This document shows positions 1 through 64,000 of a stretch of DNA of 64,000 nt, one piece after another. Under the pieces are notes generated by a model. It saw nothing but the letters and a program-made list of their open reading frames with translations, was not told where the DNA came from and did no database searches. This DNA is from Croceivirga sp. (GTDB lineage: Bacteria; Bacteroidota; Bacteroidia; Flavobacteriales; Flavobacteriaceae), in contig JANQKR010000043.1 of assembly GCA_028281025.1 (NCBI GenBank), positions 1-64,000 of the forward strand. The letters run 5' to 3'. Every line of letters begins with the position of its first letter. Within the stretch, counting starts at the first letter, position 1. The translations under genes were made by a program, and so were the position numbers.

Positions 1-13
1 CAAATTTGTATTG

Positions 14-98
14 GGAGGAATGGCAGAGTGGTCGAATGCGGCAGTCTTGAAAACTGTTGAGGGTCACACCTCCGGGGGTTCGAATCCCTCTTCCTCCG
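14..98 (+). tRNA. tRNA-Ser (anticodon UGA)
   Basis: A class II tRNA folds directly from the sequence. The acceptor stem is GGAGGAA (14-20) with TTCCTCC (91-97) and discriminator G98. The anticodon stem CAGT/ACTG encloses a seven-base loop with TGA at 48-50. A long variable arm and a T-arm with GGTTCGAATCC follow, as expected for serine tRNAs. CCA is not encoded (CT follows). Its 3' end is duplicated at 15250-15266, so it is the attachment target of the adjoining island and remains intact after integration. Confidence 0.97.
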
Positions 99-99
99 C
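83..99 (+). other. attL core: tRNA-Ser 3' end
   Basis: These 17 bases, AATCCCTCTTCCTCCGC, are the T-arm and acceptor 3' side of the tRNA plus one base. They recur identically at 15250-15266, and 14 of 15 bases recur at 15096-15110. A tyrosine integrase gene starts 250 bases downstream. This is the usual arrangement for an element integrated at a tRNA 3' end. The exact crossover point inside the 17 bases cannot be placed. Confidence 0.85.
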
Positions 100-124
100 T
101 GATATATTTCATTTTATATCATTT

Positions 125-156
125 AAACCTGTAAATCAACAATTTACAGGTTTTTT
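125..156 (+). terminator. Rho-independent terminator after tRNA-Ser
   Basis: A perfect 12-bp stem (AAACCTGTAAAT at 125-136 with ATTTACAGGTTT at 142-153), a five-base loop and a T run to 156 lie 27 bases after the tRNA. It was probably supplied by the island, because a different terminator follows the right-hand att copy at 15274. Confidence 0.85.
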
Positions 157-344
157 ATTTCAACTAGTTCCAAATGGAACCAAATGGAATCAGTTGAAAT
201 AGTGCCCATTTCGGTGCCCCCTCAAATCTCATCAAAAAGGGGCACCTAATGTTAATTAAAACATTACTAATCAGTCATTTACAGGGATTAAGATTTAATT
301 TTTTTTCTCTAAATTCGGGGAAATGATGTTAAATTAGGTGCCAC
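157..344. repeat. Inverted repeats at left end of island (candidate integrase arm sites)
   Basis: ATTTCAACT (157-165) pairs with AGTTGAAAT (192-200), enclosing two copies of CCAAATGGAA. GGTGCCCC (213-220) pairs with GGGGCACC (239-246). GGCACCTAA (241-249) is inverted as TTAGGTGCC (334-342), just before the integrase start. GTGCCCATTTCGGTGCC (202-218) resembles GTGTCCCTTTCGGTGTC at about 15021-15037 near the right end, in the same orientation. Such matched sites at both ends fit arm-type binding sites of IntDOT/lambda-like integrases, but binding is inferred. Confidence 0.5.
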
Positions 345-348
345 TTTT

Positions 349-1587
349 ATGCTATCCCTTCTATTCTATTTAAGAAAATACAAAACAGACCGTGTAGGAC
401 GGTCGATGATTTATGTTCGTATCACGGTTAATGGAGAGCGATCTGAGTTTAGTACCAGGCGAAAGATACATCCCAGCCAATGGGACGCTGCATACGGTAA
501 GGTACTTGGTTTTTCGCAGGAAGTTCGACAACTAAATTCACAGTTAAGCAAGATTCGTACCGACTTATATCGGCATGCCGATTTATTGAAAGGTCGAGAA
601 CAAACACTTACAGCGGAGTCACTTAAAGAAGCCTATTTAGGGTTGGATAAGCCTACTAAAATGCTTCTTGAAGTCTTTCAAGAGCACAATGACCAAGTAA
701 ATAGCCTAGTGGGTAAAGAATTTGCTGAGGGTACAGCAGAACGATACCGAACTGCAAAAAGTCATTTAGAAGAATACCTGCAAAAGGAACTCAGGAAAAA
801 AGACATTCCTATCAACCAAGTGGATTACGCATTCATCTCCGGATTTGAATACTACTTAAAGACACAACGAAAATGTAGCCACAACACTGCAATTAAATAT
901 GTGGTCAACTTTAAAAAGATTATCCGAATCGCTTATGCGAATGGATGGATTTCGAAAGACCCTTTTGCTAATTGGAAAGCCCGTCTCAAAATCGTTGAAC
1001 GAGAGTTTTTGACTTCTGAGGAGCTTCAAACATTAATGGACACTACATTTTTTGTTGAACGCTTGGAGCATGTCAGGGATGTATTTGTTTTCTGCTGTTT
1101 TACAGGTTTGGCCTATGCTGATGCTAAAAAACTGACACATGATGATTTTGTAGTGGGCATTGATGGAGAGCTATGGATCAATACCGAACGCACCAAGACT
1201 AAGACCAAGAGCAATATACCTGTACTTCCAACAGCCATGATGATTTTGGAAAAATATGAGAACAGTCCCCTTTTAGTAAATGGGACGGTTTTACCAGTAT
1301 TGACAAATCAAAAGATGAATGCCTATTTAAAGGAAATAGCTGATTTAAGTGGCATCAAAAAGAAACTCACCACTCATTTGGCGAGACATACTTTCGCTAC
1401 CACTGTTACCCTTTCCAATGGTGTTTCCATTGAATCTGTAAGCAAAATGCTGGGGCATAAATCAGTGCGCACTACACAACATTACGCCAAAATTTTAAAC
1501 CGTAAGGTTAGTGAGGATATGCAAATACTCAGAAGAAAATTTGAAGAAAGGGAAAAGCGACAAGAACAAGCTAGAGTTCAAAAGTAA
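349..1587 (+). CDS. Tyrosine site-specific integrase of the island
   Basis: This 412-residue protein has the Bacteroidetes integrase layout: an N-terminal arm-binding domain (about 1-95), a SAM-like core-binding domain (about 105-205) and a C-terminal catalytic domain (about 220-395). Visible catalytic residues are H343-x-x-R346 (HLAR), H370 in LGH and nucleophile Y379 in HYAKI. The first conserved Arg, normally in TGLR, is replaced (TGLAYAD, 252-258), as in IntDOT-type recombinases. The start at 349 follows the TTAGGTGCC repeat, which may allow autoregulation. The gene reads away from tRNA-Ser and the flanking att copies support its role in integration and excision. No excisionase gene was recognised next to it. 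Confidence 0.93.
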   Translation: MLSLLFYLRKYKTDRVGRSMIYVRITVNGERSEFSTRRKIHPSQWDAAYGKVLGFSQEVRQLNSQLSKIRTDLYRHADLLKGREQTLTAESLKEAYLGLDKPTKMLLEVFQEHNDQVNSLVGKEFAEGTAERYRTAKSHLEEYLQKELRKKDIPINQVDYAFISGFEYYLKTQRKCSHNTAIKYVVNFKKIIRIAYANGWISKDPFANWKARLKIVEREFLTSEELQTLMDTTFFVERLEHVRDVFVFCCFTGLAYADAKKLTHDDFVVGIDGELWINTERTKTKTKSNIPVLPTAMMILEKYENSPLLVNGTVLPVLTNQKMNAYLKEIADLSGIKKKLTTHLARHTFATTVTLSNGVSIESVSKMLGHKSVRTTQHYAKILNRKVSEDMQILRRKFEEREKRQEQARVQK

Positions 1588-2442
1588 AACCCCATTTGTC
1601 CCAAATCCTTACCTTTAAACTTTGCGCATGGATCCTGTTTCGATTTTATAGCGTTCAGGCAGATAAGCGTTAAGTAAAATCGAAATAGGGAGCATTCTAC
1701 TCTGCAAAAATTTGAAACGTTGTTCTCTGGAATTGTTTTGCTCCGCAAAAGAATGGAAGAGAAGCAAGAGGATAACGGGCTACGCCACGTTATGATTGTT
1801 TAAATATTTGATAATCAAATATTTAAAATAATAGAGCCTGACTGTTTTTCCATGATTTTTACTAAAAAAGTCTGGGAAGCCCCTATTTATGGGGATTTTT
1901 TTACTAAAAAATCACGGAAAAGTGAAAATTCACCTCGCTCAGTAGTATTAGTTAAGGGTAAGTTTTGGGACGCTTGCAGCGCGAAATCTTATTTCGCTCG
2001 CTTTATTTTTAAATAGGCTGTTGGTTCTATTTCGGTATCACCAAATATGTTGACTAGGACAGTAAAATCCGCTGTTCATAGGCCTTTCCAGCACTGACTA
2101 TCCTAGTGATTGCTTACTGGAATTCACACAACTGACTGATTGACAATAAAATAATTTCACAACGCCGCTTTAGCGTGTTGTCCTCTTGCTCTTCTGAACG
2201 ATTTTCAAAAAAGGCAAGAAATCACCTCGCTATTATAAACAAAGAATTCACTAAACTTGATATACACTCTATCCCGTATAACGTCTATTTACGAAACTAT
2301 TAAATGAGACCAGAAATAAGACACTTCAGAAAATAGAAAAAGTTTTATCAATTCTGTCCTTTAAATCGGCCATTTTAAAGGGCACTATCGAAGTACGTTT
2401 GCAAGCTTGGTCAAGGACTACAGGAGCAAGAAGCTATTCGAA
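1588..2442. repeat. Non-coding, palindrome-rich stretch after the integrase
   Basis: No convincing gene was found in these 855 bases. There is a perfect 29-base AT-rich palindrome at 1799-1827 (14-base arms around one A). A hairpin with a T run (CCCC-7-GGGG-ATTTTTTT, 1880-1902) lies inside a wider inverted repeat (1846-1856 with 1911-1921). Imperfect palindromes occur at 1772-1793 (ATAACG/CGTTAT) and 2159-2181 (ACAAC/GTTGT). The last two share an inverted 13-base segment, GCAAGAGGATAAC (1764-1776) against 2177-2189 with one mismatch. It could be a remnant of a deleted mobile element, a regulatory RNA or an origin-like region; the sequence does not decide. Confidence 0.5.
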
Positions 2443-4668
2443 TTAAAATTGTTTCAAAAATGTCAATTTCACGATTCCTTGCGTGTTCTGAAATCTTATT
2501 GGGTTTAAAGAATCATCGAAACCGTCATTTTGGTTATTATTGAAAACGATAAACACATACGACAATGGAAGGTACTCCCATGATAAACGGGAATTGATTG
2601 TTGAACTATTGTTGCTGGTATTATATTGATAAAATGTAATCAGCTGCAACCTTGGATTCAATGACAGGCGAAGCTCAGTACCAAGCAGATTGGTCTCCGT
2701 CGAAGTCCCATCGATCCCCAGAGATTTTATTTTGTTGTATTCGTAGTTCGCGTTCAAACTAATATGTGGAATTGGAGCAAGACGCAAAGAAGCCACAAAG
2801 TTATTTAGGTTCCCGTCAAAGAATTCCCCGAAACCATAGGCCACGCTGAAACCGATTTTTTTTGAAAAGTCACCTGTATAACTAACAAGGTGACGCTGAT
2901 AGGAATAATCGCCGGCTTCAATCGCTATTCCCAAGGGTGAAAAGGGATCTCGCAATGATTGCCAATTCAAACGGTAGGCATATTCGATAAGGCTGCCATT
3001 TTGGAACTCAAAGCTAATGGGTCTTAGGGATGCGAAACCTTCCCTAAACGAAAGATCATCCAAATAATGGTAAAAGAAGGTTGTAATTCCGGGGCTGAAC
3101 TGTCGGGTGAACTTCGGTAACCATTTGGGTCGTAGGCGCAGTGACATTGCCGGACTGGTCAACAAATAATTATTGGCATCTATAAAACCTACCTTGGGGT
3201 CATAGTCTTCCGATATGACGCTTTCCACAAGCCCCAAATAAAGTAGGTTGTCGGAATAATACGCCCACAAAGCACCGGAATAACCCTCATTGTCTTCCAC
3301 CCCTGAGTTCTTTGAGCCCGAAAGCATCCAAAAAGCATTGATGGCCTGGGTGGGCCTCAAAAATCCGTCAATGGTAACGGTAGTGTTATAATTTGAAAGA
3401 CCCTGCGTATTGGCCTCGTCATATCGAAATGTGGCCATCCCGCCAATTCGGTTCTGGCCCCCGATATTCCTGGAATATCTGGCTACAGCAAAGTTTGCGG
3501 CCGGTTGGTCGTTCGATGCATCTTGCCGTAATACAATTGCCCCGATGTTCTGGTTTGGGCTCCTATTGGTAAACCTACCACCGACCTGTATGGGAATCGG
3601 GTTCCCGGTATTGTCCAAACCGATGCGCCGGCTGAAAAAAGGTTGCAGATTGTCCCAAGCGGCCATTCTGTAGATTTCGTTTCCTTCCAAAAAAAACTGT
3701 CTTCTCTCCGGAAACAAAACTGAAAATCGGGAAAGGTTGATGACTTGCCGGTCTACATCCGCTTGGGCGAAATCGGTATTATAGGTCAGGTCCAAAACTG
3801 AATTCGGACCCATCACCCATTTCACCTCGCCCCCAGCCTTGATATCCGTGCTTTCCTCTACAATCTCGTCCCCTTCCTTTTGCCTGACCGTATCAACCAA
3901 TAAGTAAGGGTTGAGCTGTATGTTTGCCGCTGGGGGTGGTGGCTCGATTCCTGTAAGAACCGCCTCATAGGGCATACGGTACACATTGAAATTCCTGGGC
4001 ACGGCGGGATAGGACACATATTCGTTGTTGACCCTAATGTTCCTTGTAAGGATGATACCCATTTCCCTACAGTTGTCCGGATACCGCAAGGTCTTCCAGG
4101 GTATGGCCATTTCCGTGTACCAACCCTCATCCGTAATCCGTGTTCTGACGCTCCACAACGCAGACCATTCCCTATTGAAAATCTCATCATCCATCACCAA
4201 AAGCTCCCGCTGTGCGCCGTAGGGATTGGTCTGGAATGAAACGGCGTTGCGCTTATCGAGGAATCCATCCAACACTACACCGAACATATCGTTCTGGAAA
4301 TAGTCAAAGTCCCTTTGCAGGTTTTGGGCCAGGATTTCCTTTCTGCCGTTTTCCGTCTTACAAAATGCCCCTATGTAAAGGTTTATCCCATCAAAAAGTA
4401 CCTTGGCTTCGGTATACCTAGTGGCTGGATTGCCTTGTATCGGGTCTTTTTGTACAAATTCCGTTATCGCTACCGCATTTTTCCAGCTGGGTTCGTCAAG
4501 TCTTCCATCAATATCGATTTCGCCGATGGCCCTCGTTGCCTGGACTACGGGTGACACTTCCGGGGGCGGAAAGATATCGGGGTTGTCCTGTGCCCAAGTT
4601 GCCGGTATTGAAAAAATCAGCAGTAATACGGAAAACAGCAATGTTTTTTCAAATCTTGTTCGAATCAT
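2443..4668 (-). CDS. DUF5916 outer-membrane protein with N-terminal CBM9-like domain
   Basis: This 741-residue protein begins with a Sec signal peptide ending near ATWAQ. A CBM9-like domain (about residues 45-245) carries IDGRLDEPSW, and the remainder is a DUF5916 region with many alternating aromatic strands, typical of a beta-barrel, ending in a terminal Phe (LKQF). The family is common in Bacteroidetes outer membranes; its substrate is not established. A close relative lies at 41706-43937, where a conserved Cys codon has become TGA; the equivalent Cys is intact here (GAFCKTEN). It lies downstream of and in the same direction as the ABC exporter operon with a 135-base gap, so co-transcription is possible. 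Confidence 0.85.
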   Translation of the reverse strand: MIRTRFEKTLLFSVLLLIFSIPATWAQDNPDIFPPPEVSPVVQATRAIGEIDIDGRLDEPSWKNAVAITEFVQKDPIQGNPATRYTEAKVLFDGINLYIGAFCKTENGRKEILAQNLQRDFDYFQNDMFGVVLDGFLDKRNAVSFQTNPYGAQRELLVMDDEIFNREWSALWSVRTRITDEGWYTEMAIPWKTLRYPDNCREMGIILTRNIRVNNEYVSYPAVPRNFNVYRMPYEAVLTGIEPPPPAANIQLNPYLLVDTVRQKEGDEIVEESTDIKAGGEVKWVMGPNSVLDLTYNTDFAQADVDRQVINLSRFSVLFPERRQFFLEGNEIYRMAAWDNLQPFFSRRIGLDNTGNPIPIQVGGRFTNRSPNQNIGAIVLRQDASNDQPAANFAVARYSRNIGGQNRIGGMATFRYDEANTQGLSNYNTTVTIDGFLRPTQAINAFWMLSGSKNSGVEDNEGYSGALWAYYSDNLLYLGLVESVISEDYDPKVGFIDANNYLLTSPAMSLRLRPKWLPKFTRQFSPGITTFFYHYLDDLSFREGFASLRPISFEFQNGSLIEYAYRLNWQSLRDPFSPLGIAIEAGDYSYQRHLVSYTGDFSKKIGFSVAYGFGEFFDGNLNNFVASLRLAPIPHISLNANYEYNKIKSLGIDGTSTETNLLGTELRLSLNPRLQLITFYQYNTSNNSSTINSRLSWEYLPLSYVFIVFNNNQNDGFDDSLNPIRFQNTQGIVKLTFLKQF

Positions 4669-4803
4669 GTTCTGGGATGGTTTGCAACTGAATTTTTAGG
4701 TCGCCCTCGCCCCATAAAGGGTATCATGCGGTATTTGAGCCTTTCTATGTGGCATTGGAGCAAGCAACAATTTGTTTGATCAATGGGTGGAGCGCTGCCC
4801 ATA

Positions 4804-6228
4804 TCAAGATGCAGTTAACATACCGTTCCTAGATTTTCTGACGTATGTCAGAACTCCCAGTAGATATACCGCCATGGAAAGTACCAGTATAACCAAGATA
4901 GCCTTCAGTGGCTTGCCTTTTAAGGGTTCATATTTGAACATGGGCAGATTTTTTATATCGGACTTGGAGAATTCAATATTGTTGTAAACAAAAGGGATAA
5001 AGTGGTCTCTCCATTCCTTGGAAAAATCGATGACCTGTTTTCTGAAATTCCAATAGTCTTGTGAAGATGTCCCGGCCATACGGTTGAGTGCTTCCTGGGT
5101 CACCACTGCAGGAGAGAGCCATTTGAACTTTCCTATCCATTTCTGCTGTTTTTCAAGCTGTTGCTCATAATCGTCGATTACTGGCCGCAACTCTGTCCTT
5201 ATCATTTTTTGGGCTACCATGTATTTGTGCCAGTAGGTGCGTTGCTGGGTGGTATCGTTTACGGCATATTCGGGATGGTCGAGCAGAAAATCGTCCAGTA
5301 TCCTGTCCACCTCCTTGAGCACTCCGTCCTGTAAATCACGCATTTCATTGATCATCAAGGCGCGTGATGGAATCGGGTAGAGGGAGCTTCCCAACTGGTT
5401 GAGTACCGAGGGTACCAAAAGGACAATCGTTATCCATATTCCCAAGAGTGTCACCGCATTTTTTGCCGAGGTGCCCACAACCAAATTGACCAAAAATGCG
5501 ATTACAAACCAAAACAGCATATAGGCCAAAGTAAGGCCCATCAATCCTGAAAAGGTACCGGAGACCGGATTTATACCAAGAAACAATAGTACCAAAACGG
5601 CAGCGGCGATAACCAGGGTCGAGAGCCACAAAAAGCGCAGCCCCAGCTTCTGTAATAACCAAGTCTCAATTTTAATGGGTTGAGCGCCCAACAAACGCAA
5701 AGAACCGCTCTCGCGCTCTGCTGAAAGCACGTTGTAGCTGAACGCAATAATGAGCAAGGGCAACAGATAAACAATGACGAAGGCCAGGTCAAAACTGCCA
5801 AACAGCAATTGTACCGGGCTGGTCATCTCCGTAAAATCTTCGATGTAATCAAGTTGGTAGACCTCTGGCCTTTTGTAGTGGGTGAACATATCGCTCTGTC
5901 CAGTGGCGATAAAGGTATATTTCTCCGGGGCCATTGCTGCCAAGCGCGGATATCTGTTGGCGATGATCATGGGGTCCGTAGGATGGTACCAAGAGGCAAT
6001 ACTTACTTCCAAGCCTTGATCTAGGGAGTCCAATAATGCGACCATACGTGCGTCGCCCTCTTTTACCTCTCTTTCAACGGCGGAGAGGTCGTTCCGTCTT
6101 TCGCTTACTTTTTGGAGCCCATTGAAGGTCGCAAATCCGAAAAGAACCAACAAGAGCAAGCTCAATAGCTGAATCCAACGGTTGCGAAGCAGTTGCTTGA
6201 GTTCGTATTTAAAGTTGTACCGTAGCAT
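4804..6228 (-). CDS. ABC-2 type transporter permease (second of pair)
   Basis: The 474-residue membrane protein has an N-terminal helix (residues about 17-37), a long extracytoplasmic segment to about residue 140, a cluster of five helices (about 145-290), a second soluble segment and a final helix near the C-terminus. This is the topology of Bacteroidetes ABC-2 permeases with DUF3526-like domains. It starts 2 bases after the end of the paralogous permease at 6231 and both follow the ATPase gene, so the three form one operon. The substrate cannot be deduced; proteins of this class often export peptides, lipids or antimicrobial compounds. Confidence 0.85.
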   Translation of the reverse strand: MLRYNFKYELKQLLRNRWIQLLSLLLLVLFGFATFNGLQKVSERRNDLSAVEREVKEGDARMVALLDSLDQGLEVSIASWYHPTDPMIIANRYPRLAAMAPEKYTFIATGQSDMFTHYKRPEVYQLDYIEDFTEMTSPVQLLFGSFDLAFVIVYLLPLLIIAFSYNVLSAERESGSLRLLGAQPIKIETWLLQKLGLRFLWLSTLVIAAAVLVLLFLGINPVSGTFSGLMGLTLAYMLFWFVIAFLVNLVVGTSAKNAVTLLGIWITIVLLVPSVLNQLGSSLYPIPSRALMINEMRDLQDGVLKEVDRILDDFLLDHPEYAVNDTTQQRTYWHKYMVAQKMIRTELRPVIDDYEQQLEKQQKWIGKFKWLSPAVVTQEALNRMAGTSSQDYWNFRKQVIDFSKEWRDHFIPFVYNNIEFSKSDIKNLPMFKYEPLKGKPLKAILVILVLSMAVYLLGVLTYVRKSRNGMLTAS

Positions 6229-6230
6229 GT

Positions 6231-7634
6231 TCAGTCGATTTTAATAAAAAAGAGCAGTCCAAAAGAAAGTACGAACCAACCTCCCAATAACGTGATGTTG
6301 GACGTATTTTGTAAAAGCGTTTGTGAAAGGCTTGGCGGTTCATATTCGAACGGGGGCAACTTTTCCCAATAATCAGCATCCGCCTTCCAGTCCCAATCGC
6401 CATACTCCGAATTTTCGGCAAAATGGTCATTCAAGAACTTTTGGGTGGCAATGCGATATTTTTCAGCGGCATCGTTGAAGTGCCAATGTGTACCGTAATC
6501 CGTATTGGCCAATGACATGCTCAAGAACCGTGTGGGCAAAAAGGGTGAGGCCACCGCCAGGGTTCGATAAATGCCGGTCTGCTTCCTATATTGCTCTTTG
6601 AGCTGTTCGTAGTGCTTGAAATAGATTTCCGCTTGATGCTCTTCACCTTTTTGCATGATGTAGCCGTCATAGTTAAAGGGTAGTTGGTGAAGGCTGTCCA
6701 CACCATATTCGGCAAGGACCTTTTCCTCCAATTTCTTGGACTCGTCACTCCATGGTTTGTGCCCGTCCAAACCTTTGTCCTTATCTTTCTGTACCGCTTC
6801 GGCAAATTCCTGTGCGGTGGGATAGGGATGTCTGCGCTGCGCAATGTTTGTGGCAATCTTTGGAGCTATTAGACAAGTTATGATCCATACGCTCAAGGCC
6901 AAAACCAGGGCGATCCCTGATTTTTTCGTTTTCGCCGAAATAAGTAGGACCATATTGGTGAATATTGCATAAAAAACCAGGTAAACCAAGAACATGGAAA
7001 GCAGCGCAACCCAATTGAAAACACCGTAATCCGGCAATGCGGACAGGACGATTCCAGCAATCAGAAACAAAACCGTAGTTATGCCAAGAATTGGTGCGAA
7101 AAGGGAAATCCACTTGCCCAACAACCAACGCCATTGCACGATACCCTGGCTTTTAAGCATAGTAAGCGTTCCCATTTCCCGCTCTTTGGTAAAACTATTG
7201 TATCCCAAGAGTATTATCAGTAGCGGAACAATGAAGAGCAGAATAAAGTCGGGGGTCAAATCCCCGAATCGCGCCAGTCCGGTCTGGTCGGCCGCTGCAC
7301 TGAACTGTGCCTCGTTCCTTGCGTGGGCCTCCAGGAATATTGCCGTGCCGGTATACTTATCGACTCCTTGGTCGAGCAGAGACAGCGGATACTTCGGCTT
7401 AAAGGCATATTTGCCATAGTGCGCGGCACTGTGGGGATTTTTGGCGCCCTGGTTCTCCCAAACGGTCCTATCGTTTGCTTTGGCCGTTTTGTATTGTTCG
7501 TTTACATTTTGGTACTGCCGAGCACTTATGAAGACTGCTACACCCAAGAGAAAAAGGACAATGATTAAAGAGATACGTACGCGACCCTCACGGAACAGTT
7601 CTTTTGTTTCCTTAAAAAATGTTTTTGAGATCAT
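6231..7634 (-). CDS. ABC-2 type transporter permease (first of pair)
   Basis: A 467-residue paralogue of the next gene, with the same order: an N-terminal helix (about 20-40), a soluble loop, five helices (about 130-280), a long soluble domain and a C-terminal helix. The FTKEREMGTL segment before the helix cluster resembles the SAERESGSLRLL segment of its partner and is a recurrent feature of this permease class. The start overlaps the ATPase stop by four bases, indicating translational coupling. The two permeases probably form a heterodimer with the ATPase. Confidence 0.85.
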   Translation of the reverse strand: MISKTFFKETKELFREGRVRISLIIVLFLLGVAVFISARQYQNVNEQYKTAKANDRTVWENQGAKNPHSAAHYGKYAFKPKYPLSLLDQGVDKYTGTAIFLEAHARNEAQFSAAADQTGLARFGDLTPDFILLFIVPLLIILLGYNSFTKEREMGTLTMLKSQGIVQWRWLLGKWISLFAPILGITTVLFLIAGIVLSALPDYGVFNWVALLSMFLVYLVFYAIFTNMVLLISAKTKKSGIALVLALSVWIITCLIAPKIATNIAQRRHPYPTAQEFAEAVQKDKDKGLDGHKPWSDESKKLEEKVLAEYGVDSLHQLPFNYDGYIMQKGEEHQAEIYFKHYEQLKEQYRKQTGIYRTLAVASPFLPTRFLSMSLANTDYGTHWHFNDAAEKYRIATQKFLNDHFAENSEYGDWDWKADADYWEKLPPFEYEPPSLSQTLLQNTSNITLLGGWFVLSFGLLFFIKID

Positions 7635-8347
7635 AAAGGTTGTTCTTTATAGTCCATGGTGTTCAGGTATGCCCTTTCCAGATCTGAAAGGGAAATTTCA
7701 TTGGCCTTGAACTGTTCCTTCAGCTGGCCATCTTTCATGATACCGATATGGGTTCCGACCTCCTTGGCCCTAAACAGGTCATGGGTGGCCATTAGGGTTG
7801 CAACACCACTGTTCCTTAGCTTTTGAAGTAGAAATCCGAATTCATTGCTGGCACTTGGGTCTAATCCTGAAGTAGGTTCGTCCAATAATAGTACCTTGGC
7901 ATCTTTGGCCAATGCGATGGCAATGCCCACTTTCTGCCGCATGCCCTTTGAGAAGGTCGAAATACGTTTGCCCATGGCTTCTGGTTGTAACCCGGATTCC
8001 TTTAAAAATTCTTTCAATTGGTCCTGGGACAGTTTTTTTCCTGCGATACCGGAAAAATAATCCAGATTTTCCAATGCGGTAAGATTTGGGTACAGCATCA
8101 AGTTTTCCGGAATGTAGGCCAAAAACTGTTTGGTGGCCTTTGGATTGTCTTGAACTTCCAAATCATTGATGCGTGCACTACCCGATGTAGGCTGTGTAAA
8201 ACCGAGCAATAGGTTGATTGTGGTGGTCTTGCCTGCTCCATTGGCACCCAAGAGGCAATAGATTTCACCTTTACCGACATTTAGGTCCAAATGGTCCAGA
8301 GCGGTTTGATCATCATATTTTTTGGTCAGGCCATTTGTCCGTATCAT
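7631..8347 (-). CDS. ABC transporter ATP-binding protein
   Basis: Walker A GANGAGKTTT (residues about 34-43), a degenerate signature FSKGM and Walker B LLLDEPTSGLD are all present, followed by a switch His (ATHD). At about 238 residues it is the size of a one-domain ABC-2 exporter ATPase. The start at 8347 (MIRTNGLTKKYDD) is chosen because it begins at the usual first strand and is preceded by AGGATAC; an upstream ATG at 8398 would add 17 atypical residues. It is the first gene of the exporter operon and lies downstream of a LytTR regulator transcribed in the same direction. Confidence 0.93.
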   Translation of the reverse strand: MIRTNGLTKKYDDQTALDHLDLNVGKGEIYCLLGANGAGKTTTINLLLGFTQPTSGSARINDLEVQDNPKATKQFLAYIPENLMLYPNLTALENLDYFSGIAGKKLSQDQLKEFLKESGLQPEAMGKRISTFSKGMRQKVGIAIALAKDAKVLLLDEPTSGLDPSASNEFGFLLQKLRNSGVATLMATHDLFRAKEVGTHIGIMKDGQLKEQFKANEISLSDLERAYLNTMDYKEQPL

Positions 8348-8819
8348 TTGTATCCTATTTTGTTCGTTTTGATTCTTCCAAAGGGTCGTAAATTTCAAAA
8401 TCTCTGTTCATTTGTATCTTCAATGGTTTTTGACCATTAAGTCTTATTCCCTCGCTAATTGGACGAAGACCACGAACTGTTCTGTTGTTAATCTCCCAGA
8501 GACACGATGTATCACTAGAAAGTCCACTAAAAAAAGCTGTCCAATTGATGCTCAAGATTCTGTAAAGAACTTTTCTTAATCCAAGCCTAGTTTCCGCTCC
8601 ACTAAGCTCGAAAGGTATGAAGTAAAATCAATCATTTGTTCAAATTGCGATAAATCCTGAAAGACGTGCGATGAACGGGAATATCATGAGGACAAAAATA
8701 GGTCGAGATCCTTTTATTAGTTAAAAACATAACTTTTCAGAATTTTTTGCAAAATTCAAAATAGCAAAAGTAGGACATGAACTGCAACATGTCGTAGTCC
8801 CAACTGTACCTCCATACCC
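8348..8819. other. Intergenic region between response regulator and exporter operon
   Basis: This 470-base gap probably holds the exporter promoter. No clear Bacteroidetes -33/-7 pair, terminator or LytTR repeat could be fixed by eye. A 66-codon minus-strand frame (8355-8555) overlaps the start of the ATPase gene and has no recognisable features; it is not called. Confidence 0.4.
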
Positions 8820-9527
8820 CTATTTCCCCAGGAGTCGTTCAATATTCGCGCGATAGGCTTCCCCGATAATGAATTCCTCGTCGTCCAAAAAAACGCTTCC
8901 TTTATTGATAGAGGAAATCTGGTCTATATTTATAATGTAGGACTTGTGAATCCTCATGAACCTGTCCGAGGGAAGCTCGGATTCCAAATTTTTAAAGCTC
9001 GTCCTGACCACTATGGGCGACTCGGTATCCTTTAAATGGAATTTAATATAATCCCCATATCCTTGGAGCCAAAAGATATCATCATATTTTACTTTAACCA
9101 TCTTGTAATTGGAATTCACAAAGAGGTAGTCCTTTTTGTTCCCATATGCAAAATCATTTTTTGACGATTTCATTTCGAACAGCCTTTTTGCACGTTGACA
9201 TGCTCTTAAAAACCTGTCCATGGATACGGGTTTCATGAGATAATCAACAATGTCCAGGTCGTACCCTTGTGTAGCATATTGTTCATACGCCGTAATAAAG
9301 ATTACAAGTGGTTTGCTTTGAAGACTCTTGATGTAGTCAAATCCATTGAGTCTGGGCATTTCGATGTCAATGAATATCAAATCGACCTGGGTTTTTTCCA
9401 TGATCTTCATTGCCTCAAAAACGTCGTTGCCGGTCCCCATCAGTTCAAGGAAAGGCACACTTTCGATGTTGTCCTGGAGCAAGGAAAGTGCCAATGGTTC
9501 GTCATCTATTGCGATACATCGTATCAT
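8820..9527 (-). CDS. LytTR-family response regulator
   Basis: The 235-residue protein has a CheY-like receiver (residues 1-120) with acidic residues D8/D9, phospho-acceptor D54 in IFIDIEMP and the conserved Thr/Lys region (ITAY, LMKPV). A LytTR DNA-binding domain (about 135-235) follows, with FWLQGYGDYIKFH and RIHKSYIIN. Its start overlaps the sensor kinase stop by four bases, so the two are coupled. The exporter operon downstream is the most obvious target, by position only. Confidence 0.93.
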   Translation of the reverse strand: MIRCIAIDDEPLALSLLQDNIESVPFLELMGTGNDVFEAMKIMEKTQVDLIFIDIEMPRLNGFDYIKSLQSKPLVIFITAYEQYATQGYDLDIVDYLMKPVSMDRFLRACQRAKRLFEMKSSKNDFAYGNKKDYLFVNSNYKMVKVKYDDIFWLQGYGDYIKFHLKDTESPIVVRTSFKNLESELPSDRFMRIHKSYIINIDQISSINKGSVFLDDEEFIIGEAYRANIERLLGK

Positions 9528-10564
9528 GGTTCCATTGTAAGTTTAAGTTCCACTTCAAACCATTCAAAGGTATCCTTTATTTTGAGTTGGTGATTGGCAC
9601 CATAGATTAGCTCTAATCGCCGTTTTACATTAGCCAGCCCGATACCGGAACTTTCTTCCATAGCAGGATTTGTTTCTGACTTCCTGTTGCCAACATTGAA
9701 ATAAAGCATATTGTTCCGTTCATTTAAAATTACTTTGATACTTGGGTTTTCCACGTGGGCCGTCCCGTATTTAAAGGCATTCTCTATGAACGTTATCAAT
9801 AGCATTGGTTCTATCATATTGTTTTCTCCATCAAGAACAAATTTTGCTTCCAAGTTTAACCTTTCGGTAAAACGTTGTTTTTGGAGGTCGATATAGTTTT
9901 GGAGATATTCCACTTCTTGATGCAGTGGCACCTTCTTCTGGCGGGTCTTGTACAACATATATCTCATTAGCCCGGAAAGCTTGATCAAGGTCGGTTCGAC
10001 GTCCTTGTTATTTTTTCTTACGAGTGCGATAATGTTATTGAGCACGTTGAACAGAAAATGGGGACTTATCTGCCCTCGAAGAAAATTCAGTTCGCCTTTA
10101 AGGTTCTCTTGCTGGACTTCTGCTTCGATTCTTTCTGCCTCCCTCTTATCGGAAATGGTCCTAAAAGCAATGGCGGCAGCCAAAATACCGAGAAAGGGCA
10201 ACAAACTATATCTAATTGATATTAAAAAGTTAGATGCGTATTCTTCTATGAAAAACGAATAGAAAGGGCGCCTTAGCATGACAACGATGGAAAAGAAAAC
10301 AATCTGGATGATAATGAAAATGAAGTAATTCTTGGCGTAAAGAAATCGCGGGATGATAAAATAAGCATTTAGATAAAAGACCAATATCCAAAAAATGTTG
10401 ATAAGGCTCTCAAGATAATGGGAGCTGTAGGTCTCTTCATTGATATGAAAATGTGGTTCCAATTCCGAGTGGTAGGCATAAGGCAATAAAAACAGTACAG
10501 ACCATGGAATTATGTGTAGGACAATAACCTGCCATTTTGTTCTAAAAATTTGAATCAACTTCAT
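9524..10564 (-). CDS. LytS-like membrane sensor histidine kinase
   Basis: The 346-residue protein has four predicted membrane helices (about 15-32, 53-72, 80-98 and 118-136), a short coiled segment, then a His_kinase domain with SPHFLFNVLNNI containing the phospho-accepting His (about 169). A GHKL ATPase domain with an N box near FIENAFKYG and a GIGLANVKRRL glycine box follows. This is the usual partner of LytTR regulators in Bacteroidetes. No ligand-binding periplasmic domain is present, so the signal is likely sensed in or at the membrane. Confidence 0.92.
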   Translation of the reverse strand: MKLIQIFRTKWQVIVLHIIPWSVLFLLPYAYHSELEPHFHINEETYSSHYLESLINIFWILVFYLNAYFIIPRFLYAKNYFIFIIIQIVFFSIVVMLRRPFYSFFIEEYASNFLISIRYSLLPFLGILAAAIAFRTISDKREAERIEAEVQQENLKGELNFLRGQISPHFLFNVLNNIIALVRKNNKDVEPTLIKLSGLMRYMLYKTRQKKVPLHQEVEYLQNYIDLQKQRFTERLNLEAKFVLDGENNMIEPMLLITFIENAFKYGTAHVENPSIKVILNERNNMLYFNVGNRKSETNPAMEESSGIGLANVKRRLELIYGANHQLKIKDTFEWFEVELKLTMEP

Positions 10565-10799
10565 GGACCGTTTCTGGATTTTAAAGTTTCCCGCCTATGA
10601 GAATGGAAAATTAAAAATTAAATAGGTTTAAAAAGAATATAAAAGTGGAATGTAACAATAGGCATCCATACCGATTATTCTCAAAGCATTGTTTCTTTTT
10701 CTTTGAAACTCTCTTTCAAGATTTTACCACTTTTATATGAGTTCTTTAAAAGGAAGGTTTTCCAAGACCTTGTCAATAGCGAAAAATTGTTGAACCATA

Positions 10800-11687
10800 T
10801 TATATTATTCGATCGACTTTATGCTCTGATCTATTGTGTTTCCAACGCTTATGGGTCCACAACCAGTATTGAGGAGCACTCAAAATATCTTCTTCCAATT
10901 GTTTTGTGAAACCCTTTGTAATTTCCCCTTCCTTTAATAAGCAATGGTCATCTGAAATAAGTGTAAATACCACCTTGTATCGCCCACGTGCCACTTTTAA
11001 GTTTGAGCCTGCAATAATGGGCATGTTAAATTCTCTTGCCATTCTCTCAGCACCATAAGCTACCGCCGTTTCTTGGTTCAAAAATGTGGTGAAGTGGGCT
11101 AATTGTGATTTTCTCGGCGATTGATCGCTTCCAAAAATCACCGCAAATTGCTCTTCTTTTTGTGTCCTCATTGTTTGAAGAACCGAATCAATAGTCAACA
11201 TATGCAGTCCATATTTGGAACGGCTTTCAGTAATCTTTTTATCCCAAAACTTGTTTTTTAAAGGCGAGTAAAGTGCCATGGGGGTATGTTTGATCTGTCC
11301 CGGAACGGCAAGCGCAAACAATTCCCAACTGTTGTAATGACCCCCTACCAAAATAACACTCTGTCCCTTGTTGAAATAGTGTTCCAACAATTCTGCGTTT
11401 ACTATTTTCATACGCTTCCTGGAGTCGACTTCGGAAATGGTGAAGTTTTTTATGCTCTCCACGATCAAGTCACCAAGATGCCGGTAAAAAGCCCTTTCAA
11501 TCTTAAGTATCTCGGCCAACGATTTTTCGGGAAAGGAACATGTCAGATTATTTCTTACAACGGTTCTTCTATACCGAATAATTCGGTAAACGATGTAGTA
11601 GAGCACATTGGAGATTCCATACAAAACAAAGAGCGGCAAACGCGATATCGGTACAACCAAGAAGTAATAGATAAGTTTGTCCATCAT
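10800..11687 (-). CDS. Lysophospholipid / lipid A acyltransferase (LpxL/HtrB-like)
   Basis: The 295-residue protein has an N-terminal membrane segment followed by the acyltransferase catalytic motif GGHYNSWE (H-x4-E form), a FGSDQSPRK segment and the late AERMAREFNMPIIAG stretch, all typical of the LpxL/HtrB family. It would transfer an acyl chain to lipid A or a related lipid at the inner membrane. The small secreted-protein gene just upstream ends 7 bases before the start, so they are probably co-transcribed. Being on an island, it may alter the envelope of the host cell rather than supply the basic lipid A pathway. Confidence 0.85.
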   Translation of the reverse strand: MMDKLIYYFLVVPISRLPLFVLYGISNVLYYIVYRIIRYRRTVVRNNLTCSFPEKSLAEILKIERAFYRHLGDLIVESIKNFTISEVDSRKRMKIVNAELLEHYFNKGQSVILVGGHYNSWELFALAVPGQIKHTPMALYSPLKNKFWDKKITESRSKYGLHMLTIDSVLQTMRTQKEEQFAVIFGSDQSPRKSQLAHFTTFLNQETAVAYGAERMAREFNMPIIAGSNLKVARGRYKVVFTLISDDHCLLKEGEITKGFTKQLEEDILSAPQYWLWTHKRWKHNRSEHKVDRII

Positions 11688-11694
11688 GGCCTGT

Positions 11695-12042
11695 TCATTC
11701 TTGACGACGTTGCTCTGGCAAAAGCTTTTGTAACCGTATTACAGTTGATATCCCTTCACTGCCAATGTCCCGAACCATAACGTTCTTGACATACGAAATC
11801 ATGAAATTTCCCCCAACATATTCATCCATGTGCAATGGATATTTTTCAAGTATGACCGATAGAATCTCATCAAAAACGACCATCTCCTCAATTCCCGATG
11901 CTGTTTTGCAGCAGAACGAATACCCACCCGCAACACGGCCCAAATAGATTCCTTCAACTTTGTTGATCTGCTGTGACCCCTGTGAAACCGAAATGGAAAA
12001 CGAGGTCAGAAATAATAAGGATAACGCAATCTGCTTAGGCAT
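11695..12042 (-). CDS. Small secreted protein of unknown function
   Basis: The start at 12042 is chosen because it gives a signal peptide (MPKQIALSLLFLTSFSISVSQ) and is preceded by AGGGAGAAG. The upstream frame to 12201 lacks protein-like character. The mature protein of about 94 residues has one CC pair and no recognised domain. It lies directly upstream of the acyltransferase gene. I do not recognise the family. Confidence 0.6.
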   Translation of the reverse strand: MPKQIALSLLFLTSFSISVSQGSQQINKVEGIYLGRVAGGYSFCCKTASGIEEMVVFDEILSVILEKYPLHMDEYVGGNFMISYVKNVMVRDIGSEGISTVIRLQKLLPEQRRQE

Positions 12043-12615
12043 CTTCTCCCTGGTTTTGCTTAAATATACTTGTTGAAAATAAGAGGGCTGAAAATAAATC
12101 GAGAATCTGTGAAGACTAAATAATCCCCGCTTTCTAAACTTAAACCTTGCGAACATACCACTAAATTTGGCAGCTTGCCCCAATACTATGTTAAATGTCA
12201 AGAGTGGCCATTTAAAGGATAAACCAAACTTGCATAAAATTCACATTAAAAATTGATTTTTAAATATTTAAACTTAGATACAACATGAATTGGAAACCAG
12301 CTGACCAAAAAATAAAAAGGATAAAAGATATGGGATCGGATTTAAATCCTTTCCTTTACAACAAATCACGGATTATGGACAATTATTGTTCCAATCCTTA
12401 AATAAAAAAGATAGCCCTCTCCTTTACCTGTTTACAATTCCCAAGGACCGCTTCTTCGTTATTTTCTGCTTGAACCAATATTTACGTTTCAAACGCCGTC
12501 CGGGCGCAGGCCCTAAGCATGGCTTTTCATTTGATATCCATTTACCAAGGGTACTTTGAAAACATGTCGCTTTTAAAATGGTACCGTCCATTATTAACTA
12601 TAAAAGAGAGAAGAT
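12043..12615. other. Divergent intergenic region before the bS21-NYN-sigma operon
   Basis: No gene is supported here. The region separates the minus-strand small secreted gene from the plus-strand rpsU paralogue and must hold both promoters. A GC-rich patch with CGCC-4-GGGCG occurs near 12494-12506. The candidate promoter of the plus-strand operon is listed separately. Confidence 0.45.
12530..12558 (+). promoter_or_regulatory. Candidate promoter of the bS21-NYN-sigma operon
   Basis: TTTG at 12530-12533 is followed after 18 bases by TACTTTG at 12552-12558, close to the Bacteroidetes consensus TTTG-N19-TAnnTTTG with one base missing from the -7 box. This would place transcription start near 12565, giving a leader of about 50 bases before the rpsU paralogue. 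This is a match by eye only. Confidence 0.35.
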
Positions 12616-12810
12616 ATGCTTATAATCAAAAGGGCTCCCGGTGAGAACATTGAGAGAGCTCTGAAAAGATATAAACTCAAGGTACGGAAGACCCAACAGT
12701 TAAAAAGTATTAGGAGCAAACAGGAGTTTACCAAAAAATCCAAGCGTAAAAGGGATAGGTTGGCAAAGGCTGTCTATCGAAACCAGTATTTGCAAAAACA
12801 GGAGGAGTGA
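12616..12810 (+). CDS. rpsU: Ribosomal protein bS21 paralogue
   Basis: The 64-residue, strongly basic protein has the family pattern: MLII start, GENIERALKRYK, a lysine/arginine-rich helix and the RLAKAVYRNQYLQ C-terminal helix. Full length matches normal bS21. In Flavobacterium ribosomes bS21 helps to hide the 16S anti-Shine-Dalgarno sequence, so a second version could change which messages are read. Many positions differ from the usual housekeeping form (for example KRAPGEN and QFTKKSKRKRD), and it sits inside an integrated island rather than a core operon, so it is probably an accessory copy; the chromosomal copy is not in this window. Its last codons (GAG GAG TGA) form part of a GGAGGAG ribosome-binding site for the next gene. 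Confidence 0.85.
   Translation: MLIIKRAPGENIERALKRYKLKVRKTQQLKSIRSKQEFTKKSKRKRDRLAKAVYRNQYLQKQEE
12801..12807 (+). promoter_or_regulatory. Strong Shine-Dalgarno site for the NYN gene
   Basis: GGAGGAG ends seven bases before the ATG at 12815 and lies within the last codons of the bS21 paralogue. Strong Shine-Dalgarno sequences are uncommon in Bacteroidetes. Its overlap with a bS21 gene suggests coupling, and possibly control by bS21-dependent masking of the anti-Shine-Dalgarno. The control step is inferred. Confidence 0.6.
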
Positions 12811-12814
12811 TTGT

Positions 12815-13549
12815 ATGGATAAAGACCTGAACCTTGCCGTTTTAATAGACGGTGACAATGTTCCCTCCAAATATGTCAAGGAAATGTTGGAGGAAATCGC
12901 CAAATATGGAAATCCGAGCATAAAGAGAATATACGGGGATTGGACAAAACCAAGTTTGGTGAAATGGAAGGATGTCCTCCTAAAAAATGCTATCACACCG
13001 ATTCAGCAGTACGGATACACCACTGGCAAGAACGCAACCGACAGTGCGATGATCATAGATGCGATGGACATACTGTATTCCGGTAAGGTAAATGGCTTCT
13101 CATTGGTCTCCAGTGACAGTGATTTTACACGATTGGCCATACGGTTGAGAGAGGCGGGCATGACCGTTTTTGGTATTGGGGAAAAAAAGACCCCTGACCC
13201 TTTTATCGTTTCTTGCGACAAGTTCATATACCTTGAGATCCTTCAAAAAAATGATGTAGGGGAATCCAGTACACGACGGAAAAATGATAAAGGTAAAGTT
13301 GATACCATCACCCCAAGGGTCATTGAACTTATCCTTTCCACTATCTCGGATGTGGAAGATGAGGAAGGTTGGGCATTTTTGGGCGAAGTGGGGACACTCG
13401 TACAAAAAAAGCAACCCAATTTTGACCCGAGGAACTACGGCTTTCGGAAACTGACGCCCTTGGTCAAATCCTTAGATCAAATTGAAATTATATCCAGAAA
13501 AAATCCGAAGGGAAGCGGAAATCTGATCTACGTTCGGACAAAGACATAA
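12815..13549 (+). CDS. NYN-domain putative RNase with C-terminal LOTUS/OST-HTH domain
   Basis: The 244-residue protein has an N-terminal NYN (PIN-like) nuclease fold, residues 1-150, with acidic residues in the expected places: D12/D14/N15 (IDGDN), D76 (NATDSAM) and D101/D103 (SSDSDF). A linker is followed by a LOTUS/OST-HTH domain (about 165-242), an RNA-binding winged helix. Bacterial proteins of this NYN-LOTUS layout are thought to cut or process RNA. It is translated from a strong ribosome-binding site inside the end of the bS21 gene, four bases downstream of its stop, and is followed after 17 bases by a sigma factor. Its placement suggests a role in RNA turnover linked to altered translation or transcription. 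Confidence 0.88.
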   Translation: MDKDLNLAVLIDGDNVPSKYVKEMLEEIAKYGNPSIKRIYGDWTKPSLVKWKDVLLKNAITPIQQYGYTTGKNATDSAMIIDAMDILYSGKVNGFSLVSSDSDFTRLAIRLREAGMTVFGIGEKKTPDPFIVSCDKFIYLEILQKNDVGESSTRRKNDKGKVDTITPRVIELILSTISDVEDEEGWAFLGEVGTLVQKKQPNFDPRNYGFRKLTPLVKSLDQIEIISRKNPKGSGNLIYVRTKT

Positions 13550-13566
13550 CCAAAATGTAAAAAATT

Positions 13567-14433
13567 ATGAAGCCACTTGCGATATCAAAGCAGATTACAA
13601 ATAGGGACAGTCCCTCCCTAACCAAATATCTTACTGATATCGGTCGTATTCCTATGGTAACGGTTGAAGAAGAGGTAGATTTGGCCGTTAGAATAAGACA
13701 GGGTGATAAAAAGGCTTTGGAAAGATTGGTGTCGGCCAACTTAAGGTTTGTGGTCTCGGTCGCAAAACAGTACCAGTTTAAGGGACTCAACCTACATGAC
13801 CTGATCAACGAAGGGAATCTTGGACTGGTTAGGGCGGCAACAAAATTTGATGAAACACGCGGTTTCAAATTCATCTCTTATGCGGTTTGGTGGATACGCC
13901 AGGGAATATTGCAGGCACTCGCAGAAAAATCCAGGATTGTCCGATTACCGTTGAATAAAATAGGCGCAATAAACAAAATAAAAAAAGTTTCTTCCCATCT
14001 GGAACAGGTACATCAAAGACCACCCACAGCTGAAGAAATTTCGGAATTGACTGATTGCCCTTTATCAGAGATACAATTTTGCCTAAAGCACTCATCTTGG
14101 CCTGTTTCAATGGACGAACCTTTAAAAATTGGTGATGGAGAATTGAATTTGAAAGATGTTATACGTTCGGACGATTCTAGCAACCCAGAAAAAAAACTTG
14201 TTAGGAGCTCCTTGGAATCTGAAATAGACACTTTGCTTTATAATCTATCCTCTAGGGAGTCCTATATAATTAAAATGTACTTTGGTATTGGGGTGAACTA
14301 TTGTTTAACGCTGGATGAAATAGGCACCAACTTGGATATTACCAAGGAAAGGGCAAGGCAGATTAAAGCAACTGCTCTGGAACGTTTAAGGCGCTCCACA
14401 TCTGGCAAAATCCTTAAGGAATATTTGCAATAG
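13567..14433 (+). CDS. Group 2 sigma-70 factor (RpoD paralogue)
   Basis: At 288 residues it contains sigma region 1.2 (SLTKYLTDIGRIPMVT), regions 2.1-2.4 (LRFVVSVAKQYQ, GLNLHDLINEGNLGL, FISYAVWWIRQGI), region 3 (PPTAEEISEL) and region 4 with a helix-turn-helix (LTLDEIGTNLDITKERARQI). Length and layout match the compact RpoD of Bacteroidetes. Region 2.4 is conserved, whereas the region 4.1 segment (SYIIKMYFGIGVNYCLTL) departs from the usual ERxVIxLRFG form, so promoter preference may differ in the -33 element. It is the third gene of the rpsU-NYN-sigma row. No Shine-Dalgarno precedes it, as is normal in this phylum. No anti-sigma gene is adjacent. Confidence 0.92.
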   Translation: MKPLAISKQITNRDSPSLTKYLTDIGRIPMVTVEEEVDLAVRIRQGDKKALERLVSANLRFVVSVAKQYQFKGLNLHDLINEGNLGLVRAATKFDETRGFKFISYAVWWIRQGILQALAEKSRIVRLPLNKIGAINKIKKVSSHLEQVHQRPPTAEEISELTDCPLSEIQFCLKHSSWPVSMDEPLKIGDGELNLKDVIRSDDSSNPEKKLVRSSLESEIDTLLYNLSSRESYIIKMYFGIGVNYCLTLDEIGTNLDITKERARQIKATALERLRRSTSGKILKEYLQ

Positions 14434-14576
14434 GGACATTGCGTAAAGAATAACAATCGATTTTACAAGGTTTTTTGTTTTACCTCTCTCTTGTTGAAAG
14501 TACGTTGTGATTTCGCCTCTTAACGTTTAGAGTAAAAAAGTCGATTCTTAATTAGTGGACTTAGAGTTTTAGAAAT

Positions 14577-14605
14577 AAAAAACCCATCTTAAAAAGATGG
14601 GCTTT
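14577..14605 (-). terminator. Terminator after the cold-shock gene
   Basis: Read on the minus strand, AAGCCCATCTT pairs with AAGATGGGTTT around a short loop and is followed by TTTTT, 20 bases past the cold-shock gene stop. On the plus strand it would be an imperfect terminator for the sigma operon. Confidence 0.75.
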
Positions 14606-14625
14606 CAAAAATAGAATCTATGTCT

Positions 14626-14817
14626 TTAGATGACCCTTACGTTTACCGCATTCAATCCTTTTTTTCCTTGCTCTAAATCAAACTCAACTTGATCACCTTC
14701 GCGAACTTCGTCAATTAATCCAGAAACATGTACAAAGTGCTCTTTGTCGGCACCCTCTTCATTGATAAAACCAAAACCTTTGGTGTCATTGAAGAACTTT
14801 ACTGTTCCTTTACTCAT
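14626..14817 (-). CDS. Cold-shock domain protein (CspA family)
   Basis: The 63-residue protein is a single cold-shock domain with GTVKFFNDTKGFGFI (RNP1) and EHFVHVSGL (RNP2). Such proteins bind single-stranded RNA or DNA and melt RNA structure. It faces the sigma operon from the opposite strand and is the last gene before the island's right-end att copies. With the bS21, NYN and sigma genes it completes a set of four gene-expression proteins, although a cold-shock gene could simply have been the chromosomal neighbour of an earlier insertion. Confidence 0.95.
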   Translation of the reverse strand: MSKGTVKFFNDTKGFGFINEEGADKEHFVHVSGLIDEVREGDQVEFDLEQGKKGLNAVNVRVI

Positions 14818-15095
14818 TTTACTTGTATTAAATTTATATTAGGTGCAAAGGTGGGGCTAATTGTTGAGTATTCGGTGATTTATTTTTGAGCTAACCCGAA
14901 TACCTCATGGAACCAAGCTCTTTTGGCTTAAATCATTATTAGTAATGCGCTAAATTGTGTTGAATTACTATGGGATACTTGGAAAAGCTTGTGGATTTGT
15001 TAAAGTTTGGTTAAAGTGGTGTCCCTTTCGGTGTCATCTAAATTTTGAGCTTCTAAAAAGCCCTATAAACAGTGGATTTCACCAACTTGGAAAAG

Positions 15096-15110
15096 ACCCT
15101 CTTCCTCCGC
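15096..15110 (+). other. Second att-like copy of tRNA-Ser 3' end
   Basis: ACCCTCTTCCTCCGC matches 14 of 15 bases of the tRNA 3' end. It is followed by a hairpin (GCAAC-3-GTTGC) and the terminator at 15143. It may be the true right end of the resident island, or the scar of an earlier one. The downstream sequence 15105-15175 recurs at 63657-63728. Confidence 0.65.
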
Positions 15111-15142
15111 AATCAAGCGCAACTTTGTTGCAGCTTAAAAAG

Positions 15143-15175
15143 AAAATCCCGTCAAGTTTACTTGGATGGGATTTT
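15143..15175 (+). terminator. Terminator-like hairpin after the second att copy
   Basis: AAAATCCC (15143-15150) pairs with GGGATTTT (15168-15175) and CAAG with CTTG inside; TTTTGTCTTTT follows. The same architecture is seen at 63696-63728. It would have ended transcription of a tRNA gene whose 3' end was at 15110. Confidence 0.65.
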
Positions 15176-15249
15176 GTCTTTTAAGATGGTAATTCCAAAG
15201 GAATTAAAAGTTGCATTTGGAAAATGCTGTAAGAGGGATGTTGGAACAA

Positions 15250-15266
15250 AATCCCTCTTCCTCCGC
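15250..15266 (+). other. attR core: exact copy of tRNA-Ser 3' end
   Basis: An exact 17-base copy of positions 83-99, followed by a strong terminator at 15274-15298. This is what the undisturbed chromosome downstream of the tRNA would look like, so it is the best candidate for the outer right boundary. That makes the tRNA-borne island about 15.2 kb. Confidence 0.8.
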
Positions 15267-15273
15267 AAAGAAG

Positions 15274-15298
15274 AGCTTCACAATTGTGAAGCTTTTTT
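15274..15298 (+). terminator. Rho-independent terminator after attR (original tRNA terminator)
   Basis: A perfect 20-base palindrome at 15274-15293 (AGCTTCACAA and its complement) runs into a six-T tract, eight bases after the att copy. It probably terminated the tRNA-Ser transcript before the island entered. Confidence 0.8.
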
Positions 15299-15364
15299 AT
15301 TTCTAAAGCAAACCAAGCTCGCTTCCAATTTGCGGAAGAAATAAAAAAGAGCTACCCTATGTAG

Positions 15365-15505
15365 GTAGATATTGAAAGTCTCATTGACGAAGTTGTCATT
15401 AGCCCCTATGCCGAACAATGGTACATTGACTTGATAAAGGATCTTTGCGGAAAATACAATTTTTATAAGCCTATACTCAAATCAGAATTTGCTATTCTAG
15501 ATTGA
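15365..15505 (+). pseudogene. Possible 3' fragment of a chromosomal gene
   Basis: A 46-codon frame from GTA at 15365 to TGA at 15503 reads like the end of a soluble protein (IDEVVISPYAEQWYIDLIKD). It has no start and a TAG immediately before it. It overlaps the last 14 bases of the TRAP permease gene on the other strand. I do not recognise the family; it may be the remaining C-terminus of a gene cut by a rearrangement. Confidence 0.25.
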
Positions 15506-16790
15506 ACAACCTTGGCAACCATAATGTCAACTGGGGTATATATGTTATCATGAACAAGGCCACAATCATAGCAACAAACAGGGGCAATAAAGGTTTAACT
15601 ACTTTTTCGATGGATGTTTTGGCAATACCCACACCTACGAAGAGTACAGATCCCACTGGGGGTGTACACAACCCGATACACAAGTTCAATATCATCATAA
15701 TTCCAAAGTGGACAGGGTCGATGCCAAATTCAATAACCACTGGCAAAAAAATTGGGGTGAAAATGAGTACTGCAGGTGTCATATCCATAAAAATTCCCAC
15801 CATTAAGAGAATGATGTTGATGAGCAACAAGATTATAATCTTGTTATTGGTAAGACCTAACAAACCTGTGCTAATTTCTTGTGGAATATGTTCATACGAT
15901 AGCACCCATGACATTGCCATTGATGCCCCGATCAAAAGCATGACAATGGCGGTGGTAACAGCGGAATCCAGAAAAACTTTTGGAAGCTTTTGTAAGTTGA
16001 TTTCCCTGTAAAGGAATCCAAATATTAAACTATACAACACGGCAATGGCCGAAGCTTCAGTAGCCGTAAAGATTCCAACAATAATGCCTCCAATCACCAA
16101 TACCAGTAAAAACAGTGAAGGTACTGCATCGATAAAGGCCTTGAGCACTTCTTTCAAAGAGCTTTTTTTACCTAATGGGTAAGCCTTTTTCTTCGCCCAA
16201 AACGATGCTACGATTATCAGGAAGAGCCCTGTCAGAATACCAGGTAAATATCCTGCCAAAAAAAGCGCGGCAACCGACGCACCACCACTCGCAAGTGAAT
16301 ACACAATCAGTATATTGCTCGGTGGGATAACCAAACCCGTTGTGGCCGAGGTGATGTTGACAGCAGCACCAAATTCCCTATCGTACCCCTCCCTTTCCAT
16401 TTCTGGAGCAAGAATGCTACCCATGGCAGAGGCAGAGGCCATCGCTGAACCTGCAATGGCCCCCATCAGCATGGCCGATATGATATTGATTAGGGCCAAA
16501 CCACCAGGCAAAGCCCCTACCAAGGTCTTGGCAAAGGCGATCAGGCGATGCGCAATACCCCCATTGTTCATCAACTCCCCAGATAGAATGAAAAACGGAA
16601 TGGCAAGAAGTGCAAAACTGTCCAACCCTGTTGCCATTCGCTGCGAAATAGTAGTGAAAGCCGGTAGGAAGGGAATGCTCACCAGTATGGTCAATAGCGA
16701 TGAGATGGCTATACTCCAAGCCACGGGAGTACCGATAGCGAGCAATCCAACAAAACTGATGATCAAAACAAGTATTGGTACATATTCCAT
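15492..16790 (-). CDS. dctM: TRAP transporter large permease (DctM family)
   Basis: The 432-residue protein has about 12 hydrophobic helices and typical DctM segments such as LALPFFILSGELMNNGG-like text (LAIPFFILSGELM), GSAMASASAMGSILAPEM and a C-terminal CIGLCTPPVGSVLF. It forms the sodium-driven channel of a tripartite TRAP importer for organic or sugar acids. It follows the small permease gene after four bases and ends the polysaccharide-locus gene row. In the context of a dehydratase and SDR it probably imports a uronate or aldonate. Confidence 0.95.
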   Translation of the reverse strand: MEYVPILVLIISFVGLLAIGTPVAWSIAISSLLTILVSIPFLPAFTTISQRMATGLDSFALLAIPFFILSGELMNNGGIAHRLIAFAKTLVGALPGGLALINIISAMLMGAIAGSAMASASAMGSILAPEMEREGYDREFGAAVNITSATTGLVIPPSNILIVYSLASGGASVAALFLAGYLPGILTGLFLIIVASFWAKKKAYPLGKKSSLKEVLKAFIDAVPSLFLLVLVIGGIIVGIFTATEASAIAVLYSLIFGFLYREINLQKLPKVFLDSAVTTAIVMLLIGASMAMSWVLSYEHIPQEISTGLLGLTNNKIIILLLINIILLMVGIFMDMTPAVLIFTPIFLPVVIEFGIDPVHFGIMMILNLCIGLCTPPVGSVLFVGVGIAKTSIEKVVKPLLPLFVAMIVALFMITYIPQLTLWLPRLFNLE

Positions 16791-16794
16791 AGGC

Positions 16795-17256
16795 TTAATG
16801 GCTTAACATATCGGAAATCTTATAATAAATGATAAGCAGTCCACTGATGGGGATGACCATGTACACCACTGCCAAAGGCAATCCCAATGCGGGCGAATGC
16901 TGTTCGAGCAAATAAGTGATATAAACCAACCTGAGACCTCCCATCACCATCGCAAAAAGGCAGAACAGGACGATTGCCAATCGCACGAGCTGCCTAAGCC
17001 TTTTTTGGTTGTGTTTGTCGGCACGACGCACCAGTACATCTATGGCAACGTGACCATGCTGACCCTCAACATATGCTGCACCCAAAACACCTATCCAAAT
17101 CATCAGGAAGCGGGCCAGTTCATCCGTGAAAGAACTTGGTTCACCCAATGCATATCGGCTAAACACCTGCCAAAGTACATTGAGAGCCATAATGGCCATG
17201 ATCAAAGCAAGTGAGCGGCCCAAGAATTTATCCAGTCCCTGTCTAAAATGCTTCAT
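16795..17256 (-). CDS. dctQ: TRAP transporter small permease (DctQ family)
   Basis: The 153-residue protein has four membrane helices with the conserved QVFSRYALGEPSSFTDELARFLMIW segment in the first half (only the core pattern W-Q-V-x-x-R and E-E/D-L-A-R is needed for the family). Its start overlaps the stop of the binding-protein gene by four bases. It associates with DctM in the inner membrane. Confidence 0.93.
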   Translation of the reverse strand: MKHFRQGLDKFLGRSLALIMAIMALNVLWQVFSRYALGEPSSFTDELARFLMIWIGVLGAAYVEGQHGHVAIDVLVRRADKHNQKRLRQLVRLAIVLFCLFAMVMGGLRLVYITYLLEQHSPALGLPLAVVYMVIPISGLLIIYYKISDMLSH

Positions 17257-18227
17257 TGTTCCATTGCTTTTATTTCTTGGATTATTGCGTATAACTCGGC
17301 TTCATCCTCGTATTGCCGATAAATCTTTTCCACCCTTTGCTCAAATGGTTGCTTGTTGGGCCTAATAACCGATACTCCTGCCTTCTGTACTTCTTTTAAG
17401 GCCTTGGTCTCTGCCTCTGCCCATAATTTTCGTTGATAGACCACTGAGTTTTTTACTGCTTCCTCCAACCAGACCCGTTCCTGTTCTGAAAGCCTATTCC
17501 AAAAATGGGTTCCGGCAATCAGTACATCGGGCAAAAAAGTGTGCTCACTCAATGAGTAATATTTACAGACTTCGTAATGCCTCGAAAGGTAAAAACTGGG
17601 CGGATTGTTCTCTGCTCCATCAACCACCCCCTGCTGCAACGATGTATACAACTCGCCCCAAGAGATGGGCGTTGGCGAACCACCCATACTGCGTACCATA
17701 TCCATGGCGGTCTTGCTTTCCATCACACGAATCTTTAATCCTTCTAAATCATCTGGGTGTTCGATCGGTCGCTCTTTGGAATAAAAACTACGGCTGCCAG
17801 CGTCGTAGAATCCCAAACCTTTTAGCCAATATTTTTGGCCACTGTCCAATAATTGCTGTCCTATGGGGCCATCCATTACCTTAAATGAATGCTCCTTGCT
17901 CCTAAACAGAAATGGCAGCCCCAATACTTTCATCTTGGGAGCAAAGTTTTCCAAAATGCCTACGGAGACCTTGGCCATGTCCAAACTTCCGATCTGTAAG
18001 AGTTCCAGGCATTCACGTTCCGTTCCCAATTGTTGGTTGGCATAAATCTCAATGTGCAGCCTATCATCGGAAAGCTCACGTAAGTCCTCCCCCATTTTTA
18101 CCATTGCCTGATGTACCGAATGGTTCACATCAAGTGTATGTGCCAGTCGGATGGTTTTGGCCCCTTCGGAATTCTTACATCCCAACAAAGAGGCAATCCC
18201 AATGAAAAAGATGCTGAAAACCCTCAT
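17253..18227 (-). CDS. dctP: TRAP transporter solute-binding lipoprotein (DctP family)
   Basis: From the chosen start at 18227 the protein is 324 residues with a lipoprotein signal (MRVFSIFFIGIASLLGC, lipobox LLGC). The DctP fold shows AHTLDVNHSVHQA, the QLGTERECLELLQIGSLDMA segment, the conserved ligand Arg region (GLKIRVMESK) and SWGELYTSLQQGVVDGAEN. The Arg in the last-named region normally binds the carboxylate of the substrate. Alternative upstream starts at 18239 or 18302 would spoil the signal. Ligand likely an acidic sugar, by neighbourhood. Confidence 0.93.
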   Translation of the reverse strand: MRVFSIFFIGIASLLGCKNSEGAKTIRLAHTLDVNHSVHQAMVKMGEDLRELSDDRLHIEIYANQQLGTERECLELLQIGSLDMAKVSVGILENFAPKMKVLGLPFLFRSKEHSFKVMDGPIGQQLLDSGQKYWLKGLGFYDAGSRSFYSKERPIEHPDDLEGLKIRVMESKTAMDMVRSMGGSPTPISWGELYTSLQQGVVDGAENNPPSFYLSRHYEVCKYYSLSEHTFLPDVLIAGTHFWNRLSEQERVWLEEAVKNSVVYQRKLWAEAETKALKEVQKAGVSVIRPNKQPFEQRVEKIYRQYEDEAELYAIIQEIKAMEQ

Positions 18228-18471
18228 TTTTACCCACATGTTCTGTCTAACTTTAAAAATCCAAATTGCTTTTCCGCTCCAGAAATACTTATTCCTTGAC
18301 ATGGACCGTCCTCAATGGTGATGTATCTAACCCTATAAATCACGGTATATGCCGTACCAATGCTTTTACAATTCCCCCTTGAATCATCGAATCTTAAGCA
18401 CAAATACAATGGATAAGCCTTATAAGGTATGTTCTTAACTTCGTTTATTAAAAATTGCCATCCCATTTTGG

Positions 18472-19503
18472 TCAAATCGTTCTAGTTTTTATCACAAAGG
18501 CATCCATGGGATTTTGAATCAGCATGGTGTCGATATCTTTTTGGGTAAACCCGTTTTTTCTCAATTCTGGAAGCAAGTGGGTAAATAGGGCAGTATAGCC
18601 CCTGAATCTTCCACCGTTTTTCTCGCCCGGAGTGTACCATCCTGCATCATGCGATAACAATACCCTGTTCAAGTAACCTTGCGTTCTTAGAAATTGTATC
18701 ATCGAAACATAGTGGTTACTATTTTTTTCACGGATACCGTCCAAGCTGATCCAAGCCCCCTCTTTTGCAGCTTTTAGGTGCATCGAAAGATTCTTTTCTG
18801 CCTGTGCATGGGTCCAAATGAAGGCTGTGGGACTTACCCCATTTTCCTTTAACAATGCTATTTGTTCCAATGCAGGTTCTGCTGGCCCGGTATGTGAGGC
18901 AATGGTCAAGCCAGTCTTGAGGTGGGCCAAAGCTGCCGCCTTAATCAGTTTTTGATGAAGATTGGACAACGGCCCCCTGTTTACCGCTGTCTTGATAAAA
19001 CCAGGTTTTATCTTGGTGCCCTGCATGCCTTTTTTGAAATCCCTGATATAACGTCCCGCCAGTTCTGCTGGGGATTCCCTGTACGCATGTTCAGGAATGT
19101 GCTTGTTGTTATTGGCTCCGTAATACCCTGTGTTGGTGATGATATGCAGTCCGGTTTCATCAGCCAATTCCTTTAGTAACCTAACGTCCTTTCCGATATA
19201 GCTGGGTGTAAAATCAAAGAAAGTCTTACATCCATGCGATTTTATCTCCTTTAGATAAGGAAGGACTACTTTTTTTACTGTTTCCCTTTCCCACCATATT
19301 TCTCCGGTAGCCCCTTTTTCCATATCGACCAAAATATGTTCATGGGTCAGGGACAGTCCCATCTTTGAAGGATCCATCTTTCCATTTACGGTCATGATAT
19401 ACCTTTTTTTGGCTTTTTTGGAAACTAGGGTATTGGGCATCATGGTCAAGGAGAAAGATGCTGCCGTAGTCGTCCTTATAAAATTTCTTCTAGTAAACCC
19501 CAT
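18472..19503 (-). CDS. Phosphotriesterase-family metal hydrolase with Tat signal
   Basis: This 343-residue amidohydrolase-fold protein carries the binuclear-metal ligands of the family: H54/H56 (THEH), bridging K171 (FIKTAVN), H204 (ASHTG), H232 (THAQ) and D286 (SHDAGW). The N-terminus RRNFIRTTTAASFSL is a twin-arginine signal, so it is exported folded to the periplasm. Family members hydrolyse lactones, phosphotriesters or related esters; within this locus a sugar lactone is a reasonable guess but not shown. Its start overlaps the symporter stop's gene by 14 bases, suggesting coupling. Confidence 0.85.
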   Translation of the reverse strand: MGFTRRNFIRTTTAASFSLTMMPNTLVSKKAKKRYIMTVNGKMDPSKMGLSLTHEHILVDMEKGATGEIWWERETVKKVVLPYLKEIKSHGCKTFFDFTPSYIGKDVRLLKELADETGLHIITNTGYYGANNNKHIPEHAYRESPAELAGRYIRDFKKGMQGTKIKPGFIKTAVNRGPLSNLHQKLIKAAALAHLKTGLTIASHTGPAEPALEQIALLKENGVSPTAFIWTHAQAEKNLSMHLKAAKEGAWISLDGIREKNSNHYVSMIQFLRTQGYLNRVLLSHDAGWYTPGEKNGGRFRGYTALFTHLLPELRKNGFTQKDIDTMLIQNPMDAFVIKTRTI

Positions 19504-21091
19504 TTGAATTTTTCAATTTTGATTGGAGTGAAAATAGGATGTAAATGGTAATTCCGACCACAGCTCCCACATATATCTCATGCATTTCCACCAATCCCTG
19601 CTTTTTTAGAAAAAACCAGAACAATACGCTTATTGCGCCGAGAACAAGGCTTGCCATAGTTGCAAAAGTGGAGCCACGCCAAAAAATACCAATGACCAAT
19701 GTGGGCAAAAAGCAGGCGGCATAAATGGAGCCTGCAAAAGCCGTCATTTCGACAATGCCCGCAATGGGATTCAGGGCCAACAGCATGCTCAACAGCGAAA
19801 TAACAGTCAACCATGGCCGTTGCCTGCCCGTGGCCGAACTGTTCACGACGGCCATGAGCGAATCTTTGTGATGGTTCCATTCTTCATTGGTCAACCTTTT
19901 CTTCAATCGGCTTTCAATTTCCACAAGGTTTTTGTGCTTCACATCAAGGCATTCGACTACTTTTTTCACCACAGTATCGGGAATGTGGGGTTTCCGTTTT
20001 GATTGGGTCCATTTTTTAAGGGCCTTTGTTTTTAAGCTTTCCCCTTTCATGAACAAATCCTGGTCTGCTGCCGATGCCGCCACAAGTAGGGCGGAATCAA
20101 GTGTTGACATGGCGGCTGAAATCAACACCAAAAGCAACAACGACCCAAAAATGCCCAAAATCTTTGCTTCGCCCAGCAGATAGGGCATTACTTGGTCAGA
20201 ATCGGTAATGGCTTCGGCAGGGATTACCGTTCGGGCAAATGCGCCTATGGGCAACATGAGCACGTAAATCATGATGAAGAGCGAAGTGGCTATCAATCCC
20301 GCTTTTAAAATGTGTTTTTGGTCGTCCAAGCCGTAAAAACGGGAAACCTGCCTGGGGTCAACCATCATCTTGATGCCCCCGGCCAAGGAAAGGCCGATGA
20401 TTTCGGCAATGGGCATGCCCCCTTTCCATGAAACCATTTCAGGATTTGCAATGCGCAGCTTGCCAATGATGTTCGACAGTCCACCGCCTTGAACCATTAA
20501 GGCCGTAAAAACGGCAACGGCACCTATGGCCAAAAAAACGCCCTGCCAAGCATCGGTCTTTACCACGGCACTGAAACCGCCGGTACTGGTGTAAATCGTG
20601 ACGATGACAAAGATGATGACCAATGAGGTCACATAATCAATATTGAAAAATTCTTGAAGGCCAAGCGATGCCGCTTTGTACACGGCCACCAAATACAGGG
20701 TGGTCGCCAATACAATGATTATGGCGGCAGTCCTTCTTACCAACGTAGAACGATAATGATACCCCAAAAAATCGGCGATGGTTCGAGAGCCGTATTTCTT
20801 GCCCATGGTAAAGAACTTTGGGGCGACCACAAACCAACTCAGGCAAGTGAACAAGATGTAGGCGGCCAGTTTTAGGTACCATAAAAGACCCGCATCCCAA
20901 CTTTTACCCGCATGGCCTATAAAGGTATTGGTGCTGACAAAGGTTGCAAAAAACGAGATGGCGATAATCCAATAGGGATTGCTGGCGGCATCAAACCGCG
21001 TTCCCTTGTTCGCCCAAGCATGGTGCGCCAAGATGACGAGATAAACAATGACAAAGCCAAACTCAATCCAATGTTCGGTCAAAAAGTCCAT
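19490..21091 (-). CDS. Sodium:solute symporter (SSS family)
   Basis: The 533-residue protein has 12-13 membrane helices with SSS hallmarks: FFATFVSTNTFIGHAGKSWD in the first sodium-site region, the GGFSAVVKTDAWQG segment and AAMSTLDSALLVAASAADQDL. A cytoplasmic insertion of about 70 residues (about 370-430) follows. Proteins of this class in polysaccharide loci import mono- or disaccharides or sugar acids. It overlaps the phosphotriesterase-like gene by 14 bases. Two different importers (this and TRAP) in one locus imply two released products. Confidence 0.92.
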   Translation of the reverse strand: MDFLTEHWIEFGFVIVYLVILAHHAWANKGTRFDAASNPYWIIAISFFATFVSTNTFIGHAGKSWDAGLLWYLKLAAYILFTCLSWFVVAPKFFTMGKKYGSRTIADFLGYHYRSTLVRRTAAIIIVLATTLYLVAVYKAASLGLQEFFNIDYVTSLVIIFVIVTIYTSTGGFSAVVKTDAWQGVFLAIGAVAVFTALMVQGGGLSNIIGKLRIANPEMVSWKGGMPIAEIIGLSLAGGIKMMVDPRQVSRFYGLDDQKHILKAGLIATSLFIMIYVLMLPIGAFARTVIPAEAITDSDQVMPYLLGEAKILGIFGSLLLLVLISAAMSTLDSALLVAASAADQDLFMKGESLKTKALKKWTQSKRKPHIPDTVVKKVVECLDVKHKNLVEIESRLKKRLTNEEWNHHKDSLMAVVNSSATGRQRPWLTVISLLSMLLALNPIAGIVEMTAFAGSIYAACFLPTLVIGIFWRGSTFATMASLVLGAISVLFWFFLKKQGLVEMHEIYVGAVVGITIYILFSLQSKLKNSNGVY

Positions 21092-21157
21092 AACGGATGT
21101 TTTGCGGATAAAACCATCAAAGATGTGCCATTGTACGTTTTATGAAAAAATGGGGTT

Positions 21158-22495
21158 CTACTCAACGATGGCACCATAGATTATCGAAATCATTTTTCCG
21201 TAGAATTCTTGGTGGTAAACGGGTACTGCCTGTGACATCCCGACAAAAACCAGTTCTTCTTTAGGGTCAACGATAAATTTTGTACTTACCGAACCGCCCC
21301 ATTCGTAGGTTCCCGGACTTCGGGAGTCCATGGCAGTTGCTGTGGTCAGGGCAAAGCCCAAGCAGTGTGACAATCCGATATTGTTGTTACGGCCCTTGCC
21401 CTTTTCGTTCAATTTTTCAAACTGGTCAGAGGTCATGAGTTCTATGGTCTTTCGCCCCAAGATGCGATAATCCTCAGCTGCATTACCATACCCATTTTCC
21501 ACACCGTGGCTTGCTTTTAGCAGGGCTTGAAGAAATCTTGCGTAATCAATGGTTGTGGATGTGAGTCCACCCCCACCACGATGGTAGGTGGGAATTTTGT
21601 AGTTCGGGTCGGCCATTATGGCCGCAAGGGGATCCATTCCTTCCCGCATGACCATTTTTCCATCTTTATAATCATGAATGGGCACTAGCCTGTCCCATTT
21701 TTCCTTAGGGGGATAAAAATGCGTATCGACCATCCCCAAAGGGTCAAATATGTTTTCTTTCAGATAGACATCGAGTGGTTTGACTGATACCACTTCGATG
21801 ATTCTTCCGAGTACATCCATACTATACCCGTAGAGGTACTGCTCTCCCGGTTCAAAGGCAAGGGGCAATTTGGCCAAATTATCTACAAGTTGTTCGGTGT
21901 TCCAAAGCGGTGGTTCCGCACTCATGCTGCTGATATTTGCGTAGTGCTTGCCATAAATCGCCGATAGGTTTCGGGTTTTCGAACGGATGCTGCCGATACC
22001 TGAGGTATGCGTCAAAAGGCGGCGTATGGTAATGATGTTTTTTGCAGGAACCGTCGTGTAACTGGAATCTTTTTCGTTGAAATGCTCCAACACCTCAGGA
22101 TTTTCAAAAGCAGGCAGGTATTTCGATATTGGGTCATCCAGTCCAAGCATGCCCCGCTCATATAATTGCATGATAGCCACGGTGGTTATCGCTTTGGTCA
22201 TCGAGGCTATCCTGAAAATATCGCCTTTTTGGTAAGGTTTATCAGCTTCCAACGTCTTGTTGCCCAGGTTTTTGTAATAAACCAATTTTCCCTTTCGGGA
22301 AACCAAAAACACACCTCCCGGAAATTTTCCTTCCGTACTGTACCTTTCTACAAGGGAGTCTATATAGGAAAGTTTTTCTGCGGACATGCCCACTTGTTCC
22401 GGTGGGATGACCTGCAAAATGCCATCATTTTGTGCCTTTGGTTGGCAACCCCATAAGAGGGGTGTCAGCAATAGGATACCGGTGAAATTCTTCAT
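21158..22495 (-). CDS. Serine hydrolase, beta-lactamase class C fold, lipoprotein
   Basis: The 445-residue protein has a lipoprotein signal (LLTPLLWGC) and the SxxK catalytic tetrad S98-M-T-K101. A Tyr-containing motif (YLYGYSMDVLG) corresponds to the YxN element, and WGGSVSTKF-like text near the C-terminus to the KTG-like element (GGS). Such proteins in glycan loci act as esterases or transesterases. It sits between a sulfatase (7 bases) and the symporter, so a role in removing ester groups such as acetyl from the glycan is plausible but inferred. Confidence 0.88.
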   Translation of the reverse strand: MKNFTGILLLTPLLWGCQPKAQNDGILQVIPPEQVGMSAEKLSYIDSLVERYSTEGKFPGGVFLVSRKGKLVYYKNLGNKTLEADKPYQKGDIFRIASMTKAITTVAIMQLYERGMLGLDDPISKYLPAFENPEVLEHFNEKDSSYTTVPAKNIITIRRLLTHTSGIGSIRSKTRNLSAIYGKHYANISSMSAEPPLWNTEQLVDNLAKLPLAFEPGEQYLYGYSMDVLGRIIEVVSVKPLDVYLKENIFDPLGMVDTHFYPPKEKWDRLVPIHDYKDGKMVMREGMDPLAAIMADPNYKIPTYHRGGGGLTSTTIDYARFLQALLKASHGVENGYGNAAEDYRILGRKTIELMTSDQFEKLNEKGKGRNNNIGLSHCLGFALTTATAMDSRSPGTYEWGGSVSTKFIVDPKEELVFVGMSQAVPVYHQEFYGKMISIIYGAIVE

Positions 22496-22502
22496 GATCT
22501 TT

Positions 22503-23984
22503 TTATTGGTTGTGCAGTATGGAAAGGTCTTTGGCGATTTTGGGATGTTTTAGATAGGGGTCTTCAAATCGGTGTCCGTAATCGGACAGCATCGCGGTCA
22601 GATTCTTAACGATTTCCTCTTTTTCAGGCATTTCAATATAGTTGATGGTCTCGTCGGGATTTACCTTCAAATCCAATAACCAGGGCTGGTCCAGCTCTGA
22701 GAGCACCAATTTATAACGACTGGTCATTCCCGAAATCCATTTTTCTTTTTTGCTGGAACTGCGGATGACCGTAAAATCCTCAAAGTCTTCTTCCAAATCG
22801 GGAGCTGTCAAAAGTGATGAAAAATCAATGCCCTGCATGTCCTCATCCGAAGAAAAACCCATCATGTTCAATATGCTGGGGGCAAAGTCAACGGAGTTGA
22901 ACACATTCTTTATGGTCGCTCCTTTTTGTACCAAGTCTTGGGAATAAACAATAAAGGGAACCTTGGCGGAACCTTCCATGGGAACACCCTTGTTGCGCCG
23001 GTGGTGTTCGCCCCTGAGGTCGCCATGGTCTGCGGTAAAGACGATGATGGTATTTTGTAGCAACCCACTTTCCTTCAGATACTCGATAAGCCTACCGACA
23101 TTGTCATCAATGCATTTGACCATGCCAAAATATTGCGATTGATCAACCTCTGGTTCTTGTTTGCTGGCCCAAGAAGGAATATTATCACCCTCTTTCAAGG
23201 AGGTCTTCGGAGGAGCGAACGCCATTTGGTTGTAAAGGGTGTCGTAGGGCGCACGAACTTCATCGGGGCCATGCGGGTCAGGATAACTGACCATATAGCA
23301 AAATGGTGCTTCCTTGTTTTCCTTGATAAATTCCAAGGTCTTGTCCGTTAGAAAATCGGTCATGTACGAGGTCTCATCCGCACCGTTGAGGGCATAGGTG
23401 AAATCTCCCTCGGCATTCACTGCATCAATCAGGGGACCGTCCGGAGTATCAACTACCTTTTTCCAATGGCCCCGATTGAACATGTACCTGTTGTCGGAAA
23501 AACCGAATTGCCGTTCGGGCGCCCATTGCGGTTTGCCCATACCATCCAAATGCCATTTGCCCGCAAAGCCCGTTGCATAGCCATTTTCTTTCAAGATTTC
23601 AGCAAAGGTCACAACGGTATCGCGCATGGGTAGGTCATTTTCGGTTACGCCCGTGTGCTGAGGATACAGACCGGAGACGAATGAACTCCTTGCAGGGGAG
23701 CACAACGGGGCCACGGCATAGAACTTTGAAAAAAGCATGCCATTATCGGCCAGAAAATCGATGTTCGGGGTTTTTACAGCGAGCCTATCGCCCCAAACAA
23801 ATGCCTGTTCAGTGGACAGCAAATCCCGGTAACAGCCCAACGTTCGAAAATTGTGCTCGTCGGTCATGATGACCAGCAGATTGGGCGATTTTTTGGATGT
23901 TTCCTCCTTTTTTTCCACCTCATTGCAGCTTCCCAAAATGAGTGGGCCCAATAGTATGCTTCCTATCAACAATTGTTTCTTCAT
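22503..23984 (-). CDS. S1 family sulfatase, lipoprotein
   Basis: The 493-residue protein has a lipoprotein signal ending in LILGSC and the formylglycine motif CSPAR with the maturing Cys at about C95, followed by SSFVSGLYPQHTG. Metal-site residues include D42/E43 and the DDN-type segment CIDDNVGRL with TADHGD. It removes sulfate esters from a saccharide in the periplasm or at the surface. It needs a formylglycine-generating enzyme or anSME, not encoded in the window. It lies 4 bases from the GH28-like gene and 7 from the serine hydrolase, in the same operon. Confidence 0.94.
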   Translation of the reverse strand: MKKQLLIGSILLGPLILGSCNEVEKKEETSKKSPNLLVIMTDEHNFRTLGCYRDLLSTEQAFVWGDRLAVKTPNIDFLADNGMLFSKFYAVAPLCSPARSSFVSGLYPQHTGVTENDLPMRDTVVTFAEILKENGYATGFAGKWHLDGMGKPQWAPERQFGFSDNRYMFNRGHWKKVVDTPDGPLIDAVNAEGDFTYALNGADETSYMTDFLTDKTLEFIKENKEAPFCYMVSYPDPHGPDEVRAPYDTLYNQMAFAPPKTSLKEGDNIPSWASKQEPEVDQSQYFGMVKCIDDNVGRLIEYLKESGLLQNTIIVFTADHGDLRGEHHRRNKGVPMEGSAKVPFIVYSQDLVQKGATIKNVFNSVDFAPSILNMMGFSSDEDMQGIDFSSLLTAPDLEEDFEDFTVIRSSSKKEKWISGMTSRYKLVLSELDQPWLLDLKVNPDETINYIEMPEKEEIVKNLTAMLSDYGHRFEDPYLKHPKIAKDLSILHNQ

Positions 23985-23988
23985 ATAT

Positions 23989-25548
23989 CTAGTCCTTTAG
24001 ATTGTTCAACATTAAAACTTCACTTTCTGATGCTCCATCTTTGGTGACAAAAGCGGATTTGACCTTTGACAAATCGTTGTTGTCCATGATGATTCTCTGT
24101 GTATTTTCGCCCTCCACGGACAGTAAAGTGCCGACCGATTCTTTTGTGCTGTGATAATTGGAAAACCTGATGTTCTTCGATTCGATGACCCGAAAAAGGG
24201 GCTGATCGTTTGTAGGCACATCGGCCTGTATGTTCTTTAGGGAGGAGTTCAATACATCGTCAAAAATGATGGCCGCCCGCGCATCAGGATTCAACAGGTT
24301 CAGACGGAAATTCTCGAACTGTATGCCTTTGGCATGCCGTACATAAAAGCCATGGGCGGGCAGGCTTGCTCCGTACATTCTGTTTTCGGGATAGCTCTTG
24401 TTCTTTTCCGGGACGTTCTTGTCAGTATGCTCAAGGGTGCCCGTGCCCTTGCTGTTAAAAATAACGTCCCTGATGGTCACGTTTTCTACATAACTGCCCG
24501 GGATGCCCGTAATGGAGCTTGTGATTCGGCTCTCGTTGGTGGCGATGATATTGTTGATGAGTACATTTTTTAGGCTTCCAACACCATCACGGTCTCCCAA
24601 TCGTATGAATATGGGTGTCTGTACGCCCTGCATGGTTATATTTGAAATGGTCACTTGGTCCATAAATCCGCCATCGACCACTTCGAGTGCCAAGCCCGAT
24701 ATGACCGTGGGCTGTTTGGAAATTCCGTCATATTGTTCGTGCCATGGTGTTCTCACGTTATCTTCCCCTGCAGAAGTGATGGTACAATTGGAAATCGAAA
24801 TGTTTCGAAAGCCAACGGCACTCCAGGTACCGAATTTGATGGCATTACAGTTGGAAGCGATACGGCAATTGCTAATGGCCACATTCTCGACTACAAAATC
24901 CTCCGTCCAACTTTTAAAGACAATGGCATCGTCATCCGTATCTATAGTACAATTACTGATCACTACATTGCTGGCATCAATATCGATTCCATCGTTGTTC
25001 GTGTTGGCGTGGGAATAGATATCGATGTTATCGATGATGATCCATTCCGATTTTTTCAGGCGAATGACCCATTGTGGCGCATTGCGCAGTTTTATGCCAG
25101 TTATGCGCACGAACTTTGAGTCCCTGACGAAAATTTCTTGGGGGCGACTCACTTTGACTTTGCGCCCGCGGTTGTTGAAGTTTTGGTGCCAGCCTTGCCC
25201 ATCGATGGTGCCTGTGCCACTGACGGCGACGTTTTCAACCCCATCAATGAGAACCAATGCGGGACCGTCGTACCCATCAGGATTGTTGGTAGTGCCCAAC
25301 AAAACGGCATTGTGCACAAGGTGGAGTTCTATATTGTCTTTCAATACGATGGTGCCTGTCAGAAACCTCCCAATGGGTACCGTAACCCTACCGCCCCCTG
25401 TTTCAAAACAGGCATCAATGGCCTTTTGTATGGCTTGGGTGTTCAGGGTCGTTCCATCTCCAACGGCACCATAGTCCGTTATCACGACATCTTTGGCGGC
25501 AACGCTTACAAAGCAGAGCATCAAAATCATGTAAAGTGGTGTTCGCAT
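23989..25548 (-). CDS. GH28-like right-handed beta-helix protein
   Basis: The 519-residue protein has a signal peptide and the DYGAVGDGTTLNTQAIQ opening shared by GH28 and pectate-lyase-like beta-helices, followed by repeated strand turns (IDNIDIYS, ISNCTIDT, ISNCRIAS, ISNCTITS). Acidic motifs N185-D186-G187 and D205-D206-D207 match the GH28 catalytic aspartates. The canonical GHG motif is replaced by SNCNAIKFG and RIK by IRLG, so it is a divergent member. It would hydrolyse a uronic acid or related linkage. Adjacent genes on both sides belong to the same operon. Confidence 0.82.
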   Translation of the reverse strand: MRTPLYMILMLCFVSVAAKDVVITDYGAVGDGTTLNTQAIQKAIDACFETGGGRVTVPIGRFLTGTIVLKDNIELHLVHNAVLLGTTNNPDGYDGPALVLIDGVENVAVSGTGTIDGQGWHQNFNNRGRKVKVSRPQEIFVRDSKFVRITGIKLRNAPQWVIRLKKSEWIIIDNIDIYSHANTNNDGIDIDASNVVISNCTIDTDDDAIVFKSWTEDFVVENVAISNCRIASNCNAIKFGTWSAVGFRNISISNCTITSAGEDNVRTPWHEQYDGISKQPTVISGLALEVVDGGFMDQVTISNITMQGVQTPIFIRLGDRDGVGSLKNVLINNIIATNESRITSSITGIPGSYVENVTIRDVIFNSKGTGTLEHTDKNVPEKNKSYPENRMYGASLPAHGFYVRHAKGIQFENFRLNLLNPDARAAIIFDDVLNSSLKNIQADVPTNDQPLFRVIESKNIRFSNYHSTKESVGTLLSVEGENTQRIIMDNNDLSKVKSAFVTKDGASESEVLMLNNLKD

Positions 25549-25565
25549 TCCTTTGTCCTTTAAGT

Positions 25566-26327
25566 TTAAAAATTCACAGTGGCCCCACCATCTACCGGCA
25601 GTACAACTCCCGAAATGTATCGGGCTGCATCTGAGGCCAGAAAAACGGCCGCATTGCCGATGTCCTTTGGTTCGCCAAAATGATCCATGGCAATTCTGTT
25701 CTCAATTTGTTGTTTTCGATTCAAGTCCTTTTCCACGGCTTTGTGAAACATTTCCGAAGCAATCCATCCTGGAGCAATGGCATTGGTTCTTATACCGTGT
25801 TTTGCATATTCGGTGGTCAGGGAATTCACCAAACCTGTCAGTGCGGTCTTCGAAGCACTGTAGGCTATTACCCTGTCAAGACCGAACAGGGCGGCCATTG
25901 AACTTATCATGAGTATGACCCCTTGTTGGCGTGGTTTCATGTATTTGATGCACTCACGGGTAATTGAGAACACACTCATTAGGTTGGTCTGCAGAATACG
26001 CTCAAAAGCAGCGTCGGTGGTATCTTCGGCCCACGCCTTGTGGTGGATGCCCGCATTGTTCACCAAAACATCCAGTGGCCCCATGCTATTTTCAATGTAC
26101 TGGATAAGTCCTGGGAGCGTTTCCAATTCACTGATATCATTCACGACATATTGAGAATGGTTACCGAGAGTCGCCGTGGCGGATTTCAATACTTCTTCAC
26201 GCCTGCCGGTAATGACCACTTTTGCTCCAGCCCTTACAAAAGCCTCGGCGATACCAAAACCGATACCTGTTCCCCCACCAGTGATGAGTGCATGTTTGTT
26301 TTGTAATGAAAATGCTTTTTCTTCCAT
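25566..26327 (-). CDS. SDR-family NAD(P)-dependent oxidoreductase
   Basis: The 253-residue protein has the cofactor motif TGGGTGIGFG (15-24), NNAG (about 91-94), catalytic Ser (MISSMA), Y-x3-K (YSASK) and a C-terminal SGVVLPVDGGATV. Basic residues in TGRREE suggest NADP(H) binding. Relatives include KduD-type and gluconate 5-dehydrogenases. It ends the gene row next to an enolase-family dehydratase with a two-base gap, so it probably reduces or oxidises a keto-sugar acid. The specific substrate is unknown. Confidence 0.9.
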   Translation of the reverse strand: MEEKAFSLQNKHALITGGGTGIGFGIAEAFVRAGAKVVITGRREEVLKSATATLGNHSQYVVNDISELETLPGLIQYIENSMGPLDVLVNNAGIHHKAWAEDTTDAAFERILQTNLMSVFSITRECIKYMKPRQQGVILMISSMAALFGLDRVIAYSASKTALTGLVNSLTTEYAKHGIRTNAIAPGWIASEMFHKAVEKDLNRKQQIENRIAMDHFGEPKDIGNAAVFLASDAARYISGVVLPVDGGATVNF

Positions 26328-26329
26328 AG

Positions 26330-27409
26330 TTATTTAATTTCTGTCAGGTGTTCATCCAAAAAATTGAAACCCCAACCAGGTCGGTCATGGGGCGTGGCAT
26401 ACCCATTCTTTACCGTCATGGGATTGTCAATCAAGGGGTCGATCCAATCAAAGGACTCTGCACCTACACCATTGGAAATTGTGCAGAGCAGGGGTACGTC
26501 ATAGTCTTTGTAATAATGAGGCAATACCGGCAAATGAAAACTTTTGGCCAATGCAGCACTTTCCCTCCAGGCCTCTACGCCACCTATTCGGAGTATGTCA
26601 GGTTGCCAAATATCCAGGGCATTATGTGCGGCCAGTATTTTTAAGGGCATGGTGCCAAATTCACGTTCGCCCATGGCCAAAGCGACCCCCGTTTTTTTGA
26701 GCGATTCATAGGCCTGAAAGTCTTGGTGGTCCACGGGCTCTTCAAACCATTGTATGTTAAGCTCCCTGGCCGCCATTGCCAACTTCATTGCCGATGGCAA
26801 ATCCATACCTTGGTTGGCATCCATCATAATATCCACATCGTCACCTACGGCTTCCCTAACGTTTTTCAAGCGTTCGATGTCCGTGCTGATTTTTTGTGAC
26901 CCCACCTTGATTTTGACCGCTTTAAACCCCCTTTGCGCGTAATCGGTCACTTCTTGCAACAGCTCATCCATCGTATACGAAAGCCAGCCTCCACTGCCAT
27001 AAATCGGCACTTTATTTTGGTGCACCCCCAAAATTTTGTGTACCGGAAGGCCCAAGCATTTGCCCCATGCATCCCACATGGCAATATTAACGGCGGCCTG
27101 GCCCCATCGTAACAGGCCTTGATTGCCAAAGTATTCGAAGAGGCGATTCAATTTTTTATGGATTACGCCCATTTCATTGGCCGTATGGCCGATAACCGCA
27201 TCTTTGACATCTCTCAATGCGCCGATGATGGCATTGCGCGAATACTGAAAGGCCAAAAGGTATGACTCTCCGACAACCCCGTTGTCAAGCTGTATCCGCA
27301 TGACCAAGAAAGATATTTCGGTCAACGTATGCGTAGCGTCTGAAATGGGCTTCTTCAAATCAGTGCTCGTTTGATAAAAAGTGATATTCCTAATGCAGTG
27401 TTCTTTCAA
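26330..27409 (-). CDS. Enolase-superfamily (mandelate racemase group) sugar-acid dehydratase-like enzyme
   Basis: The 359-residue protein carries K166-x-K168 (KIKVG), metal ligands D197 (MMDAN), E223 (WFEEP) and E249 (GERE), and a catalytic His at about 298 (LPHYY), the arrangement used by acid-sugar dehydratases and racemases. No signal peptide is present, so it works in the cytoplasm on an imported substrate. The neighbouring SDR and TRAP genes support aldonate or uronate breakdown. Galactonate, rhamnonate, fuconate or a 3,6-anhydro sugar acid are all possible. Confidence 0.9.
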   Translation of the reverse strand: MKEHCIRNITFYQTSTDLKKPISDATHTLTEISFLVMRIQLDNGVVGESYLLAFQYSRNAIIGALRDVKDAVIGHTANEMGVIHKKLNRLFEYFGNQGLLRWGQAAVNIAMWDAWGKCLGLPVHKILGVHQNKVPIYGSGGWLSYTMDELLQEVTDYAQRGFKAVKIKVGSQKISTDIERLKNVREAVGDDVDIMMDANQGMDLPSAMKLAMAARELNIQWFEEPVDHQDFQAYESLKKTGVALAMGEREFGTMPLKILAAHNALDIWQPDILRIGGVEAWRESAALAKSFHLPVLPHYYKDYDVPLLCTISNGVGAESFDWIDPLIDNPMTVKNGYATPHDRPGWGFNFLDEHLTEIK

Positions 27410-27456
27410 TTTCGTTGTCGTTAATACTTATATTTCGCAATACGTCTTGGGATGTT

Positions 27457-29034
27457 TCACTCATTGGCCCACCCCGGTCTGGTGGCTCTTTTTTCGATTT
27501 CTTGAATCGTTGCCCTCATTTCTTTTGCCCTTTCGGGATATTTTTCGGCCAGGTTATGCTGTTCTTGGGGGTCGTTGGTCAGATTGTACAGTTGTGCTTC
27601 GGTGCTTACCCCATGTTCAATGGCCTTGACATCTTTTACCCATACGGGATAATTTTCCGCATTGGGCACTTCTCGAATGTACTTCCACTGGCCATCCCGT
27701 AAGGCCAATGTGGCCACTGATTCTTCCAACATAGTGCTACGCCCTGTATCGCTTTTTCCCAACCAAGCCTTTGAAAAATCAAAGCTGTCGGGCGCATCTT
27801 CGACACCAATTTTTCCATCCACTATGGAAGCAATGCTGGCATAGAGGTCCACTTGGCTCAACAGGGCATCGCTGACCTTGGCCTTGACTTTTTCCGGCCA
27901 ATGAACGATGGTCGGCACACGGGTTCCGGCCTCAAAAGCACTGTATTTGCCCCCACGAAAAGGCCCTCCGGATTGGTGTTGGCCCAGCAACTCTACCGAT
28001 CGGTCTGCATACCCATCATCGAGCACCGGGCCGTTATCACTGGTGAAGATTACCAAAGTGTTGCTACTTAACTTAAAGGTATCCAGCGATTTCATTATCT
28101 GTTTCACACACCAATCCATTTGTACTATGGCATCACCCCTTGGCCCCATTTTGCTCTGGCCCACAAATCGCTCATGTGGAATTCTGGGCACGTGTATATC
28201 GTGAAAGGAAAAAAACAGAAAAAAAGGATTGTCTTTGTTTCCGGCAATAAAGCTTTCTGCTTTTTCGGTCAGGATGTCGGCAAAATCCTCATCTTTCCAC
28301 CGTGCTGAATGCCCGCCTGTCATATATCCGATACGGCTTACCCCATTGATAATGGTTTCACTGTGCTGGGGGTCTGCCAGCTGTTTCAAGAGTTCAGGGT
28401 TCGAGGTGCCCGTGGGGCCATCCCCAATGGGTCTGTCATAGCTTACCTGAATGGGGTCATCTTTCGATAGGCTTACCACGTGGTAATTTTCAACAAAAAC
28501 ACAGGGTACCCTATCACCCGTAGCGGGAATGATGAAGGAATAATCAAAACCTACTTCCAAGGGGCCTGGTTTAATGGCCTCGTTCCAATCCAATTCTCCG
28601 TTGCCAAGCCCCAGATGCCATTTGCCGACCACAGCCGTTTTGTAGCCTGCTTCTTTCAGCATGGCAGGCAAGGTGCCCTTATCCGGGTCTATGAGCAAAG
28701 GGGCGTTGCCAGGCAACACCTCGGCATTGTTCCTGAAGGCATAACTGCCCGTAAGCAATGAATATCGTGATGGCGTACAGGTGGCCGCCGTACAATGGGC
28801 ATCGGTGAATTTGATGCCATGTTGTGCCAAACTGTCCAATGCCGGGGTGTTGACCCCTATGGCACCATAGCTTCCCAAATCTCCATAGCCTAAATCATCG
28901 GCATAGATGATGATGATGTTGGGTTTTTCTGCCACATGCCCATTGTTGATCTCAGCACACGAAAAAAACAATAATGAAGCAAGGGGCATGAAGTAGTATG
29001 AAATAGAACAGGTTGATATTTTATGTATGCTCAT
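27457..29034 (-). CDS. S1 family sulfatase, lipoprotein
   Basis: The 525-residue protein has an N-terminal signal with lipobox LLFFSC, the metal pair D46/D47 (YADDLGYGDLG) and the formylglycine motif CTPSR with Cys about 86, then YSLLTG. TSDNGPVLDDG is the second metal motif. The opening resembles arylsulfatase A-type members of the family, unlike the 22503 and 39740 sulfatases, so substrate specificity probably differs. It ends 48 bases before the dehydratase gene. Confidence 0.94.
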   Translation of the reverse strand: MSIHKISTCSISYYFMPLASLLFFSCAEINNGHVAEKPNIIIIYADDLGYGDLGSYGAIGVNTPALDSLAQHGIKFTDAHCTAATCTPSRYSLLTGSYAFRNNAEVLPGNAPLLIDPDKGTLPAMLKEAGYKTAVVGKWHLGLGNGELDWNEAIKPGPLEVGFDYSFIIPATGDRVPCVFVENYHVVSLSKDDPIQVSYDRPIGDGPTGTSNPELLKQLADPQHSETIINGVSRIGYMTGGHSARWKDEDFADILTEKAESFIAGNKDNPFFLFFSFHDIHVPRIPHERFVGQSKMGPRGDAIVQMDWCVKQIMKSLDTFKLSSNTLVIFTSDNGPVLDDGYADRSVELLGQHQSGGPFRGGKYSAFEAGTRVPTIVHWPEKVKAKVSDALLSQVDLYASIASIVDGKIGVEDAPDSFDFSKAWLGKSDTGRSTMLEESVATLALRDGQWKYIREVPNAENYPVWVKDVKAIEHGVSTEAQLYNLTNDPQEQHNLAEKYPERAKEMRATIQEIEKRATRPGWANE

Positions 29035-29041
29035 TGGTGCG

Positions 29042-32329
<3,288 letters not shown>

Positions 32330-32445
32330 TTAAATATTAAACTGGCACATCCTTTTGTGCCTTACGATTAAAGTATAATTCAAGCGTATTGCTGTTCCAG
32401 ACATAAAAATCTCTTATGTAGCTTATGCACTCATTCAAAAGAAAA

Positions 32446-32478
32446 GGCTGTTTGTTGTTCCTATTATGGCAAACAGCC
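32446..32478 (-). terminator. Terminator after SusD
   Basis: GGCTGTTTG (32446-32454) pairs with CAAACAGCC (32470-32478). Read on the minus strand it is followed by TTTTCTTTTG, 37 bases beyond the SusD stop. It probably limits read-through from susCD into the GH2 and sulfatase genes or marks a separate promoter for them. Confidence 0.75.
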
Positions 32479-32514
32479 CTTTTCAAACTAACTCAAACTA
32501 ACATGACTTAATCT

Positions 32515-34122
32515 TTACCACCCTGGGTTTTGTTCCATACCCGTCAAGTCGATTTCTGCTTGGGGTATGGGGAAGTACTCATCTTTATTTGGTGTCCAAG
32601 CCATTATTACTTTAGGGTTGGGGTCAAAGGCTACCACATCATTATCTATGAACATACCCATCGATTCAAAACCATTACGCTGTTCAATTAAGCCCCATCT
32701 CTTAAAATCCCAATACAACCATCCTTCCAAGGCCATTTCCCTGATGCGTTCATCGTAAATAGCATTGAGCAGCTCATCAATTGAGCTGAAAGAACTTGTG
32801 GTATATAGTGGCAATTGGTCAGAGGCCCTTGAACGTATCTGGTTCAATGCATCGATAATGAGCGGGTCGCTTATGCCACCTCCAGGATTTTGCTGCGCCC
32901 TTGCTTCCGCATAGTGCAAAATGGCATCGGCATACCTAAAGATGATGAAGTTTAATGGCGAGGCACCGGAACCATCCCTACTACCATCACCGGGTATCAC
33001 ATATTTTCTGGAATGCAGTCCGCTTCTAGAATGGGTATAGTTTTGAACAAAAGGGTAGAGGAAATCCGTACTGCCGATTCCAATAAAGCGTGCCCCTGGC
33101 CGTATGATGCTGGCATCCATTCGGGGGTCCCTGCCCTCAAAATAGTCGTAAATTTCGGTGGGAATTCGTTCATCCTCCTGCGTATAGTCTGGGGTTGGGT
33201 CAATTACCTCATATTTGTCGACCAACCAAAGGCTGGGACCTACCCATGATAATCCGCTGTTGGATGCAAACCTGCCCGAGTACATATCTTCTATGGTATT
33301 ACCGGGTTCAATATCACTATCGGCGATAGCTTGCACATCAAAGATCACCTCAGGATTGTTTTCGTTTTCTATGGTGAACACATCTGAATAATTTGGCTCT
33401 AATGAATAAATGCCCAAGTTCATAACATCTTCCGCTGCGGTCACGGCAGCGCCCCAATCTTCTTCAAAGAGTGCAAGTTTTAGCCGTAGCATATAGGCCG
33501 CTCCCTTACCAGCTCGACCAATCTCATCCGGGGTGTCCGGCAACAATGCTATGGCATCATTCAAATCGGCCTTGATGGCTGCAATGATTTCCGCTTGAGG
33601 GGTTTTGTCCGGCCCTATGTCCTCTAAAGTTGGTACGTTTTCAAAGTAGGGTACGTCTTTCCAGATCATGGTAAGGGCATATGAATATAATGCCCTGAGA
33701 AACCTTGCTTCTCCAATGGCATGGTCTTTACGGTCATCATCGGTGAACGGTATGCGTTCTACATTGGTCAAAAAATCATTAGTTCTTACGAATCCCCTGT
33801 AATGGCCACGCCATGCACGTTCAAAATCCCTCCAGGTAGCATTCTGCGTACTGGTGGATATGGCCCGAAGTCCACCATTTCGGTGCACCCCAACTTGGCA
33901 CATTAGATCAAAGGATCCCCATCTTTCCCAAGAGAATGCTGAACGGTCCTCCGGAATTCGCATGGCATCATAACAGGCCACAAGTCCCGCTTCGGCATCA
34001 GCCTCCGTTACCCAAAAATTGGTTTCGGCAACTACGTCCGTGGGCTGTTTGTCTAGTACATCTTCACATGAAACCAGACCCACAAACAATCCCAGTATCG
34101 TTATATATATTCTTGTTTTCAT
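32515..34122 (-). CDS. susD: SusD/RagB-family glycan-binding lipoprotein
   Basis: The start at 34122 is chosen because it gives a lipoprotein signal (ITILGLFVGLVSC) and lies 20 bases after the SusC stop. The 535-residue mature form has SusD features: DVLDKQPTD near the start, TPR-like helices (LRALYSYALTMIWKDVPYF), RADAILHYAEARAQ-like text (FRYADAILHYAEARAQ) and IRSRAS with IYDERIREMALEGWLYWDFKRWG. It caps the SusC barrel on the cell surface and binds the glycan. Confidence 0.95.
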   Translation of the reverse strand: MKTRIYITILGLFVGLVSCEDVLDKQPTDVVAETNFWVTEADAEAGLVACYDAMRIPEDRSAFSWERWGSFDLMCQVGVHRNGGLRAISTSTQNATWRDFERAWRGHYRGFVRTNDFLTNVERIPFTDDDRKDHAIGEARFLRALYSYALTMIWKDVPYFENVPTLEDIGPDKTPQAEIIAAIKADLNDAIALLPDTPDEIGRAGKGAAYMLRLKLALFEEDWGAAVTAAEDVMNLGIYSLEPNYSDVFTIENENNPEVIFDVQAIADSDIEPGNTIEDMYSGRFASNSGLSWVGPSLWLVDKYEVIDPTPDYTQEDERIPTEIYDYFEGRDPRMDASIIRPGARFIGIGSTDFLYPFVQNYTHSRSGLHSRKYVIPGDGSRDGSGASPLNFIIFRYADAILHYAEARAQQNPGGGISDPLIIDALNQIRSRASDQLPLYTTSSFSSIDELLNAIYDERIREMALEGWLYWDFKRWGLIEQRNGFESMGMFIDNDVVAFDPNPKVIMAWTPNKDEYFPIPQAEIDLTGMEQNPGW

Positions 34123-34141
34123 TTTCTTTCTATTTACTGGT

Positions 34142-37100
34142 TTAAAAAGTAACATTAATGCCAAGAACGGCAGTACGCACATTTGGAATCCTCACATCAA
34201 ACTGACCGAAGCTACGTTCAGAATCCCAGCCCCATTTATCCTGAAACTTTGAAAAGGTGATTAGGTTGTCAACGCTGATGTATAAACGAAGCCTATCCAA
34301 TTTAATGGCATCAAGTGCTTCATTGCTAAAATTGTACCCGAAGGTCATGTTCTTTACTCTAAGGAACGAGTTGTCTTCAACAAAGTAAGATGATGGTAAA
34401 ACATTTTGGTCATACGCTCCTGATGATACAATTCGCGGCAAAGTGGTGCTTGGGTTTTCGGGTGTCCACCGATTTTCCCAAATGGAATGTATCTGTCCCC
34501 TGTCATCTTTATCGTTGGGCCAGAAAGCGGCCGAAACGCCTGTCCAAGTATCTACATCGAATACCCCTTGAAGCACAAATGATAGGTCAAAATTCTTGTA
34601 ATCGAATCCTAGATTGGCACCGAATAAATATTTTGGTATTTGGTTTCCGATGACCGTTCTATCGGCCTCGTCAATCACTCCATCCGGTTGACCTGTAAGG
34701 TTTCCCTCTTCATCCCTACCGTTGATATCGGCAAATTTCAAATCACCCGGTGAAGGAGTATTCGCATAGGTCGGTGCGCTGGCTATTTCTTCCTCGGTCT
34801 GAAAAATGCCAATATTCTGAAATCCGTAAAAGGCATTGATGGGCTGCCCTTCCTGCAAAACGAAGGAAACCGTATTCTCCACATTAAAGAATGGCAGGTC
34901 GCTCAAATACTCGGTCAGCTCGTTTTCCTGTACTGTAATGTTGAACCCAACATTGTAGCCAAACCCACCTATTCTATTTCTGTGCATGAGGTTGAGTTCA
35001 AAGCCATCGTTCACCACAACGGCCAAGTTTTCAAAAGGTGCGGTTTTGCCCCCAAGATAATCGGGAATCTCTTGCCGTACCAGAATGCCATCAGTCTCCC
35101 TATTGAAGTATTCCGCATTCAATATCAGCTTTCCTTTGAATGCGCTCAAATCCATACCAATATTCCAGGTGGTGGTTTCCTCCCACTGAATATCGTTGTT
35201 TGCCAATGCGTTCTGGGCGATACCTGTAACAACATTTCCACCGAAACTATAGCTTTCGTTCACCGAATAGACCGCTTGGTAAGGATAGGCGTTTATCTGT
35301 TGGTTACCCAAAACGCCCCATGAGCCCCTGAACTTCAAATTGTCTATAAATGTCTTGTCTTTCATGAAGGGTTCTTCGGAAACACGCCAACCAGCGGAAA
35401 AGGAAGGAAAAGTACCGTACTTATTTCCATCACTGAAACGTGACGAGCCATCGACTCTAACATTAGCTTCCAACAGGTATCTTTCCTTGAAATTGTAGTT
35501 GAAGCGCCCGAAGTAAGAGAGCAACGCCCATTCGGTCAAGTCGCCCGATGCCCCGGGATTTTCTTGCCCCGCACTAACAGCAGTGGTGGTGTTACTGGGA
35601 AACTCCAATCGCGAAGCTTCTGAGGTCTCACGCCAAAAATCATCCAATTGGTTACCTGCCATAAGGGTGAACTGGTGTGCATCACCGAAGGTTTTGTCAT
35701 AGGTCAGTGTAAAGTATTGTGTATACAACAAGGAAGTGTTATGGCTTGCGAATGCCGATTCTCCCCTATCGTTGGGTGATCCTATTTCATCATTGAAATT
35801 CCATAGCGTACCGGTGGGAATCAATCCTATGAACTGGTCTTGTTGTATGTTCTCATAGTTGATGGCAGCCCTAGCATCAAACCTTAGATCGTCAAAAATG
35901 TTCCAAGCCGCATATAACTGACCCTGTACCCGTTGCCGGGTAACATTGTCCTGGGTGACAGAAGCCAAGGCGTTCCAGTTTGTAACAGTACCGGCACCAT
36001 CTACCTGTGCTCCGCCCCAACGTCCATCGGGTGCTTGGTCAAAAGGGATGATGGGTGCCTCTTGCATACCCATGTGCAAAAACTCCCTTTGTGCACTGTT
36101 TAGGCTTGGACCGCCATCAACAATGGGGGTAATATCTGACCATGCGCCAAAGAAGTTGACCCCAAAAGTGAGCTTGTCGCTCAGGTCATTTTCTTGGTTG
36201 ATCCTGATGCTGTACCGCTTGAATTCGTTATTTAGGCCGATACCATCTTGATCAAGGTAGTTCAACGAGGTACGCAACCTACTATTTTCGCTACCACTGT
36301 TAACTGTAAAGGTATGTGACGTCATGAGCGCGGCTCCCCCGACCAATTCGTCGAACCAATCAGTGGCCGGGTAACGATAGGGGTCCGTGCCCAAACCTTG
36401 ACGGTAATCTTCAATGGCAGATTCGCTAAAAATCACTGATTGCCCTCCATTTATCAACCCTTCATTCTTGAGTTCCATCCATTGAATGGGATCGGTAATG
36501 AGGTCAGGTCGTGTCCCCACCTGTTGAAATCCTGTAAAGGATTCGTATTGTATCTGTAATCCATCTTTGGCCCTTTTGGTGGTCACCAAAATAACACCGT
36601 TGGCTGCCCTTGAACCATAGATGGCCGCTGCCGATGCATCTTTCAATACGGAAATGCTCTCGATATCGACGGGATTGATATCGCTGATGGATGCGGGGGT
36701 GCCGTCGACCAAGATTAAGGGGTTTGAGTTGTTCAATGTACCTAGGCCCCTTATTCTGATGACGGGATCGTCACCTCCAGCGGTACCCCCGGAAGCTTGG
36801 TTTACCTGCAATCCAGCCGCCAAACCTGACAACAGGTCTGACGTATTTGATACGGGACGTTCTTGTATCAACTCATTTGATATTGTACTGACCGCCCCGG
36901 TAAGGTTGGCCTTCTTTTGCTCGGCATACCCCAATATGACAACTTCATCCAATGAGGCTACATCCGGTCTCAGTTGAACGTTTAAGGTGGTTTGATCGCC
37001 CACGGTCACTTCAGTGGAAGTGAAACCCACATACGAAACTACCAACACAGGCTCGTCGCTCACCGTGGTTATGCTGAAGTTACCATCAAAATCGGCCACC

Positions 37101-37609
37101 GTACCGTTGTTGGTACCTTTTTCAAGGACCGTTGCTCCCGGTAAGGGAACGCCTTCGGTATCGGTTATCGTACCCGAAATGGTCTGTTGCACCATTTCCG
37201 GTTCTTCTTCAGGAACTTTTTTTGTGGAAACCGGGGTAACGTTTTTCACCCTTTCCTTTTTTAGGATGATTTGTTTTTTGAATATTTCATAAGTAACGGC
37301 GGTACCTGAGAACATTTTCTCCAGTATTTTTGATACACGTTCCCGTTTTTCATTGATATTCACACGTCGTTTGACATCTATTCGTTTTGTGTCAACGAAG
37401 AATTTGAATTCGGTCTTTGATTCTATTTCCGTGAGCACATCTTCAACGGTGGCCCCGGTCATGTTCAAGGTGATCCTTGTGTTCTGTGAATACGTGGTGT
37501 TCGCATTCAACTGTATCAAAACCGCCAGAAGTAAAAAGGTCGTCAGTTTCATTTTTAAATCGAACTTTGTCGAAATTGAAATGCGCCAAAGCTTGTTTGG
37601 TTTTTTCAT
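34142..37609 (-). CDS. susC: SusC/RagA-family TonB-dependent glycan transporter with STN domain
   Basis: The 1155-residue protein has a signal sequence, an N-terminal secretin/TonB short N-terminal (STN) domain (about 45-110) that talks to the FecR protein, a carboxypeptidase-regulatory-like domain (about 145-225), the plug (GAVSTISNELI, DGTPASISDINPVDIESISVLKDASAAAIYGSRAANGVI pattern) and a 22-strand barrel ending in aromatic F. It imports oligosaccharides across the outer membrane with TonB energy. The STN domain with FecR and an ECF sigma factor indicates trans-envelope control. Confidence 0.96.
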   Translation of the reverse strand: MKKPNKLWRISISTKFDLKMKLTTFLLLAVLIQLNANTTYSQNTRITLNMTGATVEDVLTEIESKTEFKFFVDTKRIDVKRRVNINEKRERVSKILEKMFSGTAVTYEIFKKQIILKKERVKNVTPVSTKKVPEEEPEMVQQTISGTITDTEGVPLPGATVLEKGTNNGTVADFDGNFSITTVSDEPVLVVSYVGFTSTEVTVGDQTTLNVQLRPDVASLDEVVILGYAEQKKANLTGAVSTISNELIQERPVSNTSDLLSGLAAGLQVNQASGGTAGGDDPVIRIRGLGTLNNSNPLILVDGTPASISDINPVDIESISVLKDASAAAIYGSRAANGVILVTTKRAKDGLQIQYESFTGFQQVGTRPDLITDPIQWMELKNEGLINGGQSVIFSESAIEDYRQGLGTDPYRYPATDWFDELVGGAALMTSHTFTVNSGSENSRLRTSLNYLDQDGIGLNNEFKRYSIRINQENDLSDKLTFGVNFFGAWSDITPIVDGGPSLNSAQREFLHMGMQEAPIIPFDQAPDGRWGGAQVDGAGTVTNWNALASVTQDNVTRQRVQGQLYAAWNIFDDLRFDARAAINYENIQQDQFIGLIPTGTLWNFNDEIGSPNDRGESAFASHNTSLLYTQYFTLTYDKTFGDAHQFTLMAGNQLDDFWRETSEASRLEFPSNTTTAVSAGQENPGASGDLTEWALLSYFGRFNYNFKERYLLEANVRVDGSSRFSDGNKYGTFPSFSAGWRVSEEPFMKDKTFIDNLKFRGSWGVLGNQQINAYPYQAVYSVNESYSFGGNVVTGIAQNALANNDIQWEETTTWNIGMDLSAFKGKLILNAEYFNRETDGILVRQEIPDYLGGKTAPFENLAVVVNDGFELNLMHRNRIGGFGYNVGFNITVQENELTEYLSDLPFFNVENTVSFVLQEGQPINAFYGFQNIGIFQTEEEIASAPTYANTPSPGDLKFADINGRDEEGNLTGQPDGVIDEADRTVIGNQIPKYLFGANLGFDYKNFDLSFVLQGVFDVDTWTGVSAAFWPNDKDDRGQIHSIWENRWTPENPSTTLPRIVSSGAYDQNVLPSSYFVEDNSFLRVKNMTFGYNFSNEALDAIKLDRLRLYISVDNLITFSKFQDKWGWDSERSFGQFDVRIPNVRTAVLGINVTF

Positions 37610-37655
37610 AATTTTGTAAAGTTTTCAAGTGGTTAATTAATCTTAATCACACCTG

Positions 37656-37682
37656 ACGGGAGGTGTTGCGAGCACTTCCCGT
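37656..37682. repeat. Hairpin in the fecR-susC gap
   Basis: ACGGGAGGTG (37656-37665) pairs with CACTTCCCGT (37673-37682) with one G-U pair and a seven-base loop. T6 follows on the plus strand, so on the minus strand, the direction of susC, it lies in the leader. It could be a leader structure affecting susC translation or a terminator for antisense reading. Confidence 0.45.
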
Positions 37683-37729
37683 TTTTTGGTGTATTGGTTC
37701 TCAATTATCGGTCATCCATAGGCAAACTT

Positions 37730-38893
37730 TTATTGTTGATATATGATGATTTGATTGTCTTCTATTCTGTACTTGATGCCAAAGTTTCGGTCAAAAACCT
37801 CTAGCACCTCTTCTATGGTCTCAATGTCAAAAACGGCATTGAAGGTATTCTCATCCAAAAGCTTATTGTTGTTGTTGATGGTGACATTGTAGTGTCTTTC
37901 CAATTTTTTTCGAATGGTCTTGAAGGGGGTGTCCCTAAAGACAAGCCTACCATCGACCCATGCGGTGTAGAGGTTTGTATCGACTTGTTCGACCCCAAAA
38001 GTCTTTTCAGCTTTGTTCCAAGTGCCTTTTTGGGTGGGGGTCAGTTGCAGTGCATTGTCAATATTGGCTTCACTGCCTTCATAGAGTTCCACACTGCCCG
38101 ATACCAACACGGTATTTACGTGTTCGTCATCATTGTATGAAGAGACGTTGAACTCGGTGCCTAAAACCCTTACATTCACTTGTTGCGTGTTAATGATAAA
38201 TGGGTGGGCCTCATCTTCGGTAACTTTAAAATAGGCCTCGCCGTTCAGAAAGACCTCCCTGTTTTTTCCTTCCAAGAAATTGACGGGGTATCTTAGGGAA
38301 GAACCGGAATTCAAGTGCACAACGGTACCGTCTGACAGTTCAAGTTGGAATTTTTTCCCATAGGGAATGTTCAGTTCGTTGTAGATAAGCTCATTGTTAT
38401 CTTCTTTGCTTGTATATGTGATTTTATCACCGGTCTGTGTAGCAATGGCTTTCCCATTCTTATCCAGTACCTGAGCATTGCCTTCGGCATCAACAACCCT
38501 TATCTTGCCATTGCCCAATTGCAACGTAATGGCCTTATCCTCGATTTTCAATAAGGGTGGTTCGACCGGCCCACGTGTCAAAAAATAGTACGAAAGGGCA
38601 AAAAGTCCCACGAAAATGGCCGCATACCGGTAAAAGGCAACGTACTTTTTCTTCTTTTTTACGATGTTTCGGTTACGGTCTTGCCGTGTTTTGGAAAGAA
38701 ATGCTTCGTAGGCTTCTGCGGCATTTACCTTTTGGTACTTTAACGAAAGTAGGTACTCTATTTCAATTGATTTTTCAATCTGTTTTCTTGACCAGTCTTC
38801 TGAAAGGGCCTCGAAGAGCATATCCAATTCATCCGTAGTAAGTGTGCCCCTATTGTACTTTTGGATGATGATTTCTAATTTGTTGGATGTCAT
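37730..38893 (-). CDS. FecR-family anti-sigma factor
   Basis: The start at 38893 (MTSNKLEIIIQKYNRGTL) is preferred; upstream codons to 38935 are not family-like. The 387-residue protein has a cytoplasmic N-terminal region (about 1-90), one membrane helix (YAAIFVGLFALSYYFL), a FecR domain (LPYGKKFQLELSDGTVVHLNSGSSLRYP) and a C-terminal DUF4974 domain. It receives the signal from the STN domain of SusC and releases the ECF sigma factor. It is divergent from the sigma gene, with 120 bases between. Confidence 0.95.
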   Translation of the reverse strand: MTSNKLEIIIQKYNRGTLTTDELDMLFEALSEDWSRKQIEKSIEIEYLLSLKYQKVNAAEAYEAFLSKTRQDRNRNIVKKKKKYVAFYRYAAIFVGLFALSYYFLTRGPVEPPLLKIEDKAITLQLGNGKIRVVDAEGNAQVLDKNGKAIATQTGDKITYTSKEDNNELIYNELNIPYGKKFQLELSDGTVVHLNSGSSLRYPVNFLEGKNREVFLNGEAYFKVTEDEAHPFIINTQQVNVRVLGTEFNVSSYNDDEHVNTVLVSGSVELYEGSEANIDNALQLTPTQKGTWNKAEKTFGVEQVDTNLYTAWVDGRLVFRDTPFKTIRKKLERHYNVTINNNNKLLDENTFNAVFDIETIEEVLEVFDRNFGIKYRIEDNQIIIYQQ

Positions 38894-38978
38894 TTGACCT
38901 TGGGTTATATTTATATGACCCCGAAGTTTACCCAAACCCTACATTGTTTTAAACTTTTTTTAATCTTTGTTTAGATTT

Positions 38979-38995
38979 CGATATTTTCAATATCG
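38979..38995. promoter_or_regulatory. Palindrome between fecR and ECF sigma genes
   Basis: CGATATT and AATATCG flank TTC, giving a 17-base perfect palindrome 17 bases before the sigma gene's start. Position between divergent regulator genes suits an operator or promoter element, but no regulator has been matched to it. Confidence 0.45.
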
Positions 38996-39012
38996 CAAAT
39001 GAAAGGGGTAAA

Positions 39013-39594
39013 ATGTTGGAAAAGAGCAAAATATCGGTAGAAGAATTGCGAAATGGCGAAGAAAATGCCTATGCAGCGCTCTATGAGGTTTACTATGAAA
39101 GCCTGGTGCGGTATTGCCATAACCTTACCCAAGACCTTGCCCTGGCCGAAGATATTGTGCAGAACGTCTTCGTCAAGATTTGGTCGAACAGAAAGAACCT
39201 TGTCATCACCACTTCGTTGAAAAGTTACCTCTACCGGAGCGTTTTCAACGACTTTTCCAAAGAATACCATCGAAAGAAGCGAAAGGAAAAAGCCCTATTG
39301 GAGTTTAAGGCACAAGTACTCAACCAAATGGTGGAAATGGACAGGGAGCTTTTGGAAAAAAAGATACGACTGTTGGATGCCGCCATTGAACAATTGCCAA
39401 AAAAATGTAAGAGAGTGTTCTTATTAAGTAAAAAGCAGGGCTATAAGTACCGTGAAATTGCCACTCAGCTCGATATTTCTGAAAAAGCGGTCGAGAAACA
39501 CATAAGCCGTGCCATCAAACGCCTAAAAGAGGTTTTTGAAGAGACCCCCCATATTTTTATGGTGCTCGTTCAAAAGTTATTCTCCGAACGTTAA
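39013..39594 (+). CDS. ECF RNA polymerase sigma-70 factor (FecI-like)
   Basis: The 193-residue protein has sigma region 2 (YYESLVRYCHNLTQDLALAEDIVQNVFVKIW pattern, residues about 27-57) and region 4 (AIEQLPKKCKRVFLLSKKQGYKYREIATQLDISEKAVEKHI pattern). Length is typical of Bacteroidetes ECF-L sigma factors that pair with FecR. It most likely directs transcription of the SusC operon, with the neighbouring FecR as anti-sigma. No Shine-Dalgarno is seen. Confidence 0.95.
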   Translation: MLEKSKISVEELRNGEENAYAALYEVYYESLVRYCHNLTQDLALAEDIVQNVFVKIWSNRKNLVITTSLKSYLYRSVFNDFSKEYHRKKRKEKALLEFKAQVLNQMVEMDRELLEKKIRLLDAAIEQLPKKCKRVFLLSKKQGYKYREIATQLDISEKAVEKHISRAIKRLKEVFEETPHIFMVLVQKLFSER

Positions 39595-39739
39595 GCTACT
39601 TGGGTCCCTACTGATCTTTTCATGATAAAAATGTAGGGGGTGCCCTAATTGTGGTGTCATAGTAAGGAATATTCAATATTATTTTATGGGCATGGCAGAT
39701 TGCGCTCAAAGTCATTACAAGATTGAAAACGAATTTTTT

Positions 39740-41215
39740 ATGGTAATAAAAAGACCAACCGCCTTTTACATAAGTACAGCCTGTATTCTTTCGTGCATTT
39801 TTATGCTTTCCTGCACGGAAACAAAGAAAAAATCCACTCAAGAGTCCCCGCCCAACATTGTTTGGATTATGCTTGAAGACTGGGGGCCACAACTTTCCTG
39901 CTATGGCGAACCCGGTATCGAAACCCCACATATCGACCAAGTCGCCAGCGAGGGCATTCGTTATACCCATTGTTTTACCACCGCTCCGGTATGCTCGCCC
40001 TCAAGATCGGCCATGATGACCGGTTTTCACCAGAACTTTATCGGAGCCGAACAACACAGAACCGATGAAAAGTTTGGTTTTGCCAAGCGACCACTGCCCA
40101 ATGGCATCAGGCCCATTACCCAGCTATTGTCCGAAAAGGGCTATTTTACCTGTTTGATGGTCGATAAAAAAACAGATCTCAATTTTTTATATGAAGGAGA
40201 TTTGTTCGAGGGGACCGATTGGAACCAAAGGGGCAAAGACCAGCCCTTTTTTGCGCAGATTACCTTTCAAAAGACCCACCGGCCATGGGCGCGCGATTCC
40301 ATCAATCCCATAGAAATCGATGAGGTAAGGCTGCCACCATATTATCCACAGAGCGATTTGGCCAAACGTGATTGGGCAAACGGGTTGGAGGCCATGCAAA
40401 TAGTTGATCGCCAGGTTAAGACCGTTCTCAATAGATTGAAAGCGGAAAATTTGTATGACAATACCTTGGTGTTCATTATGGGCGACAACGGTCGCTGCAT
40501 GCCCAGGGGAAAACAGTTTTTGTACGATGGTGGCATTCATGTGCCCCTTATCGTTCGATGGCCACAAAAAATAAAACCGGCCCAAGTGAATGAGGACCTT
40601 ATCACCACCCTGGACATTACCAAGACCATTTTGGAGGTGTCTGGGGCCAAAAGCTCGCTGCCCCTTCATGGGAAAAACCTTTTCAACAATGCGATCAAAG
40701 AACGGCAGTACATCTTTGCCGCCCGTGACAAGATGGACAGTACTTACGACGCCATGCGCGCCGTTCGCTCAAAAAAGTTTAAGCTCATCCAAAATTTAAT
40801 GTCAGAGCGACCCTATTGCCAGTACAATAAATATAAGGAGGCTTACTATCCTGTTTTGGCAGAATTGAATGTCAAATACCTGAAAGGTGAGCTCAATAGG
40901 GGTCAAAGCCAATTTATGGGCGCTACCAAACCGGAACTTGAACTCTATGATTTGACCGCAGACCCATGGGAGGTCAATAACCTTGCAAAAAGCCAAGCCT
41001 ATGATTCCATAAAGAATGTGTTGTTCAATGAATTACAGAAATGGCGGTCAGCCATCAATGACCAAGGGGTAAGCGAAGCGTTCAGAAAAGGAGGCTGGTC
41101 TGCGGATTATCCCACCCGTACACTTGAAGAATGGGAAACCCATTTAGAGGGATTCAAGCCTTGGGTGTTCAGGGATTCCAATACTTCGATGGAGCACCCG
41201 TATGCGCTTTGGTAA
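39740..41215 (+). CDS. S1 family sulfatase, lipoprotein
   Basis: From start 39740 the protein is 491 residues with a lipoprotein signal (ILSCIFMLSC). Formylglycine motif CSPSR has Cys at about 85, followed by SAMMTGFHQNFIGAEQHR. The second metal motif is FIMGDNGRCMPRGKQ. The short N-terminal YADD replacement LEDWGPQLS differs from the other two sulfatases. It follows the ECF sigma gene by 145 bases in the same direction and ends the polysaccharide locus on this side. Confidence 0.93.
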   Translation: MVIKRPTAFYISTACILSCIFMLSCTETKKKSTQESPPNIVWIMLEDWGPQLSCYGEPGIETPHIDQVASEGIRYTHCFTTAPVCSPSRSAMMTGFHQNFIGAEQHRTDEKFGFAKRPLPNGIRPITQLLSEKGYFTCLMVDKKTDLNFLYEGDLFEGTDWNQRGKDQPFFAQITFQKTHRPWARDSINPIEIDEVRLPPYYPQSDLAKRDWANGLEAMQIVDRQVKTVLNRLKAENLYDNTLVFIMGDNGRCMPRGKQFLYDGGIHVPLIVRWPQKIKPAQVNEDLITTLDITKTILEVSGAKSSLPLHGKNLFNNAIKERQYIFAARDKMDSTYDAMRAVRSKKFKLIQNLMSERPYCQYNKYKEAYYPVLAELNVKYLKGELNRGQSQFMGATKPELELYDLTADPWEVNNLAKSQAYDSIKNVLFNELQKWRSAINDQGVSEAFRKGGWSADYPTRTLEEWETHLEGFKPWVFRDSNTSMEHPYALW

Positions 41216-41705
41216 TGTGAAAATTATATGGAATTCATTCCAAAAAGTTTAAATGAGTTCATAATCCAAAGTGATATGAATTTGAATTACTTTGTCAAGC
41301 CTGGGAATACCTGTTAAAATTTAGTTGAACCGGTGTCCCGATCAGTATCAATAGAAATCCAGACCTCAAAAACTCCCAAAAAACGGTCGAATCATCTAAT
41401 TTCAAAAAAGCCCCTTCCCCTTTAAAATCAATGTTTTTAGGTTTTTTATAGTTGACAATATGGTTTACAGTTTATTCCAATTCCATTACATCAAGAATTT
41501 CTTTCTTGCATATGGATTGATATTGCTCTGGAACGCCCACACGGTTCATGTTGGCTTTTAGCAAAAATTCAAAAACGATCCTTCTCAATTCAATAAGGCC
41601 TTCCTCCCTTTGTTGCCTTGAAAATGCGCCATTTCCGATAGTGCCGTTTTAATTATTACATTACGTCCTTTAATGAAATCCCTAAGTTCAAGAAAAGTAG
41701 GAGTC
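41216..41705. other. Gap with a weak copy of the island right-end sequence
   Basis: No gene is supported. Bases about 41311-41356 (TGTTAAAATTTAGTTG then GGTGTCCC) align with about 14997-15041 near the island's right end at roughly two thirds of positions. TTGAATTACT also precedes both. This may be a decayed attachment-arm region of an older element. The region also contains the leader and promoter of the following gene. Confidence 0.3.
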
Positions 41706-43937
41706 ATGTTGTACAGGATCGAATTGAAAAACCTGATTGTAATCTTATTTGCGGCTGGTTTTTTCCTCACTTCCCATGCTCAGGAAGCTGAAATATTCAG
41801 TCCCGATTCCATAAAATTGGAGTTGAAAGCCATTGAAACGAAATCAACAATAAAAATAGATGGTGTTTTAGATGAATCCGCTTGGTTGGGAGCGCCAAAA
41901 TCTCCTTCATTCACACAGGTAGACCCCAATCAAAGGGCAAAGCCTTCCCAAGATACCGATGTAAAAGTACTTTTTGATGACAAATTCCTGTATTTCGGTA
42001 TTTTCTGAAGGGATACTTTGGGCAAATCAGCTATAAGGGCAACCGATTTTAAACGCGATTTTAATCATACCACCCACGATTTAATCAACATCAATTTTGA
42101 CGCTTTCAACTCTGAACGTAATGCCATGTCATTTGCTGTCAACCCATACGGAGTACAACGGGATTATCTATCATTTGATGCTTTGTATTATGACATCGAA
42201 TGGGATGCTGTTTGGCAAGTGCGAACTTCAATCAAAAAAAATGGTTGGATAGCTGAAATTGCAATTCCATGGAAAACACTCCGTTATCCGCACGCTACTA
42301 TTGAAAACCAAGAATGGGGAATTCAGATATATAGAAATCGGCGTATTATAAATGAAATATCAGCCTTTTCCCCTTTTCCACAAACATACCCTTCGGCTAG
42401 AATGGAGTATGCTGGGGTATTGAGGGACATTCGGCCTCCTCCGCCCTCAAAAACAAATATTAGAATTCAACCTTATGCGCTCACATCAATAGAAAACTAC
42501 AGTAGTTCAGCTTCTTCGGAAGATAGGGAAGATTCCGATTTCAAGATTGGGGGTGAAATTAAATGGGCGGTTTCATCGAACGATGTATTGGATTTAACTT
42601 TCAATACCGATTTTGCCCAAGCAGATGTCGATAGACTAATTAACAATACAAGTCGATTCTCTGTTTTTTTCCCAGAAAGAAGACAATTTTTTCTAGAAAA
42701 TGCCTCGTTGTTTGGGATTAATGTAAACAGAAGGTCAAGTGATGAAGGTGCCATCCATATTCAACCCTTTTTTAGCCGTAGAATAGGGTTGGATGAAGAA
42801 AGCAAACCAATTCCAATTGTCGCAGGCGCACGATTTGTCCATAGTTCCTCTAAAACCAATTACGGGGGAATTGTAATTAGGCAAGAAGGAGATTCCCTTA
42901 CTGCTGCTACCAATTTTTTTGTGGGCAGATATTCTAAAAACTTTGGAAAACAAAACAGGGTTGGTGGGTTATTGACGATTAAAAACCAACCGGAAGAATC
43001 AAATATCACGGCAACCATGGATGGCTTTTTTAGATTTGGCGAAGAGCATTCCTTAAACACATTGGTAAGTTATTCGCAAGATTCCGGTTCTGATGAAAAA
43101 GGACTTTCGGCCATTGCCCAATACTATTACAATTCCAACAAATGGATTGGTTGGTGGACCCAATCGCTAATTACTGAAAGCTACAATCCTGAAATGGGTT
43201 TTATTTCCAGACAAGATGTAATGGGCACAACACCTGGGATAATACGTAACTTCAGGGGTGAAAAATTACCCTTTAAAAAATGGATTCGCGCCTTTGAACC
43301 AAGTGTCGCTGCGCAATTTTATCATCAAGCATCGACAAGTGATTTGATAGAACGAATTTTTATTGTCAATCCCTTTTATTTGAACTTACAGAATGGTGGA
43401 TATATCGGTTATGGCCTAAATTCCAACTACCAAAACCTAAAGGAATCTTTTATTCCACTAAATATAGAAATTGCGCCCGGTGAATATGATTATCTGAGAC
43501 ACTTTGTTCTGGCAAGTACCGATCCATCAAAAAAGATAAGTGCATCCGGATTTATAGAGTGGGGAAACTATTTTAATGGCGATCTGTCCTTATTGGACAT
43601 TACATTTAAATTTGTACCCATACCGCACATCTCATTATCTGCAAGGTTTAATCGAAATGATTTTTCCAACGTTGGGACAGACCAAACATCTAAAAAAGTT
43701 GATTTGTATTCCATTGAGGGACAATTTGCCATAAACCCAAGAATTCGCCTAGCGGGAATCTATCAAAAAAACTCTGAAGACGATTTAGAAAATAGTAATA
43801 TCCGGTTTTCATGGGAGTACAAACCCATGTCCTATATCTATTTGGTTTATAACGAACGTAGTTTTTTTGATAGCCCTCAGCTAAAACAGCTGGAACAACA
43901 AGGGATTTTTAAGGTAAGCTATGTAAAACAGTTTTAA
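41706..43937 (+). pseudogene. DUF5916 protein gene interrupted by an in-frame TGA
   Basis: The gene reads as one frame from ATG 41706 (signal MLYRIELKNLIVILFAAG) to TAA 43937 apart from a TGA at 42006-42008. The interruption replaces the Cys codon seen in the paralogue at 2443 (AFCKTEN; here GIF-stop-RDTLGKS), so one base change from TGC or TGT explains it. Before the stop: a CBM9-like IDGVLDESAWL segment; after: the DUF5916 barrel ending SYVKQF. Because the rest (640 codons) is otherwise clean, decay is recent, or the TGA is read through or is a sequencing error. The first part alone is about 100 residues. Confidence 0.8.
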
Positions 43938-44416
43938 ATAAACTGTAATGCAAATCTTGACTTATCGTGTCCATGAGTACTATTTATTATGTATATGATC
44001 AAGATATGCGCACCCATCTATTTTACAATTATGCTTGACGACCTATAAAATACTTACCAGAACAGCACGCCTTAATGCATAAATCCCATATTAGGATTAG
44101 CTCTATGAAACGAACGTTTTTAAGGAATCATTTGATCATCTCACTTTGACAATAAACAAGCCTAAAATTTATCTTTGAAAGCCTTTTTTCAGGTCAATCC
44201 CATACGAATTTCCAACTTCCATCTTCTTGTCTCTTCCGGACAATGTGGAATATTCCTTTATTTGTTTTAATATTCCCCCAAAGCCAACTTTTCTTGAGAA
44301 TCCATTCGTTATCAGTCTTATCCATTAAATTATTGTGTTTTATGCTTTGGATACATTTAATTGTACTAATTTGATTCGGCGACAACCGAAAAACCACAAT
44401 TGCTAAACTAGACTCA
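43938..44416. other. Gap before the hydrolase gene, with a possible relict
   Basis: Mostly featureless. On the minus strand, 44194-44325 could encode a 43-residue Trp-rich peptide (NEWILKKSWLWGN, GSWKFVWD) that looks like the end of a protein, but it lacks a convincing start signal and overlaps no homologue I can name. It may be a remnant. Confidence 0.25.
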
Positions 44417-46264
44417 ATGAAGTATCCCCTTCTTATTTTTTTGTTCCTCATTTCGATACAAAACTCAAAAGCACAGTTGGAAACCCTGGAATTCAAATCT
44501 TTGGATCTACACATTGAAAAGGTCATGGATAGTCTCAGGATTCCCGGTCTCCAAATCTCCATTACCTTTGGGGACTCGGTTGGGTTTATAAAGGGTTATG
44601 GATATTCCGATGTTGAAAGAAAGCTACCTGTAAATCCTTATGAATCAAAATTTCAAATAGGTTCAATCACCAAGGTGTTTACGGCAATCGGTGTTCAAAA
44701 TGCCGCAAACGAAGGGCTTTTGGCACTGGATGGGGAAATAGACAACTACCTCGACTTTAGAATAGACAGGCCATTCGGTGACAAAATCAGCCTCGATGAC
44801 CTTTTGTCCCATAGTGCCGGAATTGATGAACTGTGGTATAACGGTGGTTACGAGTTCACCGGTATTGAGAGTGTGGGTGCAGCTTTACGGGAAATCCCGA
44901 TAAAACAGATAAGGCCTGTCGGGGAGACCTTCAGTTATTCCAATTTGAGTGTCAACCTTGCCGCATACATACTGGCAAGCCAAACCCAAAAACCGGCATA
45001 CCAGCACTACAGGGATATCGTATTCGACCCATTAAATCTTCAGAACACCGGGGTTTTTCTGGACAGGGACCAGGCGGACCACCCTATGAGCTATTATTTG
45101 TTGGGGGACGAGCTGGTGGTGTCCCCACATTTGCGTACGAACCTTTATACTTCCGGGAACGTTTACAGCACTGCCGAGGACATGTCCAAATTCATGCGTG
45201 CCCTGCTCAATAGGGGCACCTTGGACAGTACCCGATCATTGGGGTCGGATTACCTTGCCCAAATAGGTCGTAGGAGGTTTGCCTATAAGGAACATGATGA
45301 ATATGGTAGTGGTCTTGGAATTTTCATCACTGATACCAAGAAAGGAAAGGTATACAGCCATCTTGGCTTTGTCGAAGGTTTTGCGTCCCAAATGTATCTT
45401 TTCGAAAACGAAAAGGTGGGATTTTTCATAAGTGCCAACAGTCAAAAAGGGGTTCAAGGACTCCGGGAAGTATTTGGTTTTTTCCTAAAAAATTACCTCC
45501 CACAATATAAAAGCGATGAATTGTCAGCATCCAGAACTGATATTGAATTTGGGCAATACACGGGTAATTACATTCCCACCCGTACCTCAATTAGTGGTCT
45601 CGGTCGTATTGAAAGTCTGTTTTCAACAAGACTACGTTTTAAAGAGTCGGAAGACGGCTTTCCATACCTTTCTGCGGGCAATCAAGAAACAAAGTTGGTC
45701 CCAGTTGGTTCCAATAGGTTCGTGGATACGACGAAATTTATTCACAAGACGATATCCTTTAATAACGGTAGTGACAGGATGATCATGAACTTTACGGTTG
45801 ACAAGGGTATTTACGCCATTTGGCCTTTTATGCGATTAAAATGGTACGAGGAACAGTATGTGCAGTACCCTTTTCGAATACTATGTACGCTTGTGTTCTT
45901 ATTAGTGCCATTCTTTTGGTGGCTGCGCTACGTTCTAAAAAAGTCAGTAAGAAAAGTCTCTGCAAAGAGAATACTGCTTTCAATGGCAATGCTTTCAAGT
46001 GTAGGGGGGTTCATGACATTCATTTTGTCATCCATGGATTTCGAACGAATGCAAATGTTGTCCATGGAATCGCTTCCTTGGCAAATCAATGTGTTTGCTT
46101 TATTGAACATTCTCGGTTTACTTCTTACAATCGTAGCATTAGTATGGGTGTTTCTAAATTCCAAACAAAAAATCAAACGATGGGACATCATTGTTCTGGC
46201 CCTACTTGTCTTGACCGCAATGAACAACTACATCTATAACAGCTTTTCCATTATTCTTTATTAA
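44417..46264 (+). CDS. Membrane-anchored serine hydrolase, beta-lactamase class C fold
   Basis: The 615-residue protein has a signal peptide (MKYPLLIFLFLISIQ), the SITK catalytic motif (residues about 90-93), the YSN motif (TFSYSNLSVN) and a C-terminal region after about 485 with four predicted membrane helices. The catalytic domain is periplasmic. The four-helix tail is a recurring addition in Bacteroidetes homologues. Substrate unknown; it may be a peptidase, esterase or penicillin-binding-like enzyme. It lies downstream of the broken DUF5916 gene and upstream of amidohydrolase sequences, all on the plus strand. Confidence 0.86.
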   Translation: MKYPLLIFLFLISIQNSKAQLETLEFKSLDLHIEKVMDSLRIPGLQISITFGDSVGFIKGYGYSDVERKLPVNPYESKFQIGSITKVFTAIGVQNAANEGLLALDGEIDNYLDFRIDRPFGDKISLDDLLSHSAGIDELWYNGGYEFTGIESVGAALREIPIKQIRPVGETFSYSNLSVNLAAYILASQTQKPAYQHYRDIVFDPLNLQNTGVFLDRDQADHPMSYYLLGDELVVSPHLRTNLYTSGNVYSTAEDMSKFMRALLNRGTLDSTRSLGSDYLAQIGRRRFAYKEHDEYGSGLGIFITDTKKGKVYSHLGFVEGFASQMYLFENEKVGFFISANSQKGVQGLREVFGFFLKNYLPQYKSDELSASRTDIEFGQYTGNYIPTRTSISGLGRIESLFSTRLRFKESEDGFPYLSAGNQETKLVPVGSNRFVDTTKFIHKTISFNNGSDRMIMNFTVDKGIYAIWPFMRLKWYEEQYVQYPFRILCTLVFLLVPFFWWLRYVLKKSVRKVSAKRILLSMAMLSSVGGFMTFILSSMDFERMQMLSMESLPWQINVFALLNILGLLLTIVALVWVFLNSKQKIKRWDIIVLALLVLTAMNNYIYNSFSIILY

Positions 46265-46350
46265 GACCATCCCAAGGCCAATACCAAATTATATTTTCAC
46301 ATCTTTCTACAAGTACGCTTTTTGAGTTCGTCCGTGGTATGGTTTAACCT

Positions 46351-46751
46351 GTGTTTCATAAAACCAATATTTTAAAGAAATTTACAGATCCGGCTTTTAT
46401 AGCCCATAGGATAGAACTATTTGAAAACCTCGTCAGTAAAAGGGATAGTATAGTTGCGATAAATCTCAGGAAAATGTACGACAACGGTATAAAAATCGCA
46501 GTTGGAACGGATGCGGGAAACCCTTTTATATTTCACGGGATATCGATTTATAAAGAGATGAAAGCGATGCAAGATGCTGGAATCCCTGCAAGGGATTTAA
46601 TCATTATGGCCACCAAGAACGGTGCATTGGCCATGGAAAGGCTTGACGATTTTGGAACGCTTGAAAGGGGAAAAATGGCTATATTATAGACGAATGCCCC
46701 GAAGATAGATCAATTGAATTAATGAAGGAATACAATAGAATAGATGATTAG
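46351..46751 (+). pseudogene. Truncated amidohydrolase remnant
   Basis: The readable part resembles the C-terminal third of the intact amidohydrolase that follows (GTDAGNPFIFHGISIYKEM against GTDIGGNFNFQGHSLHEEM, and ATKNGALAMERLDDFGTLERGKMA). The N-terminal catalytic half is missing, with non-homologous sequence upstream of 46351. A frameshift near 46686 (ATATTATAG) breaks the conserved GK-A-D-x-x-LLD segment, which continues in another frame to TAG at 46749. It probably results from a local duplication or a recombination event that deleted the front. Confidence 0.65.
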
Positions 46752-46786
46752 TGTCAACTTTGTAACACCTTTAACGTACTGAGCAA

Positions 46787-48139
46787 ATGAGGCAACTTGG
46801 CGTTCTAATGATAATGATTCTTGGTTTGGGCTGCTACCCTGAACCGGCAGCCAAGTACGATTTGGTCATTTCCAATGTTAATCTGATTGACGGTACGGGA
46901 AGGCAACTTCAAAATGGGGTTTCCATAGCGGTAATTGAGGGAAAGATCGGTACCATTGAAAAAGAAGTAAAGGGCAAAGCCAAAATGCACATAGACGGTA
47001 AGGGAAAATACCTTATTCCAGGTTTGTTCGATTGCCATATCCATACGATTGATTATCGCAAGGACTTCCCAAAGTTTATACATTATGGAGTAACATCGGT
47101 GTTCATCACCGGGGGCAGTCTGTGTACAGATGCCTATTATGCAGAGATGCGTCAACACGGTAACCAGGACAGCATCCCTGCACCACGGGTTTTTCATACC
47201 AGTCAACACTTTACAATGGAGGGAAGACATCCGTCCAAAACCTACACAGGCAATCAATGGCGGGATGGTGAATCCATTTTTTACTTGAAAGACACCTTAC
47301 AAATCGAAAAACTGGTGGATCGGGTGGCGAAACAGCCCATAACCGGAATTAAATTGACCATTGAAGATGGGCCCCATCCACCTTTTGTAGAACGTATGCC
47401 CATGGCGTTCATTGAGAAAACGGTCAAGGAAGGGGAAAAACACGCACTTGAAGTATTTGCCCATGTGAGTGACAATGAAGAATTGGAAATGGCCATAGTG
47501 GCTAAGGTTCAGAATTTGGTCCACTTTACGGGAGTGGATATCGATTTGAAGGACGGTACCCAGGTACAACTATTGTCAGAATTTAAAAAGAGGGATCCTT
47601 CTTGGGTGACCACCTTAATGATCGATAAATCATTTTGGTATCCTTTGTATCCTGACTGGTTTGAAAAGGAAACCCTTCTTCCCGAATACCGGAAAATGAC
47701 CAGAGCGGTAACAGAGAAATCAAAATGGTTTGCAAAGGGATATTTAAATAGGTACCAGGAATTTTATGAACTTGAAAGCGATAACCTTAGGGACTTGATC
47801 ACCCCCCAGGTCGAGGACATTCAGTGGTTGTATGACAACGGGTTCAATATGGTTCTGGGAACGGATATCGGAGGAAACTTTAATTTTCAGGGGCATAGCT
47901 TGCATGAAGAAATGGAATTATTGCAAATGGGTGGAATGCTGCCTTTGGACATCCTTAAAATGGGAACATTGAATGCGGCGAAAATGTTGAACGTTGAAGC
48001 GGAACTGGGGTCCATTGAAGTGGGAAAAATAGCTGATTTAGTACTCTTGGACAAAAACCCCTTGGAAACCATAACCAATACATTGTCCATTCATACGGTC
48101 ATAAAAAATGGAAAAATCCAGAAAAGAATGGCCCAATAA
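46787..48139 (+). CDS. Imidazolonepropionase-like amidohydrolase, lipoprotein
   Basis: The 450-residue protein begins with a lipoprotein signal (GVLMIMILGLGC) and shows metal-binding motifs: DCHIH (about 84-88), the carbamylated Lys-type segment (ITGIKLTIEDG), H in EVFAHVSDNE and D in GTDIGGN. The C-terminal part has GSIEVGKIADLVLLDKNPL. Homologues hydrolyse cyclic amides, peptides or related bonds, and many are secreted. The truncated copy upstream suggests duplication. Substrate not determined. Confidence 0.86.
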   Translation: MRQLGVLMIMILGLGCYPEPAAKYDLVISNVNLIDGTGRQLQNGVSIAVIEGKIGTIEKEVKGKAKMHIDGKGKYLIPGLFDCHIHTIDYRKDFPKFIHYGVTSVFITGGSLCTDAYYAEMRQHGNQDSIPAPRVFHTSQHFTMEGRHPSKTYTGNQWRDGESIFYLKDTLQIEKLVDRVAKQPITGIKLTIEDGPHPPFVERMPMAFIEKTVKEGEKHALEVFAHVSDNEELEMAIVAKVQNLVHFTGVDIDLKDGTQVQLLSEFKKRDPSWVTTLMIDKSFWYPLYPDWFEKETLLPEYRKMTRAVTEKSKWFAKGYLNRYQEFYELESDNLRDLITPQVEDIQWLYDNGFNMVLGTDIGGNFNFQGHSLHEEMELLQMGGMLPLDILKMGTLNAAKMLNVEAELGSIEVGKIADLVLLDKNPLETITNTLSIHTVIKNGKIQKRMAQ

Positions 48140-48155
48140 AGCCAAATCCATTGAA

Positions 48156-48929
48156 ATGAATAAAATCATTATCATAGTGTCAATTCTGATGTTGGGGCCT
48201 TTTTTGGTCCTTGGTCAAAAATCAATTCAGGCGAGTGACATTGAGATCCATACAAAACTGACTTTCCTAAAGGTGCCAGGTCGGGATGTTGCAAGTTTTG
48301 AACAAGGTATGGGGCTATTGCGTGAGTTATCAAAAGAGGTGAATTTTACGGAGAACTTTGATTGGCTTACCTATAAGTCCGATACCGACCAATACCTCAT
48401 CATAAATTTTAGCAATGGTCTTGAAGATGTTTTGACCATTGAAGGTTATCGAAATGCCTTCCATGAAAAAGGGGCTGGAAAAGCATTTGATGCCCTAATG
48501 AAAGCTATGGCAGACCTCAGTATCTCCGTGGAAAGAAATTACATTATTCAAATGCTATTGCCCTGGAGTACCGTTAAGGCCATATCGGTATCCGAATTTC
48601 CTCTGGCCACAATGATCGAATACGATATTCCGACCAATGATATTGAGCAATTTGATATAACAATGCGGGAATTGGTGGCGTTGCTCAAGAAAACGAATTA
48701 TCCCTACCCCTTGGAAAGCAATAGGGGAAGCATTGGCGCTTATGGTACCATGGCCCTGGTATGGTTTTATGATGATCGAGACGATTATATGGGGAAAAAC
48801 AATCTTTTGGATTGGATGGAAAGGCATGGCGCCAAGCAAACATTGCAATCCATTATGAATACGCTTAATAGCATTAGTGAATCAACCAGGACGTACAACC
48901 TCAGGTATAAAAAAACATTGAGTTATTAG
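48156..48929 (+). CDS. Secreted protein of unknown function, probable two-repeat structure
   Basis: The start at 48156 gives a signal peptide (MNKIIIIVSILMLGPFLVLG) and is chosen over 48108, which lies within the previous gene. The 257-residue product has two halves of similar pattern, each with a strand-loop-strand, a short helix and ...LMKAMADLSIS / ...IMNTLNSISES-type helices, like tandem ferredoxin-fold or dimeric-barrel domains. I do not recognise a named family. It starts 17 bases after the amidohydrolase stop and is probably co-transcribed. Confidence 0.65.
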   Translation: MNKIIIIVSILMLGPFLVLGQKSIQASDIEIHTKLTFLKVPGRDVASFEQGMGLLRELSKEVNFTENFDWLTYKSDTDQYLIINFSNGLEDVLTIEGYRNAFHEKGAGKAFDALMKAMADLSISVERNYIIQMLLPWSTVKAISVSEFPLATMIEYDIPTNDIEQFDITMRELVALLKKTNYPYPLESNRGSIGAYGTMALVWFYDDRDDYMGKNNLLDWMERHGAKQTLQSIMNTLNSISESTRTYNLRYKKTLSY

Positions 48930-49237
48930 ACGAAACAATAGGATAATGGGCAATGTTCCATTTGGGAAGTAGGATGATTTCGAAAAGGGAATAGTACTAT
49001 GGCTTCTTTCAAATGTTGAGGAAAAAATCAAGTAAAATTGGATAAATAGGTCCACCGGACGTGATATGCACTCCGTCCCATAAAAGGTCCATTAATGAAA
49101 GTATTCAATGAGGCCTAGAATGGGACATTCAAGTACATTGTACAGTTTTTACCGTGATAGTCCCGGAAAACAATAGTTTTACAAGACAATTCAATTTTAT
49201 AAATCCTATTTTTTGATGCTACATATCCATGATTTGC
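48930..49237. other. Convergent intergenic region
   Basis: About 308 bases between the end of the plus-strand cluster and the end of the minus-strand receptor operon. I see no clear terminator hairpin with a T run and no gene. Confidence 0.4.
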
Positions 49238-52200
49238 TTAGAGGATATCCGTGGTTTCAAACAGTTGTTTAAACCTTTGTTTTTCAGCGGTTGGAACCGC
49301 ATCCAATACTTTTTGGTAAAAGTCTTTAAAAACCTTGGGCTTTTCAGGATCTGTATTTCCAAATTCCTTAAGTAGCGTATTGAACTTTTGATCACCTATG
49401 GATTCCATCATTTCATACAGTGCAATGGCCCCTTTATTCTCTTCCATATAATCCGTACCATCAGCATGGATTAGGACGGGTTCGGAGTTGGGTTCATTGT
49501 TTTTGTCCTTGGCATACTTGTCAGTTTTCTTTTCAATAAGCAGATCAACCGCCTCTTGACCTAAGTTCCCTTTTATAAATTGTAGGCCCAGGGCCTCCGG
49601 CAAACCCAACATAAACATATCCGCACCCTGTACATTGGCAATGGTCAGGTTTTTTTGCAACCATAGTTTGGCCAATCCACTACCAATAGTTTGGTAGATA
49701 TAGGCTTTTTCCTGTAAGCCTTCGGTATTTGCCACCCATCCTTCTTTTTCGGAAAGGGCAATGGTGTTGGCGAAAGTATATCTGTCGTCTTGCCAACGGT
49801 GTATTTCTATCAACTGTAACTGATTTTCAACTGCATTTGCACCAAACTTGGTTTCCATAAAGGCAACCCCTTTTTTAATAGCTTCTTGATATAGCGCAAT
49901 ATTAAATGCGTGGGTAGGTTTGTACAAAATGGAATAAGCTATCTTGTCTGCTTTTCCCTGGAAAACGGTATAATCCGATGAACCTACATACCAATTGAAC
50001 ACTCGAGGGCTATCCACCATATATGTCGCTACGGTCCGGCCATTCTTGGTTTCCATTTTTTCCAATACTCCCGCGGCAAATGGTATTTGTCCTTCTTCCG
50101 TACTAATAATCAGCTTACCGGTCACCCAATCAGCATCTGTGGTGTAAGCATTTTGGTCTAGCGCGAAGGCATCGTTTATGCCTGCCATTCTGGAATCCAA
50201 CCGGATGAGGCCTTGCTCTTGGCGTTTACGGTTTTCCAACAATTCCTTGTCGCTATCATAACCAATTACGGGCAAAAATTCCTGTACACTGCCAAAGCTT
50301 CCTTTGTTTGCTAAATCTGCCTGAAAATCACGCTGTACAAAACCAACATATTGCTTGGTTCCTGCTAACGAGAGCTGCAACAAACTGTCTTTTTGTATGG
50401 CCTTCGGAATACGATAAGCCGTCAGGTTTTGCTCAGCGTCCGCTTTTGTAATAGTCAATTCCTGTCCGTTGAGCTTCACGTTGGTCAATTGGGCAAAATC
50501 CTTGGTATTCAGAAATAGGGTGTCCACCCCTTTTTCATTGTTCAATGTGATATCAGCAGAAAATTCAGCCCTTCTTTCCAAAGGAAATAGGTCAAGCTTT
50601 ACTTCTACCGTTTCATATTTGGGTTGCGGTTTGGTTTCCAAGTATTTGTACTTCTTCTCGTACTCGGCATCCAACCTTTCTTCTTCCGCCTCTGGGACAA
50701 AGTTTCCGTTGTCATAGACATTTTTGGTAATGAAGGACATTAAAAACAAAAACAGCCCTGCAAACGCCACCATCACAACTTTGGAAACCAAACCGAGTTG
50801 CATGTTCCTTAAGGAAAGTCGGTTTTTCCATTTTTTGTCCGAGCCCCGTTTCCACAGCCAAACCCCAGCCATAACCAGGGTAATGCCCAACGCTAGCCAC
50901 AATAGGAAAAACCAATTGGCCGATTGTTGAAATATGCCATACCCACTTGTTTCGGAATAATCCTCTATCCCAGGGGTAAAGCCATAACCGAGTCTTAAGT
51001 CTTCAATAATACCCATATCAAAGGAAACCACCAGGAAAATAAAAAAGCCAACGCAAAGGAGATGGGTGAGTATCCGATGGCTGGTCAAAGCCCCCACAAA
51101 AAACACCAGCGAGGCCCAAAGCACAAAATTTAGAAAAGCCCAGCGGTAAAGTAAGAGGTCTTCCATAAACCTTCCCAATTCTATATAGGAAGCACCGCCC
51201 AATAATACCTGGGTAAACAGTGAAACCACAATAAAGCTTAGGCTTAGGATAAAAGATAGTCCAATAACGGCCGCCAATCGTGAAAGTTGGGTTACCCAAA
51301 CGGGTACGGGCAAAGAATCCGTTATTTGCCAGATATTCACCGTTTTGTCCTTAAAAAACAGCTCACCTGCCCAAATCATGATCAACATGTTGACAAAAAC
51401 ACCCCATTGCAGTCTAAAAAAGGTCATATTGCTACTAATGGGATGTTCATTACCAATGTAGTAGGCAGCATTCCAAGTAACGTTTTGCATAAAGACCATC
51501 AATAAAATAATCCCCAAAATTATTTTAAAGGAGGTAGGACGAACAATGTTCATGAGCTCCAATTTTGAGAGCGACCATAGTTTGGTCAAAAAATTGGGCA
51601 CCCGATATTGTTTCACCACCTCAGGTAATTTTATGGATGCAGCAGAGAATACAACTTTCTTGTTTTCCTTGATTTTTTTGGATTTATCGGTACCCGCCTG
51701 TATAAAATATTTAAAGGAAAACCTTATATATGAGGCGATGGCAAGTATAAGGGCCAGACCCATCCAAAGCAACCTGTTCTGTAAAACATACCCAGAAAGG
51801 GCAAAGGATTCCGTGTTTTTCTGTGCAGGTGTCAACAATTCTGTGTAGTGCTGTGCAGCCACATACCCGCCAGAGTCTGCCAAAATATAAGCCATTATAT
51901 GATCACCACCACCGGTTTCATAAGAGGTCTGTGCAATTAAAAAGATGATGACCACCAAAAAAACGGCTAAATAACTGGTTGCAATTCTTCTGGTAAATAC
52001 TATGGAAAAGAATACCAGGGCCACATAGAAAAACAGATTGGGAACGGTAAACATAATCCAACCGTGAAATAAAGGTCCCCATTGTGTAGGACCAAAACGG
52101 CTTGCTTCCCCTATACCGGAATAAGGCACCAACAAATGCCCTAAAATCATACCTGTGCTTAGAATGACCAGATACAGGAAGGCGGCCAAAAACCTACCAA

Positions 52201-52507
52201 CAAAAAACTGTTTCTCACTAATAGGCATGGCATATGTCCATTGCGCGGATTTATATCTTATATCCTTATACAGGACCCCGCCTGTGGCAATGGCAATGAT
52301 AATAATCATTAGCATGCCCATTGCAGCATAGTTGCGGTACAATATGCTGGAGGCATTCATCAATACCCCTTCATTGGCGAAAAAATCGAATGAACCTTTG
52401 GTGTACCATATCATTTGAAACGCCAACATGAGAAAGAAAATAAGGGTCACCCAACTGAATATGCGCTGTTTAAGCTCGTTTTTTAGTATGGATACTATCG
52501 TTTTCAT
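49238..52507 (-). CDS. ABC-2 permease fused to an M1-peptidase-like domain lacking HExxH
   Basis: The 1089-residue protein has two sets of six helices (about 20-270 and 335-600) and then a C-terminal region related to M1 aminopeptidases (about 620-1085), a fusion common in Bacteroidetes. The zinc-binding HExxH expected before IANVQGA is replaced (TIGSGLAKLWLQKN, near residue 940), so this copy is likely inactive as a peptidase; the second metal Glu may survive in LPEALGLQF. It starts one base after the ATPase stop. The exporter cargo is unknown. Confidence 0.85.
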   Translation of the reverse strand: MKTIVSILKNELKQRIFSWVTLIFFLMLAFQMIWYTKGSFDFFANEGVLMNASSILYRNYAAMGMLMIIIIAIATGGVLYKDIRYKSAQWTYAMPISEKQFFVGRFLAAFLYLVILSTGMILGHLLVPYSGIGEASRFGPTQWGPLFHGWIMFTVPNLFFYVALVFFSIVFTRRIATSYLAVFLVVIIFLIAQTSYETGGGDHIMAYILADSGGYVAAQHYTELLTPAQKNTESFALSGYVLQNRLLWMGLALILAIASYIRFSFKYFIQAGTDKSKKIKENKKVVFSAASIKLPEVVKQYRVPNFLTKLWSLSKLELMNIVRPTSFKIILGIILLMVFMQNVTWNAAYYIGNEHPISSNMTFFRLQWGVFVNMLIMIWAGELFFKDKTVNIWQITDSLPVPVWVTQLSRLAAVIGLSFILSLSFIVVSLFTQVLLGGASYIELGRFMEDLLLYRWAFLNFVLWASLVFFVGALTSHRILTHLLCVGFFIFLVVSFDMGIIEDLRLGYGFTPGIEDYSETSGYGIFQQSANWFFLLWLALGITLVMAGVWLWKRGSDKKWKNRLSLRNMQLGLVSKVVMVAFAGLFLFLMSFITKNVYDNGNFVPEAEEERLDAEYEKKYKYLETKPQPKYETVEVKLDLFPLERRAEFSADITLNNEKGVDTLFLNTKDFAQLTNVKLNGQELTITKADAEQNLTAYRIPKAIQKDSLLQLSLAGTKQYVGFVQRDFQADLANKGSFGSVQEFLPVIGYDSDKELLENRKRQEQGLIRLDSRMAGINDAFALDQNAYTTDADWVTGKLIISTEEGQIPFAAGVLEKMETKNGRTVATYMVDSPRVFNWYVGSSDYTVFQGKADKIAYSILYKPTHAFNIALYQEAIKKGVAFMETKFGANAVENQLQLIEIHRWQDDRYTFANTIALSEKEGWVANTEGLQEKAYIYQTIGSGLAKLWLQKNLTIANVQGADMFMLGLPEALGLQFIKGNLGQEAVDLLIEKKTDKYAKDKNNEPNSEPVLIHADGTDYMEENKGAIALYEMMESIGDQKFNTLLKEFGNTDPEKPKVFKDFYQKVLDAVPTAEKQRFKQLFETTDIL

Positions 52508-52508
52508 T

Positions 52509-53378
52509 TTAGTTTTCGCTTAAGATTTTAAAGTAAGCATCCTCCAGTGATGGCGCTTTGACGTCAAACCCTCCGGAAGGCATATCATCTGCCATCACCG
52601 TAATCATCAATTTACCGGCAAAAAAACGTTGGGAAATCACCTTAAATTTTTCCTGATATGCTACCAGTTCGTTTTTCTTAATGGGCATCTCATAGAGTTT
52701 CCCCCGCATGGCCTCTTGCACTTCATCCGGTTTACCGGTAAGCACTACCTCACCATTTCCAATAATGGCCATATCGGAACAAAGGGTACTGACGTCCTCT
52801 ACAATATGGGTGGACAATATGACCACGGCATTTTCGCCCAATTCCGACAATAAATTGTAGAAACGATTACGTTCCATAGGGTCCAGACCTGCGGTAGGTT
52901 CATCAACAATGATCAATTCAGGATTGCCCACCAAGGCCTGGGCAATACCAAAGCGTTGCTTCATTCCGCCAGAGTAACCATCCAATTTTTTATTTCGAAC
53001 ATCATAGAGGTTCACTTTTTGCAACAGGGCCTCCACCGTCTCCTTGCGTTCCCCCTTATGTACTATACCTTTCATGTCGGCGATATGCGTCAGCAACTCT
53101 TCGGCCGTTACATTAGGGTACACCCCAAATTCCTGCGGAAGGTATCCAAGTGTTTTTCTTAGCGCTTCAGGGCTTTTTAGAACATTAATTTCATTAAAAT
53201 GAATAGCACCTGAATCCGGATCTTGTAAGGTTGCGATGGTGCGCATTAAAGTTGATTTTCCCGCACCGTTTTGGCCCAAAAGCCCAAACATGCCCTTTCC
53301 AACGTTCAGGGAAACATTTTTAAGGGCCTGCACCCCGTTAGGATAGGTTTTTGAAAGGTTTTTAATTTCTAAGTTCAT
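52509..53378 (-). CDS. ABC transporter ATP-binding protein
   Basis: The 289-residue protein has Walker A GQNGAGKST, signature YSGGMKQR and Walker B LIIVDEPTAGLDP with LSTHIVEDV as the H-loop. Start 53378 (MNLEIKNLSKTYPNG) is used; codons upstream to 53399 are not family-like. It pairs with the fused permease downstream. The row continues from the TonB receptor, DoxX-like and methyltransferase-like genes upstream. Confidence 0.94.
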   Translation of the reverse strand: MNLEIKNLSKTYPNGVQALKNVSLNVGKGMFGLLGQNGAGKSTLMRTIATLQDPDSGAIHFNEINVLKSPEALRKTLGYLPQEFGVYPNVTAEELLTHIADMKGIVHKGERKETVEALLQKVNLYDVRNKKLDGYSGGMKQRFGIAQALVGNPELIIVDEPTAGLDPMERNRFYNLLSELGENAVVILSTHIVEDVSTLCSDMAIIGNGEVVLTGKPDEVQEAMRGKLYEMPIKKNELVAYQEKFKVISQRFFAGKLMITVMADDMPSGGFDVKAPSLEDAYFKILSEN

Positions 53379-53404
53379 ATCGTTGTTATTTTGGTACACC
53401 CCTT

Positions 53405-53995
53405 TTAAAATACATTGGGAATCAATCTTTTTGTTTTTTTCCTATACGCGACATATTGCTCACCAAACTGTTGTTCCATCATCTTTTCTTCCCTATGGAT
53501 CCTAAAAAAGTACAAGAGTCCAAAGCCTAAAATGCCAGAGAAGCCAGCTATATAATTCTGTAGGAGCAATGCTTGGCAAATCACCCAGAGCCATATGGCC
53601 GAATACATGGGATGTCTTATGTATTTATAAATGCCGTTGGTCACCAGGCTATGTTCCTCCCGTATTTCCAAACTCACGGACCAATTGGTTCCCAAGTCCT
53701 TATGGGATCGATAAAACAATAGGGCCGTTGGAACCAACAAAAGGGCTCCTAAAACATTGATAGCCAATGGCAGCCCATAATTGGCAAAATCCAACCATGG
53801 GCTTAGGACATAAACCAAGGGTATTGGGTACATTCCCAAAAAAGTCAACCCTAACAACCATTTTTCCAGGGTGTCCTTGTTATTAAGATTGATACTATTT
53901 CCCTTGACCTGTTTTTGGAACGGTCTCCTGATAAATCCAGAGATTATCACAAAGACCAAGAACAGTATTTCAAAAATTAAACGTGTTATATCCAT
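53405..53995 (-). CDS. Isoprenylcysteine carboxyl methyltransferase-like membrane protein
   Basis: The 196-residue protein has four or five membrane helices and the NGIYKYIRHPMYSA and RIHREEKMMEQQFGEQYVAYRKKTKRLIP segments typical of the PEMT/ICMT-like methyltransferase family (the latter is a pattern of charged residues, quoted in part). Start 53995 (MDITRLIFEI) is preferred; it overlaps the DoxX-like gene by ten bases. Bacterial members' targets are mostly unknown. Confidence 0.82.
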   Translation of the reverse strand: MDITRLIFEILFLVFVIISGFIRRPFQKQVKGNSINLNNKDTLEKWLLGLTFLGMYPIPLVYVLSPWLDFANYGLPLAINVLGALLLVPTALLFYRSHKDLGTNWSVSLEIREEHSLVTNGIYKYIRHPMYSAIWLWVICQALLLQNYIAGFSGILGFGLLYFFRIHREEKMMEQQFGEQYVAYRKKTKRLIPNVF

Positions 53996-54402
53996 GAGTT
54001 CTGTTTTTTTAATAATACGGGTTGCCATTCCTTATATTTACTGAACAGCAGAAAGAAGTTGAGGGCCAGCATTACACTATCAAATAGGATAAATGGGGGA
54101 TATCTTGAAAAAAACACATGGGTCATCAACAAACAAAGTAGCAATGGTACCAGCATAATGCTTCCCAAGAGATAGGTTCGCCGGAATACCAGTAATAAAC
54201 CGCACAATAATTGAAAAAAGCCTACAAAATAGAGATAGCCGGAGCCCTGCAATAAATCATAATAGGTGAAAAATAAGGGATCCGCCTCTGTAGCATCCGT
54301 TCTGAACACCGATGGGTCGTACGGCAGGAACAGCTTTTCTATACCCGCGTAAATAAAAAGGAGGGCCAAAAGAAATCGTATAATGTAGGCTACTATGCTC
54401 AT
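53986..54402 (-). CDS. DoxX/MauE-like membrane protein
   Basis: The 138-residue protein has four helices with IRFLLALLFIYAGIEKL at the N-terminus and FVGFFQLLCGLLLVF, matching DoxX-like and MauE-like small membrane proteins. It starts four bases after the receptor stop and overlaps the methyltransferase-like gene. Function in the operon is unknown. Confidence 0.78.
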   Translation of the reverse strand: MSIVAYIIRFLLALLFIYAGIEKLFLPYDPSVFRTDATEADPLFFTYYDLLQGSGYLYFVGFFQLLCGLLLVFRRTYLLGSIMLVPLLLCLLMTHVFFSRYPPFILFDSVMLALNFFLLFSKYKEWQPVLLKKQNSWI

Positions 54403-54406
54403 GGAT

Positions 54407-56809
54407 TTAAAATTTACCGGTTAACGTAGCGCCGTAGGTTTGTGGTAGACCGTAAGAAGCGAATATACCGGAACCGCTTACGGAATAACCATAGCTCAAG
54501 TAGGTTACATCCGTTAGGTTTTTTGCCCAAAGTGCAAATTCCAAATTTTTTGACCCCAGTACCAATCTGCCATTCAATAATCCGTACGCATCTTGACTTG
54601 ATGTATTTTCAGGATCGAAAAAGACCTCGGACTGAAATTGATAGTCCACAACAATGGAACCTTTCCACTTTTTGTTCAAATTGGTGGTATAATTGACCCC
54701 AAGGCTACCGCTCCATTCTGGGGACATTACTTGCATATTTCCCTCATTGTTGATTTCAACCCCAGTGAAGCCGATATAGGTATAATCCGTAAATTCCGTC
54801 TTTAAATACCCCAAATTCCCCACAAGGTTGAGTCCATTGGCCAAAATGAACTCCGTTTCCAACTCCACACCATAGCTTCTGGAATTACCAATGTTTTCCC
54901 TACCTATACTAAAGGTGGTAAGGTCAAGCACATTAAAGAGCTGCTGGTCCGTATAATCGATATAGAAAAGAGTGGCGTTGAGTTTCACCTTGTTGTTCCA
55001 CAACATGTTTTTTACCCCCACTTCATAGTTCCAACTGAATTCCGGGTCGAAAGTCGCTCGATTTTCATCGAGAACAAATTCATTGACGCCCCCTGGACGG
55101 TATCCCCTGGTTACGTTGGCAAATAGTAGTGAATTTTCATTGGCCTGATAGCCCAAGCTAAATTTGGGGGAAAAAGCACTAAACTCGGTTTCCTTATCAA
55201 ATTCTCCTGGTACCGCACCCAAATTGGGGTAAACAAAATCTTGCCCATCTTGTTCAAATCTATTGTTGACGTCCAAGCTGCTATCTTCAATTTCGTATCG
55301 TAACCCGGCAGTGGCGGTCAGTTTATCCGTGAGTTGATAAGAAGCCTGTCCAAATAGGGATAAACCCATCTGGCCAACTTCGGTATCTGTGAGCTGGTCG
55401 TAGGGATATTGGGCCGCATCTTCCGGGGGCAGCTGGGGGTTGAAGGCATTATCCGCCCCATTGCGTGTCCTTCTATCACTTTCGTTCGTAACGGAATAAA
55501 GATACAGCCCACCTATCCAATCCAATTTGCTTTTGGTATTTGAGCTGAATCGGATTTCTTGGCTAATAGTAGATATGTTGGAATTGTCCGAAGCCACTGC
55601 CTGAATATCCGCGGGAGAAAAATCAAAATCGTCTCCACTTCTATCCAACTCGGTAAATTGGTAAGCCGTAATCGCTTCAATTTTTATTTTATCGTTGGTA
55701 AACTTAAGATTGAAAGCGTTGTTCAAAATATCCGTGACATAAAGACCATTGGTATTTTGGGCAACTTGAAAAGGGCTGTTGTTCACGGCATCTTCAATTA
55801 CCGTTGCCGTTGCCCCGAATCCTCCAACAAAGGCATAAGCATCCACCTCGCGTCTTTCATAACCCGTATTGAATTTAAACAACCAATTATCATTTGCCAC
55901 ATAGGTCAATTTTAGGTTTCCATTGTAGGCTTTTCTCCCCAACAGGTCCGTGTCGTCCAAAAAAGTGTTTTCTATATAACCATCCCTTTCCGTGAGTCCA
56001 CCATTGATTTTAACAAAGAGCTTGTCCTTTATAATAGGCGTGCTAATTCCGGCCTGTACATCATATTGATTGAGGTTGCCATAGCCGGTAGTTACATATC
56101 CCTTGGTATAGTTCGTTGGATTTTTACTGATGATGTTAATTACCCCACCTATTGAATTTCTGCCATAAAGTGTGCCCTGCGGTCCCTTTAAAATTTCAAT
56201 ACGCTCTATATCCCCGAAATACGAGGGAAACGAAGAAACATTAAAAAGGGGCACATCGTCAACATACACCCCCACAACCGGTGTTGCATCTATAGTGGTA
56301 ATACCTCTTGTGGAAACAAGGGGAAAGGAGCCTCCTCCATCATCGTAGGTCCTAAAGTTGGATGTAATACGACCAAGTTCGTTGATGTTACCAATCTGCA
56401 GGTCGGCTACTTCTTGCGCATTTGCCACGGATACCGAGGCAGCAGTCTTTTGAACATTTTGTAACCTTCTATTGGCGGCGGTTACGACCACTTCATTAAG
56501 TTGACCTGAAGTTTTTGCTAAAGCAAAATCCAGAATGGTGTCCGTGTTTAGTTCTATTTCTTTGGTCACGTTTTGATAGCCCAAATAACTCACTTGAACA
56601 AAGTAGTTTGATGCGGGCACATTGTTAATGGTAAATGCACCATCCATATTGGTCGAGGTTCCCCTACCCGTCCCCAATAAAAGCACATTAGCCCCAAAAA
56701 CAGGTTGGTTGTTCTCATCGGTTACTTTTCCTGAAATTGACACAGTTTCTTGTGCTTTAGCTGCAAATGCAAAGAGCAGCGCAAAACAGCTTAGGTATAG
56801 TATTCTCAT
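54407..56809 (-). CDS. TonB-dependent receptor (siderophore/metal class)
   Basis: The 800-residue protein has a signal peptide, a carboxypeptidase-regulatory-like domain (about 20-100: SISGKVTDENNQPVFGANVLL pattern), the plug (NEVVVTAANRR TonB box-like, VPLFNVSSFPSYFGDIERIEILKGPQGTLYGRN pattern) and a beta-barrel ending in GATLTGKF. It is not SusC-type: no SusD partner and shorter length. With the His-rich protein and zinc-related genes nearby, a metal or metallophore ligand is likely but not demonstrated. Confidence 0.92.
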   Translation of the reverse strand: MRILYLSCFALLFAFAAKAQETVSISGKVTDENNQPVFGANVLLLGTGRGTSTNMDGAFTINNVPASNYFVQVSYLGYQNVTKEIELNTDTILDFALAKTSGQLNEVVVTAANRRLQNVQKTAASVSVANAQEVADLQIGNINELGRITSNFRTYDDGGGSFPLVSTRGITTIDATPVVGVYVDDVPLFNVSSFPSYFGDIERIEILKGPQGTLYGRNSIGGVINIISKNPTNYTKGYVTTGYGNLNQYDVQAGISTPIIKDKLFVKINGGLTERDGYIENTFLDDTDLLGRKAYNGNLKLTYVANDNWLFKFNTGYERREVDAYAFVGGFGATATVIEDAVNNSPFQVAQNTNGLYVTDILNNAFNLKFTNDKIKIEAITAYQFTELDRSGDDFDFSPADIQAVASDNSNISTISQEIRFSSNTKSKLDWIGGLYLYSVTNESDRRTRNGADNAFNPQLPPEDAAQYPYDQLTDTEVGQMGLSLFGQASYQLTDKLTATAGLRYEIEDSSLDVNNRFEQDGQDFVYPNLGAVPGEFDKETEFSAFSPKFSLGYQANENSLLFANVTRGYRPGGVNEFVLDENRATFDPEFSWNYEVGVKNMLWNNKVKLNATLFYIDYTDQQLFNVLDLTTFSIGRENIGNSRSYGVELETEFILANGLNLVGNLGYLKTEFTDYTYIGFTGVEINNEGNMQVMSPEWSGSLGVNYTTNLNKKWKGSIVVDYQFQSEVFFDPENTSSQDAYGLLNGRLVLGSKNLEFALWAKNLTDVTYLSYGYSVSGSGIFASYGLPQTYGATLTGKF

Positions 56810-56991
56810 TTGAAAGGTTATTATTTAAAATTGGTCTAAATTAAAATAATTTTTGTTCAATAAGACCAGATTTATAATTTTTTCTTTTTGTTGAATTGGA
56901 ATTAGCCGCCAGGATAAAATAGATATGGGCCCATAGGCACAAATCGTACTCCCAGCGATGGCTAAATCCTGAAAATGTTTGAAATGATATC

Positions 56992-57297
56992 TTAAGAAAA
57001 TAACAAGGGCGGAGGCCTGCAGCGAAAGTTGGCTATCCTTTTTTTATTCTTGTACCGTGTGGTGCTAAAAACCAGCTTCTTTGTCGAAAGAATTTCTGGT
57101 CGGAACAGTTCGGGGTCTTCTCCTGCAGTAAGAATACCCTCCAATTCAAGTGCATCAATAACCAGCAGGCAATTTTCGCAGGGCGTTTCGGAATGTTCCG
57201 AGGAATGGTGATGTTCACAAACATGGAATGCAGAAATCTTAATCAGAAGTACACCGATTAGGATAGTGGGCCAGAAATACCGAACTATGGCTTTCAT
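56992..57297 (-). CDS. Small His/Cys-rich secreted protein
   Basis: The 101-residue protein starts with a signal or membrane segment (YFWPTILIGVLLIKISAFHVC) followed by CEHHHSSEHSETPCENC, a likely metal-binding cluster, and ends with RCRPPPLLFS. Small proteins of this kind occur beside TonB receptors in Flavobacteria and may carry or sense zinc or copper. It lies 183 bases upstream of the receptor gene and in the same direction. Confidence 0.6.
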   Translation of the reverse strand: MKAIVRYFWPTILIGVLLIKISAFHVCEHHHSSEHSETPCENCLLVIDALELEGILTAGEDPELFRPEILSTKKLVFSTTRYKNKKRIANFRCRPPPLLFS

Positions 57298-57363
57298 GCT
57301 AAGCGAACCTCTTTATTTGTGCATATGGGCCATTCCTTCATTCCAAATTATCCTCAAAGGTCA

Positions 57364-57915
57364 CTATACCCCTTTTTTCTTTAAACCTTTACCGGGCCGA
57401 AATACCTTCATGGCCTCTGGATTTGATTCCAGGTAAGGCCCTCCAATCAAATCGATACAGTATGGGACGGCAGGAAACACAGCTTCCAAACATTCCCGAA
57501 TGGATTTTGGTTTGCCCGGAAGGTTTATGATCAAGGTACTTCCACGGATTCCAGCAGTTTGACGGGAAAGAATAGCGGTAGGTACATATTGTAAACTAAC
57601 CTGTCTCATCTGCTCACCAAATCCAGGAAGTAGTTTTTCGCAAACGGCAATGGTCGCTTCCGGTGTCACATCCCTTACGGCCGGTCCTGTGCCACCTGTC
57701 GTTACGATCAGACTGCAGGCCCTGTTATCGGCCATATCGGTCAATTCCTTTTCCAGTAAATCCTGTTCATCGGGAATGACGGCGTACTCCGCTTCCCACG
57801 GACTGGACAACCACAATTTCAGCAGTCGCTGAACCTCTTGACCGGGTAAATCTTCATATTCACCACGACTGGCACGGTCTGAAACATTGATAATGCCAAT
57901 TTTTGCTTTTTCCAC
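57364..57915 (-). CDS. mog: Molybdopterin adenylyltransferase (MogA/MoaB family)
   Basis: The 183-residue protein has the MoCF motifs SDRASRGEYED near the N-terminus, TTGGTG (about 66-71), RDVTPEAT and LPGKPKSIRECL. It transfers AMP to molybdopterin before molybdenum insertion in the cytoplasm. It begins just before a 270-base gap. Its presence among zinc genes may be incidental. Confidence 0.92.
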   Translation of the reverse strand: MEKAKIGIINVSDRASRGEYEDLPGQEVQRLLKLWLSSPWEAEYAVIPDEQDLLEKELTDMADNRACSLIVTTGGTGPAVRDVTPEATIAVCEKLLPGFGEQMRQVSLQYVPTAILSRQTAGIRGSTLIINLPGKPKSIRECLEAVFPAVPYCIDLIGGPYLESNPEAMKVFRPGKGLKKKGV

Positions 57916-58033
57916 TTATCCTCAACTTTAGAATTCAACAAAAGTATCATTGTTGTGATGGTACAAAAACGAAAAGAAACAAAAATTCAGTTGCTTTTCT
58001 GACCTTATTCTCCTTAATGGTTAATAGTTCATG

Positions 58034-58061
58034 GTTGATAGTTGATGGTTGATGGTTGATG
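58034..58061. repeat. Tandem heptamer repeats
   Basis: GTTGATA is followed by three copies of GTTGATG (58034-58061), with related GTTAATAGTTCATG before it. Nearby TCACCGATCACCGAGCATC is an AT/GC mixed repeat-like run. Such short tandem repeats may change in copy number. They lie between mog and the COG0523 gene with no visible gene. Confidence 0.8.
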
Positions 58062-58182
58062 GTTTTTCACCGATCACCGAGCATCAGCTATCAAGCATCA
58101 ATAAAAACCGATCATTCGGCTTAAGCCAAGGATTTTTTTAAAACTGGTGGCGGTCAAAATCGTCCAAAAATACGTTTGATCT

Positions 58183-59406
58183 TTACTCCAATGCATAGGC
58201 CCTGTTCACTGGCCATTCATCATCATATCCCACCATCCATTTTCGTGAGGCAAGTTCGTTGTCCGTGGCCAAACAAGCATCAAGATCGGCGCGTATAACG
58301 GCTTCGTCCATATCCTGGCCTATAAAGACGATTTCATTTTTCCGGTCCCCAAAGGTTTTGTCCCAATTTGATTCAATATGTTCCTGATTCTCCAAAAACA
58401 CCAAATACTCTGCCCGTTTTTGAAACGGCATACTGCTCCACCAGACCCCTGCGCCGTCCGTCCTTAAAGATCCTCCCGCTTGGCCCCATACCAAGGCTTG
58501 TTCAGGTCGTGAAGCAATCCAAAACAGCCCCTTACTGCGAATGATGCTAGTAGGAAACCGATGCTGTACATACTGCCAAAAACGTTCTGGATCAAAGGGC
58601 TTTCTGCTTCGATATACAAAGGAACCAATGCCATACTCTTCAGTTTCGGGGGTATGCTCTTCCTTTTTGAGTTCCTCGATCCAACCGGCACTTTGCTCCG
58701 CCTCCTCAAAATTGAAAAGCCCGGTATTGAGTACTTCTCCGGGGCTTACTTTTCCAAAGTGGGATTCAATGATACGGGCAGAAGGATTCAACTTGGCAAT
58801 GGTCGCATGCAAGATTCCCAAATGGTCTTCGGATACGAGGTCCGTTTTATTGAGAACAATGACATTGGCAAACTCAATCTGATCCGTCAATAAGTTCACA
58901 ATGGTACGATAGTCCCCCTCCATATCCGTAAGGTCCCTATCCATCAAGGTTTCCGGACTGCCAAAATCCTTGAAAAAGTTAAAGGCATCCACCACGGTAA
59001 CCATGGTATCCACATAGCTGAATCGGGAAAGGTCAATGTTGTTTTCCTCATCGATAAAGGAAAAAGTCTGGGCAACCGGTACGGGTTCACTGATGCCCGT
59101 ACTTTCAATAAGCAGATAGTCAAATCGATTTTCCTTGGCCAAACGCTCAACTTCCACCATCAAATCCTCCCTAAGGGTACAGCAAATGCAGCCGTTGCTC
59201 ATTTCCACCAGCTTTTCCTCCGTACGGGAAAGGGTGTTTTCGCTCTTTACCAATTCCGCGTCCACGTTGACCTCGCTCATATCGTTCACAATCACAGCAA
59301 CTTTCAAGCCCTCCTTGTTATGGAGAACATGGTTTAGCAAAGTGGTCTTTCCTGCGCCTAAAAACCCGCTCAAAACGGTTACGGGGAGTTTCTTTTCTGT
59401 TTTCAT
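58183..59406 (-). CDS. COG0523 GTPase metallochaperone (ZigA-like)
   Basis: The 407-residue protein carries Walker [10 protein letters not shown] (14-22), the metal-binding CICC motif (C73-I-C75-C76 in [10 protein letters not shown]), a NKTD guanine motif and a C-terminal CobW-type domain with Trp and Glu-rich text. Family members deliver zinc or other metals under limitation and are often controlled by Zur. It follows DUF1826 and MerC-like genes in the same direction, downstream of the Zur boxes by about 1.2 kb. Confidence 0.9.
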
Positions 59407-59554
59407 ATCTTCTTATTTAGCCAATAATTTTTTTTAACATTCAATGCTCCCTGTCTACGGGAACTTCTAATTTTTTTTGGTTACGTTTTTTCATCCGGTC
59501 AATTTTACATCCCGGAAGTGAGGTTGTTGCTCTCTTCGTCGTTTTTTAGAAATA

Positions 59555-60199
59555 TCATATCGGAAGATTCAGGGATTGATTGGGGTCGATACTAAGCAAT
59601 AATCGTTCTTCACCGCTTTTTTCAATGTTTGGACTGCGGTGCAGAACAGGGGTTGAGTCCGGATATAGGGCGCCTTTTAAAACCACTACATCCCCAGTGG
59701 CAACCTGCCGAATAAGGCTTTCGTCAGGCACAATATTTTGGTTGCTTTTTCCGCTTAGATAGGCTTTTCGATCAACGGCATTCTCAGGTAGCCATAAAGT
59801 ACCTGGCCCATAATAGGTGCAAAGCATTCTGAGTTCATTGTTGTCCGCATGGAACCTGGAGCACATATTGGTGCTGACCGTGGCCAGTGAAACGCGAAAA
59901 GAAGATACCTTGGTCACTTGTTCGAACAATTCCAAAAGATATAAAATGTCTCCCAATAGGCCCATATGCTCCGGAAGTACGTTGGTCAAATAGGAGCTCA
60001 GGGAAAATATGATTTCTTCCACTGTACCATTTGCCCGGCATTCCATCGGCCGTTTGACGGCTTGGGCAAGCTCTCCCTTCAATTGTGTTATCCCCCGTTG
60101 ATAGATGGCGAGATTTTTGGTTTTCAAGTGAATGTCCTGTAATATGCTTACATCAGTGCCAATTGAGGAATGGTCATCCAAGATGTTGATTGGTATCAT
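59555..60199 (-). CDS. DUF1826 family protein
   Basis: The 214-residue protein shows the family's SRFHADNNELRMLCTYYGPGTLWLP stretch (quoted in part as pattern), a CRANGTVEEI segment and a PVLHRSP segment with conserved His/Asp likely for iron or zinc binding (resembling a cupin-like oxygenase core H-x-D). DUF1826 genes commonly occur in Zur regulons with COG0523 chaperones. Its start overlaps the MerC-like stop by four bases. Confidence 0.85.
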   Translation of the reverse strand: MIPINILDDHSSIGTDVSILQDIHLKTKNLAIYQRGITQLKGELAQAVKRPMECRANGTVEEIIFSLSSYLTNVLPEHMGLLGDILYLLELFEQVTKVSSFRVSLATVSTNMCSRFHADNNELRMLCTYYGPGTLWLPENAVDRKAYLSGKSNQNIVPDESLIRQVATGDVVVLKGALYPDSTPVLHRSPNIEKSGEERLLLSIDPNQSLNLPI

Positions 60200-60630
60200 T
60201 GATCGGTATTTTCAGCGGTGACTTCCAACCTGGATTTTTTACAATGGCGATGGTTGTACAAATGTGCTACAACCAGGGTAATGGAGCCAACATACATGAA
60301 CCATATCCCGTGGTGGAAATGAAAGCTCTCGGATAAAAGCCCAATGGCAAAAATGCTCCATGCCCCCCATAAAACCCTCTTAATGCCCATATGATTGGTA
60401 TGTCTTGCGGAATACCAAACCGCGGCCAGACTCAAAACCAAAAAAAGGTAATCCAATAGCGCCCAAAAACCGGGGCCATGACTATGTTTACCCATGGTGG
60501 TCTCCAAAACCGGTCTAGCGGCAAAAAACACAGGGGTCAGTGCACAATGGATGGCGCAAAGGCCACTGGCCGCTGCTCCGAGGAAGTCGGAATAACTTAA
60601 TTTTTCCATTTGTCCTATACTGCGCATCAT
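60196..60630 (-). CDS. MerC-domain membrane protein
   Basis: The 144-residue protein has four helices with a CAIHC pair (AASGLCAIHCALTPVFF) in the first helix and a His-rich loop (HSHGPG, FHFHHG), typical of MerC-like transporters linked to zinc or mercury. An internal start at 60609 (MEKLSYSD) preceded by AGGACAA is also possible. It is the first gene of the operon facing zur, whose boxes lie 20 bases upstream. Confidence 0.85.
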   Translation of the reverse strand: MMRSIGQMEKLSYSDFLGAAASGLCAIHCALTPVFFAARPVLETTMGKHSHGPGFWALLDYLFLVLSLAAVWYSARHTNHMGIKRVLWGAWSIFAIGLLSESFHFHHGIWFMYVGSITLVVAHLYNHRHCKKSRLEVTAENTDQ

Positions 60631-60649
60631 GTATTCTTACGGTCTTAAA

Positions 60650-60664
60650 TGCAACTGAGTCGCA
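60650..60664. promoter_or_regulatory. Candidate secondary Zur box
   Basis: TGCAACT-G-AGTCGCA (60650-60664) is a 7-1-7 repeat differing at one position from the full palindrome 36 bases away. It lies 20 bases upstream of the MerC-like start. Confidence 0.6.
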
Positions 60665-60683
60665 AAAATAAACAAACAATTTG

Positions 60684-60706
60684 TTATTGCAACTCAGTTG
60701 CAATAA
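60684..60706. promoter_or_regulatory. Candidate Zur box (perfect palindrome)
   Basis: TTATTGCAACT and its exact complement flank a central C, a 23-base perfect palindrome ending nine bases before the zur start. Fur-family regulators bind such 7-1-7 elements. Location between two divergent zinc-related genes supports autoregulation and repression of the MerC-like operon under zinc sufficiency. Confidence 0.75.
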
Positions 60707-60715
60707 ATTTACGGC

Positions 60716-61111
60716 ATGGGAATAATTCGAAGGACCAAGTCGGTCAAAGCATTGCTCAATGAATTTGTGCAGACCAAAATGGCCCTATCCACAATGGAAC
60801 TGGTGGAACGGCTACATCACCAAATGAACAAGTCTACGGTTTACCGGATTCTGGAGCGTTTGGAAGATGATGGTATCTTGCATTCGTTTACCGGAAAAGA
60901 TGGGCTTACGTGGTATGCACTATGTAACAACAATGGTTGTTCACCCCTGCAACATAGGGATACCCATCCGCATTTTCAGTGTCGGGATTGTGGCAAAACG
61001 GAATGCCTATCCATTAGCATTCCTATTCCAGAGGTTGCGGAGCACCGCATAGATTCCGTCTCCCTTTTGTTGGTAGGGAGATGTGCAGATTGTATTTCCA
61101 GTTTGAATTAA
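60716..61111 (+). CDS. zur: Fur-family transcriptional regulator, probably Zur
   Basis: The 131-residue protein has a winged-helix region (NKSTVYRILERLEDDGILH) and the structural zinc Cys4 site CRDCGKTEC with CADC near the end, plus HPHFQC in the dimerisation/metal domain. Zinc specificity rather than iron is inferred from the neighbours (COG0523, DUF1826, MerC) and the operator. It starts nine bases after a perfect palindrome and is likely self-repressed. Confidence 0.88.
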   Translation: MGIIRRTKSVKALLNEFVQTKMALSTMELVERLHHQMNKSTVYRILERLEDDGILHSFTGKDGLTWYALCNNNGCSPLQHRDTHPHFQCRDCGKTECLSISIPIPEVAEHRIDSVSLLLVGRCADCISSLN

Positions 61112-61189
61112 AAAAGAAACGTATGCGCTTATTATGGGAAACCCGCACCAATTTGCACTGTCTTTACCGACAGGGAACAACTATAAAAT

Positions 61190-62098
61190 ATGAGAGATAA
61201 GAACAGTTTCGAGATTATTATCGTTGGCGGAAGTTATTCAGGGCTATCGGCAGGAATGTCCTTGGGCAGAGCATTAAAAAATGTTTTGATCATAGACAGC
61301 GGACAACCTTGCAATGGTCAAACGCCACATTCACACAACTTCATTACCCAGGACGGAAAAACGCCGAAGGAAATAGCTGCGCTTGCCAGACAGCAAGTTG
61401 GAGAATATGGAACCGTTGAATTTTATGAGGGCCTTGCAACAAACGCAAAAAAAGCCACCAATGGATTTGAAATAACCACCCAAAGGGGCGATATATTCAC
61501 GGCGCGGAAACTCATTTTTGCGACAGGGGTTAAGGACCTAATGCCCAACATAAACGGTTTTGCAGAATGTTGGGGAAAATCCGTTATCCATTGTCCGTAT
61601 TGCCACGGTTACGAAGTAAGAAATAAAAAAACGGGCATATTGGCCAATGGTGATGCTGCATTCCATTATGCCCAACTCATTAGTAATTGGACAAAAGATC
61701 TGACCCTATTCACAAATGGAAAAAGTACCTTAAATCAAGTGCAGATGGAAAAGATAAAGAAACGTGACATTTCCATTGTGGAGAAAAAGATTGCTTCTTT
61801 TGAACACCGTAATGGAAATATCCATCAAATTGTTTTTGAAGATCATTTCACTTTTAAGCTTAAAGCAATCTACGCACGACCAGACTTTGAACAACATTGT
61901 AAAATTCCGGAAAAACTGGGATGCGAGTTGACGGAAGAGGGACTCATAAAGGTAGATTTCTTTCAAAAAACGACGGTGGAAGGTGTTTTCGCCTGTGGGG
62001 ACAATGCAAGCCCGTTGCGGGCCGTCTCCTATGCTGTGGCAACGGGAACCATTGCAGCTGCCATGCTCAACAACGGAATGGCCGAGGAAGCGTTTTAA
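61190..62098 (+). CDS. NAD(P)/FAD-dependent oxidoreductase (thioredoxin-reductase-like)
   Basis: The 302-residue protein has an FAD-binding GGSYSGLSAG, a second ATGVKD site, a CPYC (C135-x-x-C138) in HCPYCHGYEV that resembles the thioredoxin-reductase disulfide, and a C-terminal GVFACGDNASPLRAVSYAVATGTIAA FAD segment. It is shorter than true thioredoxin reductases. Target likely a thiol or small disulfide. It lies 78 bases after zur in the same direction; shared transcription is possible. Confidence 0.88.
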   Translation: MRDKNSFEIIIVGGSYSGLSAGMSLGRALKNVLIIDSGQPCNGQTPHSHNFITQDGKTPKEIAALARQQVGEYGTVEFYEGLATNAKKATNGFEITTQRGDIFTARKLIFATGVKDLMPNINGFAECWGKSVIHCPYCHGYEVRNKKTGILANGDAAFHYAQLISNWTKDLTLFTNGKSTLNQVQMEKIKKRDISIVEKKIASFEHRNGNIHQIVFEDHFTFKLKAIYARPDFEQHCKIPEKLGCELTEEGLIKVDFFQKTTVEGVFACGDNASPLRAVSYAVATGTIAAAMLNNGMAEEAF

Positions 62099-62315
62099 GG
62101 GGAATAAGCTGTGCTGAACCCTTTGTATTACGCTTATTGTCAACAACAGCGGGGAACGCCACACAAGACCGTTATCGGCAAAATTGTGGACCCAAAGAAT
62201 TGGGCCTGTAAAATATTTAACAAAGAAATAAACTCCATTAAGAATCAGAAAGTCTTTCAGATTTTTAGTTTAGACCTGAAAAAATGAACGTTGGACCTGT
62301 AAAGAAATTAAAAGA

Positions 62316-63653
62316 ATGAAGCTATTCAATTATCTAGCATTGCGAGTTGCCATCCTGGCATGCCTCTCGGTTGTTCCTGTTATTGCGCAACATCATCATG
62401 ATGGTCTCCACCATTGGGAGGTTCCCAGCCGGGATCCCGATCGGATCATGTTGACGTTCCATGGTGATCCGGCAACAAGCCGAGCAGTAACCTGGCGCAC
62501 TGATACCAACATTACCCAAGCGGTTGCACAAATTGCAGAGGCCACAGTGAATTCCGGGTTTGCTGATGATGCGGTGACGATAGCTGCCAAAACGGAACCA
62601 TTCGATTTGGGTCTGTACAAAAGCAATGCTTCCCTGATCGTCCACTACCATAGTGTAGTTTTCGAAGGGCTAAAACCAGATATGCTGTATGCCTATCGGG
62701 TTGGGGATGGCAACGATTACTGGTCCGAATGGATCCAGTTTCGTACGGCAAAACCTGATTATGCCCCAACCCAATTCGTATATTTCGGTGACGCCCAGAA
62801 TGATGTGCTCGCCCATTGGTCCCGCGTAATCCGCATGGCCTATCAAACTGCCCCCGATGCCTCTTTTGTGGTCCATGCCGGAGATTTGATTAATACTGCC
62901 CACCGGGACCAGGAATGGGCAGAATGGTATAAAGCCGGTGGATTTATCCACAGCCAATGGACGGCAATACCCGTTGTTGGGAATCACGAATTCTCATCCA
63001 TCGAAAAGGGGGAGGCACGGAAGCTTTCCATTCAATGGCGGCCACAGTTCACACTACCGGTGGAGAAGGATTTGGACCCAAAACTACATGAGACCGTATA
63101 TACCGTAGATTATCAGGATGTACGAATCATTGCCCTTAACTCCAATGATCTGCTTGAAGAACAAACCGAGTATCTTGAAAAGCAACTGAAAAATTGCACC
63201 GCTAAATGGAAGATCATTACCTGCCACCATTCCGTATTCTCACCAGCAAAGGGACGTGACTTTCAGTTCGCACGTGAAAACTGGAAACCACTTCTTGACA
63301 AATATGGTGTGGATTTAGTGCTCAATGGCCATGATCACACGTATGCGCGAGGTCATGTGCCCGTTCGAACGACTGATTCGGAAAATGATGATGACCTCAG
63401 TACGATCTATGTCACTTCCGTAAGTGGTCCTAAACAGTATGAGATAGATGCTGAACAAATGAAAGCCTATGCAACCCAGGGCTATCGCCTGGACAAATCG
63501 GCCGAACAAACCCAATTCTTCCAGGTCATCACTATTGAGAACAACACACTTACCTACGTGGCGTACACGACCTTGGGTGAAGAATATGACCGGGCCTTGA
63601 TAACCAAAGACTTCAGTACTGGAAAGAAAACACTACGGCATAAGGCCGAGTAG
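62316..63653 (+). CDS. Purple acid phosphatase-family metallophosphatase
   Basis: The 445-residue protein has a signal peptide (VAILACLSVVPVIA), an N-terminal fibronectin-III-like domain (about 35-145) and a metallophosphatase domain with GDAQND, HAGDLINTAHRDQEW, VGNHEF, ITCHHS and LNGHDHTYARGH, which carry the binuclear metal ligands. It would release phosphate from esters in the periplasm or outside. Its gene is followed by the boundary-like repeat at 63657. Confidence 0.92.
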   Translation: MKLFNYLALRVAILACLSVVPVIAQHHHDGLHHWEVPSRDPDRIMLTFHGDPATSRAVTWRTDTNITQAVAQIAEATVNSGFADDAVTIAAKTEPFDLGLYKSNASLIVHYHSVVFEGLKPDMLYAYRVGDGNDYWSEWIQFRTAKPDYAPTQFVYFGDAQNDVLAHWSRVIRMAYQTAPDASFVVHAGDLINTAHRDQEWAEWYKAGGFIHSQWTAIPVVGNHEFSSIEKGEARKLSIQWRPQFTLPVEKDLDPKLHETVYTVDYQDVRIIALNSNDLLEEQTEYLEKQLKNCTAKWKIITCHHSVFSPAKGRDFQFARENWKPLLDKYGVDLVLNGHDHTYARGHVPVRTTDSENDDDLSTIYVTSVSGPKQYEIDAEQMKAYATQGYRLDKSAEQTQFFQVITIENNTLTYVAYTTLGEEYDRALITKDFSTGKKTLRHKAE

Positions 63654-63656
63654 TAG

Positions 63657-63728
63657 CTCCGCAATCAAGCACAAGTTCTTGTTGCCGTTTAAAGGAAAAT
63701 CCCACCAAGTGCACTTGTGTGGGATTTT
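63657..63728 (+). terminator. Terminator inside a repeat of the 15105-15175 boundary
   Basis: CTCCGCAATCAAGC (63657-63670) is identical to 15105-15118, and the rest aligns with the hairpin pattern there. AAAATCCCAC (63696-63705) pairs with GTGGGATTTT (63719-63728) around the self-complementary CAAGTGCACTTG, an unusually long stem. It terminates the phosphatase gene four bases downstream of its stop. It may mark the edge of a second, older insertion. Confidence 0.75.
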
Positions 63729-63817
63729 ATCATTTGGATAAGCATGACATTGGGCCTACCGTTTCATCCCATATGTCTTCTTTACCATTAACCGCTCCTT
63801 ATAAAAATTCATTATTT

Positions 63818-64000
63818 ATGAAAGTTATTTCATATTTTTATGAAATATTATTAAAAACTATGCGACTAGAAGATTTAGGATACCTATCCATTGGCTCCCA
63901 AATGCGAAGGGTCTACGAGAAACTGCAATCCGAAGGAGATAGCATTTATAAGAACATGGGGATTCCATTCAAGTCCAGTTGGTTTCCCATATACTATGTA
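63818..64000 (+). CDS. MarR-family regulator, N-terminal part (runs off the window)
   Basis: The frame is open to the end of the window. Two in-frame starts are possible: 63818 and 63860. The readable residues (MRLEDLGYLSIGSQMRRVYEKL from 63860, quoted in part, then IPFKSSWFPIYYV) match the opening of Bacteroidetes MarR-type helix-turn-helix proteins that often carry a C-terminal GNAT acetyltransferase domain. The rest is not visible. Confidence 0.7.
   Translation, partial: MKVISYFYEILLKTMRLEDLGYLSIGSQMRRVYEKLQSEGDSIYKNMGIPFKSSWFPIYYV

Follow-up and report, generated by a model that had tools for sequence, protein, structure and literature searches.

A co-diverging gene row for a bS21 paralogue, an NYN-LOTUS protein and a SigA-like sigma factor in Flavobacteriaceae, with signs of mobility at tRNA genes

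A paralogue of ribosomal protein bS21, an NYN-LOTUS protein and a SigA-like sigma factor are encoded side by side in a number of Flavobacteriaceae, and comparison of the gene copies establishes that the three diverge as one unit. This cassette looks mobile, judged by the tRNA genes, tRNA 3'-end repeats and integrase genes that accompany it at some loci. We put at about even the chances of our preferred reading, in which a mobile cassette, probably serving under cold or membrane stress, puts its own protein in the place of bS21 and draws RNA polymerase away.

The three genes, their recurrence and the core copies

The window, by which we mean the whole stretch of 64,000 nucleotides of Croceivirga sp. 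that was analysed, holds the three genes on the forward strand: rpsU2 for the bS21 paralogue (12616-12810), the gene of the NYN-LOTUS protein, which is of the GEVG type (12815-13549), and the gene of the SigA-like sigma factor (13567-14433). They are separated by 4 and 17 bases, and the open reading frames lie exactly as the first-pass annotation had them. The product of rpsU2 carries the Pfam domain Ribosomal_S21 (35.8 bits, cut-off 27), with TKKS instead of TKPS, and falls just under the NCBIfam S21 equivalog (28.4 vs 28.95). The sigma factor has sigma-70 regions 1.2, 2, 3 and 4 in Pfam and is far under the NCBIfam RpoD equivalogs (251 vs 555); both shortfalls are expected, as the two proteins are paralogues. 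The middle protein scores 132 bits for NYN and 64 bits for OST-HTH/LOTUS, both above the Pfam cut-offs, and is predicted to be an RNase with an RNA-binding domain; aligned NYN homologues keep Asp, taken to be catalytic, at its positions in LIDGDN, TDSAMIIDAMD and SDSDF. An AlphaFold model of the NYN structure was poor (pLDDT 39.5) and was set aside.

The order rpsU-NYN-sigma recurs in the kind of search across genomes that the first-pass annotation had proposed. It was found in 4 of 11 genomes of the same genus, in 5 of the 131 NYN-bearing genomes of a draw from the family (132 of 133 NYN places inspected, 15 of them with flanks of 1.5 kb only; the place left out, the second of G251, has E 3.8e-4 and contains a stop), and in at least 19 of the 119 stretches listed from a scan of named genomes, the majority of which are NYN genes without rpsU (the tile of L094 is without rpsU). 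Among the 139 loci of the family draw and the genus, rpsU is adjacent in 9/9 cases where the NYN gene is of the GE[VI]G type, a type that is not exclusive to the row, being present in Aquimarina (L135, L155) among the NYN genes of the scan that lack rpsU. Gene neighbourhoods vary between loci though the row, its order and its spacing stay. The distance matrices of the three genes in 23 copies are correlated at 0.85-0.95, which 0 of 2000 permutations matched and which indicates co-divergence; this test and the sigma tree leave out L029 (frameshift), L085 (cut) and L123 (sigma outside the row). Since the order recurs in the genus and in the scan, and all three genes are under purifying selection, with dN/dS about 0.05-0.13 between the window and G008, the row is not a product of chance. 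Its parts are nevertheless separable, and they are lost one by one at some loci: Robertkochia has the row without the sigma gene, the cassette NYN is missing from G204, G168 is without rpsU and the greater part of the NYN, and in G002 the sigma gene is frameshifted and bS21 shortened to 58 aa. Flagellimonas olearia has two copies of the cassette, which are not sisters and thereby speak for mobility.

That the bS21 and sigma genes are paralogues, as was claimed from the window, holds in the genome as a whole. The core rpsU lies on contig C35 between an acyl-CoA dehydrogenase gene and xerC-hpf, and there are two further SigA-like sigma factors, one of which (SigA, on C31) adjoins rpsO-pnp, and this supports an accessory status for the cassette copies and rules out that the row is the core rpsU/rpoD. 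These are thus not the only rpsU and rpoD of the genome, nor is the order common in the core, as the core copies lie elsewhere and the row stands between tRNA 3'-end repeats at five loci, that of the window included. In the sigma tree the cassette sigmas fall outside the clade of SigA and the second paralogues (99/95). The cassette sigma and bS21 diverge fast and the core copies are near-invariant; dN of the cassette sigma is several times that of SigA.

Surroundings and signs of mobility

The first-pass annotation had placed the row on a mobile island, and the borders of the unit in the window agree with this. A tRNA-Ser (TGA) gene is found at 14-99 on the forward strand, followed on the same strand by a tyrosine integrase gene (349-1587; PF13102, PF17293, PF00589; phrog_1 integrase). 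The 3'-terminal 17 nt of this gene for tRNA-Ser (83-99) form a left attachment-like repeat, of which a 17-nt copy, the right attachment-like site, lies at 15250-15266 (+) and a 14-nt copy at 15097-15110 (+), and 0 of 200 resampled sequences reach even 14 nt. A tRNA 3'-end repeat flanks the unit at five loci (the window, L193, L158, G204 and G168), and such a repeat at the far border is what they share with tRNA-targeted integrative elements. The integrase is inside the element in the window, G204 and G168, and the G168 island also carries a relaxase and a Toprim protein. At L193 the tRNA-bounded unit is only 2.4 kb and its contents are nearly all cassette; no integrase ORF was found in it.

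Comparisons with control loci, all of which (tRNA, integrase, csp and desaturase) treat related loci as independent, and among whose cassette loci L028-L030 are longer than the controls, point the same way. A tRNA gene lies within 2.5 kb of the cassette at 7/30 loci, one of which (G261) came to light only when the stretch was extended, compared with 4/110 controls. As to the suggested association with integrases, integrase-like genes were found at 4/30 loci vs 0/110 controls, with three of the four integrase queries derived from cassette loci (L028, L338, L123). The repeat was not found or was weak at G131, G261, G009, L096 and L093, and there was no tRNA in the 40 kb examined at G176, G187, G255 and G008; G002 has the same tRNA-Ser, but its repeat is just 3.3 kb off and the cassette 17.7 kb off. 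The 8-kb tiles clip the flanks of several loci, so little weight can be put on a missing tRNA or csp there. Base composition does not set the row off (GC 0.37-0.47 over the first 24 kb).

The cassette was found on chromosomal contigs and was not seen in the viral contigs and phage records searched. A phage origin was rejected, as no exact match to the GE[VI]G motif pattern turned up in the viral contigs; neither of two viral NYN relatives has a match to bS21 or sigma in about 5 kb per side, and the phage records gave NYN and sigma relatives only, at <60% identity. A home on plasmids was likewise rejected: 369 plasmid records hold NYN relatives, and in a blastn search with the whole row coverage of 80% was reached by 0/104 plasmid records with a match, the best 10 of the 104 matching the NYN part only.

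Genes for cold shock and lipids recur around the cassette. In the window a cold-shock protein gene (14626-14817, reverse strand; PF00313, 1.8e-18) is convergent with the sigma gene. A csp gene was seen within 2.5 kb at 12/31 loci vs 5/110 controls and not at the other 19, where some stretches are short; in G131, G176, G255, Robertkochia marina and Seonamhaeicola it is directly upstream on the same strand. A fatty-acid desaturase gene is near the cassette at 5/31 loci vs 0/110 controls, where both desaturase queries were drawn from cassette loci (G204, G168), and the L158 locus has a fatty-acid hydroxylase. A lipid A acyltransferase-like gene (10800-11687, reverse strand; PF03279, 6.8e-30) adjoins the cassette in G000, G002 and G008, and is also present in G004, which has no cassette. 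The small gene at 11695-12042 (reverse strand, start set by alignment with relatives), of about 115 aa and without a Pfam match, likely codes for a secreted protein; it is beside the cassette in four members of the genus, and on the G168 island.

Translation signals and the element upstream of rpsU2

The Shine-Dalgarno pairing of rpsU was calculated against an assumed 16S 3' end. Core rpsU pairs at -17.5 kcal/mol in 11/11 copies, and the cassette copies at a median of -1.4 (range -9.1 to +0.8 kcal/mol, n=23), with -6.6 kcal/mol for rpsU2 of the window. With an extended Shine-Dalgarno defined as pairing below -13 kcal/mol, the core copies have one and none of the 23 cassette copies does; by this calculation the signal through which bS21 is autoregulated is present on the core gene and missing from the paralogue, which is a strong hint that the cassette may redirect translation together with transcription. 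A Shine-Dalgarno-like GGAGG also stands ahead of the NYN gene (-8 kcal/mol or lower in 13/23 copies), yet it coincides with the codons of the terminal Glu-Glu of bS21 and may be there by chance.

A conserved non-coding element of about 190 bp precedes rpsU in Muricauda-type loci (12305-12497, forward strand, in the window, from comparison of loci), and could possibly be a leader RNA, a promoter/operator or a recombination site. Known RNA families gave nothing above the gathering score, and RNAalifold found no structure; the model of the element was built without L065 and L159, and a 67-base remnant in G004 was also set aside. Thirteen base pairs picked by eye and by a covariation scan have 13 both-side changes vs 4.3 in shuffles, a hint only, since the pairs were picked on the very alignment tested. 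A regulon of the cassette sigma, sought with the promoter-like motif in the conserved 3' part, was rejected, as the motif gave no excess over a reversed-pattern control in six genomes.

Known systems and possible functions

The operon rpsU-dnaG-rpoD of Proteobacteria, which the row was said to mimic, also has a bS21 gene first and a sigma-70 gene last, is compact and is co-directional, and that part of the comparison stands. The rest does not: the middle gene there codes for DnaG primase, to which NYN-LOTUS is unrelated, and the operon consists of core genes including the primary sigma, whereas the cassette has accessory paralogues, is island-borne where tested positive and is often near csp and desaturase genes. 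The likeness is superficial. With cold-shock operons the cassette shares the csp gene in or beside the unit at the 12 loci. In Sinorhizobium meliloti the cspA-rpsU cold-shock operon (O'Connell and Thomashow 2000, as cited in PMC3557214) likewise joins a cold-shock protein gene with a bS21 gene, and the cassette adds NYN-LOTUS, a sigma factor and integration at tRNA genes. The bS21 homologues of Francisella (PMC9578407) are also spare bS21 that could alter which mRNAs are translated, but the abstract names no sigma or RNase partner. Flavobacterium johnsoniae, according to PMC9976891, has an autoregulated rpsU, whereas the cassette rpsU is without the extended Shine-Dalgarno; both are bS21 genes of Bacteroidota, and Y54 is retained in 19/23 cassette copies. 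Phage bS21 and phage sigma factors (PMC9976891) resemble the cassette as mobile genomes that supply parts of the host expression machines, and differ in that the cassette lies on chromosomal contigs. Individual parts of the cassette are already known; the combination and its mobility at tRNA sites were not found in the literature searched, most subscription journals and preprints being outside its scope.

In our preferred reading the cassette would be turned on by cold, membrane stress or the like, upon which the bS21 paralogue, translated without a Shine-Dalgarno, would occupy 30S subunits that are short of bS21. As core rpsU is best translated by bS21-less 30S subunits, it would be shut down once these were filled, and the ribosomes would shift to the island bS21; the cassette sigma would draw RNA polymerase to promoters of its own, and the NYN-LOTUS protein would trim or clear transcripts. 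Cold is favoured for the csp and desaturase genes that accompany the unit. It is favoured also because, according to PMC9976891, F. johnsoniae ribosomes replete with bS21 initiate on rpsU mRNA in a strongly temperature-dependent way, which would make a Shine-Dalgarno-independent source of bS21 most useful in the cold. Only tentatively do we go on to suggest that both machines are re-specified, the sigma making transcripts that ribosomes with the Shine-Dalgarno-independent bS21 favour, with core bS21 displaced through the autoregulation of its own gene and competing mRNAs cleared by NYN-LOTUS, as an imported programme run in the cold.

The same companions would fit a narrower cold-shock operon, in which a cold-induced RNA chaperone, bS21 and an RNase sustain translation and the sigma drives its own operon only. 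The csp genes directly upstream on the same strand and the precedent in Sinorhizobium (PMC3557214, citing the original report) speak for it, the 19 loci without a visible csp against it, and we consider it possible though doubtful. Rather unlikely, in our view, is that the cassette serves the island, boosting integrase and transfer genes in a phage-like manner with no gain for the host. The tRNA-bounded islands with integrase, the relaxase and Toprim protein in G168 and the fast divergence beside near-invariant core copies would suit this, as would the statement in PMC9976891 that bS21 is the ribosomal protein most frequent on phages, but the L193 unit has little besides the cassette to serve, a selfish element would not need csp and desaturase genes, and the viral contigs hold no exact match to the motif pattern.

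If the three were instead loosely linked paralogues under relaxed selection, carried as passengers without a joint function, single losses and the high dN of the sigma would be expected; the low dN/dS, the correlated distances, and the order, spacing and upstream element kept across many species make this improbable. Least credible is an anti-phage or counter-takeover module, with a decoy bS21 and the NYN nuclease directed at phages that fit the ribosomes of Bacteroidota with a bS21 of phage origin. The island location, the predicted nuclease and a match of the sigma to PADLOC MzaA (1.4e-47) could be cited for it, but this match is only to the generic sigma-70 part (426-659 of 683; NCBIfam 230.8 vs 800 bits) and not to a full-length MzaA of the MZA system, neither bS21 nor NYN has a hit among the PADLOC models, and the recurring neighbours are cold-shock and lipid genes.

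Specialised ribosomes are a long-open question, for which Bacteroidota offer a clean test, since bS21 governs how accessible the anti-Shine-Dalgarno is, with core rpsU as a natural readout. A mobile unit of a bS21 paralogue and a primary-type sigma is a ready genetic tool for testing joint exchange; if the proposal is true, the specificities of ribosome and RNA polymerase are exchangeable jointly by horizontal transfer. Should the cassette work as it looks, parts of both gene-expression machines would be swapped at once in marine flavobacteria.

The cassette genes and their core counterparts

As the first-pass annotation stated, the three forward-strand open reading frames of the window's cassette, a bS21 paralogue (rpsU2, 12616-12810), a NYN-LOTUS gene (12815-13549) and a SigA-like sigma factor gene (13567-14433), are separated by 4 and 17 bases. 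The first product is a bS21 protein by PF01165, scoring 35.8 bits where the cut-off is 27. NYN and OST-HTH/LOTUS domains make up the second, and the third, of 288 aa, is a sigma factor with regions 1.2, 2, 3 and 4 all present. A cold-shock protein gene (csp, 14626-14817) lies on the opposite strand, 3' of the sigma gene. The genome (5.1 Mb, 49 contigs, completeness 99.7%) has a second, core rpsU on contig C35, 52% identical and flanked by what we take to be acyl-CoA dehydrogenase and xerC-hpf genes, and two other SigA-like sigma genes, with identities of 59 and 58%, of which one follows what we take to be rpsO-pnp. The likeness to the rpsU-dnaG-rpoD operon that had been proposed is superficial. 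A second SigA-like sigma apart from the cassette, 69-83% identical to SigA, is present in 11 of the 12 genomes searched (L004, L204, L206, L209, L211-L215, L217, L226); the sigma of G019 is more distant (55%).

In the phylogenetic tree SigA and this second paralogue form a clade with good support (99/95) that excludes the cassette sigmas. Sixteen of the latter, found in Muricauda-group genomes and in the window's genus, group together (100/100), and the cassette sigmas may have one origin or several. Pairwise distances of the three cassette proteins correlate at 0.85, 0.87 and 0.945 (23 copies; 0 of 2000 permutations), which demonstrates co-inheritance but not contact, since shared ancestry alone would give the same result. 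Between the window and G008, dN/dS is about 0.13 for rpsU, 0.05 for NYN and 0.10 for sigma.

Distribution and mobility

Four of the 11 genus genomes carry the row (the window's genome, G002, G008 and G009). It has probably been lost from G004, because the adjoining acyltransferase and small gene are kept there along with only 67 bases of the conserved element otherwise found 5' of rpsU2. In G002, a single-contig genome, the cassette bS21 stops at 58 aa and the sigma is in two frames, split at an A run (L029:9890-11705), which may be a real lesion, slippage or sequencing error.

Of 299 genomes drawn evenly from the family, 131 have NYN-LOTUS, at 133 places, and inspection of 132 of these gave the complete row in five genomes (the window's, G261, G131, G176 and G187). 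Partial or rearranged versions were csp-rpsU-NYN without sigma (G255), element-rpsU-sigma-csp (G204), element, NYN remnant and intact sigma (G168), and NYN followed by rpsU (G019); the other inspected places had no bS21 or sigma gene within the stretch taken. The NYN-LOTUS gene found 5' of the element in G204 is a different one, with 56% identity (L333:2450-3208), and rpsU there runs straight to sigma.

The NYN proteins of the row carry GE[VI]G where other aligned family members mostly have GDVG, and among 139 loci all nine NYN genes of this type adjoin rpsU. The motif is not exclusive: scanning named genomes with it returned at least 119 stretches, 118 of those listed encoding a NYN relative, and most NYN genes among the matches listed have no rpsU beside them. 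These come chiefly from other phyla and families, but two are Aquimarina loci (L135, L155). All three genes are in order in at least 19 of the 119 stretches listed, with the sigma cut at the tile end in one; nearly all of these matches are from Muricauda, Flagellimonas and Allomuricauda, and the rest are from Croceivirga and Seonamhaeicola. Among the matches listed, the arrangement csp-rpsU-NYN occurs in Robertkochia marina and Winogradskyella tangerina. Muricauda sp. NBRC 101325 and Flagellimonas olearia have two cassette copies each, non-sister in the latter.

The annotated mobile island is supported by tRNA 3'-end repeats and an integrase gene (349-1587) around the window's cassette. Of tRNA-Ser (14-99), the 3'-terminal 17 nt are found again at 15250-15266 and the 3'-terminal 14 nt at 15097-15110, enclosing cassette and csp; repeats of at least 14 nt arose in 0 of 200 Markov-resampled sequences. 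At four other loci the cassette is bracketed by such repeats of other tRNAs: L193 by tRNA-Phe (14-15 nt; a 2.4-kb unit with element, rpsU, NYN, sigma and little besides), L158 by tRNA-Arg (17-22 nt, four copies), G204 by tRNA-Lys (24 nt, integrase adjoining the tRNA) and G168 by tRNA-Asp (43 nt, together with an integrase, a relaxase of the MobA/VirD2 type and a Toprim protein). A tRNA gene lies within 2.5 kb of 7/30 cassette loci versus 4/110 control loci with a solitary NYN (Fisher p 0.002), an approximate value as related loci are treated as independent and tile lengths differ. Integrase-like genes were found at 4/30 versus 0/110 (p 0.002), which is approximate for the same reasons, with three of the four queries taken from loci later counted and the window's integrase the first-listed match in three of the four. 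Three loci (G131, G261, L096) have a nearby tRNA and no end-anchored repeat was found there; L093 has internal matches only (11-14 nt), and G009 a distant repeat of 11 nt. In G002 the same tRNA-Ser as in the window has a repeat 3.3 kb off, which leaves the cassette, at a distance of 17.7 kb, outside the bracketed stretch. G176, G187, G255 and G008 have no tRNA gene in the 40 kb taken.

Neighbourhoods differ between the 24 loci compared (ORFs of at least 70 aa); apart from the cassette genes, all that recurs near at least three of them is a cluster of generic AraC type, an antisense ORF that is spurious, and a pair of genes shared within the window's genus. Later targeted searches added csp and a desaturase. 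At the island borders of two loci whose tRNAs differ (window 15097-15266; L158:376-553 and 4071-4254), copies of the tRNA 3' end delimit units of roughly 155-165 bp, which may be minimal mobile units. A large block (15492-48929), with what we take to be TRAP transporter, sulfatase-like, SusC/D-like and beta-galactosidase-like genes, separates the border of the window's island from an ABC permease gene; in G002 the same permease gene comes about 4 kb after the cassette.

The upstream element

The element (window 12305-12497, about 190 bp) is kept in Muricauda-type loci having sequence there. A profile made from 14 copies picks up seven others outside its build set (L159, L170, L188, L193, L197, G204 at 4.6e-17 and G168 at 6e-23) and detects the G004 remnant; above 35 bits it has no match outside cassettes among the loci examined, and none 5' of csp-first cassettes. 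Candidate roles for the element are leader RNA, promoter/operator and recombination site. RNAalifold gave no structure and no Rfam family fits; hand-picked helices show some compensation. The 3' part of the element has TATTTTTTG, which compared with the flavobacterial SigA box, TAnnTTTG, is longer by one base. In F. psychrophilum a box shorter by one base accompanies an alternative sigma motif (excerpt of PMC9723704), so the cassette sigma might conceivably recognise a promoter here; no further copies of the promoter-like motif stand out in six genomes.

bS21 autoregulation, cold and a possible function

In F. johnsoniae, bS21 aids anti-SD sequestration, and rpsU has an extended Shine-Dalgarno (SD) and is preferentially translated by bS21-less ribosomes (excerpts of PMC9976891). 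With an assumed 16S end, core rpsU has this extended SD in 11/11 genus genomes (-17.5 kcal/mol), and the 23 cassette copies pair at -9.1 to +0.8 kcal/mol (median -1.4; window -6.6). The 16S 3' end GGATCACCTCCTTT has no match in six genomes (G000, G002, G008, G261, G176, G187); as three of them are listed as single contigs, rRNA genes may be masked in the collection searched. Y54 of the cassette bS21 is kept in 19/23 copies and His in four, and P41 is Lys in 22/23. A third bS21 type, directly 5' of what is presumably proC in G007, G009 and G010 (L055:1495-1692, L056:1471-1668, L057:1471-1668), likewise has no extended SD, and at the TKPS position a Pro is retained.

Genes for csp are scarce (2 to 5 matches per genome, nine genomes), and one lies within 2.5 kb of the cassette at 12/31 loci, the window's among them, versus 5/110 controls (p 5e-6). 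A fatty-acid desaturase (PF00487) is found at 5/31 versus 0/110 (p 4e-4), where one of the five positives, G204, supplied a query. L158 carries a fatty-acid hydroxylase, and three genus members a lipid A acyltransferase-like gene. Judged by their families, csp and desaturase suggest adaptation to cold or membrane stress, and the cargo favours the link with cold. In G168 (L357:804-1364), G131 (L062:4884-5441) and Muricauda sp. NBRC 101325 (L090:2200-2715) the cassette has a distinctive regulator of the AraC type nearby (69-70% identical).

The Sinorhizobium cspA-rpsU cold-shock operon, as cited in an excerpt of PMC3557214, is a partial precedent for a cassette with csp. Alternative bS21 homologues in Francisella ribosomes, which alter the proteome (excerpt of PMC9578407), are one for a spare bS21, and phage-encoded bS21 is discussed in part of PMC9976891. 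No report of bS21, NYN-LOTUS and sigma combined was found among the matches listed in the literature searched, a scope outside which lie most subscription journals and preprints.

Should it be taken up into 30S subunits, the cassette bS21 would be outside the core feedback, because its gene is without the extended SD, and could silence the core gene. The activation energy of rpsU initiation is 42.9 kcal/mol on wild-type ribosomes versus 18.3 without the bS21 C-terminus (excerpt of PMC9976891), from which the core feedback is expected to be at its slowest at low temperature, and the cassette may exploit this. The best reading of the cassette is that it functions as an expression switch, a proposal that we think has an even chance of being right.
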